Part shown: piece by piece, positions 1-64,000 of the stretch
Layout of the letters: each line of letters starts with the position of its first letter
Numbering within the stretch: position 1 is the stretch's first letter
Assembly: GCF_014697025.1 (NCBI RefSeq)
Contig: NZ_JACJRC010000014.1
Span: forward strand, 62,001-126,000
Reading direction: 5' to 3'
From: Alkalinema sp. FACHB-956
Lineage (GTDB): Bacteria; Cyanobacteriota; Cyanobacteriia; Leptolyngbyales; Leptolyngbyaceae
Length of the DNA: 64,000 nt
Program-made: the position numbers and the translations under genes
The notes under the pieces: model-generated
Database searches by the model: none
The model's input: the letters and a program-made list of their open reading frames with translations, nothing else
What the model was told of the DNA's origin: nothing

Positions 1-1
1 C

Positions 2-679
2 GGGATTCTGCGAAGCCCAATTCTGCCATTGTTCACCGTCATTTTCCGGAACATCTTACCGGGACAGGTACCAGCAGCGGGAGAATCCATTGGCTTCTTC
101 AGTTTGTTAACCCGTATGTTCTTTGGGGCGGGGTTAATGGAAGAGTTGATTAAGGCCCTTCCCCTGATCCTGCTGTGTCTGATTGGCTATCCCCGATCGA
201 ACAGTTGGCGCGATCGTTTTGGCATTCGAGAACCCTTGGATGGCATTTTGCTGGGGGCGGCCTCGGCGATCGGATTTACGCTCCTTGAAACCCTTGGGCA
301 ATATGTTCCTGCGATCGTTGAATACACTGCCACGCAAGCCAATGGTGATATCAGTCAGCTTCAAGGGTTACACCTACTGATTCCCCGGCTTTTGGGTTCC
401 ATTTCTGGCCATGTGGCCTACAGTGGATATCTGGGATATGCGATCGGTCTCAGTATCCTCAAACCCGATCGGGCCTGGTTAACTTTAGGGATTGGGTATC
501 TCACCGCCGCAGGGCTACATGCGCTATGGAATACCTTGGGAACGGTGAATCCCTTGGGCCTTGTACTGGTGGGTCTACTGTCCTACGCTTGGTTAGGAGC
601 CGCCATTCTGAAGGCCCGCGCTCTGTCTCCTACCCGTTCAAACAACTTTGCAACTCGTTTAAAAGCACCTTCGGAATAA
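2..679 (+). CDS. PrsW-family intramembrane metalloprotease-like protein (5' end outside window)
   Basis: The frame is open from base 2, so the true start lies left of the window; a TTG at 29 is only an internal codon. The product is a multi-span membrane protein. Three family signatures are visible: MEELIKALPL in an early helix (the EExxK motif), HVAYSGYLGYAIG in a middle helix, and HALWN near the C-terminus. These give the Glu and His ligands expected of the PrsW/CPBP-type membrane metalloproteases, which cleave membrane-bound substrates. The substrate here is unknown. No partner gene is in view to the right. Confidence 0.75.
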   Translation, partial: GILRSPILPLFTVIFRNILPGQVPAAGESIGFFSLLTRMFFGAGLMEELIKALPLILLCLIGYPRSNSWRDRFGIREPLDGILLGAASAIGFTLLETLGQYVPAIVEYTATQANGDISQLQGLHLLIPRLLGSISGHVAYSGYLGYAIGLSILKPDRAWLTLGIGYLTAAGLHALWNTLGTVNPLGLVLVGLLSYAWLGAAILKARALSPTRSNNFATRLKAPSE

Positions 680-709
680 GAGATCCCGCTGAGTAATATC
701 TCTTATTCC
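673..709 (+). terminator. Hairpin spanning the stop codon of the PrsW-like gene
   Basis: A perfect 12-bp inverted repeat, GGAATAAGAGAT / ATCTCTTATTCC, has a 13-nt loop. The left arm contains the TAA stop codon at 677-679. The run of T after it is short and displaced by about 8 nt, so it may act as an mRNA 3'-end stabiliser rather than a strong terminator. Confidence 0.5.
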
Positions 710-742
710 CAAATCAATTTTTAAGTAGTGGAATGATTCCGC

Positions 743-843
743 TGAACTGTCCAATGAACTGTCCAATTGGCTGGATGGCTGGATAGCTTGGAATTAATCA
801 GTTGGAATTAATCAGTTGAAATTAATCAGTTGGAGTCAATCAG
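743..843. repeat. Two short tandem repeats in the 680-1045 gap
   Basis: TGAACTGTCCAA occurs twice in tandem at 743-766. Four 14-bp units of the form TTGGAATTAATCAG follow at 788-843, the last two with substitutions. The rest of the 366-bp gap between the convergent genes shows no gene. Confidence 0.9.
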
Positions 844-1045
844 TTGCTGATACACGATTCGAGTGACTCGATCGTAGCAACTTACGATGCTGCTGCCATG
901 CATTGACAGAGATGATGTATTTACGATGACAAATCATCTACGTCCAAGCGAGCCAAGCCTTAAAGACAAGACCTGTAATGAAACCTTGACGATCAAGATT
1001 GTGACAAAGAATTCGGAACTCCGTTGGTCAACAAGCTGGAAATGA

Positions 1046-1693
1046 TTAGTCCTGTTCTTGCTGGGCAAGATTGAGAGCATATTTCGCGATCGCGAGTGTC
1101 AACTTGGCTTGATCAATCTCGGAGAGAGCTTGCCAATCCTGGGGAAAGTCGTACTTGGGTTCTTCGCCACGCATCGCATAGGCAACAGGCCGAGCAAAAA
1201 CGTACAAATCTTCCTCTGACCAAAGGGGGAGACTCGTTTGCACACATTGCACTAGCTGACCTGCAAAATCACTGGAACTGCTAACGAACGCCTCTGCCTG
1301 TTGGGTGATGACCTCTGCCCGTTGAGCGATCGCGACTAGAATGCTTTTAGGCACCATCGCAAACTTACGGGTCAATTTGGCTTGGAGTGAAGTGTCCCAT
1401 AGGTGGTCAAGGGTTGTGAAAAAGGTCTCTGCTCGTTCAGTAATTTCTTGATCGTCCAGCCCATGCAAAAGATGATTGGATTCTATTTCAGCAAAGAATT
1501 CCGGTGATTGGTCTGGATTCCAGGGATAGGCAATTTTATGACTCGGCTCTTCCTGAATGGTAACCTCGACATCCTCAATGGTTTGCTGAACAGAAGTACC
1601 TTCGGACTGAAGCAATAAATTGAGTAAATCTTGCTCAGCTTGAGTGCGAACTTTGCTAATACGAGAATGATTTGCACCGCTTACCATAACCAT
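1046..1693 (-). CDS. Hypothetical protein, 215 aa
   Basis: This is an acidic, soluble, mostly helical protein with no signal peptide or membrane span. The start ATG at 1693 has GGGAG about 5 nt upstream; a second ATG lies two codons later. The N-terminus (residues 1-60) is Gln/Glu-rich. The C-terminal half has regular heptad-like helices, for example QRAEVITQQAEAFV and KLTLAIAKYALNLAQ. I do not recognise the family. It stands alone, converging on the PrsW-like gene across a repeat-bearing gap. Confidence 0.6.
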   Translation of the reverse strand: MVMVSGANHSRISKVRTQAEQDLLNLLLQSEGTSVQQTIEDVEVTIQEEPSHKIAYPWNPDQSPEFFAEIESNHLLHGLDDQEITERAETFFTTLDHLWDTSLQAKLTRKFAMVPKSILVAIAQRAEVITQQAEAFVSSSSDFAGQLVQCVQTSLPLWSEEDLYVFARPVAYAMRGEEPKYDFPQDWQALSEIDQAKLTLAIAKYALNLAQQEQD

Positions 1694-2143
1694 AACTCCC
1701 TTGTGGACTGCTGGATTGAAATTTGCTACCGATACCTACAGATACCTCGTTACAGATTCCGTAACAACAACCAAATTTTGTTTTCCTTCGTTTTGACCGT
1801 CATTCTACTGGCTCATCCGATCGGATGGTAGCCCGATACAAGCCTCCATTTTCTACGTGTATCTACGGTGATTTACGTAATGTCACGGTCTAATTAGTTG
1901 GCAAATTCCGTGTTTATACTGAGTGTCTTTGCTCTAAATTTGCCTAATTCTAGATTAACCTTGGTCAGTATACCGTTCAGAATCAACGGTTACTAAATCC
2001 CTCCCAGGAATTCTCGTCAACTGTGGTGGGAACTTAAGCAATCTGCAAATCTTCATCTCTAAAGTTTGTGTTTTCTAAACAGTTATTAATAACTGAACTG
2101 ATTTTTTGATTGATTGAATTCCTAATTCTGGTGTGTTCCAACT
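1694..2143. other. Intergenic region without recognised gene
   Basis: This 450-bp AT-rich region separates divergently transcribed genes and must hold both promoters. I see no RNA gene and no convincing operator in it. Confidence 0.4.
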
Positions 2144-2614
2144 ATGGATAGTGCTTACATTGATTCTCTTCTGCAAAACTTGAAACATGAAGAAGAAACC
2201 GTAAGAGAATCTGCGACGCAAGAGTTGTGGCGAATTTGGTTTGAGCAGAAAGGTATGATTGGCTATCAAGCGTTGCAGCGTGCTCAGGTGCTGCTCCAAG
2301 CGGGTGAGTTCAATCAAGCGGAGAATATTTTGACGCAGTTGATTACTAACATGCCCGATTTCGCAGAAGCTTGGAATCGCCGAGCAGTTTTGTACTTTAC
2401 GCAACAACGGTATTACCAAGCAATTTCAGACTGTCAGCAAGTAATTCAGTTAAATTCCAGCCATTTTGGTGCGCTCCATGGCTTGGGACTCTGTTATGTT
2501 GCGTTGGAAGACTATAGAAGAGCGATCCATGCTTTTCAGCAAGCCCTGACGGTTCATCCCTATTCCCTAGAAAATCAGCGAATGCTCTTGGAATGTACGG
2601 TTAAATTAACCTAA
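2144..2614 (+). CDS. TPR-repeat protein, 156 aa
   Basis: After an N-terminal helix containing LLQNLKHEEETVRESATQEL (HEAT-like), residues about 40-150 form three tetratricopeptide repeats. The TPR signature is visible in AEAWNRRAVLYFTQQRYYQA and in GALHGLGLCYVALEDYRRAI, with Ala/Tyr/Pro at the usual places. TPRs bind peptides or proteins; the partner cannot be read from the sequence. There is no signal peptide, so it is cytoplasmic. The gene is monocistronic, with wide gaps on both sides. Confidence 0.8.
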   Translation: MDSAYIDSLLQNLKHEEETVRESATQELWRIWFEQKGMIGYQALQRAQVLLQAGEFNQAENILTQLITNMPDFAEAWNRRAVLYFTQQRYYQAISDCQQVIQLNSSHFGALHGLGLCYVALEDYRRAIHAFQQALTVHPYSLENQRMLLECTVKLT

Positions 2615-2986
2615 TCCCCACCAGCGGTGAATCCCTTGCAGCATCTTTCGTGGATGCTGATGATTGCGAATAGATGTGCTGTAGATCAGCACGTTAAGCC
2701 AACGGTTCAGTATTGATTTTGCTATTTATGCGAAATTGTCTAAACATTAATGGCTGTGACGTGAATGATATTGAATTGGGACTCAATTTAGCCTGCTAGC
2801 CGATTACGAGGTTGATGATTTAGCGGTTCATCCCCCGATCGCTCACAGTAGATCCCTCAATTTCAAAAACTACATATACTGCATTCTAGGTAGTGTTGCA
2901 TTGCCATGGAGCGTGTGCAGTATCGCGTACAGTTATAGAGAGACATTCCAAGGTTTCAGTACAAGATTTCAGCATAAAAGTTTAAT
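2615..2986. other. Intergenic region without recognised gene
   Basis: This 372-bp stretch between the TPR gene and grxC contains no open frame with coding character and no clear hairpin. It probably carries the grxC promoter. Confidence 0.35.
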
Positions 2987-3295
2987 ATGCTATTCAATTT
3001 CTTGACCGGCCAGACCTCTGACCAAGTTCGCGCGATCGTAGAAATGTACACCTGGCAAACCTGCCCCTACTGCATTCGGGCTAAATTATTGCTGCGGTGG
3101 AAAGGGGTTCCTTTTACCGAATATAAAATTGATGGGGATGGGGCTGCCCGCGTCAAAATGGCCGAGCGAGCTGATGGGCGGCGTACAGTCCCTCAAATTT
3201 TCATTAATGGCCAAGGAATCGGCGGCTGTGACGATCTGTATGCCTTAGATCGATCGGGGCAGTTGGATCAGTTGCTCCAAGCGACAGCAGAATAG
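2987..3295 (+). CDS. grxC: Glutaredoxin, dithiol CPYC type (Grx3-like)
   Basis: This 102-aa thioredoxin-fold protein reduces disulfides and glutathione mixed disulfides with electrons from glutathione. The active site CPYC is at residues 26-29. The cis-proline segment RRTVPQIFINGQGIGGCDD follows; its TVP and GG.DD elements bind glutathione. An N-terminal extension of about 18 residues before the core is usual in cyanobacterial members, so ATG 2987 is kept although no clear Shine-Dalgarno sequence is present. thf1 follows on the same strand with a 128-bp gap. Confidence 0.92.
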   Translation: MLFNFLTGQTSDQVRAIVEMYTWQTCPYCIRAKLLLRWKGVPFTEYKIDGDGAARVKMAERADGRRTVPQIFINGQGIGGCDDLYALDRSGQLDQLLQATAE

Positions 3296-3423
3296 AGGTC
3301 AACATAAAATCAACGATCGTGGGGGATCAGCGAATTACGTTTGATCCCCATCCCCGGAAATTTCCCTTGGCAAAACTCCCCCCAAAGCGACACAATGGGG
3401 AATGTTGCCCACATGAAGTTACC

Positions 3424-4146
3424 GTGAATACTGTCCGTACCGTTTCCGATGCCAAGCGCACGTTTTATAGTCTCCACACCCGTCCGGTGAATTCAATTTA
3501 CCGTCGTATTGTGGAAGAACTGATGGTGGAAATGCATCTTCTGACCGTCAACGTTGAGTTTCACTATGATCCCATCTATGCGCTCGGTGTGGTAACGTCC
3601 TTCGATCGGTTCATGCAAGGTTATCGACCCGAACAGGATGTGGACTCGATTTTCACTGCCATTTGTAAAGCGGTCGATGGAAATCCCCAACAATATCGCC
3701 AGGACGCCGATCGCTTGATCAATGCATTGGGGGGCACTTCCTGGGATGGCTTGGTTGGCTTAACAGAAGGTGGAGAAGCCCTCGCCTCCCTGCAACAGAT
3801 TGCTTCCCACTCGAAATTTAAATACAGTCGTCTCTTTGCGATCGGGCTGTATACCCTACTTGAAAAACTGGATGCTGAAGCTATCAAAGATAGCGAGAAA
3901 CTACAAGCAGCCTTGACAAAGTTGGGCACTAGCTTAAATGTGGTAGCAGACAAGTTACAAAAAGACTTGGAACTCTACCGTAGCAACCTAGAGAAAGTGA
4001 GCCAAGCTCAAGCAGCTATGGCCGAGTTCGTAGAAGCCGAACGCAAGAAGCGGGAACAACGGGAACAGGAAAAAGCAGCCAAGGCCAGTGGAGCGGCTGA
4101 AGTGTCCCAGGACTCAGGATCCGAAACCTCTTCCCAGGAATCCTAG
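3424..4146 (+). CDS. thf1: Thylakoid formation / PSII biogenesis protein Thf1 (Psb29)
   Basis: Thf1/Psb29 associates with thylakoid FtsH proteases and supports PSII assembly and repair. The conserved N-terminal core is clear: VRTVSDAKRTFYSLHTRPVN and the stretch around ELMVEMHLL, then YDPIYALGVV.SFDRFMQGY. Family members begin almost exactly at this point, so I choose GTG 3424; the frame also stays open to a GTG at 3319, which would add 35 unrelated residues. The C-terminus (about residues 200-240) is a charged coiled coil with REQREQEKAAK and an acidic Ser/Glu tail. Length is 240 aa. Confidence 0.93.
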   Translation: MNTVRTVSDAKRTFYSLHTRPVNSIYRRIVEELMVEMHLLTVNVEFHYDPIYALGVVTSFDRFMQGYRPEQDVDSIFTAICKAVDGNPQQYRQDADRLINALGGTSWDGLVGLTEGGEALASLQQIASHSKFKYSRLFAIGLYTLLEKLDAEAIKDSEKLQAALTKLGTSLNVVADKLQKDLELYRSNLEKVSQAQAAMAEFVEAERKKREQREQEKAAKASGAAEVSQDSGSETSSQES

Positions 4147-4155
4147 GGCCTCTCC

Positions 4156-4223
4156 AACAACCTAGAAACAAACAACCTAGAAACTGGATTGTTTACTGGA
4201 TTGTTTTGTTGACTGGATTGTTT
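4156..4223. repeat. Short tandem repeats after thf1
   Basis: A 15-bp unit containing AACAACCTAGAAAC is present twice (4156-4185). It is followed by three copies of ACTGGATTGTTT at 4183, 4195 and 4212. They begin 9 bp after the thf1 stop codon. Confidence 0.85.
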
Positions 4224-4267
4224 AAGGGTCTCATTGTCTGTATTGGATGCATCACAGTTTGGATACG

Positions 4268-4290
4268 CCCCACCGCTTAGGCGGCTGGGG
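4268..4290. repeat. Imperfect GC-rich hairpin
   Basis: CCCCACCGC pairs with GCGG-C-TGGGG through a TTAG loop, with one bulged C. No U-tract follows. A bulged, GC-rich hairpin resembles the subterminal hairpins recognised in IS200/IS605-type elements, but no transposase gene is nearby, so a structural 3'-UTR element of thf1 is equally possible. Confidence 0.4.
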
Positions 4291-4330
4291 TCTTCCATGA
4301 GTTCAACAAAATGAATTGAGAGCCAAAATA

Positions 4331-4363
4331 AAAGCGTCCGAAATTCAAGTTTTCAGACGCTTT
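4331..4363 (-). terminator. Terminator of tRNA-Arg (also readable from the thf1 side)
   Basis: AAAGCGTCCGAAA pairs with TTTCAGACGCTTT (one mismatch) around a 7-nt loop. A-rich and T-rich flanks on both sides give a U-tract in either direction. It lies 12 nt past the 3' end of the tRNA. Confidence 0.8.
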
Positions 4364-4374
4364 TTTATATAAAC

Positions 4375-4446
4375 GAGCATGGCAGGATTCGAACCTGCGA
4401 CCCTCAGAACCGGAATCTGATGCTCTATCCCCTGAGCTACATGCCC
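4375..4446 (-). tRNA. tRNA-Arg, anticodon CCG
   Basis: Read on the minus strand, the 72-nt sequence folds into a full cloverleaf. The acceptor is GGGCATG/CATGCTC with one G-U pair, and the D arm contains GCTCAGGGGATAGAGC. The anticodon stem is TCAGA/TCTGA around loop TTCCGGT, and the T arm is GCAGG TTCGAAT CCTGC. The anticodon CCG reads CGG arginine codons. The 3' CCA is not encoded. Confidence 0.96.
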
Positions 4447-4496
4447 TTGACGTTTTTCAACGCACTTGTTAATTATAGCACAGCTTTGCCAAAAAA

Positions 4497-5696
4497 TTAG
4501 AGATAGTAGGCAGGATCGATCGGTTCTCCGTTTTGACGCACTTCAAAATGGAGGTGCGGCCCCGTTGAAAGCCCAGTCGAGCCGACGATCGCGATCGGTT
4601 CCCCCTTTTGGACTACTTGTCCCTCTTGGGGATAAAACCCCTGGGTGTGGGCATAGAGGCTTGTAATGCCATTGCCATGGTTAATAATCACCGTATTGCC
4701 ATAGCCTCCGTACCATCCGGCATAGATCACCACCCCGGCTGCGGCTGCGCGAATCACAGTTCCCTCATCGGCTCCAAAATCAATGCCTGCATGGAATTTT
4801 TCGTAGCCCAAAATGGGATGTATCCGCCAGCCAAAATAGCTGGTAATGGGTGCATCGATGGGATAACTCATCTGACCATTGCCCCGCACAATAATTCCGC
4901 CGAAGTCCTTGCCCTGGTACTGGCGAATGTAGCGGGTGATGGCCTCAGAATCCCGATCGAGTTGGCCAATTGCCGCTTCGAGTGCCCGTCGATCGTTCTT
5001 CAGGCGAGTAATCATCTGCTTTTGGTAGTCTGCTTGCGCTTGGGTTTCATTCTTTTGCGCCAACAGTTGCTGCGTTACGACGGCAATTTGATTTTTCTGG
5101 GCCTCCACTTGGTTGCGCCGCTGTTCCAGTTGATCCGTTTGTTGCTTAAGAGCTACCAGGGCCTTGCGATCGGCCTCATAGAGCCGTTTCAGACGATAAC
5201 GCTGACTCAGAAAATCGCTGATCGTCTGACTTTGCAACAGAATCGCCAAACCTTGGCGATGGGGCTGCCGTTGCAGAAATTGCAGCCGTGCCACGATCGC
5301 CTGCTGGCGAGCACGATACTGCTCCTCCACCTGCGCCAACTCGGATTCCAAATTTTTGAGGGTCCCCTGCAATTGCTCAAGATTCGCCTGGGTCGCCTGC
5401 AATTTTTGCGTTGTTACCTTCAGTTTTTGATTTAGCCCGGAGAGATCCTTCTGGGTAATGCCTTCAAGGGTTTTAATTTGGTCATGCCGCTGTTGGATTT
5501 GCTGGCGCTGCTGTTCCACTTGCTGGCGCTGCTGTTGTAGTGTATCGATCTCTGTCTGGGCATTTTGGGCCATGGCCGGTGTACCAGACAGCCCGATCGC
5601 CCACCAAAGCATCCACAACCCACACAATAGTTGGATGCCTCCACGCACAATTGCCTGACCGTGGATCTTTGTCTGAACTCCCAGGAACTTCACCAT
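4497..5696 (-). CDS. M23-family peptidase with coiled coil (EnvC/NlpD-like murein hydrolase or activator)
   Basis: This exported cell-wall protein acts on peptidoglycan or activates amidases that do so. The chosen ATG (5696) precedes a hydrophobic export segment ending in GTPAMA. A coiled coil of about 220 residues rich in QQQRQQVEQQ-type heptads follows. The C-terminal LytM/M23 domain carries the zinc ligands HAGID (about 302-306) and HLHFE (about 381-385), so unlike E. coli EnvC the metal site looks intact. Length is 399 aa. The frame also stays open upstream to 5738, but those extra residues precede the export signal without benefit. It converges on nothing to its left except tRNA-Arg on the same strand. 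Confidence 0.88.
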   Translation of the reverse strand: MVKFLGVQTKIHGQAIVRGGIQLLCGLWMLWWAIGLSGTPAMAQNAQTEIDTLQQQRQQVEQQRQQIQQRHDQIKTLEGITQKDLSGLNQKLKVTTQKLQATQANLEQLQGTLKNLESELAQVEEQYRARQQAIVARLQFLQRQPHRQGLAILLQSQTISDFLSQRYRLKRLYEADRKALVALKQQTDQLEQRRNQVEAQKNQIAVVTQQLLAQKNETQAQADYQKQMITRLKNDRRALEAAIGQLDRDSEAITRYIRQYQGKDFGGIIVRGNGQMSYPIDAPITSYFGWRIHPILGYEKFHAGIDFGADEGTVIRAAAAGVVIYAGWYGGYGNTVIINHGNGITSLYAHTQGFYPQEGQVVQKGEPIAIVGSTGLSTGPHLHFEVRQNGEPIDPAYYL

Positions 5697-5738
5697 GACG
5701 CAGACCCCATTGACGGGCGTTCCCCAAACGGAACCCAC

Positions 5739-6309
5739 CCAACTGTAACAGCAAGCACTATTATCCCCAGGTTGCTGAATTTAGCAAATTTAATTTAGCG
5801 CAGTTTCTGATCAGGCAATTATTCTTAGCGCAGTCCCTGGAAGCCCCCCGTGTGAGCCTCCGATCGTTGACGGCCTCTGCAATGGTGCAATTCTGCAAGA
5901 TTGTCATCGGGGGGAAACCTAAGTAATTCCTGAGTAATTCTCTACGCACCCCAAAAGAAATGCGCTACATTGATCGTAGTTCTACGATCGTGGGACTACG
6001 GTCGTGAATTCGACGATCGAGGTATTAACCGTTTAAGATGCACTTATTAGAATGTACTTAAGAGAATGCACTTAGGTCGATCTTAGGGTGGCACCTGGGT
6101 TAGCATTCAACCATTAAGTGAGTATTCAGCCATTGCGTCGACACGTGAGCATTCAGCCATTGCGTCGGCACGTGAGCATTGAGTCAGCACTAAGCCAGTC
6201 AGGGATCAAGCAAATATCTTTAGATGGAGTTCTCAAGAACCCTTCCTAAGGAAGATGCTAGTTAGTAACTAAATGTTCCAAACTGCTGAAGAATTTTTCA
6301 GATTTTGTC
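5739..6309. other. Divergent intergenic region with palindrome
   Basis: This 571-bp gap lies between the M23 gene (leftward) and the TPR-FHA gene (rightward). It contains a perfect 8-bp-arm palindrome GATCGTAGTTCTACGATC at 5972-5989 and the tandem repeat listed separately at 6118-6190. I see no gene. Confidence 0.5.
6118..6190. repeat. 27-bp tandem repeat, two copies plus partials
   Basis: Two 27-bp units differing at two positions lie at 6118-6144 and 6145-6171. Each begins GTGAG and contains ATTCAGCCATTGCGTCG. A truncated third unit ends at 6190, and a decayed copy lies just upstream. Confidence 0.9.
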
Positions 6310-7362
6310 ATGCTTGACACGGGTCGTGTTCCACTGACAGGTCAGTCTCTCACGTGGTTTCGTCAGGGATTAGATTGTGTGGCTGCCGGTGACTTTGATA
6401 AGGCAGTGGCCCATTTTAATCAGGTGATTCGAGTTCGCTCTGACTATTGGGAAGCCTGGTATGAGCGAGGTTTAGCACTTGAGGAAGTGGGGTGTTTTGC
6501 CGAAGCTATTCGCAGCTATGAGCAAGCCCTGACCTATGAACCCTCCCAGGATGCCAGGGTGGAAATTTGGCTGCATCGGGGGAATGCGTTCCAATACGGG
6601 TTAGGGGACTATGACTCGGCACTCGCTTGCTACGATCGGGTGATCCAGCAGCGGCCTACCTACGCTTCGGCTTGGCACCATCGAGGAAATGCCTTGCTCT
6701 ATGGGGCGAAAAAGCCGGAAGTGGCCCTGAGCAGTTATCAAGCGGCGATCGATCTGGATCCGAATAATGCGGTCACTTGGCGCAATCGAGGAAATGCCTG
6801 GGTCGAACTGAAGGATTTTGCGCAGGCGATCGAGAGTTATGACTTTGCCTTGGAGTTGCATCCAGATGATCCCCTGACCCGCCAAGCCAGAACCCTGGCG
6901 GTGCAGCAATGTGGTTTGACGGTGCGACCTCCCACCACCAAGCCGGTGTGGTATGGGGCCGGCTATACCGAAGAAACCTTGGTGGACGGTGAAGAAACAA
7001 CATTTGAAGAATATTTGGTGCCCCCTGCTTTGGAGGTGCCACTGTTACAGCCTCGGCTGGTTGTGGAAGATGAGCAAGGGGAGTGGGAAATTGCTCTAAC
7101 CCAGGACTATTACACGATCGGTCGGGATCTCAAGAACGAAATTTGCCTGAGATCGCAGTATGCATCACGCTTCCATGCAGTGCTGCATCGAATCGAACGC
7201 CCCGGTGGCCAAACTGGTTATCAAATTACCGATGGGGGCTTAGAGGGAAAACCCAGTACGAACGGCATTTTAGTCAACGGTCGGAGAATTTCTGGGGCCC
7301 ACCTTCAGAATGGTGACACGATTATTTTTGGCCCTAAAACTCGGGCGATCTATCGATCGTAA
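6310..7362 (+). CDS. TPR-FHA protein, 350 aa
   Basis: Residues about 10-200 hold five tetratricopeptide repeats, for example EAWYERGLALEEVGCFAEAI and ASAWHHRGNALLYGAKKPEV. The C-terminus (about 260-350) is a forkhead-associated domain with YTIGRD, N-EICL, the phosphothreonine-binding SRFHAVL, and STNGILVNG followed by LQNGDTIIFG. FHA domains bind phosphothreonine, so the protein probably docks on targets of a Ser/Thr kinase. Which kinase is unknown; the kinase-like protein at 19181 lacks catalytic residues. It is followed by a strong terminator. Confidence 0.9.
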   Translation: MLDTGRVPLTGQSLTWFRQGLDCVAAGDFDKAVAHFNQVIRVRSDYWEAWYERGLALEEVGCFAEAIRSYEQALTYEPSQDARVEIWLHRGNAFQYGLGDYDSALACYDRVIQQRPTYASAWHHRGNALLYGAKKPEVALSSYQAAIDLDPNNAVTWRNRGNAWVELKDFAQAIESYDFALELHPDDPLTRQARTLAVQQCGLTVRPPTTKPVWYGAGYTEETLVDGEETTFEEYLVPPALEVPLLQPRLVVEDEQGEWEIALTQDYYTIGRDLKNEICLRSQYASRFHAVLHRIERPGGQTGYQITDGGLEGKPSTNGILVNGRRISGAHLQNGDTIIFGPKTRAIYRS

Positions 7363-7388
7363 CCCTGGATTGCCCAGCTCAGACCCTG

Positions 7389-7424
7389 AAAAATCCCTCC
7401 ACACAATGCGTAGAGGGATTTTTT
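7389..7424 (+). terminator. Intrinsic terminator of the TPR-FHA gene
   Basis: AAAAATCCCTC and GAGGGATTTTTT form an 11-bp stem around a 13-nt loop, with a T-run on the right arm and an A-run on the left. It lies between convergent genes and could serve both. Confidence 0.9.
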
Positions 7425-7472
7425 GCGGTACCTAGCGTTCGTCCATGGAACTTGCAATGAGACTGGCCTGAA

Positions 7473-8585
7473 TTAGCCAGGACACACCGCACGACCGTCC
7501 CCATTGCGGACGATCGTGCCTTCCTTGCCATCAAAGTAGACGGGTAATTGCGCTCCGTCCGATCTCAGAACATACAACTTCGGTTTTTCCGTCAAACATT
7601 GCTGAATCCGGCCTGCCCAGGCTTGGAGAGACTGGCTCTGCTGTTGTTCCAGTTGTTGCAATTCTTCGATCGTCATTCGTAGGCGACGGCGAGCCAACGG
7701 TGCGGTATTGGCTGGAATTTGCGGCATGACATTGGGGGCCTCCTGTAACAACGAAAGTCCCGGTTCGGAAAAATAGTCGGCTCGCCCAACCACAGGACTG
7801 CAATCGGTACTTTGGAAGCGGCTACAGGGGATGTTGATCTCCGGCGGCACTGTTTTCAGGAATTTCATCAGCACCATCAGCCGGGGAGAGAGGTTCGCTG
7901 CCGATGCGGTGACGCCCGTTTGATCCGTAATCGGGGTAGAACTGGTGATCGTGCGATCGACGGTTTGACCCAATTGAACTGGAAATTCAAAGTTGCCGGG
8001 GAGGAGGGGTTTGGAGGGCAACGCAACGCGCGGTGGCAATTCTGTAATCGGCGGAATCCCCTGGGTGCTGACTTCAACTTTGACGGGGCCGCTAACTTCA
8101 ACCTTAGCAACATTCTCTGTAGAGGCATCCCCCGTGGTAGCCACGATCGTTGAAGTTGGGCTGGCGGCTTCTGGTACCGCGAGGATCCCACTGGACACTG
8201 GGGATACCGGGTTGGGTAAGGTTTCGGGGGAGGCAACGGGGGCGATCGCGGTTTGAGCCGTTTCCAGGGCCGTCGCCGCGAGAGGTTGCTGACTCGATTC
8301 CGCCGATGCTGGTACAGAGGGGGACATCTGCCAAGCGTCGCTGGAACTGGTCTGCTGGGATGAAGCTGCGATCGCTGGGGAAGCCGTGGTTTCCGGCGTG
8401 GCAATGGCAACCACTTTTGCTGGGATCGGTTCGCTCGATCGTAAGGGATTGGCTTCAGTGCTGGGAGGGGTCGCTTCCGAGGGAAGGTGGGCCGCTTGGG
8501 CCGCTTGGGGGAGTTCACAGGTGGCCAAGAGCGACAACGTGCAAACAGTGGCAGTATTGAAAGGCCGAAGGGATGAACGTTTCAT
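7473..8585 (-). CDS. Secreted Pro/Ala/Ser-rich hypothetical protein, 370 aa
   Basis: An N-terminal signal peptide (about residues 1-32) contains the hydrophobic core and the sequence AAQAAH at the likely cleavage site. Residues about 33-200 are low-complexity Pro/Ala/Ser/Thr/Val, probably unfolded and wall-spanning. The C-terminal 170 residues look folded and have two cysteines in CSRFQSTDC plus a later one near the end. They include an Arg/Gln-rich helix and a small beta segment LYVLRSDGAQLPVYFDG. I do not recognise this domain. The gene stands alone. Confidence 0.65.
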   Translation of the reverse strand: MKRSSLRPFNTATVCTLSLLATCELPQAAQAAHLPSEATPPSTEANPLRSSEPIPAKVVAIATPETTASPAIAASSQQTSSSDAWQMSPSVPASAESSQQPLAATALETAQTAIAPVASPETLPNPVSPVSSGILAVPEAASPTSTIVATTGDASTENVAKVEVSGPVKVEVSTQGIPPITELPPRVALPSKPLLPGNFEFPVQLGQTVDRTITSSTPITDQTGVTASAANLSPRLMVLMKFLKTVPPEINIPCSRFQSTDCSPVVGRADYFSEPGLSLLQEAPNVMPQIPANTAPLARRRLRMTIEELQQLEQQQSQSLQAWAGRIQQCLTEKPKLYVLRSDGAQLPVYFDGKEGTIVRNGDGRAVCPG

Positions 8586-8758
8586 AGGTGATAAAGCAAA
8601 CAGATGGAATCAGGCATGGGCCAGATTGCACTCGGAACTCACTGCACGATGGAATCAAACCCAGTGCCGTAATGTATTCCCTCTACTAGTTTTTCTTCAT
8701 TTCACCGGAAAATCTCAGACGTTTAATCGGAAGTTCAGGAAAATTACGGAATTCTGTG

Positions 8759-8813
8759 GGTGCTTCAGTCGGTAGGTGCTTCAGTCGGTGGGTGCTTCAG
8801 TCGGTGGGTGCTG
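8759..8813. repeat. 16-bp tandem repeat, three copies plus partial
   Basis: GGTGCTTCAGTCGGTG occurs at 8759, 8775 and 8791, the first copy with one change, with a partial unit to 8813. It sits in the 352-bp divergent gap (8586-8937) in front of the M16-like gene. No gene is seen in that gap. Confidence 0.92.
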
Positions 8814-8937
8814 ATCGGTTGGCACTTCTGGAGTAACCCAGGTCCTAGGAGAATGCCGACGGAATTAAAACGGAAGAATGGAGATTCAATTATTAAGATG
8901 GTAAGAGATCTCGGATACGCAGAGGGTACGATCGGCT

Positions 8938-10458
8938 ATGAGTCAGTTCCAGCCAGAGTTTGAACGTAGGACAAAACAGCGCATTGCGAAAATAGTGACG
9001 CTGATGTTCTGCTTTGTGGTAGTGCCGTTAATCCTGGTACTGCTAGCCATGCGGCCTGCGGTGGCGGATGGGCCGAAACACTATACAGACTTGCAATTTG
9101 GCCCCTTGCCAGAGGTACGAGTTCCTGACTATCAACGCTTTGTGCTGAAAAATGGCTTGGTGGTCTACTTAATGGAAGATCACGAATTGCCGTTGGTCAG
9201 TGGCTCGTTATTTGTGCGGACGGGCGATCGGGAGGAACCGGTGAGTCAGGTCGGGTTGGCGGATATTACCGCAGCAGTTCTACGATCGGGCGGCACTCAA
9301 GTCCATCCACCGGATCAGTTGAACCAAATTCTGGAACAAAAGGCCGCAGCGATCGAAGCGGGCATTGCGGTCAATTCTGGCTCGGTGACGTTCAGTGCCC
9401 TCAGTGAGGATTTACCCCAGGTTTTCGATCTCTTTGCGGAAGTGGTTCAGCAGCCTGCCTTTCCCCAGGACAAGATCGATTTAACGAAGTTTCAACTGCG
9501 CGGCGGTATTGCACGGCGGAACGATCAACCGGGGGGGATTGCCTCCCGCGAATTCCGCAAACTGGTCTATGGCAATGAGAGTCCCTACGCCCGGACAGTG
9601 GAGTACGCCACCCTCGATCGCATTGGGCAAACGGATATCAAGCAGTTTTACAGCCGCTATTTCACCCCCGATCGCATGATTCTTGGCATCGTGGGAGATT
9701 TTAATCCAGGGGTAATGCGGCAAAAAATTGAGAACGCCTTTGGTCGCTGGAATCCCTCTCCAAACAAAGCGACCTCAACAACGATCTCAGTGACGCAACA
9801 GAAGCAAGGGGAAGTCTATTTTGCCAATCAACCTAGTATCAGTCAAAGCTACATTCAAATGGGCCATTTAGGGGGGATTGTCAAAGACCCTGACTACCCC
9901 GCGTTGTCTGTCATGAATGAGGTGCTGAACGGCTTTGGGGGACGGATGTTTAACGAGGTGCGATCGCGCCAAGGGCTAGCCTATTCGGTCTATGCGGCTT
10001 GGAGTCCTCAGTTTGATTATCCTGGCCTGTTTGTCGCGGGGGGAGAAACCAAGTCCGCTTCTACGGTGCCCTTTATCAAAGCGGCGATCGCGGAAATTGA
10101 ACGGATTCGCAAAGCGCCCATCACCGCAGAGGAATTACAACGGGCTAAGGATTCGGTCTTGAATTCCTTTATTTTCAATTTCCAAGATCCCGCCCAAACT
10201 CTGTCTCGCTTACTGCGCTATGAATACTTTGGCTATCCCAAGGATTACATTTTCCAGTACCGTAAAGGGGTCGAAGCAACCACGATTCAAGATGTGCAGC
10301 GGGCGGCCCAAAAACATTTACAGCCCGATCGCTTAATCACGATGGTGGTGGGAAATCAAGCAGAAATTAATCCACCCTTAACGGCTCTGAAAAAGCCTGT
10401 GAAAACGGTGGATATTACAATTCCAGCCCCCGCTAAACCTGCTATACCTCAAACATAA
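8938..10458 (+). CDS. M16-family (insulinase/processing peptidase) protein lacking the zinc motif
   Basis: This 506-aa protein has one N-terminal membrane anchor (about residues 18-40) ahead of two M16 domains. Where active members have HxxEH, this one reads GLADITAAVL (about 106-115), so the zinc site is missing. The partner-type hallmark is intact: VRSRQGLAYSVYA (about 341-353) supplies the Arg/Tyr pair that completes the active site in M16B heterodimers. It is therefore best read as the non-catalytic subunit of a two-subunit peptidase. Such pairs are often adjacent, but no HxxEH partner is in this window. Confidence 0.88.
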   Translation: MSQFQPEFERRTKQRIAKIVTLMFCFVVVPLILVLLAMRPAVADGPKHYTDLQFGPLPEVRVPDYQRFVLKNGLVVYLMEDHELPLVSGSLFVRTGDREEPVSQVGLADITAAVLRSGGTQVHPPDQLNQILEQKAAAIEAGIAVNSGSVTFSALSEDLPQVFDLFAEVVQQPAFPQDKIDLTKFQLRGGIARRNDQPGGIASREFRKLVYGNESPYARTVEYATLDRIGQTDIKQFYSRYFTPDRMILGIVGDFNPGVMRQKIENAFGRWNPSPNKATSTTISVTQQKQGEVYFANQPSISQSYIQMGHLGGIVKDPDYPALSVMNEVLNGFGGRMFNEVRSRQGLAYSVYAAWSPQFDYPGLFVAGGETKSASTVPFIKAAIAEIERIRKAPITAEELQRAKDSVLNSFIFNFQDPAQTLSRLLRYEYFGYPKDYIFQYRKGVEATTIQDVQRAAQKHLQPDRLITMVVGNQAEINPPLTALKKPVKTVDITIPAPAKPAIPQT

Positions 10459-10478
10459 TCAGCAAATCAATCAGCAGA

Positions 10479-10509
10479 TCAGAAGGGCATCGATATGATG
10501 CCCTTCTGA
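10479..10509. terminator. Bidirectional terminator between convergent genes
   Basis: TCAGAAGGGCATC pairs perfectly with GATGCCCTTCTGA around GATAT. It lies between the M16-like gene and the Ser/Asn-rich gene. Confidence 0.85.
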
Positions 10510-10515
10510 TTATTT

Positions 10516-11202
10516 CTACCACTTGATCAAGTTTTGTAGTTGACCATCGCGGCGTTGCATATCTAGCATTTGCACCCGTGTTTTGTTGTTGTCGCGGTTC
10601 ATGTCCACATCCGCATCAATCCGCTTGCGAGCTGTTTCGTTGTTAGTATTATTGATTTGAATATCGGTTCGGTTGTTGTCTGCGTTCATTTCAGACGCCT
10701 TTTGGGACTTGAACATATCCGCCATGGCAGCGTTGTTAGAATCGCAATCGGTCATTTTACCCACCACAACCGTTGAGGAACTCTTATCGCTGAAGGAAGA
10801 GGAAGTTCCTTTATTCAAGTTGCTGAAAGCGCTCTTGTTGCTGAAGCCGTTGGATTGGCTAGATTTAGAGGACTGATTTTTCTCAGAGCTGCCGCTGCCG
10901 TTGGCCCCGATGCCGAAGATGCTGAATCCGCCACCGCCACCGGCTTTGCTGCTGGATTGGCTAGCGCTGCTGCTGCTGGAATTGCCGGACGATGCACTGT
11001 TACCGGACTTAGACAAATCCCAGGTGCGATCGCTCTTATTGACGTTGTTTTGAACGTTATTTCCCAGAGCCACATCGCCCGTGCTGCATTGCACCTTACC
11101 CACCATTTGGCTCGCTAAGTCATCGGCTTTGGCAGTGGGAACGAAGGCAGCAAACAGGGTAGAAGCGATTACCAGAGAAGAGGTCAGTTGTGCAAGTTTC
11201 AT
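10516..11202 (-). CDS. Secreted Ser/Asn/Gly-rich protein, 228 aa
   Basis: The start at 11202 is supported by AAGGAGA 9 nt upstream. A signal peptide (residues 1-26) ends in PTAKAD. The mature protein has a cysteine near residue 38, a long Ser/Gly/Asn low-complexity tract with GGGGGFSIFGIGANGSGSS, a second cysteine near 155, and a polar C-terminal segment. That segment repeats N/D/R-rich motifs such as NADNNRTDIQINNTNNET and DADVDMNRDNNKTRVQML. I do not recognise the family. The composition suggests a surface or matrix-associated protein, but that is inference. Confidence 0.65.
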   Translation of the reverse strand: MKLAQLTSSLVIASTLFAAFVPTAKADDLASQMVGKVQCSTGDVALGNNVQNNVNKSDRTWDLSKSGNSASSGNSSSSSASQSSSKAGGGGGFSIFGIGANGSGSSEKNQSSKSSQSNGFSNKSAFSNLNKGTSSSFSDKSSSTVVVGKMTDCDSNNAAMADMFKSQKASEMNADNNRTDIQINNTNNETARKRIDADVDMNRDNNKTRVQMLDMQRRDGQLQNLIKW

Positions 11203-11346
11203 TGTCAGGTCTCCTTGAAATGTCTAGGTTAATGGGAGGAATTTCGTTGAGGGGTTAACCTCTGACATTTACCGGATAGGGGAGACCTGTGGGGTTTATG
11301 CAGGCGGAGCGAAAAATTTTTGGAGATTGTTTCCTACAAGGGAGGC

Positions 11347-12522
11347 TCAACGGCCAACAATCCCTGGGGCTAAGGGTTTCAGCCGCAGGATGAGGTAAGG
11401 GGGCTGGAGGGTGGATTGGCCTGCATTGAGGGCGGCGGTGCGGTGCAGTTGGTTGGCTACGGTATATAGATAGCCGTCGGGGCCAAAACTAAAGGCATCA
11501 ATCCAGGAGAGTTCCGGGGACTGAGCGATCGTTTGATAGGTGCGATCGGGCCGAATCACTCCAATGGCGTTACGCTCGAAGTCACTGATATAGATGTTGC
11601 CTGCTTGGTCGATCGAAATGCCATCACAGTTAGGCTTAGCGGCGTAGTCCTGAACGGCCCGTGCCAGTTGGTCTGGGGTGAGGGCTTCATTGCGCAGATC
11701 GGCGGTACGGATGCGGTACAAACGTTTGCCACTCATGGGGCCGTAGTAGAGCCATTCGTTTTTGCCATCGAGGGCGATCGGGTTAATGGCGATGCGCGGT
11801 TTCACCAATTGGCCATTGGGTTGTTTGATTTGGATGGGTTGGCCTTCGACGGCCAGTTCCACGGCTTCGGGGCTGACGCTGGGGTGGCCGGAGAGTAGGC
11901 GGCGGGTGTGACCTGTTTTGAGGTTCACCACTAGGATCGCCGGAGCAGCATTGCCCATGGCAGTTTCGGCAATGTAGGCCAGTTGCCGATCGCTGTCGAT
12001 CGCGAGGTCGTTCAGAAAGGTGCGATCGCTGGCCAGGGGTTTGGGGATGGGGAGGATGCGATCGAGTTGATTGGTTTTCGTATTCCAGCCGACCAGTTGG
12101 GGCGGGGCTCCCGTTCTGCCCCCGTTATCCAGCATCCAGACAATCCCCTGGAGATCCGATTGGATGCCCAACACTTCATCCAAACCTTTGTTACTGTCTG
12201 CTTTACGGCCAGAGGCCCAAGTCGCATTGGGAAAGGGCACCAGTTGTTGGCGTTGGGGGAGCCATTCCATGACGCGGTATGGGGGGCTGGCAAACTGATG
12301 CATACTGACGAGGATGCGACCGCTAGGCGTCACGGTGAGGTTGCCGGGAAGTTCCTGCAATTTGGCCACCACTTGTACGGCTTTAGGTAAAGCGGATTGG
12401 GAGGACGATCGTTGAGTCGGTGGTTGGGAGATCGTGGGTTGTGTTGGATGGAGGGGCAATTGGGCAGCCGTCAAGCTACTCAGAAGTGCAATGCGGAAGA
12501 GGATGCGGTGGGAATCTGACAT
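11347..12522 (-). CDS. Yellow/major-royal-jelly-like beta-propeller (SMP-30-like), 391 aa
   Basis: An export signal at the N-terminus is followed by repeated propeller blades. Characteristic stretches are GNLTVTPSGRILVSMHQF, IQSDLQGIVWMLDNG, NDLAIDSDRQLAYIAETA and GISIDQAGNIYISDFERNA. This arrangement matches the bacterial members of the MRJP/Yellow family, often annotated as L-dopachrome tautomerase-related or gluconolactonase-like. The real substrate is unknown. ATG 12522 is preferred over TTG 12528. The gene is monocistronic. Confidence 0.82.
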   Translation of the reverse strand: MSDSHRILFRIALLSSLTAAQLPLHPTQPTISQPPTQRSSSQSALPKAVQVVAKLQELPGNLTVTPSGRILVSMHQFASPPYRVMEWLPQRQQLVPFPNATWASGRKADSNKGLDEVLGIQSDLQGIVWMLDNGGRTGAPPQLVGWNTKTNQLDRILPIPKPLASDRTFLNDLAIDSDRQLAYIAETAMGNAAPAILVVNLKTGHTRRLLSGHPSVSPEAVELAVEGQPIQIKQPNGQLVKPRIAINPIALDGKNEWLYYGPMSGKRLYRIRTADLRNEALTPDQLARAVQDYAAKPNCDGISIDQAGNIYISDFERNAIGVIRPDRTYQTIAQSPELSWIDAFSFGPDGYLYTVANQLHRTAALNAGQSTLQPPYLILRLKPLAPGIVGR

Positions 12523-12769
12523 AATCAATACCCAAACGGGGACGTTCTTCTATAACCTACTACAAATTTTGCTACCAACATTTTTTGCAAATTATTTCAT
12601 TTTCTCAATGCGGATGCTTTCTAGAGAGAACTGCTGACCTGAAAAATGAAGAAGCTATAATAGATTTGAGGATACAAATCAGATAAAAATTACATTGTCT
12701 CAATTGATAAGACGTATTAGTTGTTGAATGCGAAATAGTAAAATAAAAGATAAACTGAGATAATTCAGC

Positions 12770-13369
12770 ATGGCTTACAGTGATTTTAAAACCTTGGAGC
12801 AGGCGATCGAACGACTTGAGCTAACCGTAATCGATCAACCCCATCTTTTCCAGAACGTTCCTCCAGTGGCACCGTCGGCGCGACTTCAGGAAACTCTAGA
12901 TGAGACTTTGGATTTAGCTTCTAGCATCAGTACAGAGAAGGCACGATCGGAATTGCTTATCACGCCAATTTTGCTAGAAATTCGTCGGATGTTTCTTGAC
13001 CATATCAGTCTGTTTTCTGGGAATACGTTTAACGTCGAGGACACCAAAGGACTAACGGGAGCGTTTGACTTCCTGATGAGTGCCTCACGCAATCAATCAA
13101 TCATTACGGCTCCGGTTCTAACGTTAGTAGAAGCCAAGGATAATGATTTACGGATTGGCTTAGGACAATGCGTTGCACAAATGTATGCGGCGAGTTTATT
13201 TAACGATCGTCATGGCCAGCCCGGTCAGACCATTTATGGTGCAGTTTCGACTGGGACGAACTGGAAGTTTCTCAAACTCAGTGGCTCAACGATCGAAATT
13301 GATCTAACTGAATACTTTATCTTGCAATTGCCAAAAATTTTAGGAATCCTGTCATTACCATTCAGGTAA
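12770..13369 (+). CDS. PD-(D/E)XK-like protein, 199 aa
   Basis: The core motif is VLTLVEAKDNDLRIGLGQCVAQ (about residues 121-142), a beta strand carrying E-x-K followed by the Gly/Gln helix typical of this nuclease fold. An upstream acidic residue is available in GAFDFLMS. The N-terminal ARSELLITPILLEIR segment resembles cyanobacterial restriction-like proteins that bind DNA. There is no membrane segment. The gene lies 58 bp upstream of a second PD-(D/E)XK gene on the same strand and in the same AT-rich stretch, so the two are probably cotranscribed. A nuclease role is likely but not proven. Confidence 0.68.
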   Translation: MAYSDFKTLEQAIERLELTVIDQPHLFQNVPPVAPSARLQETLDETLDLASSISTEKARSELLITPILLEIRRMFLDHISLFSGNTFNVEDTKGLTGAFDFLMSASRNQSIITAPVLTLVEAKDNDLRIGLGQCVAQMYAASLFNDRHGQPGQTIYGAVSTGTNWKFLKLSGSTIEIDLTEYFILQLPKILGILSLPFR

Positions 13370-13427
13370 GACTAGGGTATTCTAAATATGGAGTAGTTAC
13401 ATGAATTAAAGATCAAACAATCAGCTA

Positions 13428-14651
13428 ATGATCAATCCTAAAGATTATTCTCTATTAGAAGATCTAGTGATCCACAATCCAGATCTGGATTTACTGGAAT
13501 CTAAATTATCTAGCTTTAATATTTTTGAAGCAGTTGGTATGACTCGACAGGAGATCAGGCATTCCTATTTCCTTGCTTTTTTACTCAATCCATCAGAATC
13601 CCATTATTTTGGAGATCTTTTTCTTAAACGATTTTTGATTACAACACTGCGCAGTCTGGACAACCCTCCCATTAGCGCGATCGCCATTAATGTTGCGAAT
13701 CTAGAAGATGCAGAAGTCAAGCGAGAATACAAAAATATCGACATTCTGATTTATTCGCCTAATGAAAAGATTGTAGTCGCGATCGAGAATAAAGTAGATT
13801 CAGGTGAACATGATAATCAGTTGAATCGTTACCAGACTATCATCCAGCATGATTTCCCTAACTATCGAACAGTGTTCATTTACTTGACAAAAGAAGGAAA
13901 TGCTCCATCTAATCAAGCTTGGTACCCTGTTAGCTACGAGCTGATTGCGCAATGTATTGATGGCCTCTGTGAGCAATATGCGGCCAAGATTAATGATGAT
14001 GTTCGCCGACTGATGACCCATTACAGTAATTTACTGAAGAGACATATTATGAGCGATTCCGAAATAGCACAACTCTGTCGTAAAATCTACAAGCAACATC
14101 GCCAAGCACTCGATTTAATTTACGAGCATCGTCCTGACTTTCAATCAGAAATCTCTGACTTCTTGCAGCAGATGATTGAAGATAATCAAGAGCATAACAT
14201 TGTGAAAGATGACTCCGTTAAAAAGATGATTCGATTTGCGCTGCAAGAGTGGGATGAGTTAGATTTTCAAAAAACTTGTCAAGGATGGACAAGCAGCGGT
14301 CGTATGATACTTTTTCAGTTTTGGAATGTGCCAGATTATCTTGGTCTAGGCTTATGTATTGGCCCCGGTGATGAACATCTCAAGAGAAGTATTTATGACC
14401 TGATTAAACAACTTGAGATTCGTGGAATTAAAAAGAGCAAAATCAAAGCCTCTGGATGGAATGAGCTATTTGCCGTGCAAATTCTCGGGGCATCAGATTA
14501 CGAAGATGGTGACTTAGAGGAAATACAAAGAAAGATTTCTGACTTCTTCCAAAATTTTCTCAAAACAGACCTGCAAACGATACGCCAGATTAACCTGAAA
14601 TCCATTCATCCACAAGTTGATCGAATCTACCTGCAAAATCTTCCTTCCTAG
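13428..14651 (+). CDS. PD-(D/E)XK nuclease superfamily protein (PDDEXK_4 type), 407 aa
   Basis: The nuclease core sits at about residues 95-155. ID-ILIYSPNEKIVVAIENKV supplies the D and the E-x-K; GEHDNQLNRYQ is the following helix with the conserved Gln; YRTVFIYLTKEG is the next strand. The N-terminal 80 residues include RQEIRHSYFLAFLLNP, usual for this family. The C-terminal half is a separate alpha/beta region containing GRMILFQFWNVP. Members are restriction-like or phage-defence-like nucleases of largely unknown target. Low G+C and few HIP1 sites suggest horizontal transfer. Confidence 0.8.
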   Translation: MINPKDYSLLEDLVIHNPDLDLLESKLSSFNIFEAVGMTRQEIRHSYFLAFLLNPSESHYFGDLFLKRFLITTLRSLDNPPISAIAINVANLEDAEVKREYKNIDILIYSPNEKIVVAIENKVDSGEHDNQLNRYQTIIQHDFPNYRTVFIYLTKEGNAPSNQAWYPVSYELIAQCIDGLCEQYAAKINDDVRRLMTHYSNLLKRHIMSDSEIAQLCRKIYKQHRQALDLIYEHRPDFQSEISDFLQQMIEDNQEHNIVKDDSVKKMIRFALQEWDELDFQKTCQGWTSSGRMILFQFWNVPDYLGLGLCIGPGDEHLKRSIYDLIKQLEIRGIKKSKIKASGWNELFAVQILGASDYEDGDLEEIQRKISDFFQNFLKTDLQTIRQINLKSIHPQVDRIYLQNLPS

Positions 14652-14705
14652 CTTGGAGCACTCAGACCCAAGCGAAGTGTTTTAGAAAACCATCCATGCT
14701 GCATT

Positions 14706-15638
14706 ATGAGTGAGTTTAGTGATTGCTACTATTGAGTCAATGCAACGGTTGAAGATGTTGTCAAATTAGCGAAGAAAATTCGTCGCTACAGCTTGATTTT
14801 GCCAATCATTGGACGTTATGTGCCCTTTCTGATAGAAGGGGCGAATGATGCAGGACAATGCATTAATTTAGCAGTAGAGCAGAACTCAGGCGTATTGCTC
14901 CATTATTTCTATGGCTCAGATCATGGCATTTGGCTCCGGTTTTATGAAGCTTCCCAAGAATGCTGCACGATCGCATTCAACAATGATTGCGCTGATGAGA
15001 ATGACTGGGATTTGATTACCCGTGAATTATTGCGGTTAGGATTGCTAGATCAGAATGCCGTGGAAGCGTTGCAATCCCTACGGTCTGAGGCATTTCCAGT
15101 AAATTATACGAATTTACCAAACCTACGGCAGCAACTGGGCCAAATTCTGGGTGTGGAATTCCTGGAATGGTTTGGATGTGCAGATTTATCCTTTCATAGT
15201 CCCAAGGCGATCGCGAAGCAATTTCCAGACGCTAAATTCGTGCTCAAAAGTTTGCGCGGCAAAGCGGAGAATGCTGTGCAACCTGAGCCTAATGAGTGGT
15301 GCCCCGAACCAGATTTTCCCACTTTTATGTATCTTCCTGTGCCCGATGGTGTGGTCGATGAGGCACTTCTGGAGCGCCATGTTCAGCATTGGCTCGAAAC
15401 CAACGATTGGGATGAGACCCGTCAAGTGGGATTTTGGCTCTATTCCGGCTACCAGCGTGCCTTACCGAGTCGGATGCGGTATTTAGCTGAGCGCATTATG
15501 AATTTACAATTGGTATTTGGGCAGGAAGGTTATGAGCGAGAACTACGCCGCACTATTCGCGGCATTCTGGCCGTCACCGATCGCTCCTTCGATTGGCAGC
15601 CTTACCTCGATCGCAGGGCTGGAGAGATCAGGCTGTGA
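14706..15638 (+). pseudogene. Hypothetical gene with premature in-frame TGA at codon 10
   Basis: ATG 14706 opens a frame reading MSEFSDCYY and then TGA (14733-14735). The same frame then continues without interruption for 300 codons to 15638 (VNATVEDVVKLAKKIRRYS...). The continuity suggests that the ancestral gene started at 14706 and acquired a nonsense change, for example TGG to TGA. A shorter protein of 281 aa could still start at TTG 14793. The product is acidic and soluble, has SGVLLHYFYGSDHGIWLRFYE near its N-terminus, and shows no family I can name. It lies downstream of the nuclease pair. Confidence 0.6.
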
Positions 15639-15856
15639 TCACCGTTAGACTCTACTGATTTGAGGACTATTTGAGGAAACTTTACAGGTCACCGGAGCAT
15701 TATCCTGCATGATCTCCCTGCTGGCCCGATCGCTCCAGTTCTTTCTTCCGACCAAGCCAAAGAACTCCAGGGAAAATACCTGAGGGCACCAGCAGAAGTC
15801 TTACAATAACAGACTGTAGTTTTTACAACACTTTGCCGCCATTGGGGGAGAGAACC

Positions 15857-17557
15857 ATGTCAGACAAGCTCAGAAGTAGTGCCATTACCGAAGGGGTGCA
15901 GCGATCGCCCAACCGCGCCATGCTCCGGGCCGTTGGCTTCCAAGACGGTGATTTCAAGAAGCCGATCGTCGGGGTCGCCAGTGCCCACAGCACCATCACC
16001 CCCTGCAACATGGGGATCGCTCCCCTAGCGGCCAAGGCGGAGGCTGGGATTCGGGCGGCGGGCGGCATGCCGCAAATCTTCGGAACCATTACGGTGAGCG
16101 ATGGCATCTCCATGGGCACCGAAGGGATGAAATACTCCCTCGTCTCCCGCGATGTGATTGCAGATTCGATCGAAACCGCTTGTAATGCCCAAAGCATGGA
16201 CGGCATCCTGGCGATCGGCGGATGTGATAAAAATATGCCCGGAGCGATGATTGCCATGGCTCGAATGAACATTCCCGCAGTGTTTGTCTACGGCGGTACG
16301 ATTAAGCCCGGTCACTTGGAAAACGAAGACCTGACCGTGGTGAGTGCCTTTGAAGCGGTGGGTCAGTACAGCGCTGGCCGCATTGATGAAGTGCGTTTAA
16401 CCGCCGTCGAGCGCAACGCCTGCCCTGGTGCGGGTTCCTGCGGAGGGATGTATACCGCAAACACCATGTCCTCCGCCTTTGAAGCCATGGGCATGAGCTT
16501 GATGTATTCCTCCACGATGGCAGCGGAAGATCCCGAAAAAGCGGTGAACACCGAAGCAGCGGGCAAAGTGTTGGTGGAAGCCATTAAGAATAATCTCTGC
16601 CCCCGCGACATCATCACCCGCGAATCGATCGAAAATGCCATCTCCGTGATCATGGCTGTGGGTGGTTCAACCAACGCCGTGCTGCACTTTTTGGCGATCG
16701 CCCATACCGCTGGCGTGCCTTTAACGATCGATGACTTTGAAACCATTCGTCAGCGCGTGCCTGTTCTGTGCGACCTGAAGCCCTCTGGTCGTTATGTTGC
16801 TACCGACTTACACAAGGCGGGTGGCATTCCCCAGGTGATGAAAATGCTGTTGAACCATGGGTTACTCCACGGTGATTGCATGACGATCACGGGTGAAACG
16901 ATCGCCGAGCGGCTTAAGGATATCCCCGACGAACCCACCCCCCATGAACCGATCGCGGGTCATCCGGTGATTCGGCCTTGGGATAACCCGATGTACAAGC
17001 AAGGTCACTTGGCCATCCTCAAGGGCAACCTGGCTCCAGAAGGCTCCGTGGCGAAAATCAGCGGCGTGAAAAATCCGATTATTACTGGCCCTGCGCGGGT
17101 CTTTGAATCGGAGGAAGAATGCCTGGATGCGATTCTCGCGGGCAAGATTAATGCGGGTGATGTCATTGTCATCCGTTATGAAGGCCCCAAGGGTGGCCCT
17201 GGGATGCGGGAAATGTTGGCTCCCACTTCAGCGATTATTGGGGCTGGGTTGGGCGATTCCGTGGGTTTGATTACCGATGGGCGCTTCTCCGGTGGTACCT
17301 ACGGGATGGTGGTTGGTCACGTTGCACCGGAAGCCTTTGTGGGTGGCCCGATCGGTTTAGTGGAAGAGGGCGATTCGATTACGATCGATGCGCACCAACG
17401 ACTGCTGCAATTGAATGTGTCGGAGGATGTGTTGGCCCAGCGCAAGGCGAACTGGCAACCCCGCGCACCGCGTTACACCAAGGGCGTGTTGGCGAAGTAT
17501 GCCAAGTTGGTGTCTTCCAGCCACTTGGGAGCTGTGACCGATATGGGTTTGGGTTAG
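15857..17557 (+). CDS. ilvD: Dihydroxy-acid dehydratase
   Basis: IlvD dehydrates 2,3-dihydroxy-isovalerate and -methylvalerate in branched-chain amino acid synthesis and needs an Fe-S cluster. Cluster and active-site motifs are present: [41 protein letters not shown], and near the C-terminus [19 protein letters not shown]. Length is 566 aa, normal for the family. ATG 15857 is chosen because GGGGGAGAG lies just upstream; a TTG eight codons earlier lacks such support. The gene is single and ends in a clear terminator. Confidence 0.97.
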
Positions 17558-17611
17558 TCCTGACTCGCGATCGATTCAATCGATCGGTTGACTGACGGTT
17601 TATTCATCATG

Positions 17612-17665
17612 AGGTAGGTTGAGATTCACGATCGGAAACTTTCTGTGAACAACCTACCTTTTTTA
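17612..17665 (+). terminator. Intrinsic terminator of ilvD
   Basis: AGGTAGGTTG pairs with CAACCTACCT; an inner TTCAC/GTGAA pair extends the stem. A run of six to seven T follows at 17659-17665. Confidence 0.9.
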
Positions 17666-17728
17666 ACGTTTAGATTAGTGTTTTGTTTGGTGTCTTGATA
17701 AGCGTTGAAAACTTTTTTAGAGTGGCTT

Positions 17729-18265
17729 TTAAGGCCGCGTTTTGGAACGGTTAAATCGAATTTTGGCTAAATAGCGGGTGATTTTTTCTTGGGTGAATTT
17801 GCCACTGGGAAAGGTGATTGTCAAGCGGGGATTGGGCGATTGGGCGGTGGGATATTGCAGGGTGTAGACGTAACCTTTGTGACTGAATTCCACACCTCGC
17901 AGTAAACGTGGGTCGTAATCTTTGGCTTCTAGGTTCAGTCCGCCTTTGCCCTGGCGATCGCGACTGCGGTAGTAACGGGGTTGGGTGGAATCTTTACGAT
18001 CGGCACAGATGTAGATTTTGTAATTCTGCGTTTCGGCGTAGGTCATCAGTCCGCCCGTCCCGTCACAGGTTTTGTCGCCTTTGAGTTCATCGAGATAGCC
18101 GACGGTGAGTGCGATTTGCTGGGGATTCGTTTGGGCGGTGGGCAGTTCTAGCGGTTGTCGTGAGGGTGACGATAGATTAGACGATCGGGGTGGCGCAGCG
18201 TAGCCCACCAATCCCAGAGACACCAAACATCCAATTCCAACGAACGCTAAAGTTTTTTGTTGCAT
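17729..18265 (-). CDS. Secreted hypothetical protein, 178 aa
   Basis: A hydrophobic N-terminus (LAFVGIGCLVSLGLVGYAA) serves as signal peptide or anchor. The mature part has two cysteines in GDKTCDGTGGLMTYAE and KIYICADRKD that could form a disulfide. A basic C-terminus, TQEKITRYLAKIRFNRSK, follows. The pattern suggests a small beta-rich periplasmic protein, but I do not recognise the family. It converges on ilvD, separated by the ilvD terminator. Confidence 0.6.
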   Translation of the reverse strand: MQQKTLAFVGIGCLVSLGLVGYAAPPRSSNLSSPSRQPLELPTAQTNPQQIALTVGYLDELKGDKTCDGTGGLMTYAETQNYKIYICADRKDSTQPRYYRSRDRQGKGGLNLEAKDYDPRLLRGVEFSHKGYVYTLQYPTAQSPNPRLTITFPSGKFTQEKITRYLAKIRFNRSKTRP

Positions 18266-18574
18266 CGTCTGTTACCCAATCGCTATGACTGAAAATTTCA
18301 TGAACTGACGGTTGATGACCTATGTTCATCCTAGCTCGATTCATTTGCCTTGCACGATCGATCGTTGTCTCGAAGACTGAGAATTAACAAATCAGACAAT
18401 GGCTTCGCTCCCTGAGAATAAGCCCTGAAATCTGATACTTTGAAAATCTTAAAGATCATGCTTTTGGGGGAGATTGGAAATGAGGATGCAGTAGTTGATT
18501 TTCGCTGTTGTGGTCGTGCAGTAAAATGAAATATCACACCTACGTACACTATCTACGCACACTGTTGAGGTGGA
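18266..18574. other. Intergenic region without recognised gene
   Basis: This 309-bp gap lies between the divergent secreted-protein gene and the Uma2 gene. It must hold both promoters. I see no structured element. Confidence 0.3.
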
Positions 18575-19162
18575 ATGATGGTTGCCTTGCCCGATCGAGG
18601 GTTGATGAGTGCTGAAGACTATTTGTCCTGGGAGTCCATGCAGCAGGAACGGCATGAGTTTTGGGACGGTATGTTAGTGGCGATGACCGGTGGGACGAAA
18701 AGGCATAATCGGGTTACAGGGAATTGTTTCAAGTTATTGGATGATGCTTTAGCAGATCGGGATTGTGAGGTCTATATTAACGATGTGATCGTTCAGGTAC
18801 AGGCCAATCGTAAGTTCTTTTATCCAGATGTAGTGGTGACTTGTGATGCGCGGGATCAGGATGAGCGCTTGGTGAATTATCCTTGCTTGATTGTGGAGGT
18901 GTTGTCGCCTTCGACGGAATTGTACGACCGAGGGGCGAAGTTTGCTTGTTATCGCCGTTTTACGACGCTGCGGGAATACGTGCTGGTGGGGATGGAGGAG
19001 CCGGGGGTGGAAGTGTATACGAAGAATGCGGCAGGGAAGTGGGTATTGTCAGAATATGGGATGGAGGATGTAATTGAGTTGGAGTCGATCGGAGTACAGA
19101 TGGCGGTGCGGGATTTGTACGATCGGGTGGACTTTCAGACGGATGGAGATGACGATAAGTAG
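18575..19162 (+). CDS. Uma2-family (DUF820) restriction-like endonuclease, 195 aa
   Basis: Uma2 proteins are PD-(D/E)XK-fold proteins greatly expanded in cyanobacteria. The family layout is complete: MSAEDYLSWESMQQERHEFW (helix with the conserved Glu), HNRVTGNCFKLL, FFYPDVVVTC (the Asp strand), CLIVEVLSPSTELYDRGAKF (the catalytic E and following helix), then YVLVGMEEPGVEVY. A few residues follow the last strand as an acidic tail. Function in vivo is unknown. It converges on the pseudokinase gene with an 18-bp gap. Confidence 0.9.
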   Translation: MMVALPDRGLMSAEDYLSWESMQQERHEFWDGMLVAMTGGTKRHNRVTGNCFKLLDDALADRDCEVYINDVIVQVQANRKFFYPDVVVTCDARDQDERLVNYPCLIVEVLSPSTELYDRGAKFACYRRFTTLREYVLVGMEEPGVEVYTKNAAGKWVLSEYGMEDVIELESIGVQMAVRDLYDRVDFQTDGDDDK

Positions 19163-19180
19163 GGCGCTACAGGAACTTTT

Positions 19181-21148
19181 CTACTCCTTCAATCCTGGGG
19201 AACTGCTTCCATGAATCGAGATGGCGTAATTCACAGGTTGATTGGCCGCAGAAATAATTACTTCATAGGTTCCCGCTTTTGCCGTTAAGCCCGACCAATT
19301 GGACTCACGTACATTCCGCGCTAGGAATTGATTCCCCTGCACGATCGCGAATTGTGGTTGTCCCTGACTGGTTTTAAGCTGCACCTGCAAAAATTGCCCA
19401 GCGGAACGGGAGAATTGATAAATATGACTTTCGCCTGAATCCAGTCGGCCCTGGTGCTCAAAGGGACTCTGATTCCCAGGAATGGCAGTCAGGCGGGTGG
19501 ATAGTTGCGTCAGTTGATCTTGCGCGATCGCGTACCAAATTTGTCCTAGTTGCCGGGGATTGAGCACCTGCCCGATTTGAGTCGGAAACCACAGAAAAAA
19601 TTGCGTATCGGTGATCAGGTTGATTGTGGATTCGCTAATGCGTTGGCTAGAAGATTGCTGGAGCCATTGTTCCAAATTCTCGCGGCGATAACTTCCCAAT
19701 CCTTTACGAGCCTGTTCACTTAATTTTTCCAGAGTTTTCATTAAAGCTTTTAAGTTATCTTGCCAGCGTTGGCCTTGTCGATCGGGAATTTGTTGATGAG
19801 CCGATAAATTAGAGAGTTCATCCACTGCACCCACTAGCCAATTGGGGTTGATTTGCAAGGCTTGAATGCGCGATCGTTGGGATTCTGGAAAAATTGTGGG
19901 TGAAACAGAGGGGACTGAAGTTTCTGAATTCGGCGGGGTTGCTTCATGACTAGCATTGTCAGAAGCTTGGGATGCTTGATTAGTCTTAGACAGATCTGAT
20001 TGCTCGGAATCTGTTCTAGGATGTTGAGAAACTCGGTTAGCGGTCGGTTTGGCCTGGAAGCCTTGAAAAATACGCCAGCCTGCAACTCCGGATAAACCCA
20101 GGAAAAGGGTTAATAGCACAATGAAAGAGATATCTTGCCAGAAGGGAGTACTGGTCGATCGCGTGCTCGATCGTGCTCTCGATCGCACCATTGACTGTTC
20201 CCACGATCGTGCCAGGGAGCGGGTTGGGGGCAATCGATCGATCGTGCTTGCGAATGCCTCATCGCCGATCCTGGAGGTGGGCACCTCAGAATTTGCAGCA
20301 ACGGCAGACGACAGGCTAGGTAGGGATGCGGCGAAGGGCTCCGAGCGACCGTAGGTGATCGGTTGGCGTTGGAGGGCTTCTAGGACAGCTTGGGCATTGG
20401 GATAGCGCGCGAGGGGATTGGGCAAGAGCATCCGCTTGAGCACACGGGCAAAGGCAGGGCTGAGGCTGGCGTAGACCGCAGTGGTATAGCGTTCCCAGGA
20501 GGTGGTTGGCGGCGTGGCACTGAGTAACTGCAACGCGATCGCACCGAGATCGTAGAGATCTTGATCGATCGTCGCGGGTAATTCCGGGGGGATCCAATCT
20601 GGGGACAGGGACTCAAATCCCAAATCTAGGGCAATGTCCCGAATTTGGCCCAAGTTGGTCAGATAGGGTAACGCTTCAGTATTGGGTAAAAACAAGCTAT
20701 CTAGATGAAGATTGCAATGCATTAGATTTTGGTCGTGCAAATGCTGGAGTAATGGCAAAATTTGCTGCAAGAGTTGCACAACTTCCGTTTCTGTAAAAGC
20801 TTCCTGGCACGATCGCCGATCGTCCAGGAGTTTGCCATAGGTTTGACCTTCGGGATAGTCGTACACGAGCCAAAAACGGTTCTGCGCCAGGATGGTAGCC
20901 TGGGGACTGAGGATTTGGGCATGACGCAGGGCGAGGAACGGCTGGAGGCGGGCTTGAAAGCTGCGGTATTGACTGGGAAGCTGGGGCATTAAGGCGGCGG
21001 GTGGTAGCCAGTCTTCTAGTAGGCAGAGGCGATTATCCCGATCGCGATCGACGGCGGAATACTGCCAGCCAAATTCACGATTACCTAAGTGACGCAATAG
21101 GTAATAACGATTGGCAAGTAGGGTTCCTAGCGCGATCGGTTTGAACAT
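19181..21148 (-). CDS. Membrane-anchored Ser/Thr pseudokinase, 655 aa
   Basis: Residues about 10-265 have the Hanks-kinase layout, with a P-loop-like HLGNREFGWQYSAVDR, a hinge at WLVYDYPEG and an APE-like WIPPELP. The catalytic residues are gone: the VAIK Lys is replaced in RLCLLEDW, HRD reads HCN (144-146) and DFG reads NLG (165-167). A transmembrane helix follows near residue 340 (IVLLTLFLGLSGVAGW). The roughly 300-residue C-terminal extracytoplasmic part has a Ser/Thr-rich linker, a helical region and a beta-sandwich ending LTAKAGTYEVIISAANQPV. It is probably a signalling scaffold. A LexA-type box lies 100 bp upstream. Confidence 0.85.
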   Translation of the reverse strand: MFKPIALGTLLANRYYLLRHLGNREFGWQYSAVDRDRDNRLCLLEDWLPPAALMPQLPSQYRSFQARLQPFLALRHAQILSPQATILAQNRFWLVYDYPEGQTYGKLLDDRRSCQEAFTETEVVQLLQQILPLLQHLHDQNLMHCNLHLDSLFLPNTEALPYLTNLGQIRDIALDLGFESLSPDWIPPELPATIDQDLYDLGAIALQLLSATPPTTSWERYTTAVYASLSPAFARVLKRMLLPNPLARYPNAQAVLEALQRQPITYGRSEPFAASLPSLSSAVAANSEVPTSRIGDEAFASTIDRLPPTRSLARSWEQSMVRSRARSSTRSTSTPFWQDISFIVLLTLFLGLSGVAGWRIFQGFQAKPTANRVSQHPRTDSEQSDLSKTNQASQASDNASHEATPPNSETSVPSVSPTIFPESQRSRIQALQINPNWLVGAVDELSNLSAHQQIPDRQGQRWQDNLKALMKTLEKLSEQARKGLGSYRRENLEQWLQQSSSQRISESTINLITDTQFFLWFPTQIGQVLNPRQLGQIWYAIAQDQLTQLSTRLTAIPGNQSPFEHQGRLDSGESHIYQFSRSAGQFLQVQLKTSQGQPQFAIVQGNQFLARNVRESNWSGLTAKAGTYEVIISAANQPVNYAISIHGSSSPGLKE

Positions 21149-21247
21149 GACGGCAACGGCGGATTTGCAATCTAGCGTGACTCCTTAGGAAAATCGCCCC
21201 TGGCATCCCCGTAGGTTGCCCCTGGCGTGGAAGGAAACTCTCGATAA

Positions 21248-21261
21248 AGTACTTTTGTACT
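21248..21261. promoter_or_regulatory. LexA-type box
   Basis: AGTACTTTTGTACT fits the cyanobacterial SOS-box consensus RGTACNNNDGTWCB at every position and reads the same way on both strands. It lies about 100 bp upstream of the pseudokinase start. A TATAAT (21261-21266, plus strand) abuts it. Confidence 0.5.
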
Positions 21262-21278
21262 ATAATAGCGGTAAATTT

Positions 21279-21296
21279 AAAATCCGATCGGATTTT
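21279..21296. other. 18-bp perfect palindrome
   Basis: AAAATCCGATCGGATTTT is centred on CGATCG. It sits downstream of the DUF3370 stop codon and upstream of the LexA-type box. It could be an operator or a weak terminator for DUF3370; the sequence does not decide. Confidence 0.5.
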
Positions 21297-21347
21297 CCGA
21301 AAAAATCTGTATTGCCAAAATATCCCCCGAAGTGAATTGGCCTCGAT

Positions 21348-22838
21348 CTAACGGTTCGGGGCTGATTGGGTTGAAATCATCAGCACTTGCGGGGGCGTGA
21401 CATCCGGTGGGTAGAGGAAATCTAGCCGCGCCGATCGCTGCTCTTGGGGCTTCAACTGGAGGGTTACCAAGGGCGCGACCTGTTGCCCCGTGCGTTGCCA
21501 GAGGTGAATATAGCGAGTGATGGCTTTGCCAGCGTCATCGCGATAGCGCAGTCGCACCGTGCCGCGAAAATAGGGGAAATCCTGGGGGGGGTGCCGAAAG
21601 CGAATTTTGCCCTGGGCTAGTTGATCTTCCTTGATCGGGGTAGCCAAGGTGATGGCGACGGTTTGGGCGCGATCGCTGCGGTTGACCAAGGGCATGGTGA
21701 GGTCATAGCGCACACCGTAGTTGCCGTGAGCCTCGTAGGCCGTATCGGGATAGCGCACTGCGAGGGGTGCCGCTTGGCTTTGCGGGGTGCCCAGGCGTCC
21801 GCGCCGTAGGGTGCTGATGGGGTAGGACAGGGTTTGGCCCGATCGGGGTAAGGCTAAGGTTGTTTTGCCGGGGTCTGTGAGATGGGCCTGCCAGGTCGAG
21901 CCGATTTGTACCCCCGCCACCCGGCTATAAATTAATGGCCCACTGGTTTGATCCAAGGGGGTTGGCCGTTTGTCCCTGGGCATGGCGAGGGCACCCGTTT
22001 CCAGCAGGTTGCGCCACTCGGCCAGGGTGGGCGGTCGTTCGTTGCCCTGGGCGGTTTTGGGGGCGAACATGGCTAAACTGGCGAGGTAAACTTTGCCGGT
22101 GCTGGTCAGGTTGGCAAAACTCGATCGGCCATTAACCGGGCGGGCTAAGCCTTTCGTGGGAATGGGGGCATTCATCAACAGGTGGTAGCCCTGGGCGGGA
22201 ATGACGATTTTGGCTGCAAATTCCGCTGTGCGTTTACCTCGCAGCACGTCATCCACGGCTCGAATTCCCGGCCCAGAAAAGATAGCGCCCGTTGGATTGT
22301 CCAGCATCATCGGTTGGGTTTTGAAGGGGGCATCCGGCTCCATTTGATAGCTGGCGGCGGCGGGAATTTCCACCGTGATGGGTTGATTGCTAGGGTTGTG
22401 AACCAAAATGCCGATGTAGAGGGTTTGTAAGTCTTTGGGGGTGTGGGTGAAGTGGTGGGCAAAGAGGTTGAATTTCCCTTGGAAAGCGTAATTTAAGTGG
22501 GCAGTAGGTGTTTTTTTGCCCTCCGGTGGAAAGGTGGATAGCAGAATGCCGCCTTGCTTGATCCATTCCGGGCTGTTGCTGTTGAACATGGGAATCCGAT
22601 CGAGGCTTCCAGGCAGCGATCGCACTTCGCCTTCGATGGCAATTTCCTTGGGTGGGGGTTTGGGACTGGGCGAGGCGGTCGGCGTGGGTGAGGGTGAGAG
22701 GGTCGGTGAGGGTGAGAGGGTTGGTGAGGGGGTAGGCGGGTTTAGTGCCGGGTTGGTGCCGCTGTAAGTCACGCTGTGGGGGAATCCCAGACTAACGATC
22801 GTGATGCCTGCGAGGGTGATCCAGTTCCGAAATTGCAT
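21348..22838 (-). CDS. DUF3370 family secreted protein, 496 aa
   Basis: A signal peptide is followed by a Pro/Ser/Thr linker built of repeated TLSPSP units (residues about 33-62; the coding DNA shows an 18-bp duplication). The folded part begins EIAIEGEVRSLPGSLDRIPM and includes LYIGILVHNPSNQPITVEIP and NYGVRYDLTMPLVNRS. This is the cyanobacterium-specific DUF3370 family of predicted beta-rich exported proteins with no known role. Transcription continues toward the pseudokinase gene after a 199-bp gap that contains palindromes, so the two are probably separate units. Confidence 0.85.
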   Translation of the reverse strand: MQFRNWITLAGITIVSLGFPHSVTYSGTNPALNPPTPSPTLSPSPTLSPSPTPTASPSPKPPPKEIAIEGEVRSLPGSLDRIPMFNSNSPEWIKQGGILLSTFPPEGKKTPTAHLNYAFQGKFNLFAHHFTHTPKDLQTLYIGILVHNPSNQPITVEIPAAASYQMEPDAPFKTQPMMLDNPTGAIFSGPGIRAVDDVLRGKRTAEFAAKIVIPAQGYHLLMNAPIPTKGLARPVNGRSSFANLTSTGKVYLASLAMFAPKTAQGNERPPTLAEWRNLLETGALAMPRDKRPTPLDQTSGPLIYSRVAGVQIGSTWQAHLTDPGKTTLALPRSGQTLSYPISTLRRGRLGTPQSQAAPLAVRYPDTAYEAHGNYGVRYDLTMPLVNRSDRAQTVAITLATPIKEDQLAQGKIRFRHPPQDFPYFRGTVRLRYRDDAGKAITRYIHLWQRTGQQVAPLVTLQLKPQEQRSARLDFLYPPDVTPPQVLMISTQSAPNR

Positions 22839-23078
22839 AGTTGTCCAGATTCAAACATCCTACGCTAGATAGAATCAGTCATAAACTAAAGAGTTCCGCA
22901 GGGATTGCAAGGAAGAGAGAAAAAAACAGGCGGGTGAGCCGGAATATAAACTGATGCTGCAAGAGTAGGGAAGTTAATGTATATTGATGCCCAGTCCCTT
23001 GCTGAAGCAAGTTTGATCCGGCGGGGGAATGGTGATTGAAGATCCATGGTTTAGTCAGATCTATCGAGGGGCACTCCT

Positions 23079-24020
23079 ATGGCGTTTGTTATTGCAACAA
23101 CCAATATGAAAGGAGGCGTGGGCAAAACGACGCTCACGGTGAATCTGGCTGCCTCCCTGGCGAGAAATCAAGGAAAACGGGTGTTGATTGTGGATTTGGA
23201 CACCCAAATCAGTGCGACGCTTAGTTTAATGCCGCCGGGAGAATTTGCAAAGTTGCGTAATGACAAACGGACGTTGCGTTACCTCGTGCACCAAGCGATC
23301 GCCCGCAATCCCGATCTGCCCAATTTGACGCGGGATTCGATTAAGAGCTATATCTGCAATGTCCCTGGGTTGAGCTTGATGCTGGGGGATATTGAAATTT
23401 ACGATGAATATTTGGTGTCGGAAATGCTGCACAAGCGATCGATGCAGCAGGGCCGAGCAGAGCAGTTTGAGCAGGTCTGGAACGAGTTTGAGAAGAATTT
23501 AATTCGCAATATTCTCGAGCCGATTTCGCCGGACTACGACATTATTATTCTTGACTGTGCGCCTGGGTATAACTTGATCACGCGGAGTGCGTTGTTGGCG
23601 AGTGATTATTACTTGATTCCGGCCCGACCGGAGCCGTTATCGCTGATTGGGATTCAGTTACTGGAACGCAGAATCCATCGCCTGCGGGAAGCCCATCGAG
23701 AAGACTCCAGTGTGAAGGTTGATCTGTTGGGAATTGCATTTTCGTTGTCGGGGAATTTGCTAACGGGACGTTATTACAATCAGGTGATGAAACGTCTGAA
23801 TGATGACTTTAGTGAAGCTAAGTTATTTAAAACGCGCATTCCGATGGATGTGAATGTGTCAAAGGCGGTGGATAGCTACACCCCAGTGGTGCTGAGCAAT
23901 CCGGGCTGTTCTGGTGGGAAAGCGTTTCAACAGTTGAGCCAAGAGTTTCTACAAAAGCTCACCACTTCGGCACGGGTCAATGAACCGCCTTCTCGATTTG
24001 CGATTTCCAATCTGGAGTAA
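23079..24020 (+). CDS. ParA-family ATPase, 313 aa
   Basis: This protein has a deviant Walker A motif MKGGVGKTT (residues 10-18, with the signature lysine), a switch I region VDLDTQ (about 39-44), and a Walker B motif IIILDCAPGYN. ParA/MinD proteins position plasmids, chromosomes or large cargos by ATP-dependent binding to DNA or membrane. No ParB-type gene follows; the next gene on the strand (24585) is a 72-aa basic protein beyond a 564-bp gap. Cargo is therefore unknown. GAGG precedes the ATG. Confidence 0.9.
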   Translation: MAFVIATTNMKGGVGKTTLTVNLAASLARNQGKRVLIVDLDTQISATLSLMPPGEFAKLRNDKRTLRYLVHQAIARNPDLPNLTRDSIKSYICNVPGLSLMLGDIEIYDEYLVSEMLHKRSMQQGRAEQFEQVWNEFEKNLIRNILEPISPDYDIIILDCAPGYNLITRSALLASDYYLIPARPEPLSLIGIQLLERRIHRLREAHREDSSVKVDLLGIAFSLSGNLLTGRYYNQVMKRLNDDFSEAKLFKTRIPMDVNVSKAVDSYTPVVLSNPGCSGGKAFQQLSQEFLQKLTTSARVNEPPSRFAISNLE

Positions 24021-24025
24021 GGGCT

Positions 24026-24055
24026 TTCTCAATTGAGAGCTTCTCAATTGAGAGC
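24026..24055. repeat. 15-bp tandem duplication after the ParA gene
   Basis: TTCTCAATTGAGAGC occurs twice in tandem, starting 6 bp after the stop codon. Each unit contains the palindrome TCTCAATTGAGA. Confidence 0.9.
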
Positions 24056-24089
24056 TTGTCTGTGGAGTGGTTTAGCAGTAATTTAAAAG

Positions 24090-24123
24090 CCGCGTGTTTT
24101 GGGGCCTCGATCGAGACACGCGG
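24090..24123 (+). terminator. Terminator of the ParA gene
   Basis: CCGCGTGT pairs with ACACGCGG around an 18-nt loop, with A-rich and TTTATT flanks. Confidence 0.7.
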
Positions 24124-24473
24124 TTTATTATGGTTGGCGATCGGGCCGTTTCGATCGCATACGGGTATCAAATAATACTTGAGTTGAGATTTAAATTACG
24201 GATTGACAGTGCCGCTAGTTTACTCGTAGTGTAGTTTCTCAAGCGATTGCCATGGACATCCTTCTTTCAATGGGTCGGCATGAAGCATGGGGTCGCTGGG
24301 TTCCAAAAATTTAGGCCACTACCTGGGATTGCGGACACAACCCCAAGTAGCTATTCCCCCTCGCTGGTTAAGCAGCAAGGCGGCTTGTTGAGAATTTTAA
24401 CATTCGATCGAGCCACTCTTGTTTGTGATGTCAAACGGGGTGGCTCTAAATTTTTGGGCTTCTTAAGATGCCC

Positions 24474-24562
24474 TTATCCCCGGCCCTTCTCCCGACGGAG
24501 AAGGGAGAAGGAGATCTGGTTCCCTCTACCTCCGGGAGAGGGTGCGGGTGAGGGCAAAGACT
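24474..24562. repeat. REP-like interspersed palindromic element
   Basis: Two adjacent inverted repeats lie here: CCCTTCTCCCGACGGAGAAGGG and, further right, CCCTCTACCTCCGGGAGAGGG. Both are flanked by CCCC/GGGG-rich edges ending in GGGTGAGGGC. Paired CCCTCTCCC/GGGAGAGGG elements of this type are dispersed repeats in many cyanobacterial genomes. It lies 22 bp upstream of the next gene. Confidence 0.65.
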
Positions 24563-24584
24563 CACTACAAGGAGAAGCTCAATC

Positions 24585-24803
24585 ATGGCAAAAGGTTCTA
24601 GCGATCGCAGCGATCGTGAAGTTCAACCTGAGAAACAACGCTTACAGATCCACTTAATCGGTCACAAAGACTTTGTGCAGGACACGATTAATCAATTCCA
24701 TGCGTTACACTACGCGGACAGGATTCATTGGAGTCAGCCGATGAAAATTGTGCATTCCGATGGTCAATACATCAGCATTCTCAGTCGCGAACGTCAGCGA
24801 TAA
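24585..24803 (+). CDS. Small basic hypothetical protein, 72 aa
   Basis: ATG 24585 has AAGGAGA 9 nt upstream, one of the best ribosome-binding sites in the window. The product has a polar N-terminus (residues 1-20) followed by a compact region RLQIHLIGHKDFVQDTINQF and ending YISILSRERQR. The strand-helix-strand pattern suggests a small folded domain. The family is not recognised. It lies in the same direction as the ParA gene but is separated by a terminator and a REP-like element, so it is likely transcribed alone. Confidence 0.7.
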   Translation: MAKGSSDRSDREVQPEKQRLQIHLIGHKDFVQDTINQFHALHYADRIHWSQPMKIVHSDGQYISILSRERQR

Positions 24804-24818
24804 CGGATGACGCTGGGG

Positions 24819-24857
24819 CATCCCCCAGGGGGCGATCGTTCTGCGATCTGTGGGATG
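24819..24857 (+). terminator. Hairpin after the 72-aa gene
   Basis: CATCCC pairs with GGGATG, followed by a T/C-rich stretch. A second, longer inverted repeat (GAGT..TGGCTAGCCA with TGGCTAGCCAACTC) lies at about 24927-24967. Confidence 0.5.
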
Positions 24858-25694
24858 TCTTTCTCTTCCTTCAATTCTGAGGCATTGGGGGGATATTGGA
24901 GAGATCTGAGGGGCGATCGATGCAGCGAGTTGAGTGGCTAGCCATCCAACGATTGGCTAGCCAACTCGATTAACGATACAGAAAGGTTGAGCTTGGAATC
25001 TTTTACCCAATAAAAATCTGCACAAGGATTTAACGAAAACTTAATCCTAAACCATTCATTTATTAAACTTGAAATGCTGTAGCCACAGTCAAGGTTATGA
25101 ATTGGATAAGACACTCCATCGTAAAGAGTATGGAAAATTCAGCAACTGAGACATCGTGACTCTGTAGAATAGAGGTATTCTCTCAATTCGATCGAGCAAC
25201 GGAAGCAGCATCGTCGTCCTTCTTCATCGATGAAAAGCTGCTTGTCAGGGGCAAATACTTGTACAACGCGGTTTTATACCCACTAATCCCTTGAATATAT
25301 GTCGTCCTTTGTGTTAAAAAGTATTGGGTTTGATCAGGGTGTCAGGGTGTCTGTTGATACTTCTCCAAAAGTCATAAGTATTAATCACTAACGCTGTATT
25401 AATCACAAGGCTGTATTAGCTAAAGAGCTGTATTAGCCGCAAAGCTGTATTAGCTACAAAACTGTATTAGCCAAAAAGCTGTATGAATCACCCATGACTC
25501 TGCAATGCATCATTCTGCAATGCATCATTTGAAATCGCGTTAATCCTTTGAGTGTCATAATGCACCTTCTAGTTAGATCGTTAGTCTAGTGGGAATTATT
25601 GTATTCGTGTTCATCAGATATTGAGTTATAGCAATCCATTCCAATCTATAGAATCTGTTTCCGCCGCCTAAGATAGGACTTCAATTGGCCAACG
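24858..25694. other. Long intergenic region before the histidine kinase
   Basis: About 840 bp separate the 72-aa gene from the kinase ATG. The region holds the hairpin at about 24927-24967, the tandem repeats at 25376-25529, and otherwise AT-rich sequence with no gene that I can support. Confidence 0.4.
25376..25529. repeat. 17-bp tandem repeat (six to seven copies) plus 15-bp duplication
   Basis: Six 17-bp units beginning GCTGTATTAG or a close variant run from 25393 to 25494. A decayed seventh lies before them. CTGCAATGCATCATT is then duplicated at 25500-25529. Units agree in the first 9-10 bases and differ in the rest. Confidence 0.95.
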
Positions 25695-27107
25695 ATGGTA
25701 AGGAATATTGGGACTGTGCGTTTTGAATTGACTTCAACCATATCTGAGTTGAAATCTTGGGAAGCTCAATTAGAGATTCAAGAGATTGGACAGTGCTTAA
25801 TTGCACTTTTTGATGAAGATCCTCTCTTGCCAGGAGTGGTGCTCACCTGCGATCGCCACTATCAGGGCATGATCTCAAGGCGACACTTTTTTGAGCAAAT
25901 GAGTCGTCCCTACAGTTTAGAGTTATTTTCCCGCCATCCGCTGGAGCGCTTTTGTGAAGCGTGGGCTACGGAACCCCTCACTTTGCCCGGAACCACTTCG
26001 ATCGTGGAAGCAACTCAACAGGGTTTACAGCGATCGAAGGATTGTCTCTATGAACCCATCTTGATAGAAATGGCTCCAGGAACCTATCGAGTCCTAGATT
26101 TCCACGAATTACTGCTGGCTTACTCGCAAGTTCACACCCTTTCACTCCGATCGCTCCAGCAAGCCCAACAGGAAGCCCAATTAGTGGAAGAGAACTTACG
26201 ACAACTTCAGTACAACTATTCTCGCCACCTCCAAACTGAAAAAATGGCCGCTTTAGGGCAGCTCGTGGCCGGGGTGGCCCATGAAATTAATAACCCCACC
26301 AGCTTTATCTATGGAAATCTGAATCATGTGGATAATTACATTCGTGATTTTTTGGAAGTGATTGCCCTGTACCAAGCGGAATATCCCCAGCCATCTTCCG
26401 TGGTGCAAGCCAAGTTACAGGAAGTCGATTTTGATTTCTTGGCCAGTGACATCGTGAAGCTAGTGCGATCGATGCGTGTGGGGGCGGAGCGCATTACCGA
26501 GATTGTGAAATCGCTTCGTAACTTTTCACGGTTGGATGAATCCGATTACAAAGCGGTGGACATTCATGATGGCATCGATAGCACCCTGATGATTCTGCGC
26601 AGCCGACTCAAGAGCCAAACCAGGCGGCCTGAAATTCGAGTCACCAAAGACTACGGTTTATTACCTTTAGTGGAATGCTACGCAGGTCAACTGAATCAAG
26701 TCTTTATGAATATTCTGTCCAACGCGATCGATGCGATCGAGGAACCGATCGAAGAATCACCACAGGCAGACTCTGTTTTCCAGGGACAGATCCAGATTCG
26801 TACCCAACAGTTGGATAATCAATGGATTATGATCACGATTGCCGACAATGGTTCTGGCATTCCTGAAAATGTTCAAAATCAATTGTTTGAGCCATTTTTC
26901 ACCACCAAAGCAGTCGGGAAAGGCACTGGCTTAGGACTCTACATTAGCCACCAAATCATTCGAGAAAAACACCATGGTAAGCTAACCTGCCAATCCAATT
27001 CTCAAGGCACAGAATTTCGGATTCAAATTCCCATTTGCCAAACGCGATCGTGTTCCCCCGTCCGCACCTATGCGCGCGCGATCGAAGACGCTTTGGTGAT
27101 GCCCTAA
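25695..27107 (+). CDS. Histidine kinase with CBS-like sensor region, 470 aa
   Basis: Residues about 40-145 resemble a CBS-type sensor pair, with MSRPYSLELFSRHPL and EPILIEMAPGTYRVLDFHELLLA. A coiled coil follows, then the HisKA domain with GVAHEINNP (phospho-acceptor His196), and the HATPase domain with NQVFMNILSNAIDAIE (N box), IADNGSGIPE (G1) and GKGTGLGLYISHQII (G2). No transmembrane segment is present, so it is a soluble sensor. No response regulator is adjacent. Its kinase half is closely similar to the kinase at 55410. Confidence 0.92.
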   Translation: MVRNIGTVRFELTSTISELKSWEAQLEIQEIGQCLIALFDEDPLLPGVVLTCDRHYQGMISRRHFFEQMSRPYSLELFSRHPLERFCEAWATEPLTLPGTTSIVEATQQGLQRSKDCLYEPILIEMAPGTYRVLDFHELLLAYSQVHTLSLRSLQQAQQEAQLVEENLRQLQYNYSRHLQTEKMAALGQLVAGVAHEINNPTSFIYGNLNHVDNYIRDFLEVIALYQAEYPQPSSVVQAKLQEVDFDFLASDIVKLVRSMRVGAERITEIVKSLRNFSRLDESDYKAVDIHDGIDSTLMILRSRLKSQTRRPEIRVTKDYGLLPLVECYAGQLNQVFMNILSNAIDAIEEPIEESPQADSVFQGQIQIRTQQLDNQWIMITIADNGSGIPENVQNQLFEPFFTTKAVGKGTGLGLYISHQIIREKHHGKLTCQSNSQGTEFRIQIPICQTRSCSPVRTYARAIEDALVMP

Positions 27108-27155
27108 AGCGCTATGGAATCGATCGGAACTGACTGTGAAACGGATAGTCTGATC

Positions 27156-27203
27156 GATTCCACTCCCGAGCGATTTCACTCCCGAGCGGTTCCACTCCCG
27201 AGC
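27156..27203. repeat. 16-bp tandem repeat, three copies
   Basis: GATTCCACTCCCGAGC occurs three times in tandem with one or two changes, 49 bp after the histidine-kinase stop codon. Confidence 0.92.
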
Positions 27204-27246
27204 GATTGCTCACTAATGCCCTGGCAATTAATGTTCTGGCAATTTC

Positions 27247-27591
27247 CTACTGATGGAAGAGGGAATTGAGTTCATTGCGCAAGCTGCTCAAATCACCGAC
27301 ACGACTGATGAGAACCTGTTCCTTACCTCCATCTTCTAGGCGCGTTTTCCAGTGCTGGATGACCTCTAAATTATTCATCCAAAATTGCACCACCGAATCC
27401 ACTACCTCATCCAAAATCCAATCATGGTTCTGGGGAATTTGTTCGATCGAGGCTAAGACTGCATCTAGGGTGCAACGATGACTCCAGACATATTCCACTT
27501 GTGCTTGATGTATCTTGCTTGACCGTTCCTGTTGTTGTTCAAAAAAGTATAAAATTGGTGCAACGCCCACAATGCCAAATAAATACTTCAT
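27247..27591 (-). CDS. Hypothetical protein, 114 aa
   Basis: ATG 27591 (MKYLFGIVGVAPILYFFEQ) starts with a short hydrophobic stretch and is preferred to an upstream in-frame start at 27651. The rest is acidic and helical, with DAVLASIEQIPQNHDWILDE and VVQFWMNNLEVIQHWKTRLED. The family is not recognised. The gene converges on the histidine kinase. Confidence 0.5.
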   Translation of the reverse strand: MKYLFGIVGVAPILYFFEQQQERSSKIHQAQVEYVWSHRCTLDAVLASIEQIPQNHDWILDEVVDSVVQFWMNNLEVIQHWKTRLEDGGKEQVLISRVGDLSSLRNELNSLFHQ

Positions 27592-27856
27592 GGACAAATC
27601 TTGATAAGAAAAACAATGGTTTTTGAAAGTATTTATTCTAGAAAATTGCAACGAAATTGTATAGGGTATGCGAATATTTTTTAATCATTGCTACGAATTG
27701 ATAGATTCTATCCAATAAAATTTGAAAAAGTGTAAATAATTCAACAAATTAGCAATGATTGGTTAGTTGGAATACAGCAAATTTAATGAGCCCTCGATTT
27801 CTAAATTTGCCCCCTTCTAAATTTTTCCCAGTAGAGCATTATTCCTCTTCTCCGCT

Positions 27857-29134
27857 ATGCGATCGAGTGCTTTGTTTTTAGGAATTGATTTTGGCACCTC
27901 GGGGGCACGGGCGATCGCGATCGATACCCAGGGGGACATTCAAGCTCAGGTGGCCCTCCCCTATCCCGAACCCCAGGCCAATCAGCCCCTAGCGGCTAGC
28001 TGGCAACAAACCCTGGATGCCTTACTGATCCAGTTACCCTTGCCCGTGCGAGCCCGCTTAGCAGGTATTGCGATCGACGGCACGTCATCCACCGTCCTTC
28101 TCTGTGATCAACAAGGTCAACCGATCGCGGATCCCATTCTCTACAACGATGGTCGCGCCGCTGCCAAAGTCGCCATCCTCCAAACCCTTGCGCCCCCCAA
28201 TCACACCGTCCTCAGTGCCACCTCCAGCCTCGCCAAGCTTCTGTGGTACGCGGATCAACCGTATTTTTCCCAAGCGGCCCACCTGCTCCACCAAGCCGAT
28301 TGGCTCGCTTTCTTGCTCCATGGGCAACTCGGCCTCAGCGACTATCACAACAGCCTCAAGCTGGGCTATGACGTAGAAAATCTGGCCTATCCAGGCTGGC
28401 TAGAAAACCATCCCCTCCGGGAGCTACTGCCGCAGGTCTGGGTTCCGGGGCAGCCGATCGCGCCCATGCGATCTGCCCTGGCACAACGGTTGCAAATTCC
28501 AGCTAATTGCCTGATCCATGCAGGTACAACCGATAGTATTGCCGCGTTTTTAGCCAGTGGTGCCCAAAAGCCAGGGGAAGCCGTGACATCCTTGGGATCC
28601 ACCCTGGTGCTGAAATTGCTCAGTTCCACCCGGTTAGAAGAGGCTCGCTACGGCATTTATAGCCATCGCCTGGGAAATTTGTGGCTGGTAGGTGGGGCTT
28701 CCAACACAGGGGGCGCGGTGTTGCGGAAATTCTTTACCGATGCCGAAATCACCCAACTCAGTCAACAAATTGATCCGAACCAGCCGACTGAGTACGATTA
28801 CTATCCCTTGCTCCAACTTGGCGATCGCTTTCCCATCAACGATCCAACCTTGTTGCCCCGCTTGGAACCGCGCCCAGAGAGTCCCCGCGATTTTTTGCAG
28901 GGACTGTTGGAAGGCATCGCTCGCATCGAAACCCAAGGCTATCGCTTACTGGCCCAGCTGGGGGCCACTCCCCTAACCTCCGTCCATACCGCTGGAGGAG
29001 GGGCAAAAAATAGGAATTGGACGCAAATTCGTGCCCAATTCCTCGGCGTTCCGGTGAAAGCTGCGTCTTACCCAGAAGCAGCCTATGGTGCTGCAAAACT
29101 GGCTGCGGACTTGGGTATGATTCCCGATCGGTGA
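27857..29134 (+). CDS. FGGY-family sugar kinase, D-ribulose kinase (SePSK) type, 425 aa
   Basis: FGGY kinases transfer the ATP gamma-phosphate to sugars. Motifs seen are the N-terminal phosphate loop LGIDFGTSGARAIAID, IAIDGTSSTVLLCD, the catalytic Asp in AGTTDSIAAFLASG, and the adenosine-binding AGGGAKNRNWTQIRAQFLGV. The overall sequence matches the cyanobacterial/plant group typified by Synechococcus SePSK, which phosphorylates D-ribulose, rather than canonical xylulokinase; it is shorter (425 aa). A hypothetical gene starts 2 bp after its stop codon, suggesting an operon. Confidence 0.88.
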   Translation: MRSSALFLGIDFGTSGARAIAIDTQGDIQAQVALPYPEPQANQPLAASWQQTLDALLIQLPLPVRARLAGIAIDGTSSTVLLCDQQGQPIADPILYNDGRAAAKVAILQTLAPPNHTVLSATSSLAKLLWYADQPYFSQAAHLLHQADWLAFLLHGQLGLSDYHNSLKLGYDVENLAYPGWLENHPLRELLPQVWVPGQPIAPMRSALAQRLQIPANCLIHAGTTDSIAAFLASGAQKPGEAVTSLGSTLVLKLLSSTRLEEARYGIYSHRLGNLWLVGGASNTGGAVLRKFFTDAEITQLSQQIDPNQPTEYDYYPLLQLGDRFPINDPTLLPRLEPRPESPRDFLQGLLEGIARIETQGYRLLAQLGATPLTSVHTAGGGAKNRNWTQIRAQFLGVPVKAASYPEAAYGAAKLAADLGMIPDR

Positions 29135-29136
29135 GC

Positions 29137-29670
29137 ATGGTAAAGTTTTTTCAACTTTTGCGCCCGGTTCAATTCCCCAACTATCTCAATTCTCCCAAAG
29201 GGGCGGGGAATACTGGGGGCGTGGATAATGCAGCAAACTTCGATTTTTCTATACGCATGTGGCGCAAGTTAAACAATTGGTGGCAAGCGGTACGGACCTA
29301 TCCCGACATGAGGCCCGACCTGCAACTGCGCCGAAAAATTAATCAAACCTTGCGCGATCGCTCTGCCTATGGATCCCATGATTGGTATCGCTGCTTTTGG
29401 GAACCATTAGGGGTTAAACCGGAACTTGCCAATTTTCTCTATAGCCAGTTGGCTGCGTATTCCGGTTTAGAAGTGGCTCGTTTGCTCCCCAGCGATCGCC
29501 TGATTGAGGATTTACACATTCCCCTGGTTTGTTGGTATGACTGGGAATGGGATCTCTGTGAAGCCTTCGAAAATCACTTTGGCATCGAACTGTGTCCGAC
29601 CTTTGATTTGAGTGAGCTGACCACGTTAAAGGACTTATTTCTCTACTTAAACCAAAAGTTAATTCAGTAG
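29137..29670 (+). CDS. Hypothetical protein with acyl-carrier-like C-terminus, 177 aa
   Basis: ATG 29137 follows the sugar-kinase stop by 2 bp and has GGTGAG before it; the frame is open further left inside the kinase gene, but that part is a shadow. The N-terminal 100 residues are basic and Trp/Arg-rich. The C-terminal 65 residues (DRLIEDLHIPLVCWYDWEW, FENHFGIELCPTFDLSEL, TLKDLFLYLNQKL) follow the helix and spacing pattern of acyl-carrier-like DUF1493 proteins. The usual phosphopantetheine Ser is not evident. Resemblance is by eye only. Confidence 0.6.
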   Translation: MVKFFQLLRPVQFPNYLNSPKGAGNTGGVDNAANFDFSIRMWRKLNNWWQAVRTYPDMRPDLQLRRKINQTLRDRSAYGSHDWYRCFWEPLGVKPELANFLYSQLAAYSGLEVARLLPSDRLIEDLHIPLVCWYDWEWDLCEAFENHFGIELCPTFDLSELTTLKDLFLYLNQKLIQ

Positions 29671-29781
29671 ACTGGTGACTCAGGCTAAAAATCGTGGCTT
29701 GATCGGCCCCGGCCCCTGCGCTACGCTATTAGCCGGATCAGATTAGCCGAATTAGCCTGTGGTTCAGTGTTTGCAGTCTCT

Positions 29782-30252
29782 ATGAATAAACCTCTAAATC
29801 TCGAACAATCCCGCGCGATCGCTCAACAAATCGGTCGTAAGGGCAAATCTCCATTTGAAACTGCCTACAAAGCTGCCTTGGAGATGGGAGAAGAGGTGCT
29901 TTATGTGCAAGGCTTTCTGGTATTTCCGGGCACGCCTTTCCAACCGATCGAGCATGGCTGGTTAGAACTGTCCGATTGCTTAGTGGATCCCAATATTAAT
30001 CAACTCAAACAGAAGGCAGAAGATCTCTATTACTTTCCTGCCCAAGTGCTGACCCTGAAGGAACTCAAAGCCGCGATCGAAGAAGCCCAAGAGGATTATC
30101 CCGAAGATGATCCTCTACCTATCTACGGAGCCATGCCCTACGAGTACTATGGCGATGTCATGCTGGGAGATAAGGCTTACCAAATCGCCTACGAAGCAGC
30201 CAAAGCAAAGACGCAGGAACTGAACCGACCCAAGAAAAAAACAGAAGAATAG
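29782..30252 (+). CDS. Hypothetical protein, 156 aa
   Basis: ATG 29782 (MNKPLNLEQSRAIAQQIG) is preferred to a GTG five codons upstream. The product is acidic and soluble. A segment YVQGFLVFPGTPFQPIEHGW looks like a small beta unit and could be read as a substrate-binding pocket. The C-terminus is helical with a Lys-rich tail. I do not recognise the family. It follows the sugar-kinase cluster on the same strand after a 111-bp gap. Confidence 0.65.
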   Translation: MNKPLNLEQSRAIAQQIGRKGKSPFETAYKAALEMGEEVLYVQGFLVFPGTPFQPIEHGWLELSDCLVDPNINQLKQKAEDLYYFPAQVLTLKELKAAIEEAQEDYPEDDPLPIYGAMPYEYYGDVMLGDKAYQIAYEAAKAKTQELNRPKKKTEE

Positions 30253-30253
30253 A

Positions 30254-30270
30254 TCTCTAGATGCTAGAGA
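30254..30270. terminator. Small hairpin after the 156-aa gene
   Basis: TCTCTAG pairs with CTAGAGA around a 3-nt loop, starting 2 bp after the stop codon. There is no T-run, so termination is uncertain. Confidence 0.35.
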
Positions 30271-30300
30271 ATCCCTTGCCTTAGCACTAAGCTCGACACT

Positions 30301-30504
30301 CAATCTTTTGCTTGGTGCTCAATTTCCTGCTTGGCGCTTAATTTTTTGCTTGGCGCTCAGTTTTGCAATGGGAGCCATGCCCCTGGTCTAGCTTATCCCC
30401 CTGAGCCATTGCGGATGGAAGGCCGGATGTGAAGGGCGGTGAGGGGACAAGCTCAAGGCAATCAACTCATGAGAATTCAGGGGAGAATTCAGGGGAGAAT
30501 TCAG
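30301..30504. repeat. Two tandem repeats between convergent genes
   Basis: Three 19-bp units containing TTGCTTGGCGCT run from 30301 to 30357. Two and a half units of GAGAATTCAGGG run from 30471 to 30504. The 268-bp gap (30253-30520) otherwise shows nothing. Confidence 0.92.
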
Positions 30505-30520
30505 TGTTGAGTCAAGTGAA

Positions 30521-30943
30521 TTAAGTGCTGGGCTGAGCGCAGGCATATTGTAGAACTTCGTAGCCACTGCTGCCTTGGCGCGGCTGCACTAAGGTTCCCG
30601 TTTCTCCATAGTCAAACCGTTGAATCAGTTTACGATCCTTGGCAAAGGCATTGACCCTGCGAAGACGCTGGGTTTTGGAATTGCAATCCGCAGACCACCG
30701 GATGACCACGCCATGGAGCGGCTCCTCGATCGTATTTTCCAAAAAGGGATTATTCGGTTCTGGAAATTCACGATATTCCCAGTAGGTCACACTGTTGCCC
30801 TTGCGCTGAATGGAGCTGGTATCGATGAAAAAACGATCCTTCACTGAATTTTCAGTAATCTTCTTCCATTCTGCGGCGATCGCGGCATTGGGTAACACCA
30901 GCACTGAACAGGCGATCGCCCAAGCCGTTAAACGTTTCATCAT
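30521..30943 (-). CDS. Secreted protein with surface-adhesin-E-like domain, 140 aa
   Basis: A signal peptide ending AAIAAEW is followed by a small beta domain: WKKITENSVKDRFFIDTSSI, SVTYWEYREFPEP, VIRWSADCNSKTQRLRRVNA and EVLQYACAQ. Two cysteines could pair. The layout (strand, D-x-S-I, tyrosine strand, C-x3-T-x3-R) matches the widespread surface-adhesin E-type family found in cyanobacteria. Function is unknown. It is followed 37 bp upstream by another secreted-protein gene on the same strand (30981-31799), which may be the first gene of the pair. Confidence 0.72.
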   Translation of the reverse strand: MMKRLTAWAIACSVLVLPNAAIAAEWKKITENSVKDRFFIDTSSIQRKGNSVTYWEYREFPEPNNPFLENTIEEPLHGVVIRWSADCNSKTQRLRRVNAFAKDRKLIQRFDYGETGTLVQPRQGSSGYEVLQYACAQPST

Positions 30944-30980
30944 GATTTTCCCCTCATCAATATTGCGATTAACTAGCTAC

Positions 30981-31799
30981 TTACGGTTTAGGTGGTTCCG
31001 GGGCAGGCTGAGGTGTCTCCGATGGACTCGGTGTTGGAGAGGGGGTGCCGCCCTTATTTTGCGCCAGGTAAGCTTCTACATTCTTAATCGCTTGGATGGC
31101 GTAGGTATCGTTGGGCCGTTCATCCAACGCCCGTCGGAAGAATAATAAGGCAGTGCGGTGATTGCGTTTTTGGGTGGCGGTGTAGCCTACCTGCATGTAG
31201 CGATCGTAGGCGGTACTGCGTCCGGCGGGGACTTTCACCGTTTTATCAGCAGAACTGGAGGAGCCACTAGAACTACTGGACGTGCTGCTGTCTGTGGGTT
31301 TGGTGTTCCCCGTTGGTTTGGTGGAATCCGTCGGTGACCCTTGGGGTTTGCCAGTTGCCTGTTGCTGATACAGACTCAGAACTTGATTGGTATAGGCGGC
31401 GGTTCCCGCACTGTTATACAGGTTGCTATCTCCTGTCATCCACCAAGCGGCAATCCGCCGTACGGTCAGTGCTTCATCCCCGTTGGCCTGCTGGTCTTCC
31501 GTGGCTGCCACGTCCTTAATCACACAGTTGATAATGTTGCGGGCTGTGGCGGGACTATCGTTGAACTGCTGCGGAGTTAGGGGTTTGCCCAAACAGGACT
31601 TGGCCCAGATGGGAATATTGGTGGCCTTAACGCGCCAGTCGCTGTGCAAACCCTCACTCTTTGGACTTTGCACGCCCACCTGTCGAAGAGATTCTACAAC
31701 CCGCGCAACTTGACTATCTGTCATGGCCGCCGTAGCCACTCCACTGAAGCTGAGGCTGAGTGCGACCCCGCCCACAATACCCAGAAACTGCGATCGCAT
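30981..31799 (-). CDS. Secreted hypothetical protein, 272 aa
   Basis: A signal peptide ends in SGVATAAMTD. Residues about 30-140 hold an alpha-rich domain with three cysteines (KSCLGKPL, NCVIKD). A Ser/Thr/Lys/Pro linker with SSTSSSSSGSSSSADKT comes next, and then a TPR-like helical pair: AYDRYMQVGYTATQKRNHRT, ALLFFRRALDERPNDTYAIQ. A Pro-rich tail closes the protein. The family is not recognised. It is likely cotranscribed with the surface-adhesin-E-like gene. Confidence 0.65.
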   Translation of the reverse strand: MRSQFLGIVGGVALSLSFSGVATAAMTDSQVARVVESLRQVGVQSPKSEGLHSDWRVKATNIPIWAKSCLGKPLTPQQFNDSPATARNIINCVIKDVAATEDQQANGDEALTVRRIAAWWMTGDSNLYNSAGTAAYTNQVLSLYQQQATGKPQGSPTDSTKPTGNTKPTDSSTSSSSSGSSSSADKTVKVPAGRSTAYDRYMQVGYTATQKRNHRTALLFFRRALDERPNDTYAIQAIKNVEAYLAQNKGGTPSPTPSPSETPQPAPEPPKP

Positions 31800-31993
31800 A
31801 TCCTATAAAGTCCAAATCAACTTAAGTTCTTACTAATCTAGACCGATCCTGGTCAGAATGATCGTCTTTACCGAAAACCTATATTTCGGCATCAATCTCA
31901 GGATGGATTTCAAAAGGATGCCATCCTAGGATACGCCGTGCCAAGGCAAGAAAATAGACCGATGTGCAACTCGAAAAGTTGCCGACCTGCCAA

Positions 31994-32029
31994 ACTGACT
32001 TGCAAACCTGACTTGCAAAACTGACCTGG
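31994..32029. repeat. Tandem repeat in the petJ downstream region
   Basis: Nearly three units of CTGACTTGCAAAC, with small variation, lie in the 31800-32145 gap, which has no gene that I can support. Confidence 0.7.
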
Positions 32030-32145
32030 AAAAGCGGCCGATCGGGGAAATTCCGTGCCGACTGCTTCCATTGTCTGACTGCCCAGGCTGGGAGCGTTGT
32101 GATGTTGTGATCAAGCGTTGTGGCAGAGACTTGCGATAGAGAAAA

Positions 32146-32167
32146 GAGGCTTAAGAATTTAAGCCTC
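32146..32167 (-). terminator. Terminator of petJ
   Basis: GAGGCTTAA/TTAAGCCTC with a 4-nt loop is followed on the minus strand by TTTTC. It lies 175 bp past the petJ stop codon, beyond the tandem repeats. Confidence 0.7.
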
Positions 32168-32214
32168 TCCCTAGGGTCAGTATTGAAAAATCAGTCAGGA
32201 CTCTCACCCATAAT

Positions 32215-32329
32215 CTGCTGCTCACAACCTGCTGCTCACAACCTGCTGCTTACAGCCTATTGCCTACAACCTGCTGCTCACAACAGGGTTAGTTACAACA
32301 GGGTTATTTACAACAGGATTATTTACAGG
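32215..32329. repeat. 14-bp tandem repeat (five copies) changing into a 15-bp repeat (three copies)
   Basis: Five units based on CTGCTGCTCACAAC run from 32215 to 32284. Three units based on AGGGTTATTTACAAC run from 32285 to 32329. The block ends 13 bp before the petJ stop codon, so it lies in the petJ 3'-UTR. The shared ACAAC end suggests the second family grew out of the first. Confidence 0.95.
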
Positions 32330-32342
32330 GGTAATGCGAGGA

Positions 32343-32678
32343 TTACTTCGCCCAACCATTTCCAGCCTGGGCCAAGACATAAGCAGCCACGTTTTCAATT
32401 TGTTCGGGTTGAAGCTTACCGCCAAAAGCAGGCATTGCGTTCTTGCCGTTCGTCACTTGTTTGATGATTGCTTCTGCGGAGGCCATCCCGTATTGGTCGA
32501 GGTCAGCCTGTTGCAGCGTTTTGGTGGGGTTGACGGCGTTGCGTCCACCCGCATGGCAAGCAGCACAGTTGGCTGCAAACACCTTAGCACCTGCCGCAGT
32601 ATCAGCAGCATAGGCGGGCAGGGCAAAGGAAATGGTGGCAACGATCGCGATCAAGCCCAGAAAAAGCTTTCTTAACAT
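32343..32678 (-). CDS. petJ: Cytochrome c6
   Basis: Cytochrome c6 carries electrons from cytochrome b6f to photosystem I in the thylakoid lumen and can replace plastocyanin under copper shortage. The 111-aa precursor has a signal peptide ending LPAYAAD. Its haem motif is CAACH, and its axial Met is in [12 protein letters not shown]. The conserved [13 protein letters not shown]-terminus is present. Two operators of the PetR type lie 73-116 bp upstream of the ATG. Confidence 0.96.
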
Positions 32679-32748
32679 TTTGATACCAGTGTTCTACGCT
32701 CAAGGATTACCGTCCCCCATTCTGTTGAGAAGGGATTTCCTGGGTCAA

Positions 32749-32803
32749 AAGACATATTGTCAAAGATTGCAAGCTTGCAATAAGACATATTGTCAAAGAT
32801 TGC
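32749..32803. promoter_or_regulatory. Two PetR (BlaI-type) operators upstream of petJ
   Basis: GACATATTGTC occurs at 32751-32761 and 32784-32794, inside an exact 22-bp direct repeat spaced 33 bp. Each matches GAC-N5-GTC, the motif I recall for PetR, the copper-dependent plastocyanin/c6 switch repressor. A palindrome ATTGCAAGCTTGCAAT lies between them. TTGACA hexamers on the minus strand overlap the operators, placing them over possible -35 elements. Confidence 0.65.
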
Positions 32804-32895
32804 GCTACGTAAAGCCAGTTGCGATCGGTGGAGTGCCCAGGGAGTGAGATAATCCAGCGTGCACCTGCTTAGGAGAATGCTGAGGAGAATACGCT

Positions 32896-34128
32896 ATGAA
32901 TCAACCTGCTGCCCCCGCTACGGCAACCCTCGCCCCCTGGGGCACCCCGTTACAACCAGGGGCACAACGCCTATTGCTGCTCGGCTCAGGGGAATTGGGG
33001 CGGGAAGTGGCGATCGAAGCCATGCGCCTGGGCCTAGAAGTGATTGCAGTCGATTCCTATGCCAATGCCCCGGCCATGCAGTTTGCCCACCGTTCCCATG
33101 TGATCAGTATGTTGGATGGGGAAGCCCTGCGATCGGTGATTGAAGCGGAGCAACCCAGCTTCATCGTGCCGGAAGTGGAAGCGATCGCCACGCCGACGTT
33201 GATTGAATTGGAAAAGCAGGGCTGGCGAGTCATTCCGACGGCCAATGCGACCTTTCTCACGATGAACCGGGAAGGGATCCGGCGGTTGGCGGCGGAAACC
33301 TTAGGGTTGAAAACCTCGCCCTATCGCTTTGCTGATACGGAAGCGGAATACCAAGCGGCGATCGCGGAGATTGGCTTGCCCTGCGTGGTAAAGCCGGTGA
33401 TGAGTTCCTCCGGCAAAGGCCAAAGTACCGTGAAAACAGAGGCGGATATTTTGCCTGCTTGGGACTATGCCCACGCTAAGGGCCGGACGCAGAACGATCG
33501 GGTGATTATCGAAGGCTTCGTCAATTTCCACACTGAGATTACATTGCTGACCGTGCGGGCGATCGATGGCACCCATTTCTGTCCGCCGATCGGCCATGTC
33601 CAGATCAGCGGCGATTATCGCGAATCTTGGCAACCTTGCCCGCTGTCAGAAGCTACCCTCGCCAAATGTCAGGCGATCGCGGCCACAATCACGGAAGCCT
33701 TGGGCGGATGGGGCCTCTTTGGGGTGGAATTGTTCATCGAAGGGGATCCCGCTGGGGAACAAACGGTTTACTTCAGCGAGGTCAGCCCCCGCCCCCACGA
33801 TACGGGCATGGTGACGATGATTAGCCAAAACATGTCCGAGTTTGAGTTACATGTGCGGGCGATCGCGGGTTTGCCGATCGGCGAGATTGACCTGATTAAA
33901 CCCGGTGCCTCGGCGGTGATTCTGGGCACGGAACCGACGGAGAATCCGCAATTTACGGGCGTAGCAGACGCTTTACAGGTTCCCACGAGTAAGTTACGGC
34001 TCTTTGGTAAACCCAAAAGCTATGCCAACCGTCGTATGGGGGTAGCACTGGCCCTAGGATCCACGATCGAAGAAGCCCGCGATCGGGCTAAGGCTTGTGC
34101 GGCACAGGTGCAGGTGGTCAAGGGGTAG
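32896..34128 (+). CDS. purT: Phosphoribosylglycinamide formyltransferase 2 (formate-dependent)
   Basis: PurT makes formyl-GAR from GAR, formate and ATP in purine synthesis, an alternative to folate-dependent PurN. The protein is an ATP-grasp enzyme of 410 aa, the normal length. Recognisable stretches are [58 protein letters not shown] and [15 protein letters not shown]. It starts at ATG 32896 after GAGGAGAA-like sequence. The stop codon lies inside a 17-bp tandem repeat. Confidence 0.95.
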
Positions 34129-34168
34129 GAGGGTAGAACGGGTAGGAGGGTAGAACGGGTAGGAGGGG
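34123..34168. repeat. 17-bp tandem repeat across the purT stop codon
   Basis: GGGTAGGAGGGTAGAAC is present twice plus a 12-bp partial. The purT TAG (34126-34128) falls in the first unit, so the repeat grew at the very 3' end of the gene. Confidence 0.93.
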
Positions 34169-34242
34169 ACGTTATTTTTTTTACGAATGTGACAATTTCG
34201 AACTAACGTTACAGTAGATCTGTTGAATCTCAAGCCGCTGGC

Positions 34243-34977
34243 ATGACTGCTCCTATCCCCAACAACTCTCAAGGTTCTCCTGACGCTGACGACGATCGTG
34301 GCTGGCTGGACGATATTGTCCCTAATTTGGAAAAATCCCCCGAAACTAAACGGCAGGGGGTTGATCCTCACAGCCCGATCGTCATGGTGGAAACGGCATT
34401 CCTTGCCAGTGCGGCTGGGTTGCTGTGGTTGGTGAATTTTTACTTTCCCCTCGGCCCCATGCTGATCTTTTTCCCGTTACCCATTGCGATCGTCTATCTG
34501 CGCTGGGGCAATCGGGCGGCAGGCATGGGCGTGCTTGTCGCATCGTTGCTGTTGAGTGTATTGATGGGACCGGTGCGGGCGATTCAGTTTTTGGTGCCCT
34601 ATGGCGTCTTGGGCTGGACGTTGGGGAGTTTGTGGTCGCGGCGCAGTGGATGGAGCGGAGCCATTTTCATTGGAACTGTACTGATGACCTTTGGTACGTT
34701 TTTCCGGATTTGGCTGGTCTCAATCTTGCTAGGGGATGACCTCTGGCTCTATGCCACGATTCAGGTGACGGGTTTCGTGGAATGGATTTTCAACTTCCTC
34801 GGAATTCTGCAACAGCCTAGTCTGAGCTTAGTGCAGGGGATTACGGTGGCCGCGATCGTGGTCAAGAATATTGTCTACGTTGGTTTAGTGCACGTGGTTG
34901 CTTACATTCTATGCAATCGCCTAGGGAATCCCATTCCCGATCCGCCTAAGTGGATACAAGTGTTAATGGATGAGTAG
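34243..34977 (+). CDS. DUF2232 membrane protein, 244 aa
   Basis: A cytoplasmic acidic N-terminus of about 45 residues is followed by six hydrophobic segments. They include AFLASAAGLLWLVNFYFPLG, MLIFFPLPIAIVYLRWGN, GAIFIGTVLMTFGTFFRI and ITVAAIVVKNIVYVGLVHVV. The RWGNRAAGM loop and the general layout match DUF2232, whose bacterial members resemble substrate-binding (S) components of transporters. Substrate is unknown. The CobT-like gene follows after 81 bp on the same strand, possibly in one transcript. Confidence 0.8.
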   Translation: MTAPIPNNSQGSPDADDDRGWLDDIVPNLEKSPETKRQGVDPHSPIVMVETAFLASAAGLLWLVNFYFPLGPMLIFFPLPIAIVYLRWGNRAAGMGVLVASLLLSVLMGPVRAIQFLVPYGVLGWTLGSLWSRRSGWSGAIFIGTVLMTFGTFFRIWLVSILLGDDLWLYATIQVTGFVEWIFNFLGILQQPSLSLVQGITVAAIVVKNIVYVGLVHVVAYILCNRLGNPIPDPPKWIQVLMDE

Positions 34978-35058
34978 TTGTCTATCCAGCTGGTTTCAGC
35001 CGTTGATGAATGCATGGATGATCAGGACTGGATGATGAGATTAGATGATGAGTACTAG

Positions 35059-36252
35059 ATGATTAACATCTACACCCAACGATCGCAGGCAGAACGTTGG
35101 CTGCAACGCTATCGAGGGCAATCACCAGAATTTGTCTGTGTGCTAGGTTTTACGGAAACGGGACTGATTCCAGGCATTTCTGCCGCCGGAGCCACTCCCG
35201 ACGATCGCCGTCAAACGGCGCTTGCGGATGCTGAATTTCTGTACTACGGTGTGCAAGCCCAACCCCGCTATCCGCTGCCACCGCTCGTGGCTGGGGCTTC
35301 ACCAGCCTTGATTTCCCGCGCGATCGTTGAACAGCTCTCCATTCCGACCCATTTAGTGAATGCAGGACTGCTAGAAACTCCCCCCGTTCCCTGTATTGAC
35401 TGTGGGGGCCAAGCAGCTCGCTGCCTCAGTACGGGCCAAGCCATGGATCTCGCGACCGTGCAGCAATTATTTCAGGCGGGTCTTCAGTTAGGGCAGCAAT
35501 TCGGCCAAAAACTTAAAAACCGTTACTTGATTATTGGAGAATGCGTTGTCGGTGGAACGACGACTGCATTGGCATTACTGTTGGGCTTAGGGATTCCAGC
35601 CCTAGGCAAGGTCAATAGTAGCCACCCCACCTGTAACCATGATCAAAAGCAACAACTGGTGCTATCTGCGCTGCAATCTCTTCCATTATCGACTAGCGAT
35701 GCTCCAGATCCCCTACAACTGTTGGCGGCGATCGGCGATCCTATGCAACCGGTGGTGGCGGGAATGATGATTGCTGCCAGTCAGTACTGTGGTGTCTTGT
35801 TGGCGGGAGGCACACAAATGCTGGCCGTCTACGTCCTCGCTCAACGCATTCAACACGTTCAGGCTCAATATCTTACATCGACGATCACAACAGGGGCGAT
35901 CGCGGTAGGTGGAACCGAGGAGGAGGCTGGACGGAATCTTCAGAAACCTGCTTGGAACCCTGATAACCCTGTCTGGAACCCTGACAACATTATCATTGGA
36001 ACCACGCGCTGGGTCGCTGAAGATCCGACGGGTGATACGATCGGCTTGAGTTCCAGTATTGGCAAGGTGCCGCTGATAGCGACAGCCCTAGATTTTACCC
36101 AATCCCGTTATCCCCAATTGCAAGTCTATGAACAGGGATTTGTCAAAGAAGGGGTTGGGGCAGGAGGCTGCGCGATCGCAGCTCACCTGTACCGTCAGTG
36201 GAATAATCAACAATTCCTAGAGGCCATTGAACAGCTTTTAGACCGCTTTTAG
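35059..36252 (+). CDS. CobT-like nicotinate-nucleotide phosphoribosyltransferase (TIGR00303 type), 397 aa
   Basis: CobT-like enzymes transfer a phosphoribosyl group to the lower-ligand base of cobamides. Recognisable segments are GFTETGLIPGISAAGATPDD, ECVVGGTTTALALLLGLGI, GDPMQPVVAGMMIAASQY and VLLAGGTQMLAVYVLA. This is the longer cyanobacterial/archaeal branch rather than classical CobT. Cyanobacteria make pseudocobalamin with adenine as lower ligand, so the true base is not certain. No B12 riboswitch was seen in the short upstream gap. Confidence 0.85.
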   Translation: MINIYTQRSQAERWLQRYRGQSPEFVCVLGFTETGLIPGISAAGATPDDRRQTALADAEFLYYGVQAQPRYPLPPLVAGASPALISRAIVEQLSIPTHLVNAGLLETPPVPCIDCGGQAARCLSTGQAMDLATVQQLFQAGLQLGQQFGQKLKNRYLIIGECVVGGTTTALALLLGLGIPALGKVNSSHPTCNHDQKQQLVLSALQSLPLSTSDAPDPLQLLAAIGDPMQPVVAGMMIAASQYCGVLLAGGTQMLAVYVLAQRIQHVQAQYLTSTITTGAIAVGGTEEEAGRNLQKPAWNPDNPVWNPDNIIIGTTRWVAEDPTGDTIGLSSSIGKVPLIATALDFTQSRYPQLQVYEQGFVKEGVGAGGCAIAAHLYRQWNNQQFLEAIEQLLDRF

Positions 36253-36288
36253 CCTGTTTGCAGCCTATTCAAGGATTCGGAAAAATGA

Positions 36289-36645
36289 TTAGGAAATTCG
36301 ACGGGCGAGTAATTGTTCTTCCAAGGCCGCAATCCGGTTGTAAGCGGCGGTTAGTTGTGCCGTGAGCCGTTGAATTTGTAGCTCCGGCGACATGATTCGA
36401 TCATTACTGCTCGTCATCGTTTCCATGCCGTAACTATCAACCAGGATATCTTTATGGTCAGAAAGATCATCAAGGACATGATGGTGATGATGTGTTTCGC
36501 TACCATAAGGGCGCGAATGCGTATGTGTTGCTGCTCGCATCTCTCCGAGTGCATTAGAAACCTGACGACTTAGTTCTTCAATCGCCTGGAATAATGCATC
36601 CATTTTTTGATTGAGCAACGTAACTTGGGTATGTAGCGTGTCCAT
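36289..36645 (-). CDS. Coiled-coil protein with His run, 118 aa
   Basis: Residues 1-40 form one coiled coil (TQVTLLNQKMDALFQAIEEL) and residues about 88-115 another (ELQIQRLTAQLTAAYNRIAA). Between them is a His-rich linker with five consecutive histidines in ETHHHHHVLDDLSDHKD. The His-rich loop between two coiled coils could bind metal or sense pH, but no family is recognised. It converges on the CobT-like gene. Confidence 0.55.
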   Translation of the reverse strand: MDTLHTQVTLLNQKMDALFQAIEELSRQVSNALGEMRAATHTHSRPYGSETHHHHHVLDDLSDHKDILVDSYGMETMTSSNDRIMSPELQIQRLTAQLTAAYNRIAALEEQLLARRIS

Positions 36646-37224
36646 GCGATCGACCCCATGCTCCGTGTAATACCCCCCATCTTAGGAAGGGATTCAAGCG
36701 AAGGTGGATTTCCTGCGGAATCATTTAACGTTTTATGGAAAAATCGTTACCCAAAACGCAAAACCAAGTTTACGTTGTGAAATATTTAATCTAAGTATTA
36801 ATCAGGCAGGAATCAAAAATTAAGAATCAGTCAAATTAAGAATCAGTCAAACAACTCAATCGATCTAACGACTCGAACCATGTTTCACCGGACTAGTGGT
36901 TTCGCCGTAGTACCACTTGTTTCGCCGTAGTACCACTTTCCGTAGTACCACTTTTTGCTGTAAATGCCATCAAGCTAATGATCCTGAGGGCTTTGGAGCA
37001 ATACTAGAACAATACTAATTGTCTGGATTATTTTAAGACTGTGTTATGTCTATATTTTGATTAGGTTGGGATTGCTTGTCTACGGAACTCGCATACAACG
37101 CAAGAATTTTTAACCAAATAGCAACTTGTCGTTACAATCTCCGCGACGGAAGTTGGGTGCGTGTGATTTGCTTTCTCCTAGAGCGATCTTCTAGGATCAG
37201 CCTAGTTGAGTTTTTGGATCGTGA
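36646..37224. other. Intergenic region upstream of the bilin lyase
   Basis: This 579-bp divergent gap contains a 16-bp tandem duplication (AATTAAGAATCAGTCA, 36818-36849) and a 20-bp tandem duplication (36899-36938) with a third partial copy to 36955. Near the lyase start, TCCTAGA / TCTAGGA at 37176-37196 forms a 5'-UTR hairpin. No gene is seen. Confidence 0.7.
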
Positions 37225-37854
37225 ATGCTGAGTTTTCAAGCGTTTTTTGCAGCCTGTGCAGGGCGTTGGGTCACAGAGCGTACCTATCATTATTTTGCGG
37301 ACAATGAAATCGAGCGATCGCACACTGAGTTCCAAGCCAACCCTCTCGATGATTTAACCAAGCAGAAATTATTGAAAACCGTTTTGTCGGATCAGGCTCA
37401 AAATGATGCTCCCCACGCCTGTCCAGGATTTTCCATCCACTTTGATACCTTGTCTGAAAAGGGCGATCGGGTGGAGATGAGTCTCAAAGCTCTATTTGTC
37501 CCAGAAACGCTCCTCAATACCGATCAACTTCCGGGTGAGTTACCGATCCCAGTGGTAGCGGCCACCGCAGACCAGGATGCCTCGATTATTCGCGGCTTCT
37601 ACCTTCGGGATGAAGGCTATTCCGAAGGGGGATCGATCGCGGGGCGCTTCACCTACCAACCCAGCCGCCAGATTTTGGAAATGACGACGTTCTATCGGAA
37701 ATCGGTTGCAGTGGATCAGATGCGCTTCATCAGCCCGGAGACTCGGTTGCGCACGATCGTCACCTATCGACGGCCCACCACAGCGGTTCCCCCGTCGGAG
37801 ATTCTTTTAGTGGGCTTTGGTGTGGAACATAAACAACCGCTCCCAGCGGGGTGA
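37225..37854 (+). CDS. CpcS/CpeS-family phycobiliprotein lyase, 209 aa
   Basis: These lyases attach bilins to phycobiliprotein cysteines. The fold is a ten-stranded beta barrel. Family landmarks are FFAACAGRWVTERTYHYF at the N-terminus, then FSIHFDTL, SIIRGFYLRDEGYSEGGSI, AGRFTYQPSRQILEMTTFY, MRFISPETRLRTIVTYRR and the closing LVGFGVEHKQP. The subclass (CpcS, CpcU, CpeS) cannot be set by eye. No phycobilisome structural genes are in the window. Confidence 0.85.
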   Translation: MLSFQAFFAACAGRWVTERTYHYFADNEIERSHTEFQANPLDDLTKQKLLKTVLSDQAQNDAPHACPGFSIHFDTLSEKGDRVEMSLKALFVPETLLNTDQLPGELPIPVVAATADQDASIIRGFYLRDEGYSEGGSIAGRFTYQPSRQILEMTTFYRKSVAVDQMRFISPETRLRTIVTYRRPTTAVPPSEILLVGFGVEHKQPLPAG

Positions 37855-37960
37855 GGGCAACAATGGGCAGGAGGGGGATCGCCAATTCAGCGCAATTCAG
37901 CAAAAACAACAGTTAAAATGCTGGATGCTGCAACGGCATGAAATGCCTCCCCCTTGAAAC

Positions 37961-39187
37961 ATGGATCGTCGAACTTTTCTGTCGAGCACGACTGCCCTAG
38001 CGCTGGGCACGGTTCTGAGTGGCTGCCAGTCAACGCAACAATCCGCTTTGCGCATTCGGCTTCTGCGGGGCTCGGTGCCTGCATTACTGACCAAAGAGTT
38101 TCGCCAGCAGTTCGGCCAAGGGAATTCGATCCATTTGGATGTCCGACCAGAGGCACAGTTGCAGGATCTATTTGATCTCCTCCAACGCTGGAAGCGCCAA
38201 GCTACGGGCGAAATCCCGACTCCGAAGCCGATCGTGCCGTTGCCGATTCCTTGGATTGGGACGTCCCCCAACCAGCAGGCCGCTAATTTAATCAGCTTAG
38301 GGGATCCTTGGCTCGCCGTGGCCATTCGGCAAAAATTGATTCAACCGATCGTGGTGGACGGTTGGAAAAATGCTGCACCTGAAGCCTGGAATGCTTGGAA
38401 CAGCTTACCCAGCCTCTTCCAGGATCTGGTGCGGCGTAACGATGACGGGATGAATGAAGGCAATCGGCAAATCTGGGCCATTCCCTACCGTTGGGGGAGT
38501 TTGGCGATCGTCTATCGCAAGGATCTGCTAGCACAAAAAGGCATTACCCCCCCGACGGATTGGGCCGATCTGTGGCGATCGGAGTTTCAGGGACACCTCT
38601 CCCTCCCGGATCAGCCCCGCGAGGTCATTGGCCTAGTTTTGAAAAAACTGGGGCAATCCTGTAATCCCGTTGATCTCCAGAAAATTCCTAATCTCAGGTC
38701 AGAATTGCAAGGGCTACAAAATAATGTCAAGTTTTATAGTTCTCAGCACTATCTACAGGCGTTAATCCTAGGCGATACCTGGATTGCGGTAGGTTCCTCT
38801 AGCGAAATGATGACCCAACTGCGCCGTAATCCCAACCTTGCCGCTGTTTTTCCGGCCTCTGGTACGGTGCTCTGGGCCGATCTTTGGGTACAACCTGCTC
38901 TAGCCCAGCCAGCCCCGGCCAATTCCAATGTCGATCGCCTCATTGCCCAATGGACGACTTTGGGGTTACAAGCAAAACTGGCCCCCCAGTTCACGTTGAT
39001 CAGTCAAGGTACTTCCCCCAGTTTGCTGACCCTGAACCCGGACGATCTCCCAGAAGCGCTGCGGCGGAATCCATTGCTATACCCCGATCGCGATCGGTTT
39101 AGCAAAAGTGAATTTCTCCAGCCCCTCTCTCCTGCTACGGCTGAGCAATACCGCCAGATGTGGGAATCGATCCGAAAAGACCGTTAG
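37961..39187 (+). CDS. Extracellular solute-binding lipoprotein, 408 aa
   Basis: The N-terminus MDRRTFLSSTTALALGTVLS combines a twin-arginine motif (RRTFL) with a lipobox LSGC, indicating a Tat-exported lipoprotein. The mature part has the two-lobe periplasmic binding-protein layout, with LAVAIRQKLIQPI, WAIPYRWGSLAIVYRKDLLA, PTDWADLWRSEFQGHLSLPD and LILGDTWIAVGSS. It resembles spermidine/putrescine (PotD-like) binding proteins. No permease or ATPase genes are adjacent. Its 3' end overlaps the convergent gene by 53 bp. Confidence 0.82.
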   Translation: MDRRTFLSSTTALALGTVLSGCQSTQQSALRIRLLRGSVPALLTKEFRQQFGQGNSIHLDVRPEAQLQDLFDLLQRWKRQATGEIPTPKPIVPLPIPWIGTSPNQQAANLISLGDPWLAVAIRQKLIQPIVVDGWKNAAPEAWNAWNSLPSLFQDLVRRNDDGMNEGNRQIWAIPYRWGSLAIVYRKDLLAQKGITPPTDWADLWRSEFQGHLSLPDQPREVIGLVLKKLGQSCNPVDLQKIPNLRSELQGLQNNVKFYSSQHYLQALILGDTWIAVGSSSEMMTQLRRNPNLAAVFPASGTVLWADLWVQPALAQPAPANSNVDRLIAQWTTLGLQAKLAPQFTLISQGTSPSLLTLNPDDLPEALRRNPLLYPDRDRFSKSEFLQPLSPATAEQYRQMWESIRKDR

Positions 39188-39932
39188 ACCGACCCCGAAC
39201 ACTACCCCGACCTAAGGCATCCAGTTGCATGGCGCAGGGGCGTTGGCCATCGCTTGTGGGTTCAGTGCGACCGGGTACCGCACAGGTGTAGGCTGCTAAC
39301 AAGTTCCCTTGACGGCTGAAGAGGCGTAGATTAAAGCCTTCTTGTTGGGCAGCGGTGCCAAATTGGTTGAGGAATTGGTAGCGCTCCAAATAATCCAGGA
39401 GGCTCCAAAGCTGCTCATTGATGATGACACTGACTTTAGGCTGGGCGATCGCGTTTCTGGGGCAGGCGAGCCACCCCTCTAGGAGCTTGCTACCAAACTT
39501 GGCTTGGGCCGCAAATTGATCTCGCGCTAACCAAAGGCTAGGCAGACTCAGGTTGGGCTGGAAATCAATGAGATCCCGGACACCAGGGATGGAGGATTCG
39601 CATAACCCCTGATTCAGTTGCTTAATGTTGAAAGGTGTGACATCGGGCTGGAGTGCAGCAATGGAATTGCTCTCATTTGCCGGATTTGTTGCTTTATTCG
39701 GCAAGATCGCTTTGCTATCGCCTTTGCTATCGCTTTTATTCGTTAGTTGATTGGGAGACGATGGATCCGAATTATTTATAGGGGGATGAAAGGGATCGGC
39801 CACTGAATTCGCCTCGGGCGCAATGGTGGGTTCAATTTTGGGGCTCTGGGGCAGAGGTTCAGAGATCGCTGGGCGCACACCTAAGCCCATTACCCCTAAA
39901 AAGGCACCTGCGATCGCAAGTCTTTGCCACAT
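39135..39932 (-). CDS. Secreted hypothetical protein, 265 aa
   Basis: ATG 39932 (MWQRLAIAGAFLGVMGLGVR) starts a good signal peptide; the frame is open a further 246 bp upstream, but that part translates the repeats at 40109-40144 and is unlikely to be coding. After the signal comes a Pro/Ser/Asn/Lys linker with small DNA repeats (DSKGDSKAI). The C-terminal 150 residues look folded, with IKQLNQGLCESSIPGVRDLI and WSLLDYLERYQFLNQFGTAA and paired cysteines. I do not recognise the family. The last 18 codons overlap the lipoprotein gene on the other strand. Confidence 0.6.
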   Translation of the reverse strand: MWQRLAIAGAFLGVMGLGVRPAISEPLPQSPKIEPTIAPEANSVADPFHPPINNSDPSSPNQLTNKSDSKGDSKAILPNKATNPANESNSIAALQPDVTPFNIKQLNQGLCESSIPGVRDLIDFQPNLSLPSLWLARDQFAAQAKFGSKLLEGWLACPRNAIAQPKVSVIINEQLWSLLDYLERYQFLNQFGTAAQQEGFNLRLFSRQGNLLAAYTCAVPGRTEPTSDGQRPCAMQLDALGRGSVRGRSNGLFGSIPTSGGIAQP

Positions 39933-40108
39933 TCGTTTGTCAATACTGCTGTTAATGCTGCTGTCAATACTGCCCTTGAAAGAAGCACAATTCGCCGATC
40001 GACGCTGATTGGATCCCGATTTGATATTGATGAATCTCAACTTGATACCTAACTGGATGGCCCAGTCGATCGAACTCCTAGGCTGAGTGTGGTGCGGGGG
40101 GAAACTAG

Positions 40109-40144
40109 TAATCCCGAGAGCAATCCCAAGAGTAATCCCGAGAG
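40109..40144. repeat. 12-bp tandem repeat, three copies
   Basis: TAATCCCGAGAG, CAATCCCAAGAG and TAATCCCGAGAG lie in tandem, upstream of the secreted-protein gene. Confidence 0.92.
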
Positions 40145-40306
40145 AACAAGGTTGGCATTTGGAGTCCATCAAGCCCATCGTTTACAATCCTCTAACATCC
40201 TGATTACGCAATCTTCATCCCCAATCTTGATCCCCAAACCCTGATTGCCCATGGTCACAGCGCTAGCTGATCTGGGTAAATTCAGCTTACACGGAGAATT
40301 GATATT

Positions 40307-40792
40307 GTGCTGAGACGAAGCCCGTGGGGGCCTTTACGTTATTTACCCTGGGATGCCCTGCTAGGGGTCGCATTGTTGACGATCCTGGGAGTGGTTGTGC
40401 TGGAATGGCTGTTTTTTATCGGTTTGATGCTATGGCCTAATTTGTTAGGAAGTTTACTCAACCTTGTTTTGAAGTCTCCCTTGGTTGGAATTGTGCCCTT
40501 TGCGATCGCCCTGGCGATCGGTGCATTGGCCGTTTTCATCCTGGAACATCAGCGCTTTTGGCGATTGAGCATTACGACGCAAATTTTGTGGGGATTAGTT
40601 CCCTGCTTGCTCTTGGCTTGGATCCTTAAGGAAATTCTGCCGATTACCCCAAGGGGGGTGCTGCAAGTTTTTGTCGCGCAGACCATCAACTTGAAGGTTT
40701 TGTTGGGGCAGGTAAAGAATTCCCTGACTCTGGAGGATATTCTTGGTTGGACAGTGGGGATCTTTATTAAGGGCGGTCGGTACTGGCGTTAG
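40307..40792 (+). CDS. Integral membrane hypothetical protein, 161 aa
   Basis: The GTG start is followed by three hydrophobic segments: ALLGVALLTILGVVVLEWLF, LVGIVPFAIALAIGALAVFI and ILWGLVPCLLLAWILKEILP. The C-terminal 35 residues are more polar (QVKNSLTLEDILG) and end in GGRYWR. I do not recognise the family. It overlaps the convergent aldo/keto reductase gene by 4 bp. Confidence 0.65.
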   Translation: MLRRSPWGPLRYLPWDALLGVALLTILGVVVLEWLFFIGLMLWPNLLGSLLNLVLKSPLVGIVPFAIALAIGALAVFILEHQRFWRLSITTQILWGLVPCLLLAWILKEILPITPRGVLQVFVAQTINLKVLLGQVKNSLTLEDILGWTVGIFIKGGRYWR

Positions 40793-41955
40793 TCGCCCCA
40801 GAGTCTGCGGCGGGGTTTACCGGCTAAGCGATCGTGGGTCTCGCGCAGTAATTTAGGAATTTCGAGCTGTTCGGGACAGCGTGGCAAACAATCCCCACAA
40901 TCGGTGCAACGACTCGCTTTTTTGCCAGGGAACCAATGCCCTGCATTTTCAAACATGCCATAGCGATATTCGCCAAACTGCTGCATGTCATAGGCTACAG
41001 CCAGGTTCCGTAATCGCAACACTTCGGGAATATTGATCTCCTCAGGACAGGGTAAGCATTTATAGCATTGGCTACAGCGATCGTCCCCTAAGGCTTGTTG
41101 TTGATGGCTTTCTAGTCGCTGGGCGATCGTGGTGGCAAGGGTGGGAGCGATTGTTGGGGGATGGCCTAGGGCTCCATCCTGCTCTCCCGTTGCAATGTCT
41201 AATTGTTCCAGAGCTGCCTGAAGTTCCTGGGGATTGGCAGGGCCTAGGCTCAGGGTCGTAATTCTAGGATCCGTGAGTAAAAAGCCATAGTTCGCCGCCA
41301 AGGGTGACCAAGGCTGGCAAAGCTGCTTGAGGGTCTCCGGAGGGGTGTAGAGCATTCCACCTTTATCTCCAGGAGAAATAATAAATACCCCCATGTCCTG
41401 CGCTTGGGCTTGGGCGATCGCCGCCCGGTTCCGTTGGAAAAAGAGGCCATAGTGCAAATTTACAAAGGAGAATTGCTCCGTCCCGATCGCCCCCAGAATC
41501 ACCTCTAAGGATCCATGGGTTGAAAAACCGACATGTCGCACTCGTCCATCGGCGATCGCCCGCTGCACCGCCTGCATACAACCCGTTGCAGACCGAATCC
41601 AGTCGAGGTGGGTTACGGTATTGATCCCATGGATCGCTAAACAGTCGAGGTAGTCGGTTTGCAGTCTTTCTAGGGATTGATCAAGGGCCCGTTCCATGGC
41701 CGCTGCATCTGGAGTGGGCGTGAGTTTGGTGGTCAAAATCAAGTCCGATCGCGGCCAGTTTCCCTGTTGCAAGGCTTGTCCCAGAAAGCGCTCACTGCTG
41801 CCATAGCCTTGGGCCGTTTCCAGATGATTGATCCCCGCCGCGATCGCGGTCTGCACCGTTTGCTCCATCACCGCTTGCGACGCTAAACACCGCATCGTGC
41901 CTAGGGAGGCTACGGACATCTGAAGCTGAGTTTTGCCAAACCGACGATACTGCAT
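40789..41955 (-). CDS. Aldo/keto reductase fused to a two-cluster ferredoxin domain, 388 aa
   Basis: Residues 1-255 form the AKR barrel: INHLETAQGYGSSERFLGQA, DLILTTKLTP, DYLDCLAIHGIN and VRHVGFSTHGSLEVI. The catalytic-tetrad Tyr, Lys and His can be placed, but the usual Asp of DTA is Glu (LETAQGY). The C-terminal domain has CSQCYKCLPCPEEINIP and CTDCGDCLPRCPEQLEIPKL, binding two 4Fe-4S clusters. The ferredoxin part probably feeds electrons to the barrel. Substrate is unknown. Confidence 0.9.
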   Translation of the reverse strand: MQYRRFGKTQLQMSVASLGTMRCLASQAVMEQTVQTAIAAGINHLETAQGYGSSERFLGQALQQGNWPRSDLILTTKLTPTPDAAAMERALDQSLERLQTDYLDCLAIHGINTVTHLDWIRSATGCMQAVQRAIADGRVRHVGFSTHGSLEVILGAIGTEQFSFVNLHYGLFFQRNRAAIAQAQAQDMGVFIISPGDKGGMLYTPPETLKQLCQPWSPLAANYGFLLTDPRITTLSLGPANPQELQAALEQLDIATGEQDGALGHPPTIAPTLATTIAQRLESHQQQALGDDRCSQCYKCLPCPEEINIPEVLRLRNLAVAYDMQQFGEYRYGMFENAGHWFPGKKASRCTDCGDCLPRCPEQLEIPKLLRETHDRLAGKPRRRLWGD

Positions 41956-42031
41956 AGCGCGACTGTGGAATCACGAGGGACAGGGATCTGAGAGCTCCCC
42001 CAATCTGAGAACTCCCCAAAGTTTTCAAAAC

Positions 42032-42061
42032 AAAAGAGCAGGGATAGACACCTGCTCTTTT
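42032..42061 (-). terminator. Terminator of the infB operon
   Basis: AAAAGAGCAGG and CCTGCTCTTTT form an 11-bp stem around 8 nt, with A/T tails on both sides. It lies 67 bp past the infB stop codon. Confidence 0.9.
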
Positions 42062-42128
42062 AAGTCCTATGTAGATTGGATGTCTCTAAAAGTCAGCTAG
42101 CTAGAGCGTACTTCCAGGAGTCCGATTC

Positions 42129-45100
42129 CTAGCGAGAAGGCGTCAAGGTACGGCGCTTCGTGACCATGCGGAAGGTTTCGATAATATCGCCCTCTTCCCA
42201 GGCATTGAAGTTGTCAATCCCGATCCCGCACTCATACCCAGCATTGACTTCTTTGGTATCTTCCTTCATCCGTTTCAGGGAGTCCAGGTTACCTTCGAAG
42301 ATCAGGTTGCCGCGCCGCTTAACGCGAATCTTACAGTTCCGAATCGCTTTACCGGACTGAATGTAGCAACCCGCCACAGCGCCCTTGCCCACTGGGAAGA
42401 CGGCCCGGACTTCCACTTGACCCAGCGGTTCTTCCACCAGTTCTGGCTCCAGCAGACCTTCCATGGCAGCTTGGATATCATCCAGCAAGTTGTAGATGAT
42501 GTTGTACTCCCGGACATCGACCCCGGCCCGATCGGCGGCTTGACGAGCCCCCGTTGCCAGTGTGGTGTTGAAGCCAATCAGAACCGCTTCCGATGCGGCA
42601 GCCAAGTCCACATCTGTTTCGGAAATTTCCCCAGGGGCTGCAAACAGAACCCGGACTTGCACTTCGTTCTGGGGCAACTGCTTCAGGGATCCCAAAATGG
42701 CTTCGACAGACCCTTGAACGTCCGCCTTCATGACAATGTTGAGTTCCTTGAGTTCACCCTCTTGAGCCTTGCTGGACAAGGTATTCAAGCTGACCCGACG
42801 GGAGGACATTGCCGCCATCAAGCGCGACTGACGTTTCGCTTCCGCACGGCTATCTGCGACAGCGCGGGCTTCTTTTTCGTCCTTATAGACTTCAAATTCG
42901 TCCCCAGCGGCGGGTACGTCACCTAAGCCCAGAACTTCTACGGCAAAGGATGGGCTGGCTTCCTTGACGCGACGACCCCGATCGTCCACCATGGCGCGCA
43001 CTTTACCCAGTGCGGAGCCTGCGACGATAATATCGCCCACATGTAAGGTGCCATTTTGTACCAGAAGGGTTGCAACCGGGCCCTTCGCCTTGTCGAGGTT
43101 GGCTTCAATGACGGTACCCTTCGCAAGGCGATTCGGGTTGGCATGGAGATCCTCGACCTCGGATACCAGGAGAATCATTTCCAGAAGGGTATCCAAGTTT
43201 TGCCCTGTCATTGCACTCACAGGTACCATGACGGTGCTGCCGCCCCACTCTTCCGGTACCAGCTCAAACTCGGTGAGTTCTTGCTTCACCCGATCGGGTT
43301 GGGCTTCTTCCTTATCGACCTTGTTGATCGCAACCACGATCGGCACACCTGCGGCTTTCGCGTGGCTGATTGCTTCAATTGTCTGCGGACGCACCCCATC
43401 ATCGGCGGCTACCACCAGGATTGCCACGTCCGTCACCCGTGCGCCCCGTGCCCGCATTGCGGTAAAGGCTTCGTGACCGGGGGTATCCAGGAAGACGACC
43501 TGCTGCATTTCGCCATTGTGTTCCACATCGACGTGGTAAGCCCCAATGTGCTGGGTAATCCCGCCCGCTTCGCCCGCTGCCACTTTGGTCTTGCGAATCG
43601 AATCGAGCAGTGTTGTTTTCCCGTGATCGACGTGACCCATAATGGTGACCACCGGCGGACGGCGCTGGAGATTCTCCAGATCTTCCTCGGAGATCATTTC
43701 GATTACTTTCTTGGCTTCCGATTCCTTCTCGGCCTGATCCACCAAGACACCCATCTCTTCGGCGACCATCGTTGCTGTCGACACATCGAGGGTTTGGGTC
43801 ACCGTTGCCGCAATTCCCTTCATGAAGAGGTTCCGAATGATTTCAGTATCGGAAACCGCCATCATTTGAGCCAATTCTTGGACGGTAACGCCCCCTGTCA
43901 AAGTGATAATTTCCGGCTTCTCAACCTTGCTGGAGTTCTGATCTCGCCGATCGCGACGGGTAAACTGGCGTCGCTTAGGTTGACTGGTTGGCGTTGAAGT
44001 GGCAACCGGCTTCGCTGCACTGGCAGACTTCGGCTTGGGAGGTCGTGCCAAGGACAGACTGACCTGCGCGGGGGTGACGGCGGAATCATCGTCGTCTAGC
44101 AGATCAAAGTCTTCATCATCATCTTCTTCAATGCGAGGCCCGCGACGCTTGGCTTTTGGCCCAACCTTAGCCTTTTCTGCGCTTTCTTCGTCCTCGTCCT
44201 CCCACACCTTCCGTCGAGCCTTGGGGGGAGTTGGCTTCGCGAGTAGTTCAACGGTGGATCCCGCTTCTTTTTCGGGAGTTGCATTGCGGCTGGGCCGACC
44301 TTTTAGAACAGGTTGCTCTCTTGTGGGTTCTTCTGCCGCTCCCTCTTCAGTAGGTGCGATCGGCTTGGGCCGTTTGAGTTCAACAATCTGCGGTTTATTA
44401 GCAGGGGCGATCGGTGCTTTGCTCGGTGCTGCGGGACGGCGATCTCCCGATCGTTTCCCATCCCCAGAAGGCTTACCGGGGGAGGCAGGGGCTGCCTTTT
44501 CCCCACTGCTAGCTGCCTTGGTTTTGAGAATGGGTTTGCTGTTCAGCACAGGCCGTGCAGGAGTAGCCGGTTTAGCAGGGGCTTCTGGCTTGGGGCCACT
44601 GTTGGATTTACTCGGACTCTCCGATTTAACCGCATCTGCCTTACTAGCCTCCGGTTTGCTAGCCTCTGGCTTGCTAGCAGTGGTGGTACCACCCACCGGG
44701 CCTGCGTTCAGCGTTGGGGGTTTTGCTGCAACTACAGGCTTTGCTTCTGCTGACTTTGCTTCTGTCGGCTTCGCTTCTGTTGGCTTCGCTTCTGCTGGCT
44801 TGACTGCCGCCGGTTTGACTTCTATGGACTTAGCTGCATCCTCAGCCACGGGATGATCAGCCGACTGGCTAGGCTCTGCCTTGGAAGGGTGCAGTGGCTT
44901 GGCCGGGACGACTGGAGCAATTGGTTCAGTCGCATTGAGTTCCCCCTGATCTCCTCGAGAAGACGCAGGCTTGACCGTAAGAGGTGCATCCGCCGTTGGT
45001 GCAGCGATGGCAACTCGATCGGAAGGTTCTAGCTCCGTTGGCATCCCTGCAATCGTGGCTTCCGAGGTCAGGGAAGTTTGCAAGGCGGGTGGCCCTAGCA

Positions 45101-45434
45101 GTTCAGGCTTCTCACTACCAGAAGCGTCAGACCGCGTAACAGGGCGACGAATTTCCAAAATTTGTTGCTTTTTCTGACTATTCAAGGGCGTGTTGTTCCT
45201 AGGTTTAACGGTGGGCGCACTGGATTTACGGACAGGAGACGCTGTCGAGGGATTGACCTGAGTGGATGAATATTGCTGCGCTGCGCTGCGAATGCCTTCT
45301 GCCTCTGCTTCTGTAATCGTACTACTGTGGCTCTTGTATGCAATCTGCAATTGATCACAAATCGCCAAAATGTCTTTGTTCTCTAAGTTTAGTTCCTTTG
45401 ATAGTTCGTAAATTCTCACTTTTCCGTTGTTCAT
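42129..45434 (-). CDS. infB: Translation initiation factor IF-2, 1101 aa
   Basis: IF-2 is the GTPase that brings initiator tRNA to the ribosome and promotes subunit joining. Features in order: an N-terminal IF2_N segment ([20 protein letters not shown]); a long Pro/Ala/Lys linker with repeats such as [20 protein letters not shown] and low-complexity acidic tracts; then the G domain (about residue 600) with [20 protein letters not shown] and NKVDKEE; then domains II-IV. The long linker is typical of cyanobacteria. It is the last gene of rimP-nusA-ylxR-infB. Confidence 0.97.
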
Positions 45435-45988
45435 CCACTAATCCCTCGTTCAATCCAGATTTCACATAAGTCGCCTTCTGTACTTGACTAGAACTACTAC
45501 TCAGGCCGAACCTCAGCGCTTCCGCTAAGTCGATTAGGCTCCCATTGAACTCTTCAGTTCAACTGACCTTTTCCGTTCAACCTTTACCAGCATAATCACG
45601 GGCGAAGCATAAATACAATCGGCCTACGCTGAAGGTACGCTCTAGAACTCCTCGGCTTTGCTAGGGGTAGCTAGACCTTAAGCGAAAATTGACCGGGAAG
45701 CCTGTTTCTTGATCATTAGGCATCACTAGGCAGAGGGGAGAATCACTGCTGTTGCTAAACGATCGGAAGTCGCTTTAGCCTAGAGCGCAAACAGCGGCTT
45801 GTCAACTTGTTTAGAAGACTAAATTTCCCCTGACTCTTATCATTCTATTGCTGGACTGACCCGGTTGGGACAGTCCAATCGAGGAAATCTCAAGTTTTCA
45901 GGTTAAACATCTCCCAGTCTCACGACCAGAGTCTAACCGATGGAACCTCAAATAGCTGGATGGTATAAGACTCTGAATCTAACTGTTC
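45435..45988. other. 554-bp gap inside the rimP-infB operon
   Basis: An unusually wide spacer separates ylxR from infB. It contains a clean hairpin, TTGAACT-CTTC-AGTTCAA (45545-45562). I found no coding sequence. It probably holds an infB promoter or leader. Confidence 0.5.
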
Positions 45989-46255
45989 CTAGTTTGAGAG
46001 GGTTGAGACTTCGGTAAGACGGCTCCAGAGGGTTTGATAGATCGTTTTTGAGATCGGTACCTTCAAGGATCGACCTAGGCGATCCTTGCGTTCCGCATCC
46101 CGCAAGCAAGTTGCATTGGGGCAGAGATAGGCCGATCGGCCCATCCCCCCATCCACTTGCACGGCTTGATCGGGAAATGTGCGAACAACCCGCCAAAAAT
46201 CAGTTTTGGGAGCAATTTTCCGACAACTCACACATCGACGGTAGTTGGGTTCCAT
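45989..46255 (-). CDS. ylxR: YlxR family RNA-binding protein (DUF448), 88 aa
   Basis: The signature YRRCVSCRKIAPKTDFWRVV, GRSAYLCPNATCLRDAERKD and LGRSLKVPI matches YlxR, a small predicted RNA-binding protein. The CxxC pair and the later C-x4-C are typical of the longer members. Its place between nusA and infB is the standard order of this operon, with a role in transcription or translation control. The gap to nusA is 97 bp. Confidence 0.92.
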   Translation of the reverse strand: MEPNYRRCVSCRKIAPKTDFWRVVRTFPDQAVQVDGGMGRSAYLCPNATCLRDAERKDRLGRSLKVPISKTIYQTLWSRLTEVSTLSN

Positions 46256-46352
46256 AGATTACAAGGGACCTCTATCACAGGGACTAGACATGACAGGCGA
46301 TTCCCGATCGCAAGGCTCCATTCACCCCCTTTTTGGGCATGATTGCTGGGCA

Positions 46353-47672
46353 TTATTCCTCTGCACTATCTGCTTGCTCGTCGGTTTCCGGTTGTTCGGC
46401 CTCCCGATCGGCCCCAGCGGTGACTTCTTCTAGGGGTTCTTCTTCGAAATCTTCCTCATCGGCTTCCTCTTCAGCTGCTGCCGCTGCCGCCGCGTCAGCC
46501 CGTTGCTTCAGTTCGACCGCAATTTTGGCATCTTCAGCCGCTCGATCGTACTTCGCCCCATCTTTGATGTCGATTTTCCAACCTGTGAGGCGAGCGGCTA
46601 ATCGAACGTTTTGGCCCTCTTTGCCGATCGCGAGGCTCAGCTGATCTTCAGCCACTAGAACATGGGCTTGACGACCTTCGGGATCCATTAGACGAACTTC
46701 ATCGACCCGAGCAGGACTGAGCGCATTGGCAATATAGGTGGCAGGATCGGGGGACCAGCGGATCACATCAATTTTTTCGCCGCGTAGTTCGTTCACAACA
46801 GCTTGGATCCGAGAACCCCGCGCACCGATGCAAGCACCTACGGGATCAACATCGCGCTCTAGGGTATCTACCGCAATTTTGGTTCGGGGGCCGACAAACC
46901 GAGAGGGGGGATTGGCTTCCCGCGCGACGGCAACGATGCGGACGACATCGTCTTGAATTTCTGGGACTTCATTTTCGAACAAATAAACCACGAGACCCGC
47001 ATCCGCACGGGATACCAAAAGCTGGGGGCCCCGGTGGGCTCCCTCACTCACTTTTTTCAAATAGACCTTAAAGGTGGCATTGGCCCGGTAATTGTCATTC
47101 GGTAATTGATCCCGCTTCAGTAACTCAGCTTCGACTTCCGGCTGGCCAAAGCCACTGTTGACCGCCATGATGACCGACTGACGCTCAAATCGGAGTACCC
47201 TGGCTTGCAGGATGGTATTTTCCAGTTCCTGGAATTCTTCCTGAATCAATTTACGCTGCTGATCCCGTAGCTTTTGTGCCAAGACTTGCTTTGTCTGGAT
47301 CGCGGCCATCCGACCAAATTCCCCTTGGTCGGGCGTCACATCCACCAGCACCTCTTCTCCTTCCCTCGCTTCTTGCAGCCCCGCATCTTGGACTTCCGAG
47401 AGGCCGATTTGATGATCCGTATTGGTCACTTCCGCAACGATCGTTTTTGTGGCTAGCACCCGGAAACTTTCTTCATCGATGTCTAGCTCTACTTCAAAGC
47501 GATTGAAATATTCTTCGTCGAAAGCATCCATTTTCTGGGTCCGTCGAAACCGCTCATACCCTTTCATTAAGGCTTCGCGCAGAGCTTCCTGCACGGCCAC
47601 CTTGGGTAAGTTCCGCTCTCGGCTGATGCCATCAATCATTTCTTTCAGACCGGGCAGAGGAATACTTGACAT
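46353..47672 (-). CDS. nusA: Transcription termination/antitermination factor NusA, 439 aa
   Basis: NusA binds RNA polymerase and RNA, modulating pausing, termination and antitermination. The N-terminal RNAP-binding domain includes MIDGISRERNLPKVAVQEAL and the F-E-V-E-L strand. An S1 domain follows, then two KH domains: FVGPRTKIAVDTLERDVDPVG with CIGARGSRIQAVVNELRGEK, and VAEDQLSLAIGKEGQNVRLAA. The C-terminus is a Glu/Ala-rich acidic tail of about 65 residues in place of the E. coli acidic repeats. It is second in the operon. Confidence 0.96.
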   Translation of the reverse strand: MSSIPLPGLKEMIDGISRERNLPKVAVQEALREALMKGYERFRRTQKMDAFDEEYFNRFEVELDIDEESFRVLATKTIVAEVTNTDHQIGLSEVQDAGLQEAREGEEVLVDVTPDQGEFGRMAAIQTKQVLAQKLRDQQRKLIQEEFQELENTILQARVLRFERQSVIMAVNSGFGQPEVEAELLKRDQLPNDNYRANATFKVYLKKVSEGAHRGPQLLVSRADAGLVVYLFENEVPEIQDDVVRIVAVAREANPPSRFVGPRTKIAVDTLERDVDPVGACIGARGSRIQAVVNELRGEKIDVIRWSPDPATYIANALSPARVDEVRLMDPEGRQAHVLVAEDQLSLAIGKEGQNVRLAARLTGWKIDIKDGAKYDRAAEDAKIAVELKQRADAAAAAAAEEEADEEDFEEEPLEEVTAGADREAEQPETDEQADSAEE

Positions 47673-47797
47673 GGGGAATCTCCAGTAATTGGGAAGAACA
47701 ATGTAGACTCAGAGCCTGAACTTCAAAGGGCTAATTTAAGAAGAAATTAATGATTTAGTAGGGGATGAAATACTCAGAAAATGTAGGCTCACTATTT

Positions 47798-47845
47798 GGA
47801 GCAGGCAGGCATCTAAAGCAAGCGGGCTATCTGGAGCAGGCAGGT
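47798..47845. repeat. 17-bp degenerate tandem repeat between rimP and nusA
   Basis: Two near-copies containing GGAGCAGGCAGG flank a decayed middle unit of the same length, in the 209-bp spacer 47673-47881. Confidence 0.75.
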
Positions 47846-47881
47846 AGTTGCATCTCCCCCTCAGAGAGATCGCGGAGCCCA

Positions 47882-48349
47882 CTAGCGTTTCTTCCGCTCA
47901 TCCAGTTGCACCTGGGTGACCCGATCGCGCGGCAAGTTCATCGTGCGGCCCTTTTGATTCAGGTAAACAAACCCGTCATCTCGTCCCACTAAGTTACCCA
48001 CCCATTCGGCTTTGCCATCTAACGGGCCATCTAGGGTGACTATGACAGGAAAGCCTTTAAAAGAGATAAATTCACGATCGGTCTTCAGTACCCGAGAAAT
48101 TCCAGGACTAGAAACTTCTAAAACATAGGCATCGGGAATAATGCCCACCTCATCAAGAACTGCCTCAAACGCGCGACTCATGCGCTCACAATCGTCTAAG
48201 CCCGTATCTTGTTGCAGATTTCGCACATCCACCCGCAGCACTGGTGGGGTTTGGTTTGTCCGGAATACCGCTGAGACCACTTCTAACCCGAGTTCAGCGG
48301 CAACGGGTGCAGCAAGGTCGATTACTTGAGGGATGAGAGGATGGGTCAT
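47882..48349 (-). CDS. rimP: Ribosome maturation factor RimP, 155 aa
   Basis: RimP helps 30S subunit assembly. The chosen ATG 48349 gives MTHPLIPQVIDLAAPVAAEL, the usual family start; the frame stays open 216 bp further upstream, through the terminator-like hairpin, but that part has no RimP character. Core motifs are LRVDVRNLQQDTGLDDCERM, VLEVSSPGISRVLKTDREF and MNLPRDRVTQVQLDERKK. It is the first gene of the operon and its leader contains an attenuator-like structure. Confidence 0.95.
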   Translation of the reverse strand: MTHPLIPQVIDLAAPVAAELGLEVVSAVFRTNQTPPVLRVDVRNLQQDTGLDDCERMSRAFEAVLDEVGIIPDAYVLEVSSPGISRVLKTDREFISFKGFPVIVTLDGPLDGKAEWVGNLVGRDDGFVYLNQKGRTMNLPRDRVTQVQLDERKKR

Positions 48350-48363
48350 AGGACGATGGCAAT

Positions 48364-48440
48364 AAAAAAAGTGGGGCTTGGCCCACTTCTCATGAACTAA
48401 ATAGGTTTCATGGAGTCTGGTCGTGAACAGATGTCTGTTC
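48364..48440 (-). promoter_or_regulatory. Attenuator-like leader upstream of rimP
   Basis: On the minus strand, AAGTGGG-6nt-CCCACTT is followed by seven U (positions 48370-48364), a good intrinsic terminator that ends 15 nt before the rimP ATG. Upstream of it are a 6-bp hairpin (CATGAA/TTCATG, 48391-48412) and a palindrome GAACAGATGTCTGTTC (48425-48440). No gene precedes it on this strand, since rpmI is divergent, so it must be a leader terminator or the end of a small RNA. Confidence 0.65.
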
Positions 48441-48567
48441 GTCTTGCTATTTAGTTTAGCGGATTCTCTCAGAAGTGGAGAAATTGTGCATCCGATCGGA
48501 TCACCTATTGCTTTCTGGCCAAAAACCACAGTAGGATTAGAGACTGTGTCGATTTGGATTTTCATCC

Positions 48568-48765
48568 ATGCCTAAGCTGAAATCACGGAAATCTGCGGCT
48601 CGGCGCTTTAAAGCCAGCGGCAGTGGCAAGATTCTGCGTCGCAAGACCTCGCGCGCCCACTTATTGGAACACAAGAGCCCCAGCCGCAAGCGTCGTCTTG
48701 CTGGTATGACGGTTGTGAATGAGCGGGATGCCGAAAACGTTCGGAAGATGCTGCCCTACCTCTAA
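48568..48765 (+). CDS. rpmI: 50S ribosomal protein L35, 65 aa
   Basis: The sequence [20 protein letters not shown], then [20 protein letters not shown] and ending VRKMLPYL is full-length L35, very basic and of normal size. It is the first of the rpmI-rplT pair, transcribed divergently from rimP. infC is not directly in front of it, unlike in E. coli. Confidence 0.98.
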
Positions 48766-48992
48766 GGTAGGTTTTCGTCCAAGGCAGATCTGGCTGATCT
48801 GACTAAGTCCATTTAGGACGAGTAGAACGATGGGACGAGTAAGATGAAATCTGAAGACTCGCTTCCTAGGCAGATTGACTGAATGAAGACTTGATCTTGA
48901 TTCAGATCGCTGCTCTGAGACTTGGGCTAGGGCTTTCTACTGCCTGGTTCCCGGTCACAATTTTCACCCATACCCTAAAGTAGAGGTTACTC

Positions 48993-49346
48993 ATGGCACG
49001 TGTAAAACGCGGGAATGTTGCCCGCAAGCGTCGTAAGAAGATTTTAAAGCTGGCCAAGGGCTTCCGGGGTTCTCACTCTCGGCTGTTCCGGACTGCTAAC
49101 CAGCAAGTCATGAAGGCATTGCGCAATGCCTACCGCGATCGTCGTAAGAAAAAGCGCGACTTCCGTCGTCTGTGGATTGCCCGGATTAACGCCGCAGCTC
49201 GGATGCATGGAATTAGCTACAGCCAACTGATCGGTAAGCTGAAGAAGGCTGATATCCAAATCAACCGCAAAATGCTGGCTCAACTAGCTGTTCTGGATCC
49301 CGCAGGATTTGCCCAAGTGGTTGAACTTGCGAAGAACGCTAGCTAG
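48993..49346 (+). CDS. rplT: 50S ribosomal protein L20, 117 aa
   Basis: [20 protein letters not shown] with [20 protein letters not shown] and [20 protein letters not shown] is complete L20. L20 binds 23S rRNA early in assembly and represses rpmI-rplT translation by binding mRNA in other bacteria. The 227-bp spacer after rpmI is where such a site could lie, but I cannot identify it by eye. Confidence 0.98.
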
Positions 49347-49480
49347 GCAGAGGGGTTAGCCCCTTGGGTTAGAGAAAGGTTAGAGAATACGGTTGAGAGA
49401 TTGTAAAAAATCTCTGGGGTTGCATAGACAATCCACCGGTTGCTCAGCCAAATTGCTAACTCAGTCAATGCGATTATTGG

Positions 49481-49552
49481 AAGGGTGAATCATGAAGGTC
49501 TCTGGGTTTTGATGGGAGTCAGACCAAGAAGCCGTTCTGGTTCACCCTTTTC
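49481..49552 (+). ncRNA. Structured RNA candidate between rplT and the solute-binding protein gene
   Basis: An outer stem AAGGGTGAA (49481-49489) / TTCACCCTT (49541-49549) encloses an inner stem GGTCT (49497-49501) / AGACC (49521-49525). The outer right arm runs into TTTTC. The gene begins 44 bp later. It could be a compound terminator of rplT or a leader element of the downstream gene. Confidence 0.4.
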
Positions 49553-49595
49553 AGCTTGAAGGGAAACATTAGGGCAAAACGTTCAGGCGAAGACC

Positions 49596-50405
49596 ATGAT
49601 GGGAACAACCTTACGGGTTACGATCGCGGCTCTTGCTGGCCTGATGGGGGCTAATGTTGTGATCGGCCCTACCTGGGCTGCGGATTGGCCCACCATTCAA
49701 AAACGAGGCTACTTGAAGGTTGCGGTGGCGGACAACGCGTTTCCCCTGGCCTTTCGGGATGAGGCAGGGCAGCTCCAAGGGTTTGAAGTTGACCTAGCTC
49801 GACAGTTGGCCCAGGCGCTTTTGGGGAAATCGGAGGCTGTGCGATTTCAAGTGGTGCGATCGCGCGATCGCTTGCAAGCGGTCATGGACGATCGAGCTGA
49901 TCTGGCGATCGCCCAAGTCACCGCAACGGCTTCGCGGCGGCGTGTGGTTGAGTTCAGCCCCCCCTACTACTACAACCGCACAGTTCTGTTGACGAATCAG
50001 CCCGATCTTTCCCGACTGCCCCAATCTACGAGTCTTTCCATTGGCGTTCTGCCCCAATCCAGTGCGATCGCCCTGCTCAAAGCCCAGTTTCCCCAGTCCG
50101 TTGTCGTCGAACTGCCCTCCTATGCCGTGGGCCAAGACCAGTTAGCCTCCGGCAAAATTGCTGTGATGGCCTTGGATTTCACAACCGCCCTGGCTTGGCT
50201 GCGGCAATCTCCCCGCGATCGAATTCTGCCCGACCCCCTTGGTCGGTATCCCCTAGGCATTGCTATGCCCCGAGGGCTACAATTTGCCGAATTCCGTAAT
50301 CGGGTCAATCAAGCGCTCCAGAACCTTAAACAGCAGGGGTGGGTGGGCGATCGGCTACGCCATTGGGGGCTCGAAGATCCGTTAAGCGTTACAACGATCC
50401 GTTAA
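49596..50405 (+). CDS. Amino-acid-type ABC transporter substrate-binding protein (SBP family 3), 269 aa
   Basis: A signal peptide ending TWAADW is followed by the family-3 pattern LKVAVADNAFPLAFRDEAGQ, GFEVDLARQLAQAL, RLQAVMDDRADLAIAQVTAT and RRRVVEFSPPYYYNRTVLL. Such proteins capture amino acids in the periplasm for ABC importers. No permease or ATPase is adjacent. The last residues and stop codon derive from a 20-bp tandem duplication, so the C-terminus is unusual. Confidence 0.88.
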   Translation: MMGTTLRVTIAALAGLMGANVVIGPTWAADWPTIQKRGYLKVAVADNAFPLAFRDEAGQLQGFEVDLARQLAQALLGKSEAVRFQVVRSRDRLQAVMDDRADLAIAQVTATASRRRVVEFSPPYYYNRTVLLTNQPDLSRLPQSTSLSIGVLPQSSAIALLKAQFPQSVVVELPSYAVGQDQLASGKIAVMALDFTTALAWLRQSPRDRILPDPLGRYPLGIAMPRGLQFAEFRNRVNQALQNLKQQGWVGDRLRHWGLEDPLSVTTIR

Positions 50406-50415
50406 GCGTTACAAC
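50376..50415. repeat. 20-bp tandem duplication forming the end of the SBP gene
   Basis: GATCCGTTAAGCGTTACAAC occurs twice in tandem. Because 20 is not a multiple of three, the second copy is read in another frame and supplies the TAA stop (50403-50405). Confidence 0.92.
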
Positions 50416-50530
50416 TCAGCGTCAAAACCCCACTCCCGTTCAAAAATCTTCCGCCCCTTTCCTGGATAGGAGCGATCGGGAAATGGGAAAATAACCCTGA
50501 ACTCAAAACACTGTTTGGTATCGCTACGGT

Positions 50531-51058
50531 ATGCAGGATAACTTACCTATTTTTTACATCAGCATTTTGCTTGTCATCCTGGTGGTGGCGGGCGTGTTCG
50601 TGTTACTTCAGGTCATCAAAACACGCAAACTCGAAAAAGCCTTGTCCCGTTTGCAAAGCAAATTAGCCCAAGGCAAGGGAACGGCTCAAGAGCACTACGA
50701 ACTCGGAAGTATTTATCTCGATAAGCGATTATTTGCCCAGGCGGTAACCCAGCTCCAAAAGGCAATTAAAGCCAATCAGCTAGAAGGCCAAGACCTTGCT
50801 GCTGTCTGTAATGCCTTGGGATATGCCTACTTTGCTCAGGAACAATACGATTTGTCTATCCGCACCTATAAGGATGCGCTGAAGGCCTATGAGGAATATC
50901 CCACGGCCTGGAATAACCTAGGCCACGCCTACGAGCGCAAAAACTTGGATAACAAAGCGCTGGAAGCCTACGAGCAAGCGTTAACCTACGAGCCCAAGAA
51001 TGAGACTGCTCAGCGGCGTTTGACTTCGCTGAAGAAACGGATGGTACCCTCTGCCTAA
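50531..51058 (+). CDS. ycf37: Ycf37-like TPR membrane protein, 175 aa
   Basis: An N-terminal membrane anchor (FYISILLVILVVAGVFVLLQ) and the following KALSRLQSKLAQGKGTAQEH lead into three TPRs, including YELGSIYLDKRLFAQAVTQL and TAWNNLGHAYERKNLDNKAL. Length, anchor and TPR number match Ycf37, a thylakoid protein that assists photosystem I assembly. The assignment rests on pattern and on memory of the family. Confidence 0.78.
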   Translation: MQDNLPIFYISILLVILVVAGVFVLLQVIKTRKLEKALSRLQSKLAQGKGTAQEHYELGSIYLDKRLFAQAVTQLQKAIKANQLEGQDLAAVCNALGYAYFAQEQYDLSIRTYKDALKAYEEYPTAWNNLGHAYERKNLDNKALEAYEQALTYEPKNETAQRRLTSLKKRMVPSA

Positions 51059-51120
51059 ACCAGTTCTCGATCCAGACCTGCTGCCCCGTTGTGTTTGCCT
51101 AAGATGCCCATCGGGTGTTG

Positions 51121-51156
51121 GGATTGCAGTTAAGCTTGAAGTCAAGGCTGCAATCC
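51121..51156 (+). terminator. Hairpin after ycf37
   Basis: GGATTGCAG pairs with CTGCAATCC around an 18-nt loop, 62 bp past the stop codon. There is no T-run, so termination is possible but weak. Confidence 0.45.
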
Positions 51157-51215
51157 TAGCAATGCGCTCCCAGAACGGCCTAGAACCCCAAAAGGACTGG
51201 AACCGTCAAGGGAAG

Positions 51216-53090
51216 TTAAGCCGATTGGATACTCCCTTCCACGTCCGGTAGTTTTTCCACCATGAGGCGAGGTTGGGTGGCACCTGAGAGGCGTTTGAGT
51301 AATTTAGGGCGGGGATCGTGCAACAAGTAAGTGATGCGATCGCCCACCTTAAACTCCAGTTCCGCAGGGATGACTTGCAGACAGGCTTTGCGATCGAGCA
51401 GGAGAGGCAGCAATTCTCCTTGGCCAATCAACTTCAGTAGCCGCAGCCGTTGCCCCTCGAAATCGCCTTCGTGGAGGATAGTTTCGCCTAAACGAACGGC
51501 ATCGTTTTGCAGGTACTCATTCCAAGTTTTCAAGGATGCCTGGGTTGAAAAGGCTTGGCTGACCTGACCATTGGCGGTTGTGCCCTCGCGGGGAAAGACC
51601 GCTAAAACCCGGGGGGGCTGAAATTCCTCCGCTGCCCGTTGTGCCAATACAGCATTGACTTCACCATTGTCGGTCATGGCTAAAAAAGTCCCGATCGCCG
51701 CTAGCCCCGCTTCTTCCAACACTGCGGTATCCAAGGCTGTGCTGGTTAAGAGTTTCAGATTCTCCTGCGGAGGGAAGAGCGTCGGATCCGGGGCTGTATC
51801 AATTACAGTGACAGTTTCTCCCCGTTCTAGAAAAAATCGAGCCAACAATGCACTGAGGGGATGACTACCCACAATGACCGCGCCTGTCACTTCCTGAGAC
51901 GTGATCCCCAACAGCTTCGCGATTGGTTGAGCGGTGAGGGACTGCAAAAATACAGTGAGGATGATGGTCAAAAATACTAAGGCTTTGACCGAGTCCCCCC
52001 CATTAATCCCCCCTTGGGTCAGCAGGATGGAAAATAGGGAGGCCACAGACGCCGAAACAATTCCCCGAGGGGCAATCCAGGACATAAACAATTTTTGCCG
52101 CCAGTTCAGGTCATCCTGCCAGGTGCAGAGCCAAATGCCGATCGGACGGACAATAAACATCAGCGCCAACACGGTGAAGACGCCGCCCCAACCCAGGGCA
52201 AAGACCCCCGCGATCGATAAATCGGCTGACAGTAGAATAAATAAGACTGAAACAGACAGCACCGTAAGCTGGCTTTTGAAGCGTTTGAGCAGTCTTTCCT
52301 GGGGTACCTCTAAGGCCCGCAAGACGATCCCTGAAGTCACCGCTGCCATCAGGCCCGCTTCACTCCGCAGCAACTGGGCTAACCCAAACCAGCCCCAGAC
52401 CCCTGCTAAAACCACTAGGGTTTTGAGTTCCTCTGATAAAAAGGTTGCTTGCTTGAGGAGAACCCCCATCAGCCAGCCTCCAGAGACCCCGATCGCCGCT
52501 CCAATCCCCACCCGCAGCAGTAAATCATTCAAAACCACCAAGGGCTCTGGATTGCCGCCGCTTAGCACCACATTCAGCACCACGACGGACAGGATCGCCC
52601 CGACGGGATCAATTAAGACCCCTTCCCCTTCCAGCAATGTAGACACCTGGCGATCGACTTCCACCTGTTTCAGGAGCGAGTTAATCACCGTCGGCCCAGT
52701 CACTACGACCAGTGAGGCATAGAGAAAAGAAATCGACCAAGGAAACTCGCCCAGCCAGTGAGCCGCCATGCCTCCCCCCAGGAGGGTAATGAGAGTCCCC
52801 AAGGTGACTAAATTCCGCAGGCTGCTGGAAACCCGATCGATATCCTGCAATCGCAGGTTAAACCCCCCTTCGAACAGGATGATGGCGACTAGCAACGCAA
52901 CAATCACCTCTAGGCCATCCCCGAGGCTGCTGGGGTGAATGATGCTAAGCCCACTCGGCCCGAGGGCGATCCCAAAGAGCAGTAAGAGAACAATCCCTGG
53001 AATTTTGAGAAATTCTGCCAGTACCTGAGCGCTAATCCCTGCGAGGACTGTAAAGATGATTTGCAGGGTTAGCTGGAGCGGGGTACTCAT
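51216..53090 (-). CDS. CPA1-type cation/proton antiporter with RCK (TrkA-N) domain, 624 aa
   Basis: Residues 1-400 hold about twelve transmembrane helices with family landmarks IVLLLLFGIALGPSGLSII, AIILFEGGFNLRL, LVVVTGPTVINSLLKQ, LLEGEGVLIDPVGAILSVVV and FMSWIAPRGIVSASVA. After residue 400 comes a cytoplasmic nucleotide-binding domain, VTGAVIVGSHPLSALLARFF and TVIDTAPDP, then a TrkA-C-like end. It should exchange Na+ or K+ for H+ under nucleotide control. It is the last of three leftward genes, 10 bp after mltA. Confidence 0.93.
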   Translation of the reverse strand: MSTPLQLTLQIIFTVLAGISAQVLAEFLKIPGIVLLLLFGIALGPSGLSIIHPSSLGDGLEVIVALLVAIILFEGGFNLRLQDIDRVSSSLRNLVTLGTLITLLGGGMAAHWLGEFPWSISFLYASLVVVTGPTVINSLLKQVEVDRQVSTLLEGEGVLIDPVGAILSVVVLNVVLSGGNPEPLVVLNDLLLRVGIGAAIGVSGGWLMGVLLKQATFLSEELKTLVVLAGVWGWFGLAQLLRSEAGLMAAVTSGIVLRALEVPQERLLKRFKSQLTVLSVSVLFILLSADLSIAGVFALGWGGVFTVLALMFIVRPIGIWLCTWQDDLNWRQKLFMSWIAPRGIVSASVASLFSILLTQGGINGGDSVKALVFLTIILTVFLQSLTAQPIAKLLGITSQEVTGAVIVGSHPLSALLARFFLERGETVTVIDTAPDPTLFPPQENLKLLTSTALDTAVLEEAGLAAIGTFLAMTDNGEVNAVLAQRAAEEFQPPRVLAVFPREGTTANGQVSQAFSTQASLKTWNEYLQNDAVRLGETILHEGDFEGQRLRLLKLIGQGELLPLLLDRKACLQVIPAELEFKVGDRITYLLHDPRPKLLKRLSGATQPRLMVEKLPDVEGSIQSA

Positions 53091-53100
53091 AGTCTCCAGT

Positions 53101-54462
53101 TTATCGTCCTTTGCGATCGTCTTTGAGCAGAAGATAGTAAAGCTTGCCGGTCGAGTGAATCAGTCCGGCCCGATCGCGCGCCCCATCTCCCGTACCCATA
53201 AAAATATCCACCCGCCCTGGGCCGATAATCGCCCCACCCGTATCTTGATCCAGGACAAATCGACTCACAGATTCTTGTTGTAGTTTCGCGTTCGGCAATT
53301 GCGTTTGGATAATCGCCAGCGCGCCGGGGGGCATCAACTTTTTATCGGTCGCGATCGATCGTTCTGCCGTCACTGGAACGCCAAGGCTGCCCAAGGCGGG
53401 GGATCCCTCTGTGTTTTTGAAAAAGACGAATCGTTGGTTCCGGGGCAGATACTCATCCAGGGCCTCCGGGCGTTGCTGAAAGTATGCAACCACCTTAGGG
53501 AGACTGAGTTCTTCGAGCTTCAGTTTGCCGTCCTTGACCAATTCACGCCCAATGCCCACGTAGGGGTGCTGGGTATGGCCGGCATAGCCGATCGTCATCT
53601 TCGAGCCATCGGCAAAGCGCAGTTGGGCTGATCCCTGCACTTGGATTAAAAACGCATCTAGGCGATCTCTCAGCCACACCAATTCTGAGCCTTTCAACAA
53701 ACCCTTGCTACCTTGTAGTCCATCCTTCCCTTCTAGTTCAGCGCGGCTGGGGTGGGGCTTGGGCCATTGGGCAAAGGTGCGCGGGCGTTGATAAATCGGA
53801 TACCGAAATTCTGCTGTGGGGGTACGGCTTGCGGGATAGACAGGTTCAAAGTACCCCGTAAAATCGACGGTGCCCTGACCATCCTTGCCTACGGTGGTGT
53901 AGAACTCAAATTCTTTGCGGACACTGGCTTGCAGTTGTTGTGGCGTCTCGGCGGCCAGTAACAACGCGCGGAAACGTTGGAGACTCCGCTTGACCCGATC
54001 GCGCGTAATTCCTGGAATCCGAAGCCGCAAATAGTCTGCCGCTGAGGCATCGGACTGGAGATAGCGCAAACTGTGATCGATCGATCGGATTAATCCAGGC
54101 ACCTGACTCATGATTGGCTTTTCCGCCAGTAGAGAATCCAGACTCGCTTCCGCAGGGACCTCTTGTGTCCGACGGAGCGGAACTGGGCTAGGCGCTGGCG
54201 TCATTGTCGGTTTGGGAGACGCTGTCGGTTTAGGAGACGCTGTGGTCTTGGGAGACGCTGTCGGTCGGGACGATCCAAGGGAGGAATGATTTCCAGCGGG
54301 AAGGGACGATGGATACGTCGTAGGTGCGGGAGAGGGCTGGGGAGCCGTTTGGGCGAGGAGACTCCATGGACTGAGGGCAGGGGCGATCGTGAGCCCTCCC
54401 AGGATTGCTAGGATGCGACATCCCTGGCTGCGTTGCTTCTTATAGCTCTGACGCTGACTCAC
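53101..54462 (-). CDS. mltA: Murein transglycosylase A, 453 aa
   Basis: MltA cleaves the MurNAc-GlcNAc bond of peptidoglycan to anhydromuropeptides. After the signal peptide and a Pro/Ser/Thr linker of repeated TASPKPTASPKP units, the catalytic part shows FTGYFEPVYPASRTPTAEFR, FLIQVQGSAQLRFADGSKM, GYAGHTQHPYVGIGRELVKD, and near the end LDQDTGGAIIGPGRVDIFMG with the catalytic Asp in VDIFMGTGDGA. The GTG start is close to its GGGGAAG site, so the exact start is uncertain. It is 24 bp after the 83-aa gene. Confidence 0.93.
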   Translation of the reverse strand: MSQRQSYKKQRSQGCRILAILGGLTIAPALSPWSLLAQTAPQPSPAPTTYPSSLPAGNHSSLGSSRPTASPKTTASPKPTASPKPTMTPAPSPVPLRRTQEVPAEASLDSLLAEKPIMSQVPGLIRSIDHSLRYLQSDASAADYLRLRIPGITRDRVKRSLQRFRALLLAAETPQQLQASVRKEFEFYTTVGKDGQGTVDFTGYFEPVYPASRTPTAEFRYPIYQRPRTFAQWPKPHPSRAELEGKDGLQGSKGLLKGSELVWLRDRLDAFLIQVQGSAQLRFADGSKMTIGYAGHTQHPYVGIGRELVKDGKLKLEELSLPKVVAYFQQRPEALDEYLPRNQRFVFFKNTEGSPALGSLGVPVTAERSIATDKKLMPPGALAIIQTQLPNAKLQQESVSRFVLDQDTGGAIIGPGRVDIFMGTGDGARDRAGLIHSTGKLYYLLLKDDRKGR

Positions 54463-54485
54463 TTCCCCTGCCCTCAGTGGTTGAA

Positions 54486-54737
54486 TTAATAGCGATCGAC
54501 ACTACCGGAGAACACAGGTTCTACCCGGATACCCAAAATGCAACTGGGGCGAACGACCATGTATTCCCCTTGGATGTTTTTAATCGGCACTTGAATAAAT
54601 TCGGTGGAAGTGGACTTGGGAACGAGGTCAGTGCTGTACCACTTCTGAAAGTCTTGGATGGAGGGAAAACGAACTTCCTCTCGATGTCCCCCTTCCATCA
54701 GCAGATGAACTGCGTATTCGCTCGGCGTTCTAGGCAT
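54486..54737 (-). CDS. Hypothetical protein upstream of mltA, 83 aa
   Basis: This small soluble protein has the pattern AVHLLMEGGHREEVRFPSIQ, DFQKWYSTDLVPKSTSTEFI and QVPIKNIQGEYMVVRPSCIL, a compact alpha/beta arrangement. It is probably cotranscribed with mltA and the antiporter (24-bp gap). It has no catalytic motif I recognise. Confidence 0.7.
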   Translation of the reverse strand: MPRTPSEYAVHLLMEGGHREEVRFPSIQDFQKWYSTDLVPKSTSTEFIQVPIKNIQGEYMVVRPSCILGIRVEPVFSGSVDRY

Positions 54738-54947
54738 AGCTGCTTCTCATAACCTATCGAACATCATTATGGGCTGGATTGGCACGGAAGTAACGGATAA
54801 CCTAATCGATCCGGACGAATAGGCGTGGCGATGATCGCTGTCAACCGTGCATTTAAGGAACTGACAAAGATTCAAACGCGCGATCGTTCAATGCCGTGGG
54901 GGTGGGTGAAAGGCACAAAATTTTCTGAAGGAAGTCCCCTGATTAAA

Positions 54948-54963
54948 AGTGATCTACGTCACA
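54948..54963. promoter_or_regulatory. CRP-like (SyCRP1-type) site 1
   Basis: AGTGATCTACGTCACA fits TGTGA-N6-TCACA at nine of ten conserved positions. Confidence 0.5.
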
Positions 54964-55142
54964 ACAGGCTTTCGCTGAGATCACATTAGTAGAACCGATT
55001 AGATCACGTCCGCATAATGGCTTGAGTCACTTCAGCAAGATAACGGGATTCCCTATTAATCAGGTTCCTTCGTGGTTTTAACGGATTACGTCTGTTATCA
55101 AGGCGGATAAGCTAGTGCACAAGTGGTTAAGTCACACCACCA

Positions 55143-55158
55143 AGTGATCTAGATCACA
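55143..55158. promoter_or_regulatory. CRP-like (SyCRP1-type) site 2
   Basis: AGTGATCTAGATCACA fits the same consensus at nine of ten positions. It lies 252 bp upstream of the kinase ATG and 195 bp downstream of site 1. Confidence 0.5.
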
Positions 55159-55409
55159 CAAACGCAAAAATAATGCAATTGGGGGTTGGGAGCCTGGTGC
55201 CAGTCTGTGTTCCTCCCTGAAGTTCTTGATATTGACCCACTCCCATTGTGTTTTTTGTGTTGTTTATTGTTTCGTTTGTTGATGTCCTTGTGGGTTAGCT
55301 ATCTACGTTGGGTTAGCTAGCCGCACTGTGGCCAGTTCCTGTTCCCTACTGTTTGTGTCTTGTCATCTGTTTGTGTCTGTGTTCCCTCAATCCACCAGAG
55401 GTGTCAATC

Positions 55410-56492
55410 ATGACTGAATCTGGGAAGCACCCTTTTTTTCAACTCACATCCATGCCTATCCGAGATCACAGAGGGTATCCTCCTGCCCTTGTCATCCGAG
55501 AAACAGCCACCGATCGCAACAGCTCTCCCCTGTGCGGTTTGGAGGCCACTCCCCCTGAGGCTCCCTCACCGAATTCTGGATCCTTGCCTGATACTTGCTC
55601 TAGAAGTGCAGGCTGTTGCAGTGCATCTGCTGACCTGATCCATCAAGAAAAAATGTCCAGCACCAGTCAGGTGGTTGCGGGGATCTCCCATGAAATTAAC
55701 AATCCAGTGAATTTCATTGCCGGTAATTTAAAGTATGCCGAGGATTATGTCAGTCAATTGATTGACTTGATTGAATGCTATCGCCATCACTATCCTGAGC
55801 CTGTACCTGAAATCCAAGCGCGCTTGGACGATCTAGATCTCGACTTCGTTGTTGCTGATATCCAGAAGTTACAAACTTCTATGCGGGTTGGAGCCGATCG
55901 CATGAGCCAAGTGGTACAGTCGCTCCGTACCTTTTCCCGCCAAGACGAAACTGAATGGAAGGCAACGGATCTCCATGCGGGCCTAGATAGTACGATCATG
56001 CTGCTCCAACATCGGCTGGCGGCCCAGTATGAACGTCCAGCGATTCGGCTGGTCAAAGCCTACGGCGAAATTCCTGCGGTGCCATGCTGTGCCAGTGAAC
56101 TCAATCAAGCTTTTATGCACCTGCTGTGTAACGCGATCGAGGCGATCGAACAGGTGTTGAATACCGCAGAATCCGCTCCAATGGCAGATTACGACCCAGA
56201 AATTCGCATTCGAACCCATCTGGACAGTAATGGCGCTGTGTCTATCTGCATTACCGACAATGGTTGTGGGATTCCCGCCGAGGCTCAGACCCAGATTTTT
56301 AATCCCTTTTGGACAACCAAGCCTGCGGGGAAAGGCAGTGGGATGGGACTTGCTATTAGCCAACAAATTGTCACCGAACGACATCGGGGGACTTTAAAGT
56401 ACCAATTTAGGCCCAACCAAGGTACCCAGTTCATCATCACACTCCCGATCGCTCAGCTATCAGCGCAGAGCGACTCAGAACCCGCTCATTAG
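55410..56492 (+). CDS. Histidine kinase, soluble, 360 aa
   Basis: ATG 55410 follows AGAGG by 9 nt; the frame is open upstream from a TTG at 55353, but that part is Cys/Leu-rich and poorly supported. The N-terminal 80 residues are Ser/Pro-rich with two clustered cysteine pairs (TCSRSAGCCSAS). HisKA carries GISHEINNP (His94), then the N box NQAFMHLLCNAIEAIE, G1 ITDNGCGIPAE and G2 GKGSGMGLAISQQIV. No receiver or sensor domain is evident. The kinase core is very similar to that at 25695. Confidence 0.9.
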   Translation: MTESGKHPFFQLTSMPIRDHRGYPPALVIRETATDRNSSPLCGLEATPPEAPSPNSGSLPDTCSRSAGCCSASADLIHQEKMSSTSQVVAGISHEINNPVNFIAGNLKYAEDYVSQLIDLIECYRHHYPEPVPEIQARLDDLDLDFVVADIQKLQTSMRVGADRMSQVVQSLRTFSRQDETEWKATDLHAGLDSTIMLLQHRLAAQYERPAIRLVKAYGEIPAVPCCASELNQAFMHLLCNAIEAIEQVLNTAESAPMADYDPEIRIRTHLDSNGAVSICITDNGCGIPAEAQTQIFNPFWTTKPAGKGSGMGLAISQQIVTERHRGTLKYQFRPNQGTQFIITLPIAQLSAQSDSEPAH

Positions 56493-56502
56493 AACCCGCT
56501 CA

Positions 56503-57270
56503 CTAGAACAAACTAAATTGCTGTAACTGAGCCTCGATCGCCTTGGGTAGGAATTTACGCAACTGCGCTTTGTCTTTAAACATCAAGCGGTTGTTCAAAG
56601 AGATATCGAAGGGGAACTGGCCTGGCATATCAGGTCGTTCCATCTGAGTCAGTAAAATTTGCTCCGATCGCTTACTTTGAAGGGCATAACCCACTTCCAC
56701 ACAAACCTTAGGACTGGGAATCAACAGGGGTGGTGTGGCCGTATCAATCTGCGAGATCGAAGTTCCATCCGCAATGAACAGCAAGCTTTGGCGAATCGAT
56801 CGCATCAGTGAACTGTTAAGGCGCACTGGGCCATCGCTCAGCCGATGGGATTCCTTGAGCGTCAGGGTAATGCGGGATTTGCGATTAATGGTTTCTAGAA
56901 GGGCGTTGAGTTCATCCCGCAGAAGCTGGCTGGATTCTGGAAATTCCTGCTGATAGCAAAGAAAAATCGTAGGTTCCAGTCCTGCCATCACTTCTCGCTT
57001 TGTGAAGTAAATTTCATGGCTACTCAGGTCAATGTTGGCGATCGCGTAGCCTCCACTGCCTTCGATGTAAAACTCAACCGCTTCTCCTTCCAAATAGCGC
57101 TGAAACCAAACTGCGTTTTTCACCTCCGCTGCATCATCCAAGAAATCGGCCCGCAGTCCTGACTTCAGCAAACTATTTTTACTAAGGCGCAAATCATGGG
57201 GCCGCTTTTCTAGCTGCTTAATGGGTTCGTATTCCTGGAGATACCAAGCTTTGAGGGCAATAATCGCCAT
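56503..57270 (-). CDS. Conserved hypothetical protein with TIR/deoxyribosyltransferase-like C-terminal core, 255 aa
   Basis: The N-terminal 100 residues contain YEPIKQLEKRPHDLRLSKNS and the segment FYIEGSGGYAIANIDLSSHE. The C-terminal part has LLFIADGTSIS (about 163-173), SPKVCVEVGYALQSKRSEQI (186-205) and QFPFDISLNNRL. This sequence of strand-D, V-x-x-E-x-GYA, and PFD-plus-R is the pattern of nucleoside 2-deoxyribosyltransferase-like and TIR-like NAD-handling domains. I believe close relatives are common in cyanobacteria, but the role is unknown. It converges on the kinase gene, 10 bp away. Confidence 0.6.
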   Translation of the reverse strand: MAIIALKAWYLQEYEPIKQLEKRPHDLRLSKNSLLKSGLRADFLDDAAEVKNAVWFQRYLEGEAVEFYIEGSGGYAIANIDLSSHEIYFTKREVMAGLEPTIFLCYQQEFPESSQLLRDELNALLETINRKSRITLTLKESHRLSDGPVRLNSSLMRSIRQSLLFIADGTSISQIDTATPPLLIPSPKVCVEVGYALQSKRSEQILLTQMERPDMPGQFPFDISLNNRLMFKDKAQLRKFLPKAIEAQLQQFSLF

Positions 57271-57737
57271 TGATTTATGTCTCTTAGAAGTAAAGTGGCG
57301 GGTGCAAAGAGGGGATCGGACAGGACTGCTACGGCAGGAATCGTTGGATCACAGGTTAGATCACAGGTCGCATCACAGGTGGTATCACAGGTGAGTTAGG
57401 TGATTCTGTTTGGTCATTGTATATAGGCTTGCTCAAATCGCACAGATATATTATAAGTACAAATATATTATAGGTGCAGGCGTATTATTCAGCCGTTGCA
57501 ACTCGGGATGACTCTCAAAAAAAAACTCCCCATCTCTCCATCAAGTTCATTGGGAGAATGGGGAACCTAACTTCTATTTACTGATGAAGATTCACTAATG
57601 CAAAACGGAGCCACTGATAAAGCTGGATCAACCTTTGTAAGTGTCACTAGTGTAAGTGTCACTGGCAGCACTTGTTTAGATTGAGCCACCCAATGCTTGC
57701 TCTTGGACAGACCCTTGTGGCAGACAATGAGGACGCC
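57271..57737. repeat. Gap with 12-bp tandem repeat and terminator
   Basis: ATCACAGGTNNN units occur four times at 57348-57395. The terminator of the division-protein gene lies at 57516-57564. The rest of this 467-bp gap shows no gene. Confidence 0.85.
57516..57564 (-). terminator. Terminator of the slr1601-type gene
   Basis: On the minus strand, TCCCCATTCTCCC pairs with GGAGAGATGGGGA (one mismatch), followed by GTTTTTTTT. It is a strong intrinsic terminator. Confidence 0.88.
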
Positions 57738-58160
57738 CTACTCAGGGTTGCTGGCTGTCTTCTGCGGTTCTAAATCAGCCCGATCGTCAAAGACAACCAC
57801 CTTTTCAGTGGGATCCACTAAGTGAGTTTGTTCCTGAAGAATTGCTTTGGTCTCGTTGGGATCAAAGGTTCGGCTGAATTGGGCTTGTAGTTGGGCGACT
57901 CGCGTTTCCGTGGATTTCAATTCCGCCTGAACTTCCTGGAGCTTGGCTTGCTGGACGCTGCGATAGGGAAGTAACTGAAATAAGGATGTAATCGCAACTG
58001 CCGAGATCCCAACATTCACTGATAGCTTAATCAGCGTCTCTGCTGCCATCAAGCGGTACATCCGCTGTTGCTGCCGTTGTCGAGCTTGAGGGTTAGGACG
58101 ACGGGCGCGATCGGGCGATCGCCGAGGAGAGGGTTGAGATAATTGGTGCAGTGCGCTCAT
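57738..58160 (-). CDS. slr1601-family putative cell division protein, 140 aa
   Basis: A basic N-terminal cytoplasmic stretch (RRSPDRARRPNPQARQRQQQ) precedes one transmembrane helix (LSVNVGISAVAITSLFQLLP), then an extracytoplasmic coiled coil (QAKLQEVQAELKSTETRVAQ). After it comes FSRTFDPNETKAILQEQTHL and VDPTEKVVVF, the family signature. The layout resembles FtsB/FtsL-type divisome proteins. Function has been inferred from the family only. Confidence 0.78.
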   Translation of the reverse strand: MSALHQLSQPSPRRSPDRARRPNPQARQRQQQRMYRLMAAETLIKLSVNVGISAVAITSLFQLLPYRSVQQAKLQEVQAELKSTETRVAQLQAQFSRTFDPNETKAILQEQTHLVDPTEKVVVFDDRADLEPQKTASNPE

Positions 58161-58497
58161 AAACCAAACAAATTCCTTTCAGGTAAGCAGACGACTTTCA
58201 GGCTGGATGCACTTTTATGGAGAACCTGAACCCCTCAGGATCCCTGCAATCGCCCCAGCTGATCATCCGAGTAGATGCATAGATGTCTGACTAGAAAATC
58301 AAATTCTTTCGGTCAAATCATCCGTATATCCACTCAACTTGCTGGTCGTTACAAGCAAGGGAACAAAAAACCTGTCTCGATAGTTTAGCCTAGTTCTTCC
58401 AAAATGATCGCCCAAGTTTGAGGGTGAAATTTTGCGAAAATCGACGACTAAATTACCGAGACAGGAGAAAAAGTATCAATCAACCTAGAACGCTGAA
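58161..58497. other. Intergenic region without recognised gene
   Basis: About 340 bp between the slr1601-type gene (upstream side) and the psaM terminator hold only AT-rich sequence. Confidence 0.35.
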
Positions 58498-58544
58498 AAA
58501 ATCAGTGATTACACCAATTTTTGCTGTCCTGTGGTGAATGATTT
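58498..58544 (-). terminator. Possible psaM terminator
   Basis: AAATCA/TGATTT with inner CACCA/TGGTG on a 15-nt loop, followed on the minus strand by a T-run, starts at the psaM stop codon. Confidence 0.5.
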
Positions 58545-58636
58545 TAGTTTTTATAGAGTTCAGTAGAGAGGCGGAATGCCAAGATACCGGGGATCAAGGC
58601 AATGAACAGTGCCATCAATACTTGAGATTCAGACAT
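58544..58636 (-). CDS. psaM: Photosystem I reaction centre subunit XII (PsaM), 30 aa
   Basis: The minus strand reads MSESQVLMALFIALIPGILA followed by FRLSTELYKN and TAA. PsaM is a 29-31 aa single-span PSI subunit, and ALIPGILAFRLSTELYK is its family signature. AAGGAG stands 9 nt before the ATG. It is a single gene with its own terminator. Confidence 0.96.
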   Translation of the reverse strand: MSESQVLMALFIALIPGILAFRLSTELYKN

Positions 58637-59220
58637 TGCTATAACTCCTTATCAGGATTGGGATAATTCCTCACAGTTGATTAAACCCTAAGGGTTAGGG
58701 TCAGGGGAAAGTGTTTGTAACAAAAGGCAAAACTTAGGGGAAGCCAACCCAATATATTCCGGTGAGAGGGGCCAGTTTGACCGAGTCCCTTCGAGCCTAA
58801 GAAGAAGGGCATTTTGAAGAATTCACTCTATCTCCGAGACTGGCCTAGGATCGTCCGCGTCATGGTCGAGCCTGGGAGAATGTTAAGCTGTAGGGACAAT
58901 ACTAAGCTGTAGGGACAATAATCCGTTGATCCCTACTACGTTGATCCCTGTTGATCCCGCAACATTATGATCCCGCAATCGTTGGAAGTATGAGTGGGAA
59001 GTATGGCTAAGAAGTATGACTAAAAAGTTGCTGCTAGGTACTTTGACTAGATAAGTTTTACTAGGCAAGACAAGTTTTACTAGGCAAGACAGGTGTTCTA
59101 GGCAAGGAAGGTGGCAAGATGAAGAGGCAAAGCCTCCCCTTGGGCGGGATCAACTCCCTGTCACTGGCACTTGGCTAATCCTATCTAAAACGTATAATCC
59201 TGTAGGTCAAAGAGCGGGCA
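58637..59220. repeat. Repeat-rich gap between psaM and the TerC-family gene
   Basis: TAAGCTGTAGGGACAATAN occurs twice in tandem at 58884-58921. AGTTTTACTAGGCAAGACA occurs twice at 59054-59091 with a partial third to 59108. Between them is a looser series of GTTGATCCC and GAAGTATG repeats. The psaM promoter must lie in the first 100 bp. No other gene is seen. Confidence 0.85.
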
Positions 59221-60081
59221 ATGTTGGATTTTTTAGACTTTCCGTCGCATTTTAGTTTGCAAACACTAGCTTTACTACCCGTGTTGGTGGTGTTGGAAGC
59301 GGTTCTGTCTGCTGATAATGCGATCGCGCTTGCGGCTCTGACCCAAGGATTGCAGGATCCAAAGTTGGAACGTCGTGCCCTGAACATTGGTCTAATTTTG
59401 GCCTATGTGTTGCGGATGAGTTTGATTTTGGTGGCATCCCAGGTGGTGAACCAGTGGCAATTTGAACTGGCAGGGGCGCTGTATCTGTTGTGGTTGGTCT
59501 ACCAATTTTTCACGTCCCCAGAGGATGAAGAGGGTGAGCACCATGGGCCACGCTTCCAAAATCTTTGGCAAGCGATCCCCGTGATTGCTTTTACGGATTT
59601 AGCCTTTTCCCTGGATAGCGTGACTACCGCGATCGCCGTTGCGCAAGATACTTGGGTGATTCTGCTGGGAGGTACGATCGGGATCATTGCCCTGCGCTTC
59701 ATGGCGGGATTATTTATCAAGTGGCTGGAAGAATATACCCATCTGGAAAATGCAGGTTACATCACCGTAGCCTTTGTGGGGATTCGCCTATTGCTGCGGG
59801 TGGTGAATGACAGTTTAGTTCCCCCGGAATGGATTATGGTTGCCGCGATCGCAGTGCTATTCGCCTGGGGATTTTCGGAGAAAAAGCATCCAGCCCATGG
59901 AGATTTGCAGCCGTCAGTCACAGAGGCTGGATCTACAGGGGGATCTACGGGAAATGTATCTACGGAGAGTTTGCCTGGGGAAGGTCTTGCTAAGGATCTG
60001 GCTCAAGGGCTGCCCAATCCTGAAATTGAAAAGGTTGCGATCCCCGGTGGAACGGAGAAGGAACCTTCGGAAACTTCTTAG
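59221..60081 (+). CDS. TerC-family integral membrane protein, 286 aa
   Basis: The motifs VLEAVLSADNAIALAALTQG and FTDLAFSLDSVTTAIAVAQD, with paired acidic residues in membrane helices, define the TerC/Alx family of probable metal (manganese) exporters. About seven hydrophobic segments are present to residue 220. The last 70 residues are a soluble, Gly/Pro/Glu-rich tail (TEAGSTGGSTGNVSTESLPG) that is not part of the core. A strong terminator follows. Confidence 0.88.
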   Translation: MLDFLDFPSHFSLQTLALLPVLVVLEAVLSADNAIALAALTQGLQDPKLERRALNIGLILAYVLRMSLILVASQVVNQWQFELAGALYLLWLVYQFFTSPEDEEGEHHGPRFQNLWQAIPVIAFTDLAFSLDSVTTAIAVAQDTWVILLGGTIGIIALRFMAGLFIKWLEEYTHLENAGYITVAFVGIRLLLRVVNDSLVPPEWIMVAAIAVLFAWGFSEKKHPAHGDLQPSVTEAGSTGGSTGNVSTESLPGEGLAKDLAQGLPNPEIEKVAIPGGTEKEPSETS

Positions 60082-60127
60082 GGGGCAAGCGATCGCTTTC
60101 AGTTCGATCAGATTGTCTGCTTTAGCA

Positions 60128-60160
60128 AAAAAGCGATCGCGAAAACCGCGATCGCTTTTT
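60128..60160 (+). terminator. Intrinsic terminator of the TerC-family gene, built on HIP1
   Basis: AAAAAGCGATCGCG pairs with CGCGATCGCTTTTT around AAAAC. Each arm contains a GCGATCGC HIP1 site. A bidirectional U-tract is available. Confidence 0.92.
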
Positions 60161-60203
60161 GTTTGTAGGCCAATAGCGGTTGTATGCTAACAGCCCAGAC
60201 TGT

Positions 60204-60285
60204 TAGTCAAAGACCACTAGTCAAAGACCACTAGTCAAAGACCACTAGTCAAAGACCACTAGTCAAAGACCACTAGTCAAAGGCC
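60204..60285. repeat. 14-bp tandem repeat, five perfect copies plus partial
   Basis: TAGTCAAAGACCAC is repeated five times exactly (60204-60273), then a partial unit TAGTCAAAGGCC. It ends 9 bp before the ndk stop codon. Perfect identity suggests recent expansion. Confidence 0.97.
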
Positions 60286-60294
60286 GTCATTCAT

Positions 60295-60744
60295 CTATTC
60301 ATACAACCAAGGCGAAATGGTAGGTGTCCAGGAAACCAGTTCTTCTTCCTTAAACCACAGGGCGATTTCCCGCTGAGCGGTTTCGATCGCGTCGGAACCG
60401 TGGATGATGTTACGGCCAATGTTGACCCCAAAGTCCCCACGAAGGGTACCCGGTTCAGCCGTCAAGGGGTTGGTGGCACCAATGATCTTCCGAGCCGCTG
60501 CAACAACGCCATCCCCTTCCAACACGATCGCTACGATCGGGCCAGAGGTGATGAATTCGACTAAGCCTGCAAAGAAGGGGCGCTCTCTGTGCACATCATA
60601 GTGACTTTCTGCCAGTTCCTTGCTGACGCTCATCAGCTTGAGCCCAACGAGCTTAAATCCTTTTTTTTCAAAGCGACCGATAATTTCCGACACGAGGCCG
60701 CGTTGTACGCCATCGGGTTTAACCGCGACAAATGTTCTTTCCAT
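60295..60744 (-). CDS. ndk: Nucleoside diphosphate kinase
   Basis: Ndk equilibrates NTP pools by a phosphohistidine intermediate. [20 protein letters not shown] at the N-terminus, [15 protein letters not shown], and the active-site [16 protein letters not shown] are diagnostic. ATG 60744 follows GGGAGA by 6 nt and gives 149 aa, the normal length; ten further residues upstream are not needed. It is a single gene. Confidence 0.97.
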
Positions 60745-60932
60745 CTGCGTCTCCCAAGCAATTGAAGGAATCAATTATTTCCTAAAACAGATTAGCAGCT
60801 TGAGTGGGAAGGGATCAGGATTAACCCAGATTTTCCGTGGTCTTAAATCAACTTAGTTGGATACAGTGACGCCCAAGTCAAATGCGATAGACTGATTGGT
60901 TCAACGGGTCGTTTAGGGCAGAAGGAATAACC

Positions 60933-63050
60933 ATGACAGGATTTGCGGCATCCTCCACTGAACCACAGGAACTGACAGAACAGGCGACTCAGCCACTGTC
61001 TCAATCGACCGTGTCTCAATCGACCGTGTCTCAACCGACCGTGTCTCAACCGAGTGCTCAAACTAGTTCCCCGTCCATGGCTCAACCTGTGGCTCTCTCC
61101 ACTTCGCTAAAGTCCCACCCATCTGTGCCAGAACCGCAACTCCCAACAAATGCAGAGGCTTGGACGATCGAAGACAGTGAGGAACTCTATCGAATCCAGG
61201 GCTGGGGAGAGCCGTATTTTTCGATTAATGCCGCTGGCCATGTGGTGGTGTCGCCCAAGGGAATGCGGGGGGGATCGCTGGACTTATTTGACTTGGTTAA
61301 TTCCTTACAGCAGCGGAATTTGGAATTGCCTTTACTCATTCGCTTTTCTGACATTTTGGAAGATCGAATTGAGCGACTCAACGGCTGCTTTGCTAAGGCG
61401 ATCGCCCGGTATAGCTATCCCGGTGTGTACAAAGGTGTGTTTCCGGTGAAGTGCAACCAACAGCGCCACCTAGTGGAAACGTTGGTGAAGTATGGCAAGC
61501 CCTATCAATTTGGCCTGGAAGCGGGATCCAAGCCGGAACTCTTAATTGCCTTGGCTTCCTTGAATACGCCGGGAGCTTTGGTGATCTGTAACGGTTATAA
61601 GGATCGGGAATATATCGAAACCGCTATCTTGGCGCAAAAGCTGGGTAAAACGGCCATTATCGTGCTGGAACAGTTGGAAGAAGTGGCCTGCGTAATTGAA
61701 GCTAGCCACAGGCTGGGGATCAAGCCGATCGTCGGCGTGCGGGCCAAACTGAGTGCGAAGGGGATTGGGCGTTGGGGCACCTCGGCGGGCGATCGGGCCA
61801 AATTTGGCTTAACGATCCCGGAAGTGTTAACCGCCGTGGAACAGTTGCGGGAAGCGGGGTTACTGGAATCGTTGCAACTGCTGCATTTCCACATTGGCTC
61901 CCAGATTTCAGCGATTAGTGTCCTGAAGGAAGCCTTTCGGGAAGCGGGGCAGATCTATGTGGAACTGGCGCGTTTGGGGGCACCAATGCGTTACATCGAT
62001 GTGGGCGGTGGCCTCGGGGTGGATTACGACGGCTCCAAGACGAACTTCCACGCCTCCAAAAACTACAACATGCAGAACTATGCCAATGACGTAGTGGCGG
62101 CCATGAAGGATGCCTGCACCCAAGCGAATATTCCAGTTCCAACGATCGTCAGTGAAAGTGGCCGTGCGATCGCCTCCCATCAATCGGTACTGGTGTTTGA
62201 TGTGCTGGGATCCAGTGATGCTCCGGGCATGGACGTTGTCGATCCGGTGCAAGAAAGTGAACATTTAATCGTTCGCAACTTGTTTGAAACCTACGAATCC
62301 ATTTCCCTAGACAACTTGCAAGAAGCCTACAACGACGCCACCCAGTTCAAAGAAGAGGCGGTGAGTCTGTTTGGCTTTGGCTACCTCAGTTTGCCGGAAC
62401 GGGCGCGGGCGGAACGGCTGTATTGGTCCTGCTGTCATAAGATTCAAACTCTGATGCACCAGTTGGAGTTTGTGCCGGAGGAGTTGGAAGACCTGGAAAA
62501 AATTATGGCTTCCATCTACTACATCAATCTGTCTGTGTTCCAATCGGCCCCGGATAGTTGGGCGATCGATCAACTGTTTCCCATCATGCCGATCCACCGC
62601 TTGACGGAGGAACCGACTAAACGGGCAACGTTGGCGGATTTGACCTGTGATAGCGATGGCAAGATTGACCAATTTATTGATCTGCGGGATGTGAAGTCGG
62701 TGTTGGAACTTCACCAGTTGCAACCGGAGCAGCCCTATTACCTAGGCATGTTCCTGAACGGAGCCTACCAGGAAATCATGGGTAACCTGCACAACCTGTT
62801 TGGGGATACGAACGCGGTGCATATCCAACTCACCCCTAAGGGGTTCACGATCGAGCATGTGGTGAAGGGTGACACGATGAAGGAGGTGTTGGGCTATGTG
62901 CAGTACGACAGTGAGGATCTGATTGAAAGTATCCGCCAGCAAACGGAGGTGGCGATGGAAGATGGCAAGATTTCCCTTCAGGAATCGCAAATGCTGTTGC
63001 AGCATTATGAGCGGTGTTTGAGTGGGTATACCTATTTGTCTTCGTTGTAG
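60933..63050 (+). CDS. speA: Biosynthetic arginine decarboxylase, 705 aa
   Basis: SpeA makes agmatine from arginine for polyamine synthesis or arginine breakdown, using PLP. The core starts about residue 70: LYRIQGWGEPYFSINAAGHV, the PLP-lysine segment GVFPVKCNQQRHLVETLVKY, LLHFHIGSQIS, and the substrate-binding GGGLGVDYDGSKTN. The N-terminal extension of about 65 residues (QPLSQSTVSQSTVSQPTVSQ) comes from a 15-bp DNA repeat and is not part of the enzyme fold; a start nearer residue 50 (MAQPVALSTS) is conceivable. Confidence 0.95.
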   Translation: MTGFAASSTEPQELTEQATQPLSQSTVSQSTVSQPTVSQPSAQTSSPSMAQPVALSTSLKSHPSVPEPQLPTNAEAWTIEDSEELYRIQGWGEPYFSINAAGHVVVSPKGMRGGSLDLFDLVNSLQQRNLELPLLIRFSDILEDRIERLNGCFAKAIARYSYPGVYKGVFPVKCNQQRHLVETLVKYGKPYQFGLEAGSKPELLIALASLNTPGALVICNGYKDREYIETAILAQKLGKTAIIVLEQLEEVACVIEASHRLGIKPIVGVRAKLSAKGIGRWGTSAGDRAKFGLTIPEVLTAVEQLREAGLLESLQLLHFHIGSQISAISVLKEAFREAGQIYVELARLGAPMRYIDVGGGLGVDYDGSKTNFHASKNYNMQNYANDVVAAMKDACTQANIPVPTIVSESGRAIASHQSVLVFDVLGSSDAPGMDVVDPVQESEHLIVRNLFETYESISLDNLQEAYNDATQFKEEAVSLFGFGYLSLPERARAERLYWSCCHKIQTLMHQLEFVPEELEDLEKIMASIYYINLSVFQSAPDSWAIDQLFPIMPIHRLTEEPTKRATLADLTCDSDGKIDQFIDLRDVKSVLELHQLQPEQPYYLGMFLNGAYQEIMGNLHNLFGDTNAVHIQLTPKGFTIEHVVKGDTMKEVLGYVQYDSEDLIESIRQQTEVAMEDGKISLQESQMLLQHYERCLSGYTYLSSL
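60997..61056. repeat. 15-bp in-frame tandem repeat in speA
   Basis: TGTCTCAATCGACCG occurs four times with small changes, encoding repeated S-T/P-V-S-Q units in the N-terminal extension. A multiple of three keeps the frame. Confidence 0.95.
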
Positions 63051-63098
63051 TTGGGTTTTCCTGCACGGAGAGGGTGGTGTACCAATTGGGGTTCGGGG

Positions 63099-63256
63099 TG
63101 TGGCGCGATCGTCGGGGCTGCTTCGCAGCATGGATTTGTGATGTGGCGCGATCGTCGGGGCTGCTTCGCAGCGAAGATCGGGGAACTTCTCCCCTCAAGG
63201 CAGTTTGCTCTGGCAGAGCGTCAGAGAAACTACCTTGCCCCCTGACATGTCAGGGG
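63099..63256. repeat. 31-bp direct repeat and an 18-bp palindrome in the speA-coaBC gap
   Basis: Two exact 31-bp copies (63099-63129 and 63142-63172) begin TGTGGCGCGATCGTCGGGG and are 43 bp apart. A perfect palindrome CCCCTGACATGTCAGGGG lies at 63239-63256. The gap is 298 bp and converges two genes; the palindrome may act as a terminator although no T-run follows. Confidence 0.85.
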
Positions 63257-63348
63257 ACTCTACTCCCCCGACACCCCCCGAAAGTGAATTCTCCATTTTA
63301 CGGACAGGGGATCTGTGAGTGACAGGTTTGTTGATTGCACTCCCATCA

Positions 63349-64000
63349 TCAGACTTTGCCTGCTTGCAGGAAATCGAAAACTTTGTGGGCCATTTCTAAT
63401 TTGCTGCACGGTTCGATCGCGACTTGGTGGCCCGATCGATCGCAGATGACGGCTTGATTTTGGTCTGTGCCAAAGCCGCTATTGGGTTGATCGATCGGGT
63501 TGGCGACGATCGCGTCGAGTCCTTTGCGGTGCAATTTTTCCAAGGCGGGGGTGACGTAATCTCCCGTCTGAGCCGCAAAGCCGATCAGGCGTTGCTGGGG
63601 TTGTTTCCGTTGGGCTAACCCGGCGGCAATGTCCGGTACTGCGATCGTGGGAATGGCCTTGGGTAACTCGGCCTTGGGGAGTTTGTAATCTCGGTACTCC
63701 GCAGGTTTCATATCAGCAACCGCTGCACAAAGAATAATCCAATCGGCCTGGGGCAGTTCCTGCTGCATGACGGCTTCCATTTCTGCTGCGGAGGGCGTCA
63801 CTAACACCTTGGCCGATTTCAGCAACACCAGATTGACCGTGCCGGAACCGTAGACAAAGGTGACCTGGGCACCGCGATGGAGGGCGGCCAAGGCTAAGGC
63901 GGCTCCCATTTTTCCCGTGGAAGGATTTCCCAAGAACCTGACGGGATCGAGGAATTCCCGCGTCCCCCCTGCACTGATTAAAATTCGCTTACCCGATAAA
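63349..64000 (-). CDS. coaBC: CoaBC, phosphopantothenate-cysteine ligase part (5' end outside window)
   Basis: The frame is open to the right edge, so the start and the whole CoaC decarboxylase domain lie beyond it. The visible CoaB part reads LSGKRILISAGGTREFLDPV, then RFLGNPSTGKMGAALALAAL and GAQVTFVYGSG, and later AAVADMKPAEYRDYKLPK and IGFAAQTGD. CoaB joins cysteine to 4'-phosphopantothenate, and CoaC decarboxylates the product, in CoA synthesis. The usual N-R-S-S-G-K-M-G loop is NPSTGKMG here. Confidence 0.93.
   Translation of the reverse strand, partial: LSGKRILISAGGTREFLDPVRFLGNPSTGKMGAALALAALHRGAQVTFVYGSGTVNLVLLKSAKVLVTPSAAEMEAVMQQELPQADWIILCAAVADMKPAEYRDYKLPKAELPKAIPTIAVPDIAAGLAQRKQPQQRLIGFAAQTGDYVTPALEKLHRKGLDAIVANPIDQPNSGFGTDQNQAVICDRSGHQVAIEPCSKLEMAHKVFDFLQAGKV

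Follow-up and report, generated by a model that had tools for sequence, protein, structure and literature searches.

Background

The promoter region of petJ, the gene for cytochrome c6, contains two copies of the dyad GAC-N5-GTC within an exact duplication, which raises the questions of which regulator acts there, whether it turns petJ off or on, and what the second copy contributes. The window, by which we mean the whole stretch of 64,000 nucleotides analyzed here (G000:C14:62001-126000), belongs to a 6.16-Mb genome with cyanobacterial photosynthesis genes. The initial annotation took the two dyads for operators of PetR, seen as the BlaI-type repressor of the copper-controlled switch between plastocyanin and cytochrome c6. 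Like it, we presume GAC-N5-GTC to be the motif of PetR; the two literature matches listed for GACN5GTC are, judged by title, not cyanobacterial papers. In Synechocystis sp. PCC 6803, PetR and PetP govern the exchange of plastocyanin for cytochrome c6, reportedly the subject of a study by Garcia-Canas et al. (2021). In Synechocystis 6803 PetR represses petE and activates petJ, and PetP degrades PetR in the presence of copper (PMC7896320); three further papers likewise give petE repression, petJ activation and loss of PetR through PetP when copper is there (PMC13421787, PMC12292863, PMC10141476).

Anatomy of the petJ promoter

The petJ gene (32343..32678, minus strand) was recognized by its match to NF045930 (154.8 bits; cut-off 135) and by Pfam cytochrome c matches, and the dyads are situated between it and the divergent neighbor purT (32896..34128, plus strand; TIGR01142, 586.2 bits). 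On the minus strand a proximal 22-bp copy at 32749-32770 is identical to a distal one at 32782-32803, with a start-to-start distance of 33 bp, and the two copies contain the word GACATATTGTC at 32751-32761 and 32784-32794, which places the dyads 73-83 and 106-116 bp upstream of where petJ starts (32678). These coordinates bear out the initial description of an exact 22-bp duplication with two dyads 73-116 bp before the cytochrome c6 start, and the TTGACA hexamers that had been noticed to overlap both sites are indeed present on the minus strand (32763-32758 and 32796-32791). As the -35 element of petJ these hexamers were set aside in favor of TTGACC-18-CAGAAT, which is the sole promoter-like site in 32600-32900 (0.3 expected in shuffled sequences). 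Its predicted -35 hexamer TTGACC (32743..32748, minus strand) comes from a consensus scan and from column conservation in relatives; the predicted -10 hexamer CAGAAT (32719..32724, minus strand), across a spacer of 18, comes from the scan and from nAnAAT-like columns at the equal distance in 155 composite boxes of the type defined here. The proximal dyad abuts the predicted -35 element in the configuration GAC-N5-GTC-TT-TTGAC, and together with the TTTTGAC directly behind it forms a composite box (32761-32744, minus strand) whose place and form are the same in relatives. This composite form is limited to the proximal copy, the distal dyad being bare.

With up to two mismatches allowed, GACATATTGTC occurs 11 times in the window against 14.0 expected, which is no excess. 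The exact word has two copies in the entire 6.16-Mb genome, both upstream of petJ, and pairs of GAC-N5-GTC with a gap of 21-23 bp are found at one other place in it. Exactly between the dyads is a perfect 16-bp palindrome, ATTGCAAGCTTGCAAT (32766-32781), of which an imperfect relative was found in L041/L157 only. Elsewhere in the window, a 14-bp tandem array at 60198-60282 (5.6 copies of the unit TAGTCAAAGACCAC) yields five instances of GACCACTAGTC and one of GACTGTTAGTC, which are GAC-N5-GTC by letter and a simple repeat by look.

The regulator

A single BlaI-type gene, petR (PF03965, 104.5 bits; C14:135122-135535), is present in the genome, a homologue whose absence would have counted against the PetR reading. 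It is on the same contig as petJ, about 40 kb from it and 9 kb past the end of the window. Directly behind petR is a petP-like gene, the name of which rests largely on its place because the M56 match is below the cut-off (23.0 bits; cut-off 31) and the M48 match just above it (21.7 bits; cut-off 20.3). Like the CopY/BlaI/MecI proteins, the query PetR matches PF03965, and it shows distant similarity to MecI and BlaI proteins whose structures have been solved; unlike CopY, it reaches 49.2 bits where the CopY/TcrY cut-off is 121.95. The conservation of PetR over 30 loci offers no check on how the site is read. The arrangement resembles the PetR/PetP system of Synechocystis in the order of petR and a petP-like gene and in the presence of sites at both petJ and petE, but differs from it in that petR does not adjoin petJ and in that petJ has a second dyad from an exact 22-bp duplication.

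Conservation of the petJ dyad and origin of the doubling

Among 80 petJ loci of named records, kept from 143 confirmed ones, GAC-N5-GTC is present within 300 bp upstream of the gene in 46 (spacers of 1-4 and 6-9 give 0-7), lies 60-125 bp upstream in 42, and takes the exact composite form GAC-N5-GTC-N-TTTGAC in 41; in 34 loci, two of which include little upstream sequence, the exact dyad is missing within 300 bp. Summarized as a profile, the 155 composite boxes give AAGTTT-GACAGNNTGTC-TTTTGAC, and at 18 bp behind TTGACN there follows a weak nAnAAT-like hexamer; the boxes were selected by the GAC, GTC and TTNGAC letters, and therefore only the remaining columns are informative.

The five nearest petJ promoters (L157-L161; protein identity 66-75%) have a single dyad at the place of the proximal one in the query. 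For L157 the dyad position, 84 bp, was obtained from L041, which is apparently from the same genome; L160 and L042 are likewise apparently from one genome. The dyad was seen in 16 of 30 family petJ-like loci examined (part of a longer list; no ATG was found for 8), and two dyads in the query only. Further afield, two dyads precede petJ in 7 of the 80 named loci, at spacings of 17, 18, 24, 49, 74, 138 and 138 bp, and in two further genomes petJ is preceded by a pair of full composite boxes at a distance of 73 bp. As far as sampled, the 33-bp two-dyad arrangement is thus private to the lineage of the query while doubling as such recurs, since the sampled relatives are single and other lineages are double with other spacings. 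The exact identity of the repeats suggests a young duplication; selection could also preserve such exactness. The earlier proposal that the doubling is recent agrees with there being one site in each of the five nearest promoters, which gives it no date. Its companion claim, that the repeat process seen elsewhere in the window was responsible, was not established: the 54 rows of tandem repeats obtained for the window do not include the petJ pair. The short tandem arrays that these rows describe are frequent and have units mostly of 12-20 bp, some rows representing the same array.

What the second copy does is a separate matter. That the proximal dyad alone works, the distal copy being a neutral by-product of a chance duplication, would fit the lack of TTTTGAC behind the distal dyad, its absence from the five nearest petJ promoters and the abundance of short tandem repeats in the window. 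Against this stand the 22-bp identity of the copies, though recency could account for it, and the recurrence of paired petJ dyads in the seven loci and two genomes mentioned above, and we regard such neutrality as a possible but somewhat doubtful explanation. It is compatible with our main reading of the proximal site; for the distal dyad we prefer a role as an additional PetR site.

Position of the dyads at petE and the sign of regulation

The petE gene is on contig C1, in the order psbV, psbV2, petE and a c6-like gene. The same motif was found before it in two sites, GACGACCTGTC and GACAACCCGTC, which have 15 bp between them; the second stops 5 bp short of a TATGAT hexamer. Across 28 petE loci (30 minus two repeats, L235 and L237), GAC-N5-GTC occurs within 300 bp of the gene in 26, with other spacers giving 0-3; the two dyad-less loci, L248 and L253, are short and their starts probably misplaced, and no ATG was found for L256, L260 and L262. 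In the query and in the near relatives G040, G015, G041, G010 and G007 the last petE dyad ends exactly 5 bp before TATRAT/TATACT. This 5-bp spacing to TATRAT is missing in the other 22 of the 28 loci, e.g. those of Fischerella and Nostoc (no -10 element assigned), and four of the 22 (L247, L249, L254 and L251; an Anabaena, two Fischerella and a Nostoc record) have the word GACATATTGTC itself before petE. The composite box is found in the opposite orientation at L256, L260 and L262, in whose genomes petE is close to petJ (petE was found in the petJ loci L045, L080 and L105).

Two other genes were considered as targets and rejected. The c6-like gene on contig C27 (L122; G000:C27:25451-25765), which at 136.6 bits is over the PetJ cut-off in the genome search, has one GAC-N5-GTC, at 1291-1301, on its downstream side; the c6-like gene behind petE (L037:875-1393) is below the PetJ cut-off and shows a one-mismatch word only. 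GAC-N5-GTC was not found upstream of either.

With petR present in the genome, petE preceded by two dyads and the motif enriched before petJ and petE elsewhere, sequence comparison lends good support to the attribution of the sites to PetR and indicates that the petJ pair is a real, non-random pair of PetR-type sites. The comparison across genomes further suggests that PetR switches petJ on, not off. At petE of the query and its five near relatives the predicted -10 element would place the dyad in the core promoter, while at petJ it is upstream of the predicted -35 element, and the opposite effects reported for Synechocystis fit these two positions. The alternative embodied in the initial annotation is a simple repressor operator, with PetR on both copies blocking petJ. 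BlaI/CopY proteins are best known as repressors, and the dyads are within about 40-75 bp of the predicted start, as such an operator might be. We nevertheless consider repression at petJ improbable, and the term operator probably wrong there: the papers report activation of petJ by PetR, the proximal dyad lies just upstream of the likely -35 element and off the predicted core promoter with a spacing that is fixed across loci, and the petE dyads of the query, at a gene for which repression is reported, are within the predicted core promoter. The reported signs and the geometry of dyad and -35 element therefore lead us to call the petJ dyad an activator site, in which respect it differs from the sites of CopY, BlaI and MecI.

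Co-occurrence of the composite box with petR

Across 388 genomes of the class, the composite box occurs in 259 and a PetR match in 251 (two of them weak). The box is present in 238 of the 251 petR genomes versus 21 of the 137 without petR (Fisher p 9e-61, which is too small on account of genome relatedness, though the contrast is nevertheless large). A reversed control pattern also differs between the groups (170/251 versus 67/137), so that genome size explains part of the contrast. Exceptions run both ways, with 13 petR genomes devoid of an exact composite and 21 petR-less genomes that have one; in total sites, there are 542 composite versus 367 reversed in petR genomes and 31 versus 106 in the rest. 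An assignment of the dyads to purT, or to some regulator besides PetR, is highly improbable, for although they lie between petJ and purT and have the 16-bp palindrome between them, the box faces petJ, stays with petJ where purT is missing (purT was set aside as a target because a search of 109 petJ loci gave no match to it) and follows petR in its occurrence.

We return to PetR as the regulator of petJ, and consider it likely that the proximal dyad is a PetR activator site at the -35 element, that the core dyads of petE are repressive and that the distal copy at petJ provides a further PetR site. Counting against this are the 34 petJ loci devoid of an exact dyad, the two-way exceptions in co-occurrence, the 22 petE loci with a different spacing and the low M56 score of the petP-like protein. 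The proposal builds on the anatomy of the locus, the regulator gene, conservation and co-occurrence, and on the signs and the removal of PetR by PetP given in the Synechocystis papers; from these we infer the binding of PetR in this organism, the activation geometry and the role of the distal copy. At low copper PetP would leave PetR intact, and a PetR dimer on GAC-N5-GTC, directly against the -35 element of a weak petJ promoter, would aid RNA polymerase in starting at petJ. When copper is present PetP would remove PetR, with petJ falling silent and petE being freed. The two petE dyads lie within the predicted core promoter and would therefore mediate repression by the same PetR, such that the sign would depend on where the site lies. 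At petJ the distal dyad, some three helical turns upstream, would have arisen in this lineage by the 22-bp duplication and would probably make occupancy stronger or sharper. Where a dyad stands relative to the -35 box thereby offers a testable answer on the sign of PetR action, and the doubled petJ site a natural variant for testing how site number tunes the switch.

A possible wider low-copper regulon

The genes behind 113 of the 573 composite sites were examined (the two query sites included, with family f32 making up much of the sample), taking the longest frame starting within 330 bp and grouping by BLAST linkage. Cytochrome c6 accounts for 39 sites, which are 37 genes because two genes have two boxes each. 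The other groups comprise TonB-dependent-receptor-like proteins (17), a small GLTT-repeat protein (13), DsbD_2/ferric-reductase-like proteins (11), MbnP/MbnH (5), a His-rich protein (4), DsrE-like proteins (2) and the all3515 family (2), in addition to 13 singletons, ExbB and TonB among them, and 7 sites without a frame. Representatives of the groups were checked and gave MbnP (TIGR04052, 323 bits, over 140), an MbnH-like fragment and DsbD_2 (158 bits), with further matches to GLTT, DsrE, PepSY_TM and TonB. The fit to copper is incomplete: the all3515 family goes by a name that marks it as Zur-repressed (zinc), the His-rich proteins match no family, and among the singletons some seem to be unconnected.

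In the query genome the only other exact composite is GACAGGCTGTCTTTTGAC at C12:78283-78300 (L263:4284-4301), against 0 matches of the reversed control. One-mismatch composites number 17, the two exact ones included, versus 36 reversed, and there is therefore no excess of them. The C12 box ends 67 bp before the chosen ATG of a TonB-dependent receptor (a longer in-frame start exists) with a Plug match of 73.8 bits, from which exbB and exbD are divergent. Compared with 13 other boxed receptors, whose frames are truncated where the fetched sequence ends, this receptor shows 48-52% identity over 303-422 residues; it is 28% identical to one more, and 58% identical over 632 residues to a boxed receptor in G076. 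Among proteins of solved structure, those closest to it in sequence are the colicin I receptor and BtuB. G076 has a 10-kb locus in the order tonB, box-exbB-exbD, petP-petR, box-petJ and box-receptor, whose three boxes have no counterpart in 200 shuffles, and six f32 genomes have the petJ box at a distance of 1.7-3.2 kb from the receptor box.

The Synechocystis PetR regulon, according to one report, consists of petE, petJ, slr0601 and slr0602 (PMC12382314), from which the query differs by the further box before a TonB-dependent receptor. Two papers describe IacT of Anabaena PCC 7120 as a TonB-dependent receptor for iron and copper (PMC8141849, PMC10878165), and the former has it rising in low copper, as a PetR-activated gene would; the likeness lies in this reported behavior. 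PetR may also switch on copper uptake. Among the literature matches listed (titles and abstract starts, most subscription papers lying outside) none tied PetR to TonB-dependent receptors or MbnP. We lean towards the broader view that PetR is a general low-copper activator acting through GAC-N5-GTC-TTTTGAC, which would drive, besides petJ, copper acquisition and sparing (TonB-dependent receptor, ExbBD, TonB, MbnP/MbnH, DsbD/ferric-reductase-like protein, possibly cytochrome bd); through the core dyads of petE it would turn plastocyanin off, and its second target for activation here would be the receptor on C12 near 78.4 kb. The box before genes of metal-uptake type, together with its clustering with petRP in some genomes, would link metal uptake across the outer membrane with the photosynthetic switch in part of the cyanobacteria, and it is in this box and in the proposed rule that position sets the sign (activation at petJ, repression at petE) that the wider value of the locus would lie.

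A further arrangement is found in G154, where a boxed mbnP is divergent from petR-petP and followed by a MauG/MbnH-type gene. The same genome (L345, G154:C168:16500-27500) has cytochrome bd genes with a boxed gene of DsbD_2/ferric-reductase-like type upstream of them, an arrangement in which copper-sparing respiration under PetR is possible.
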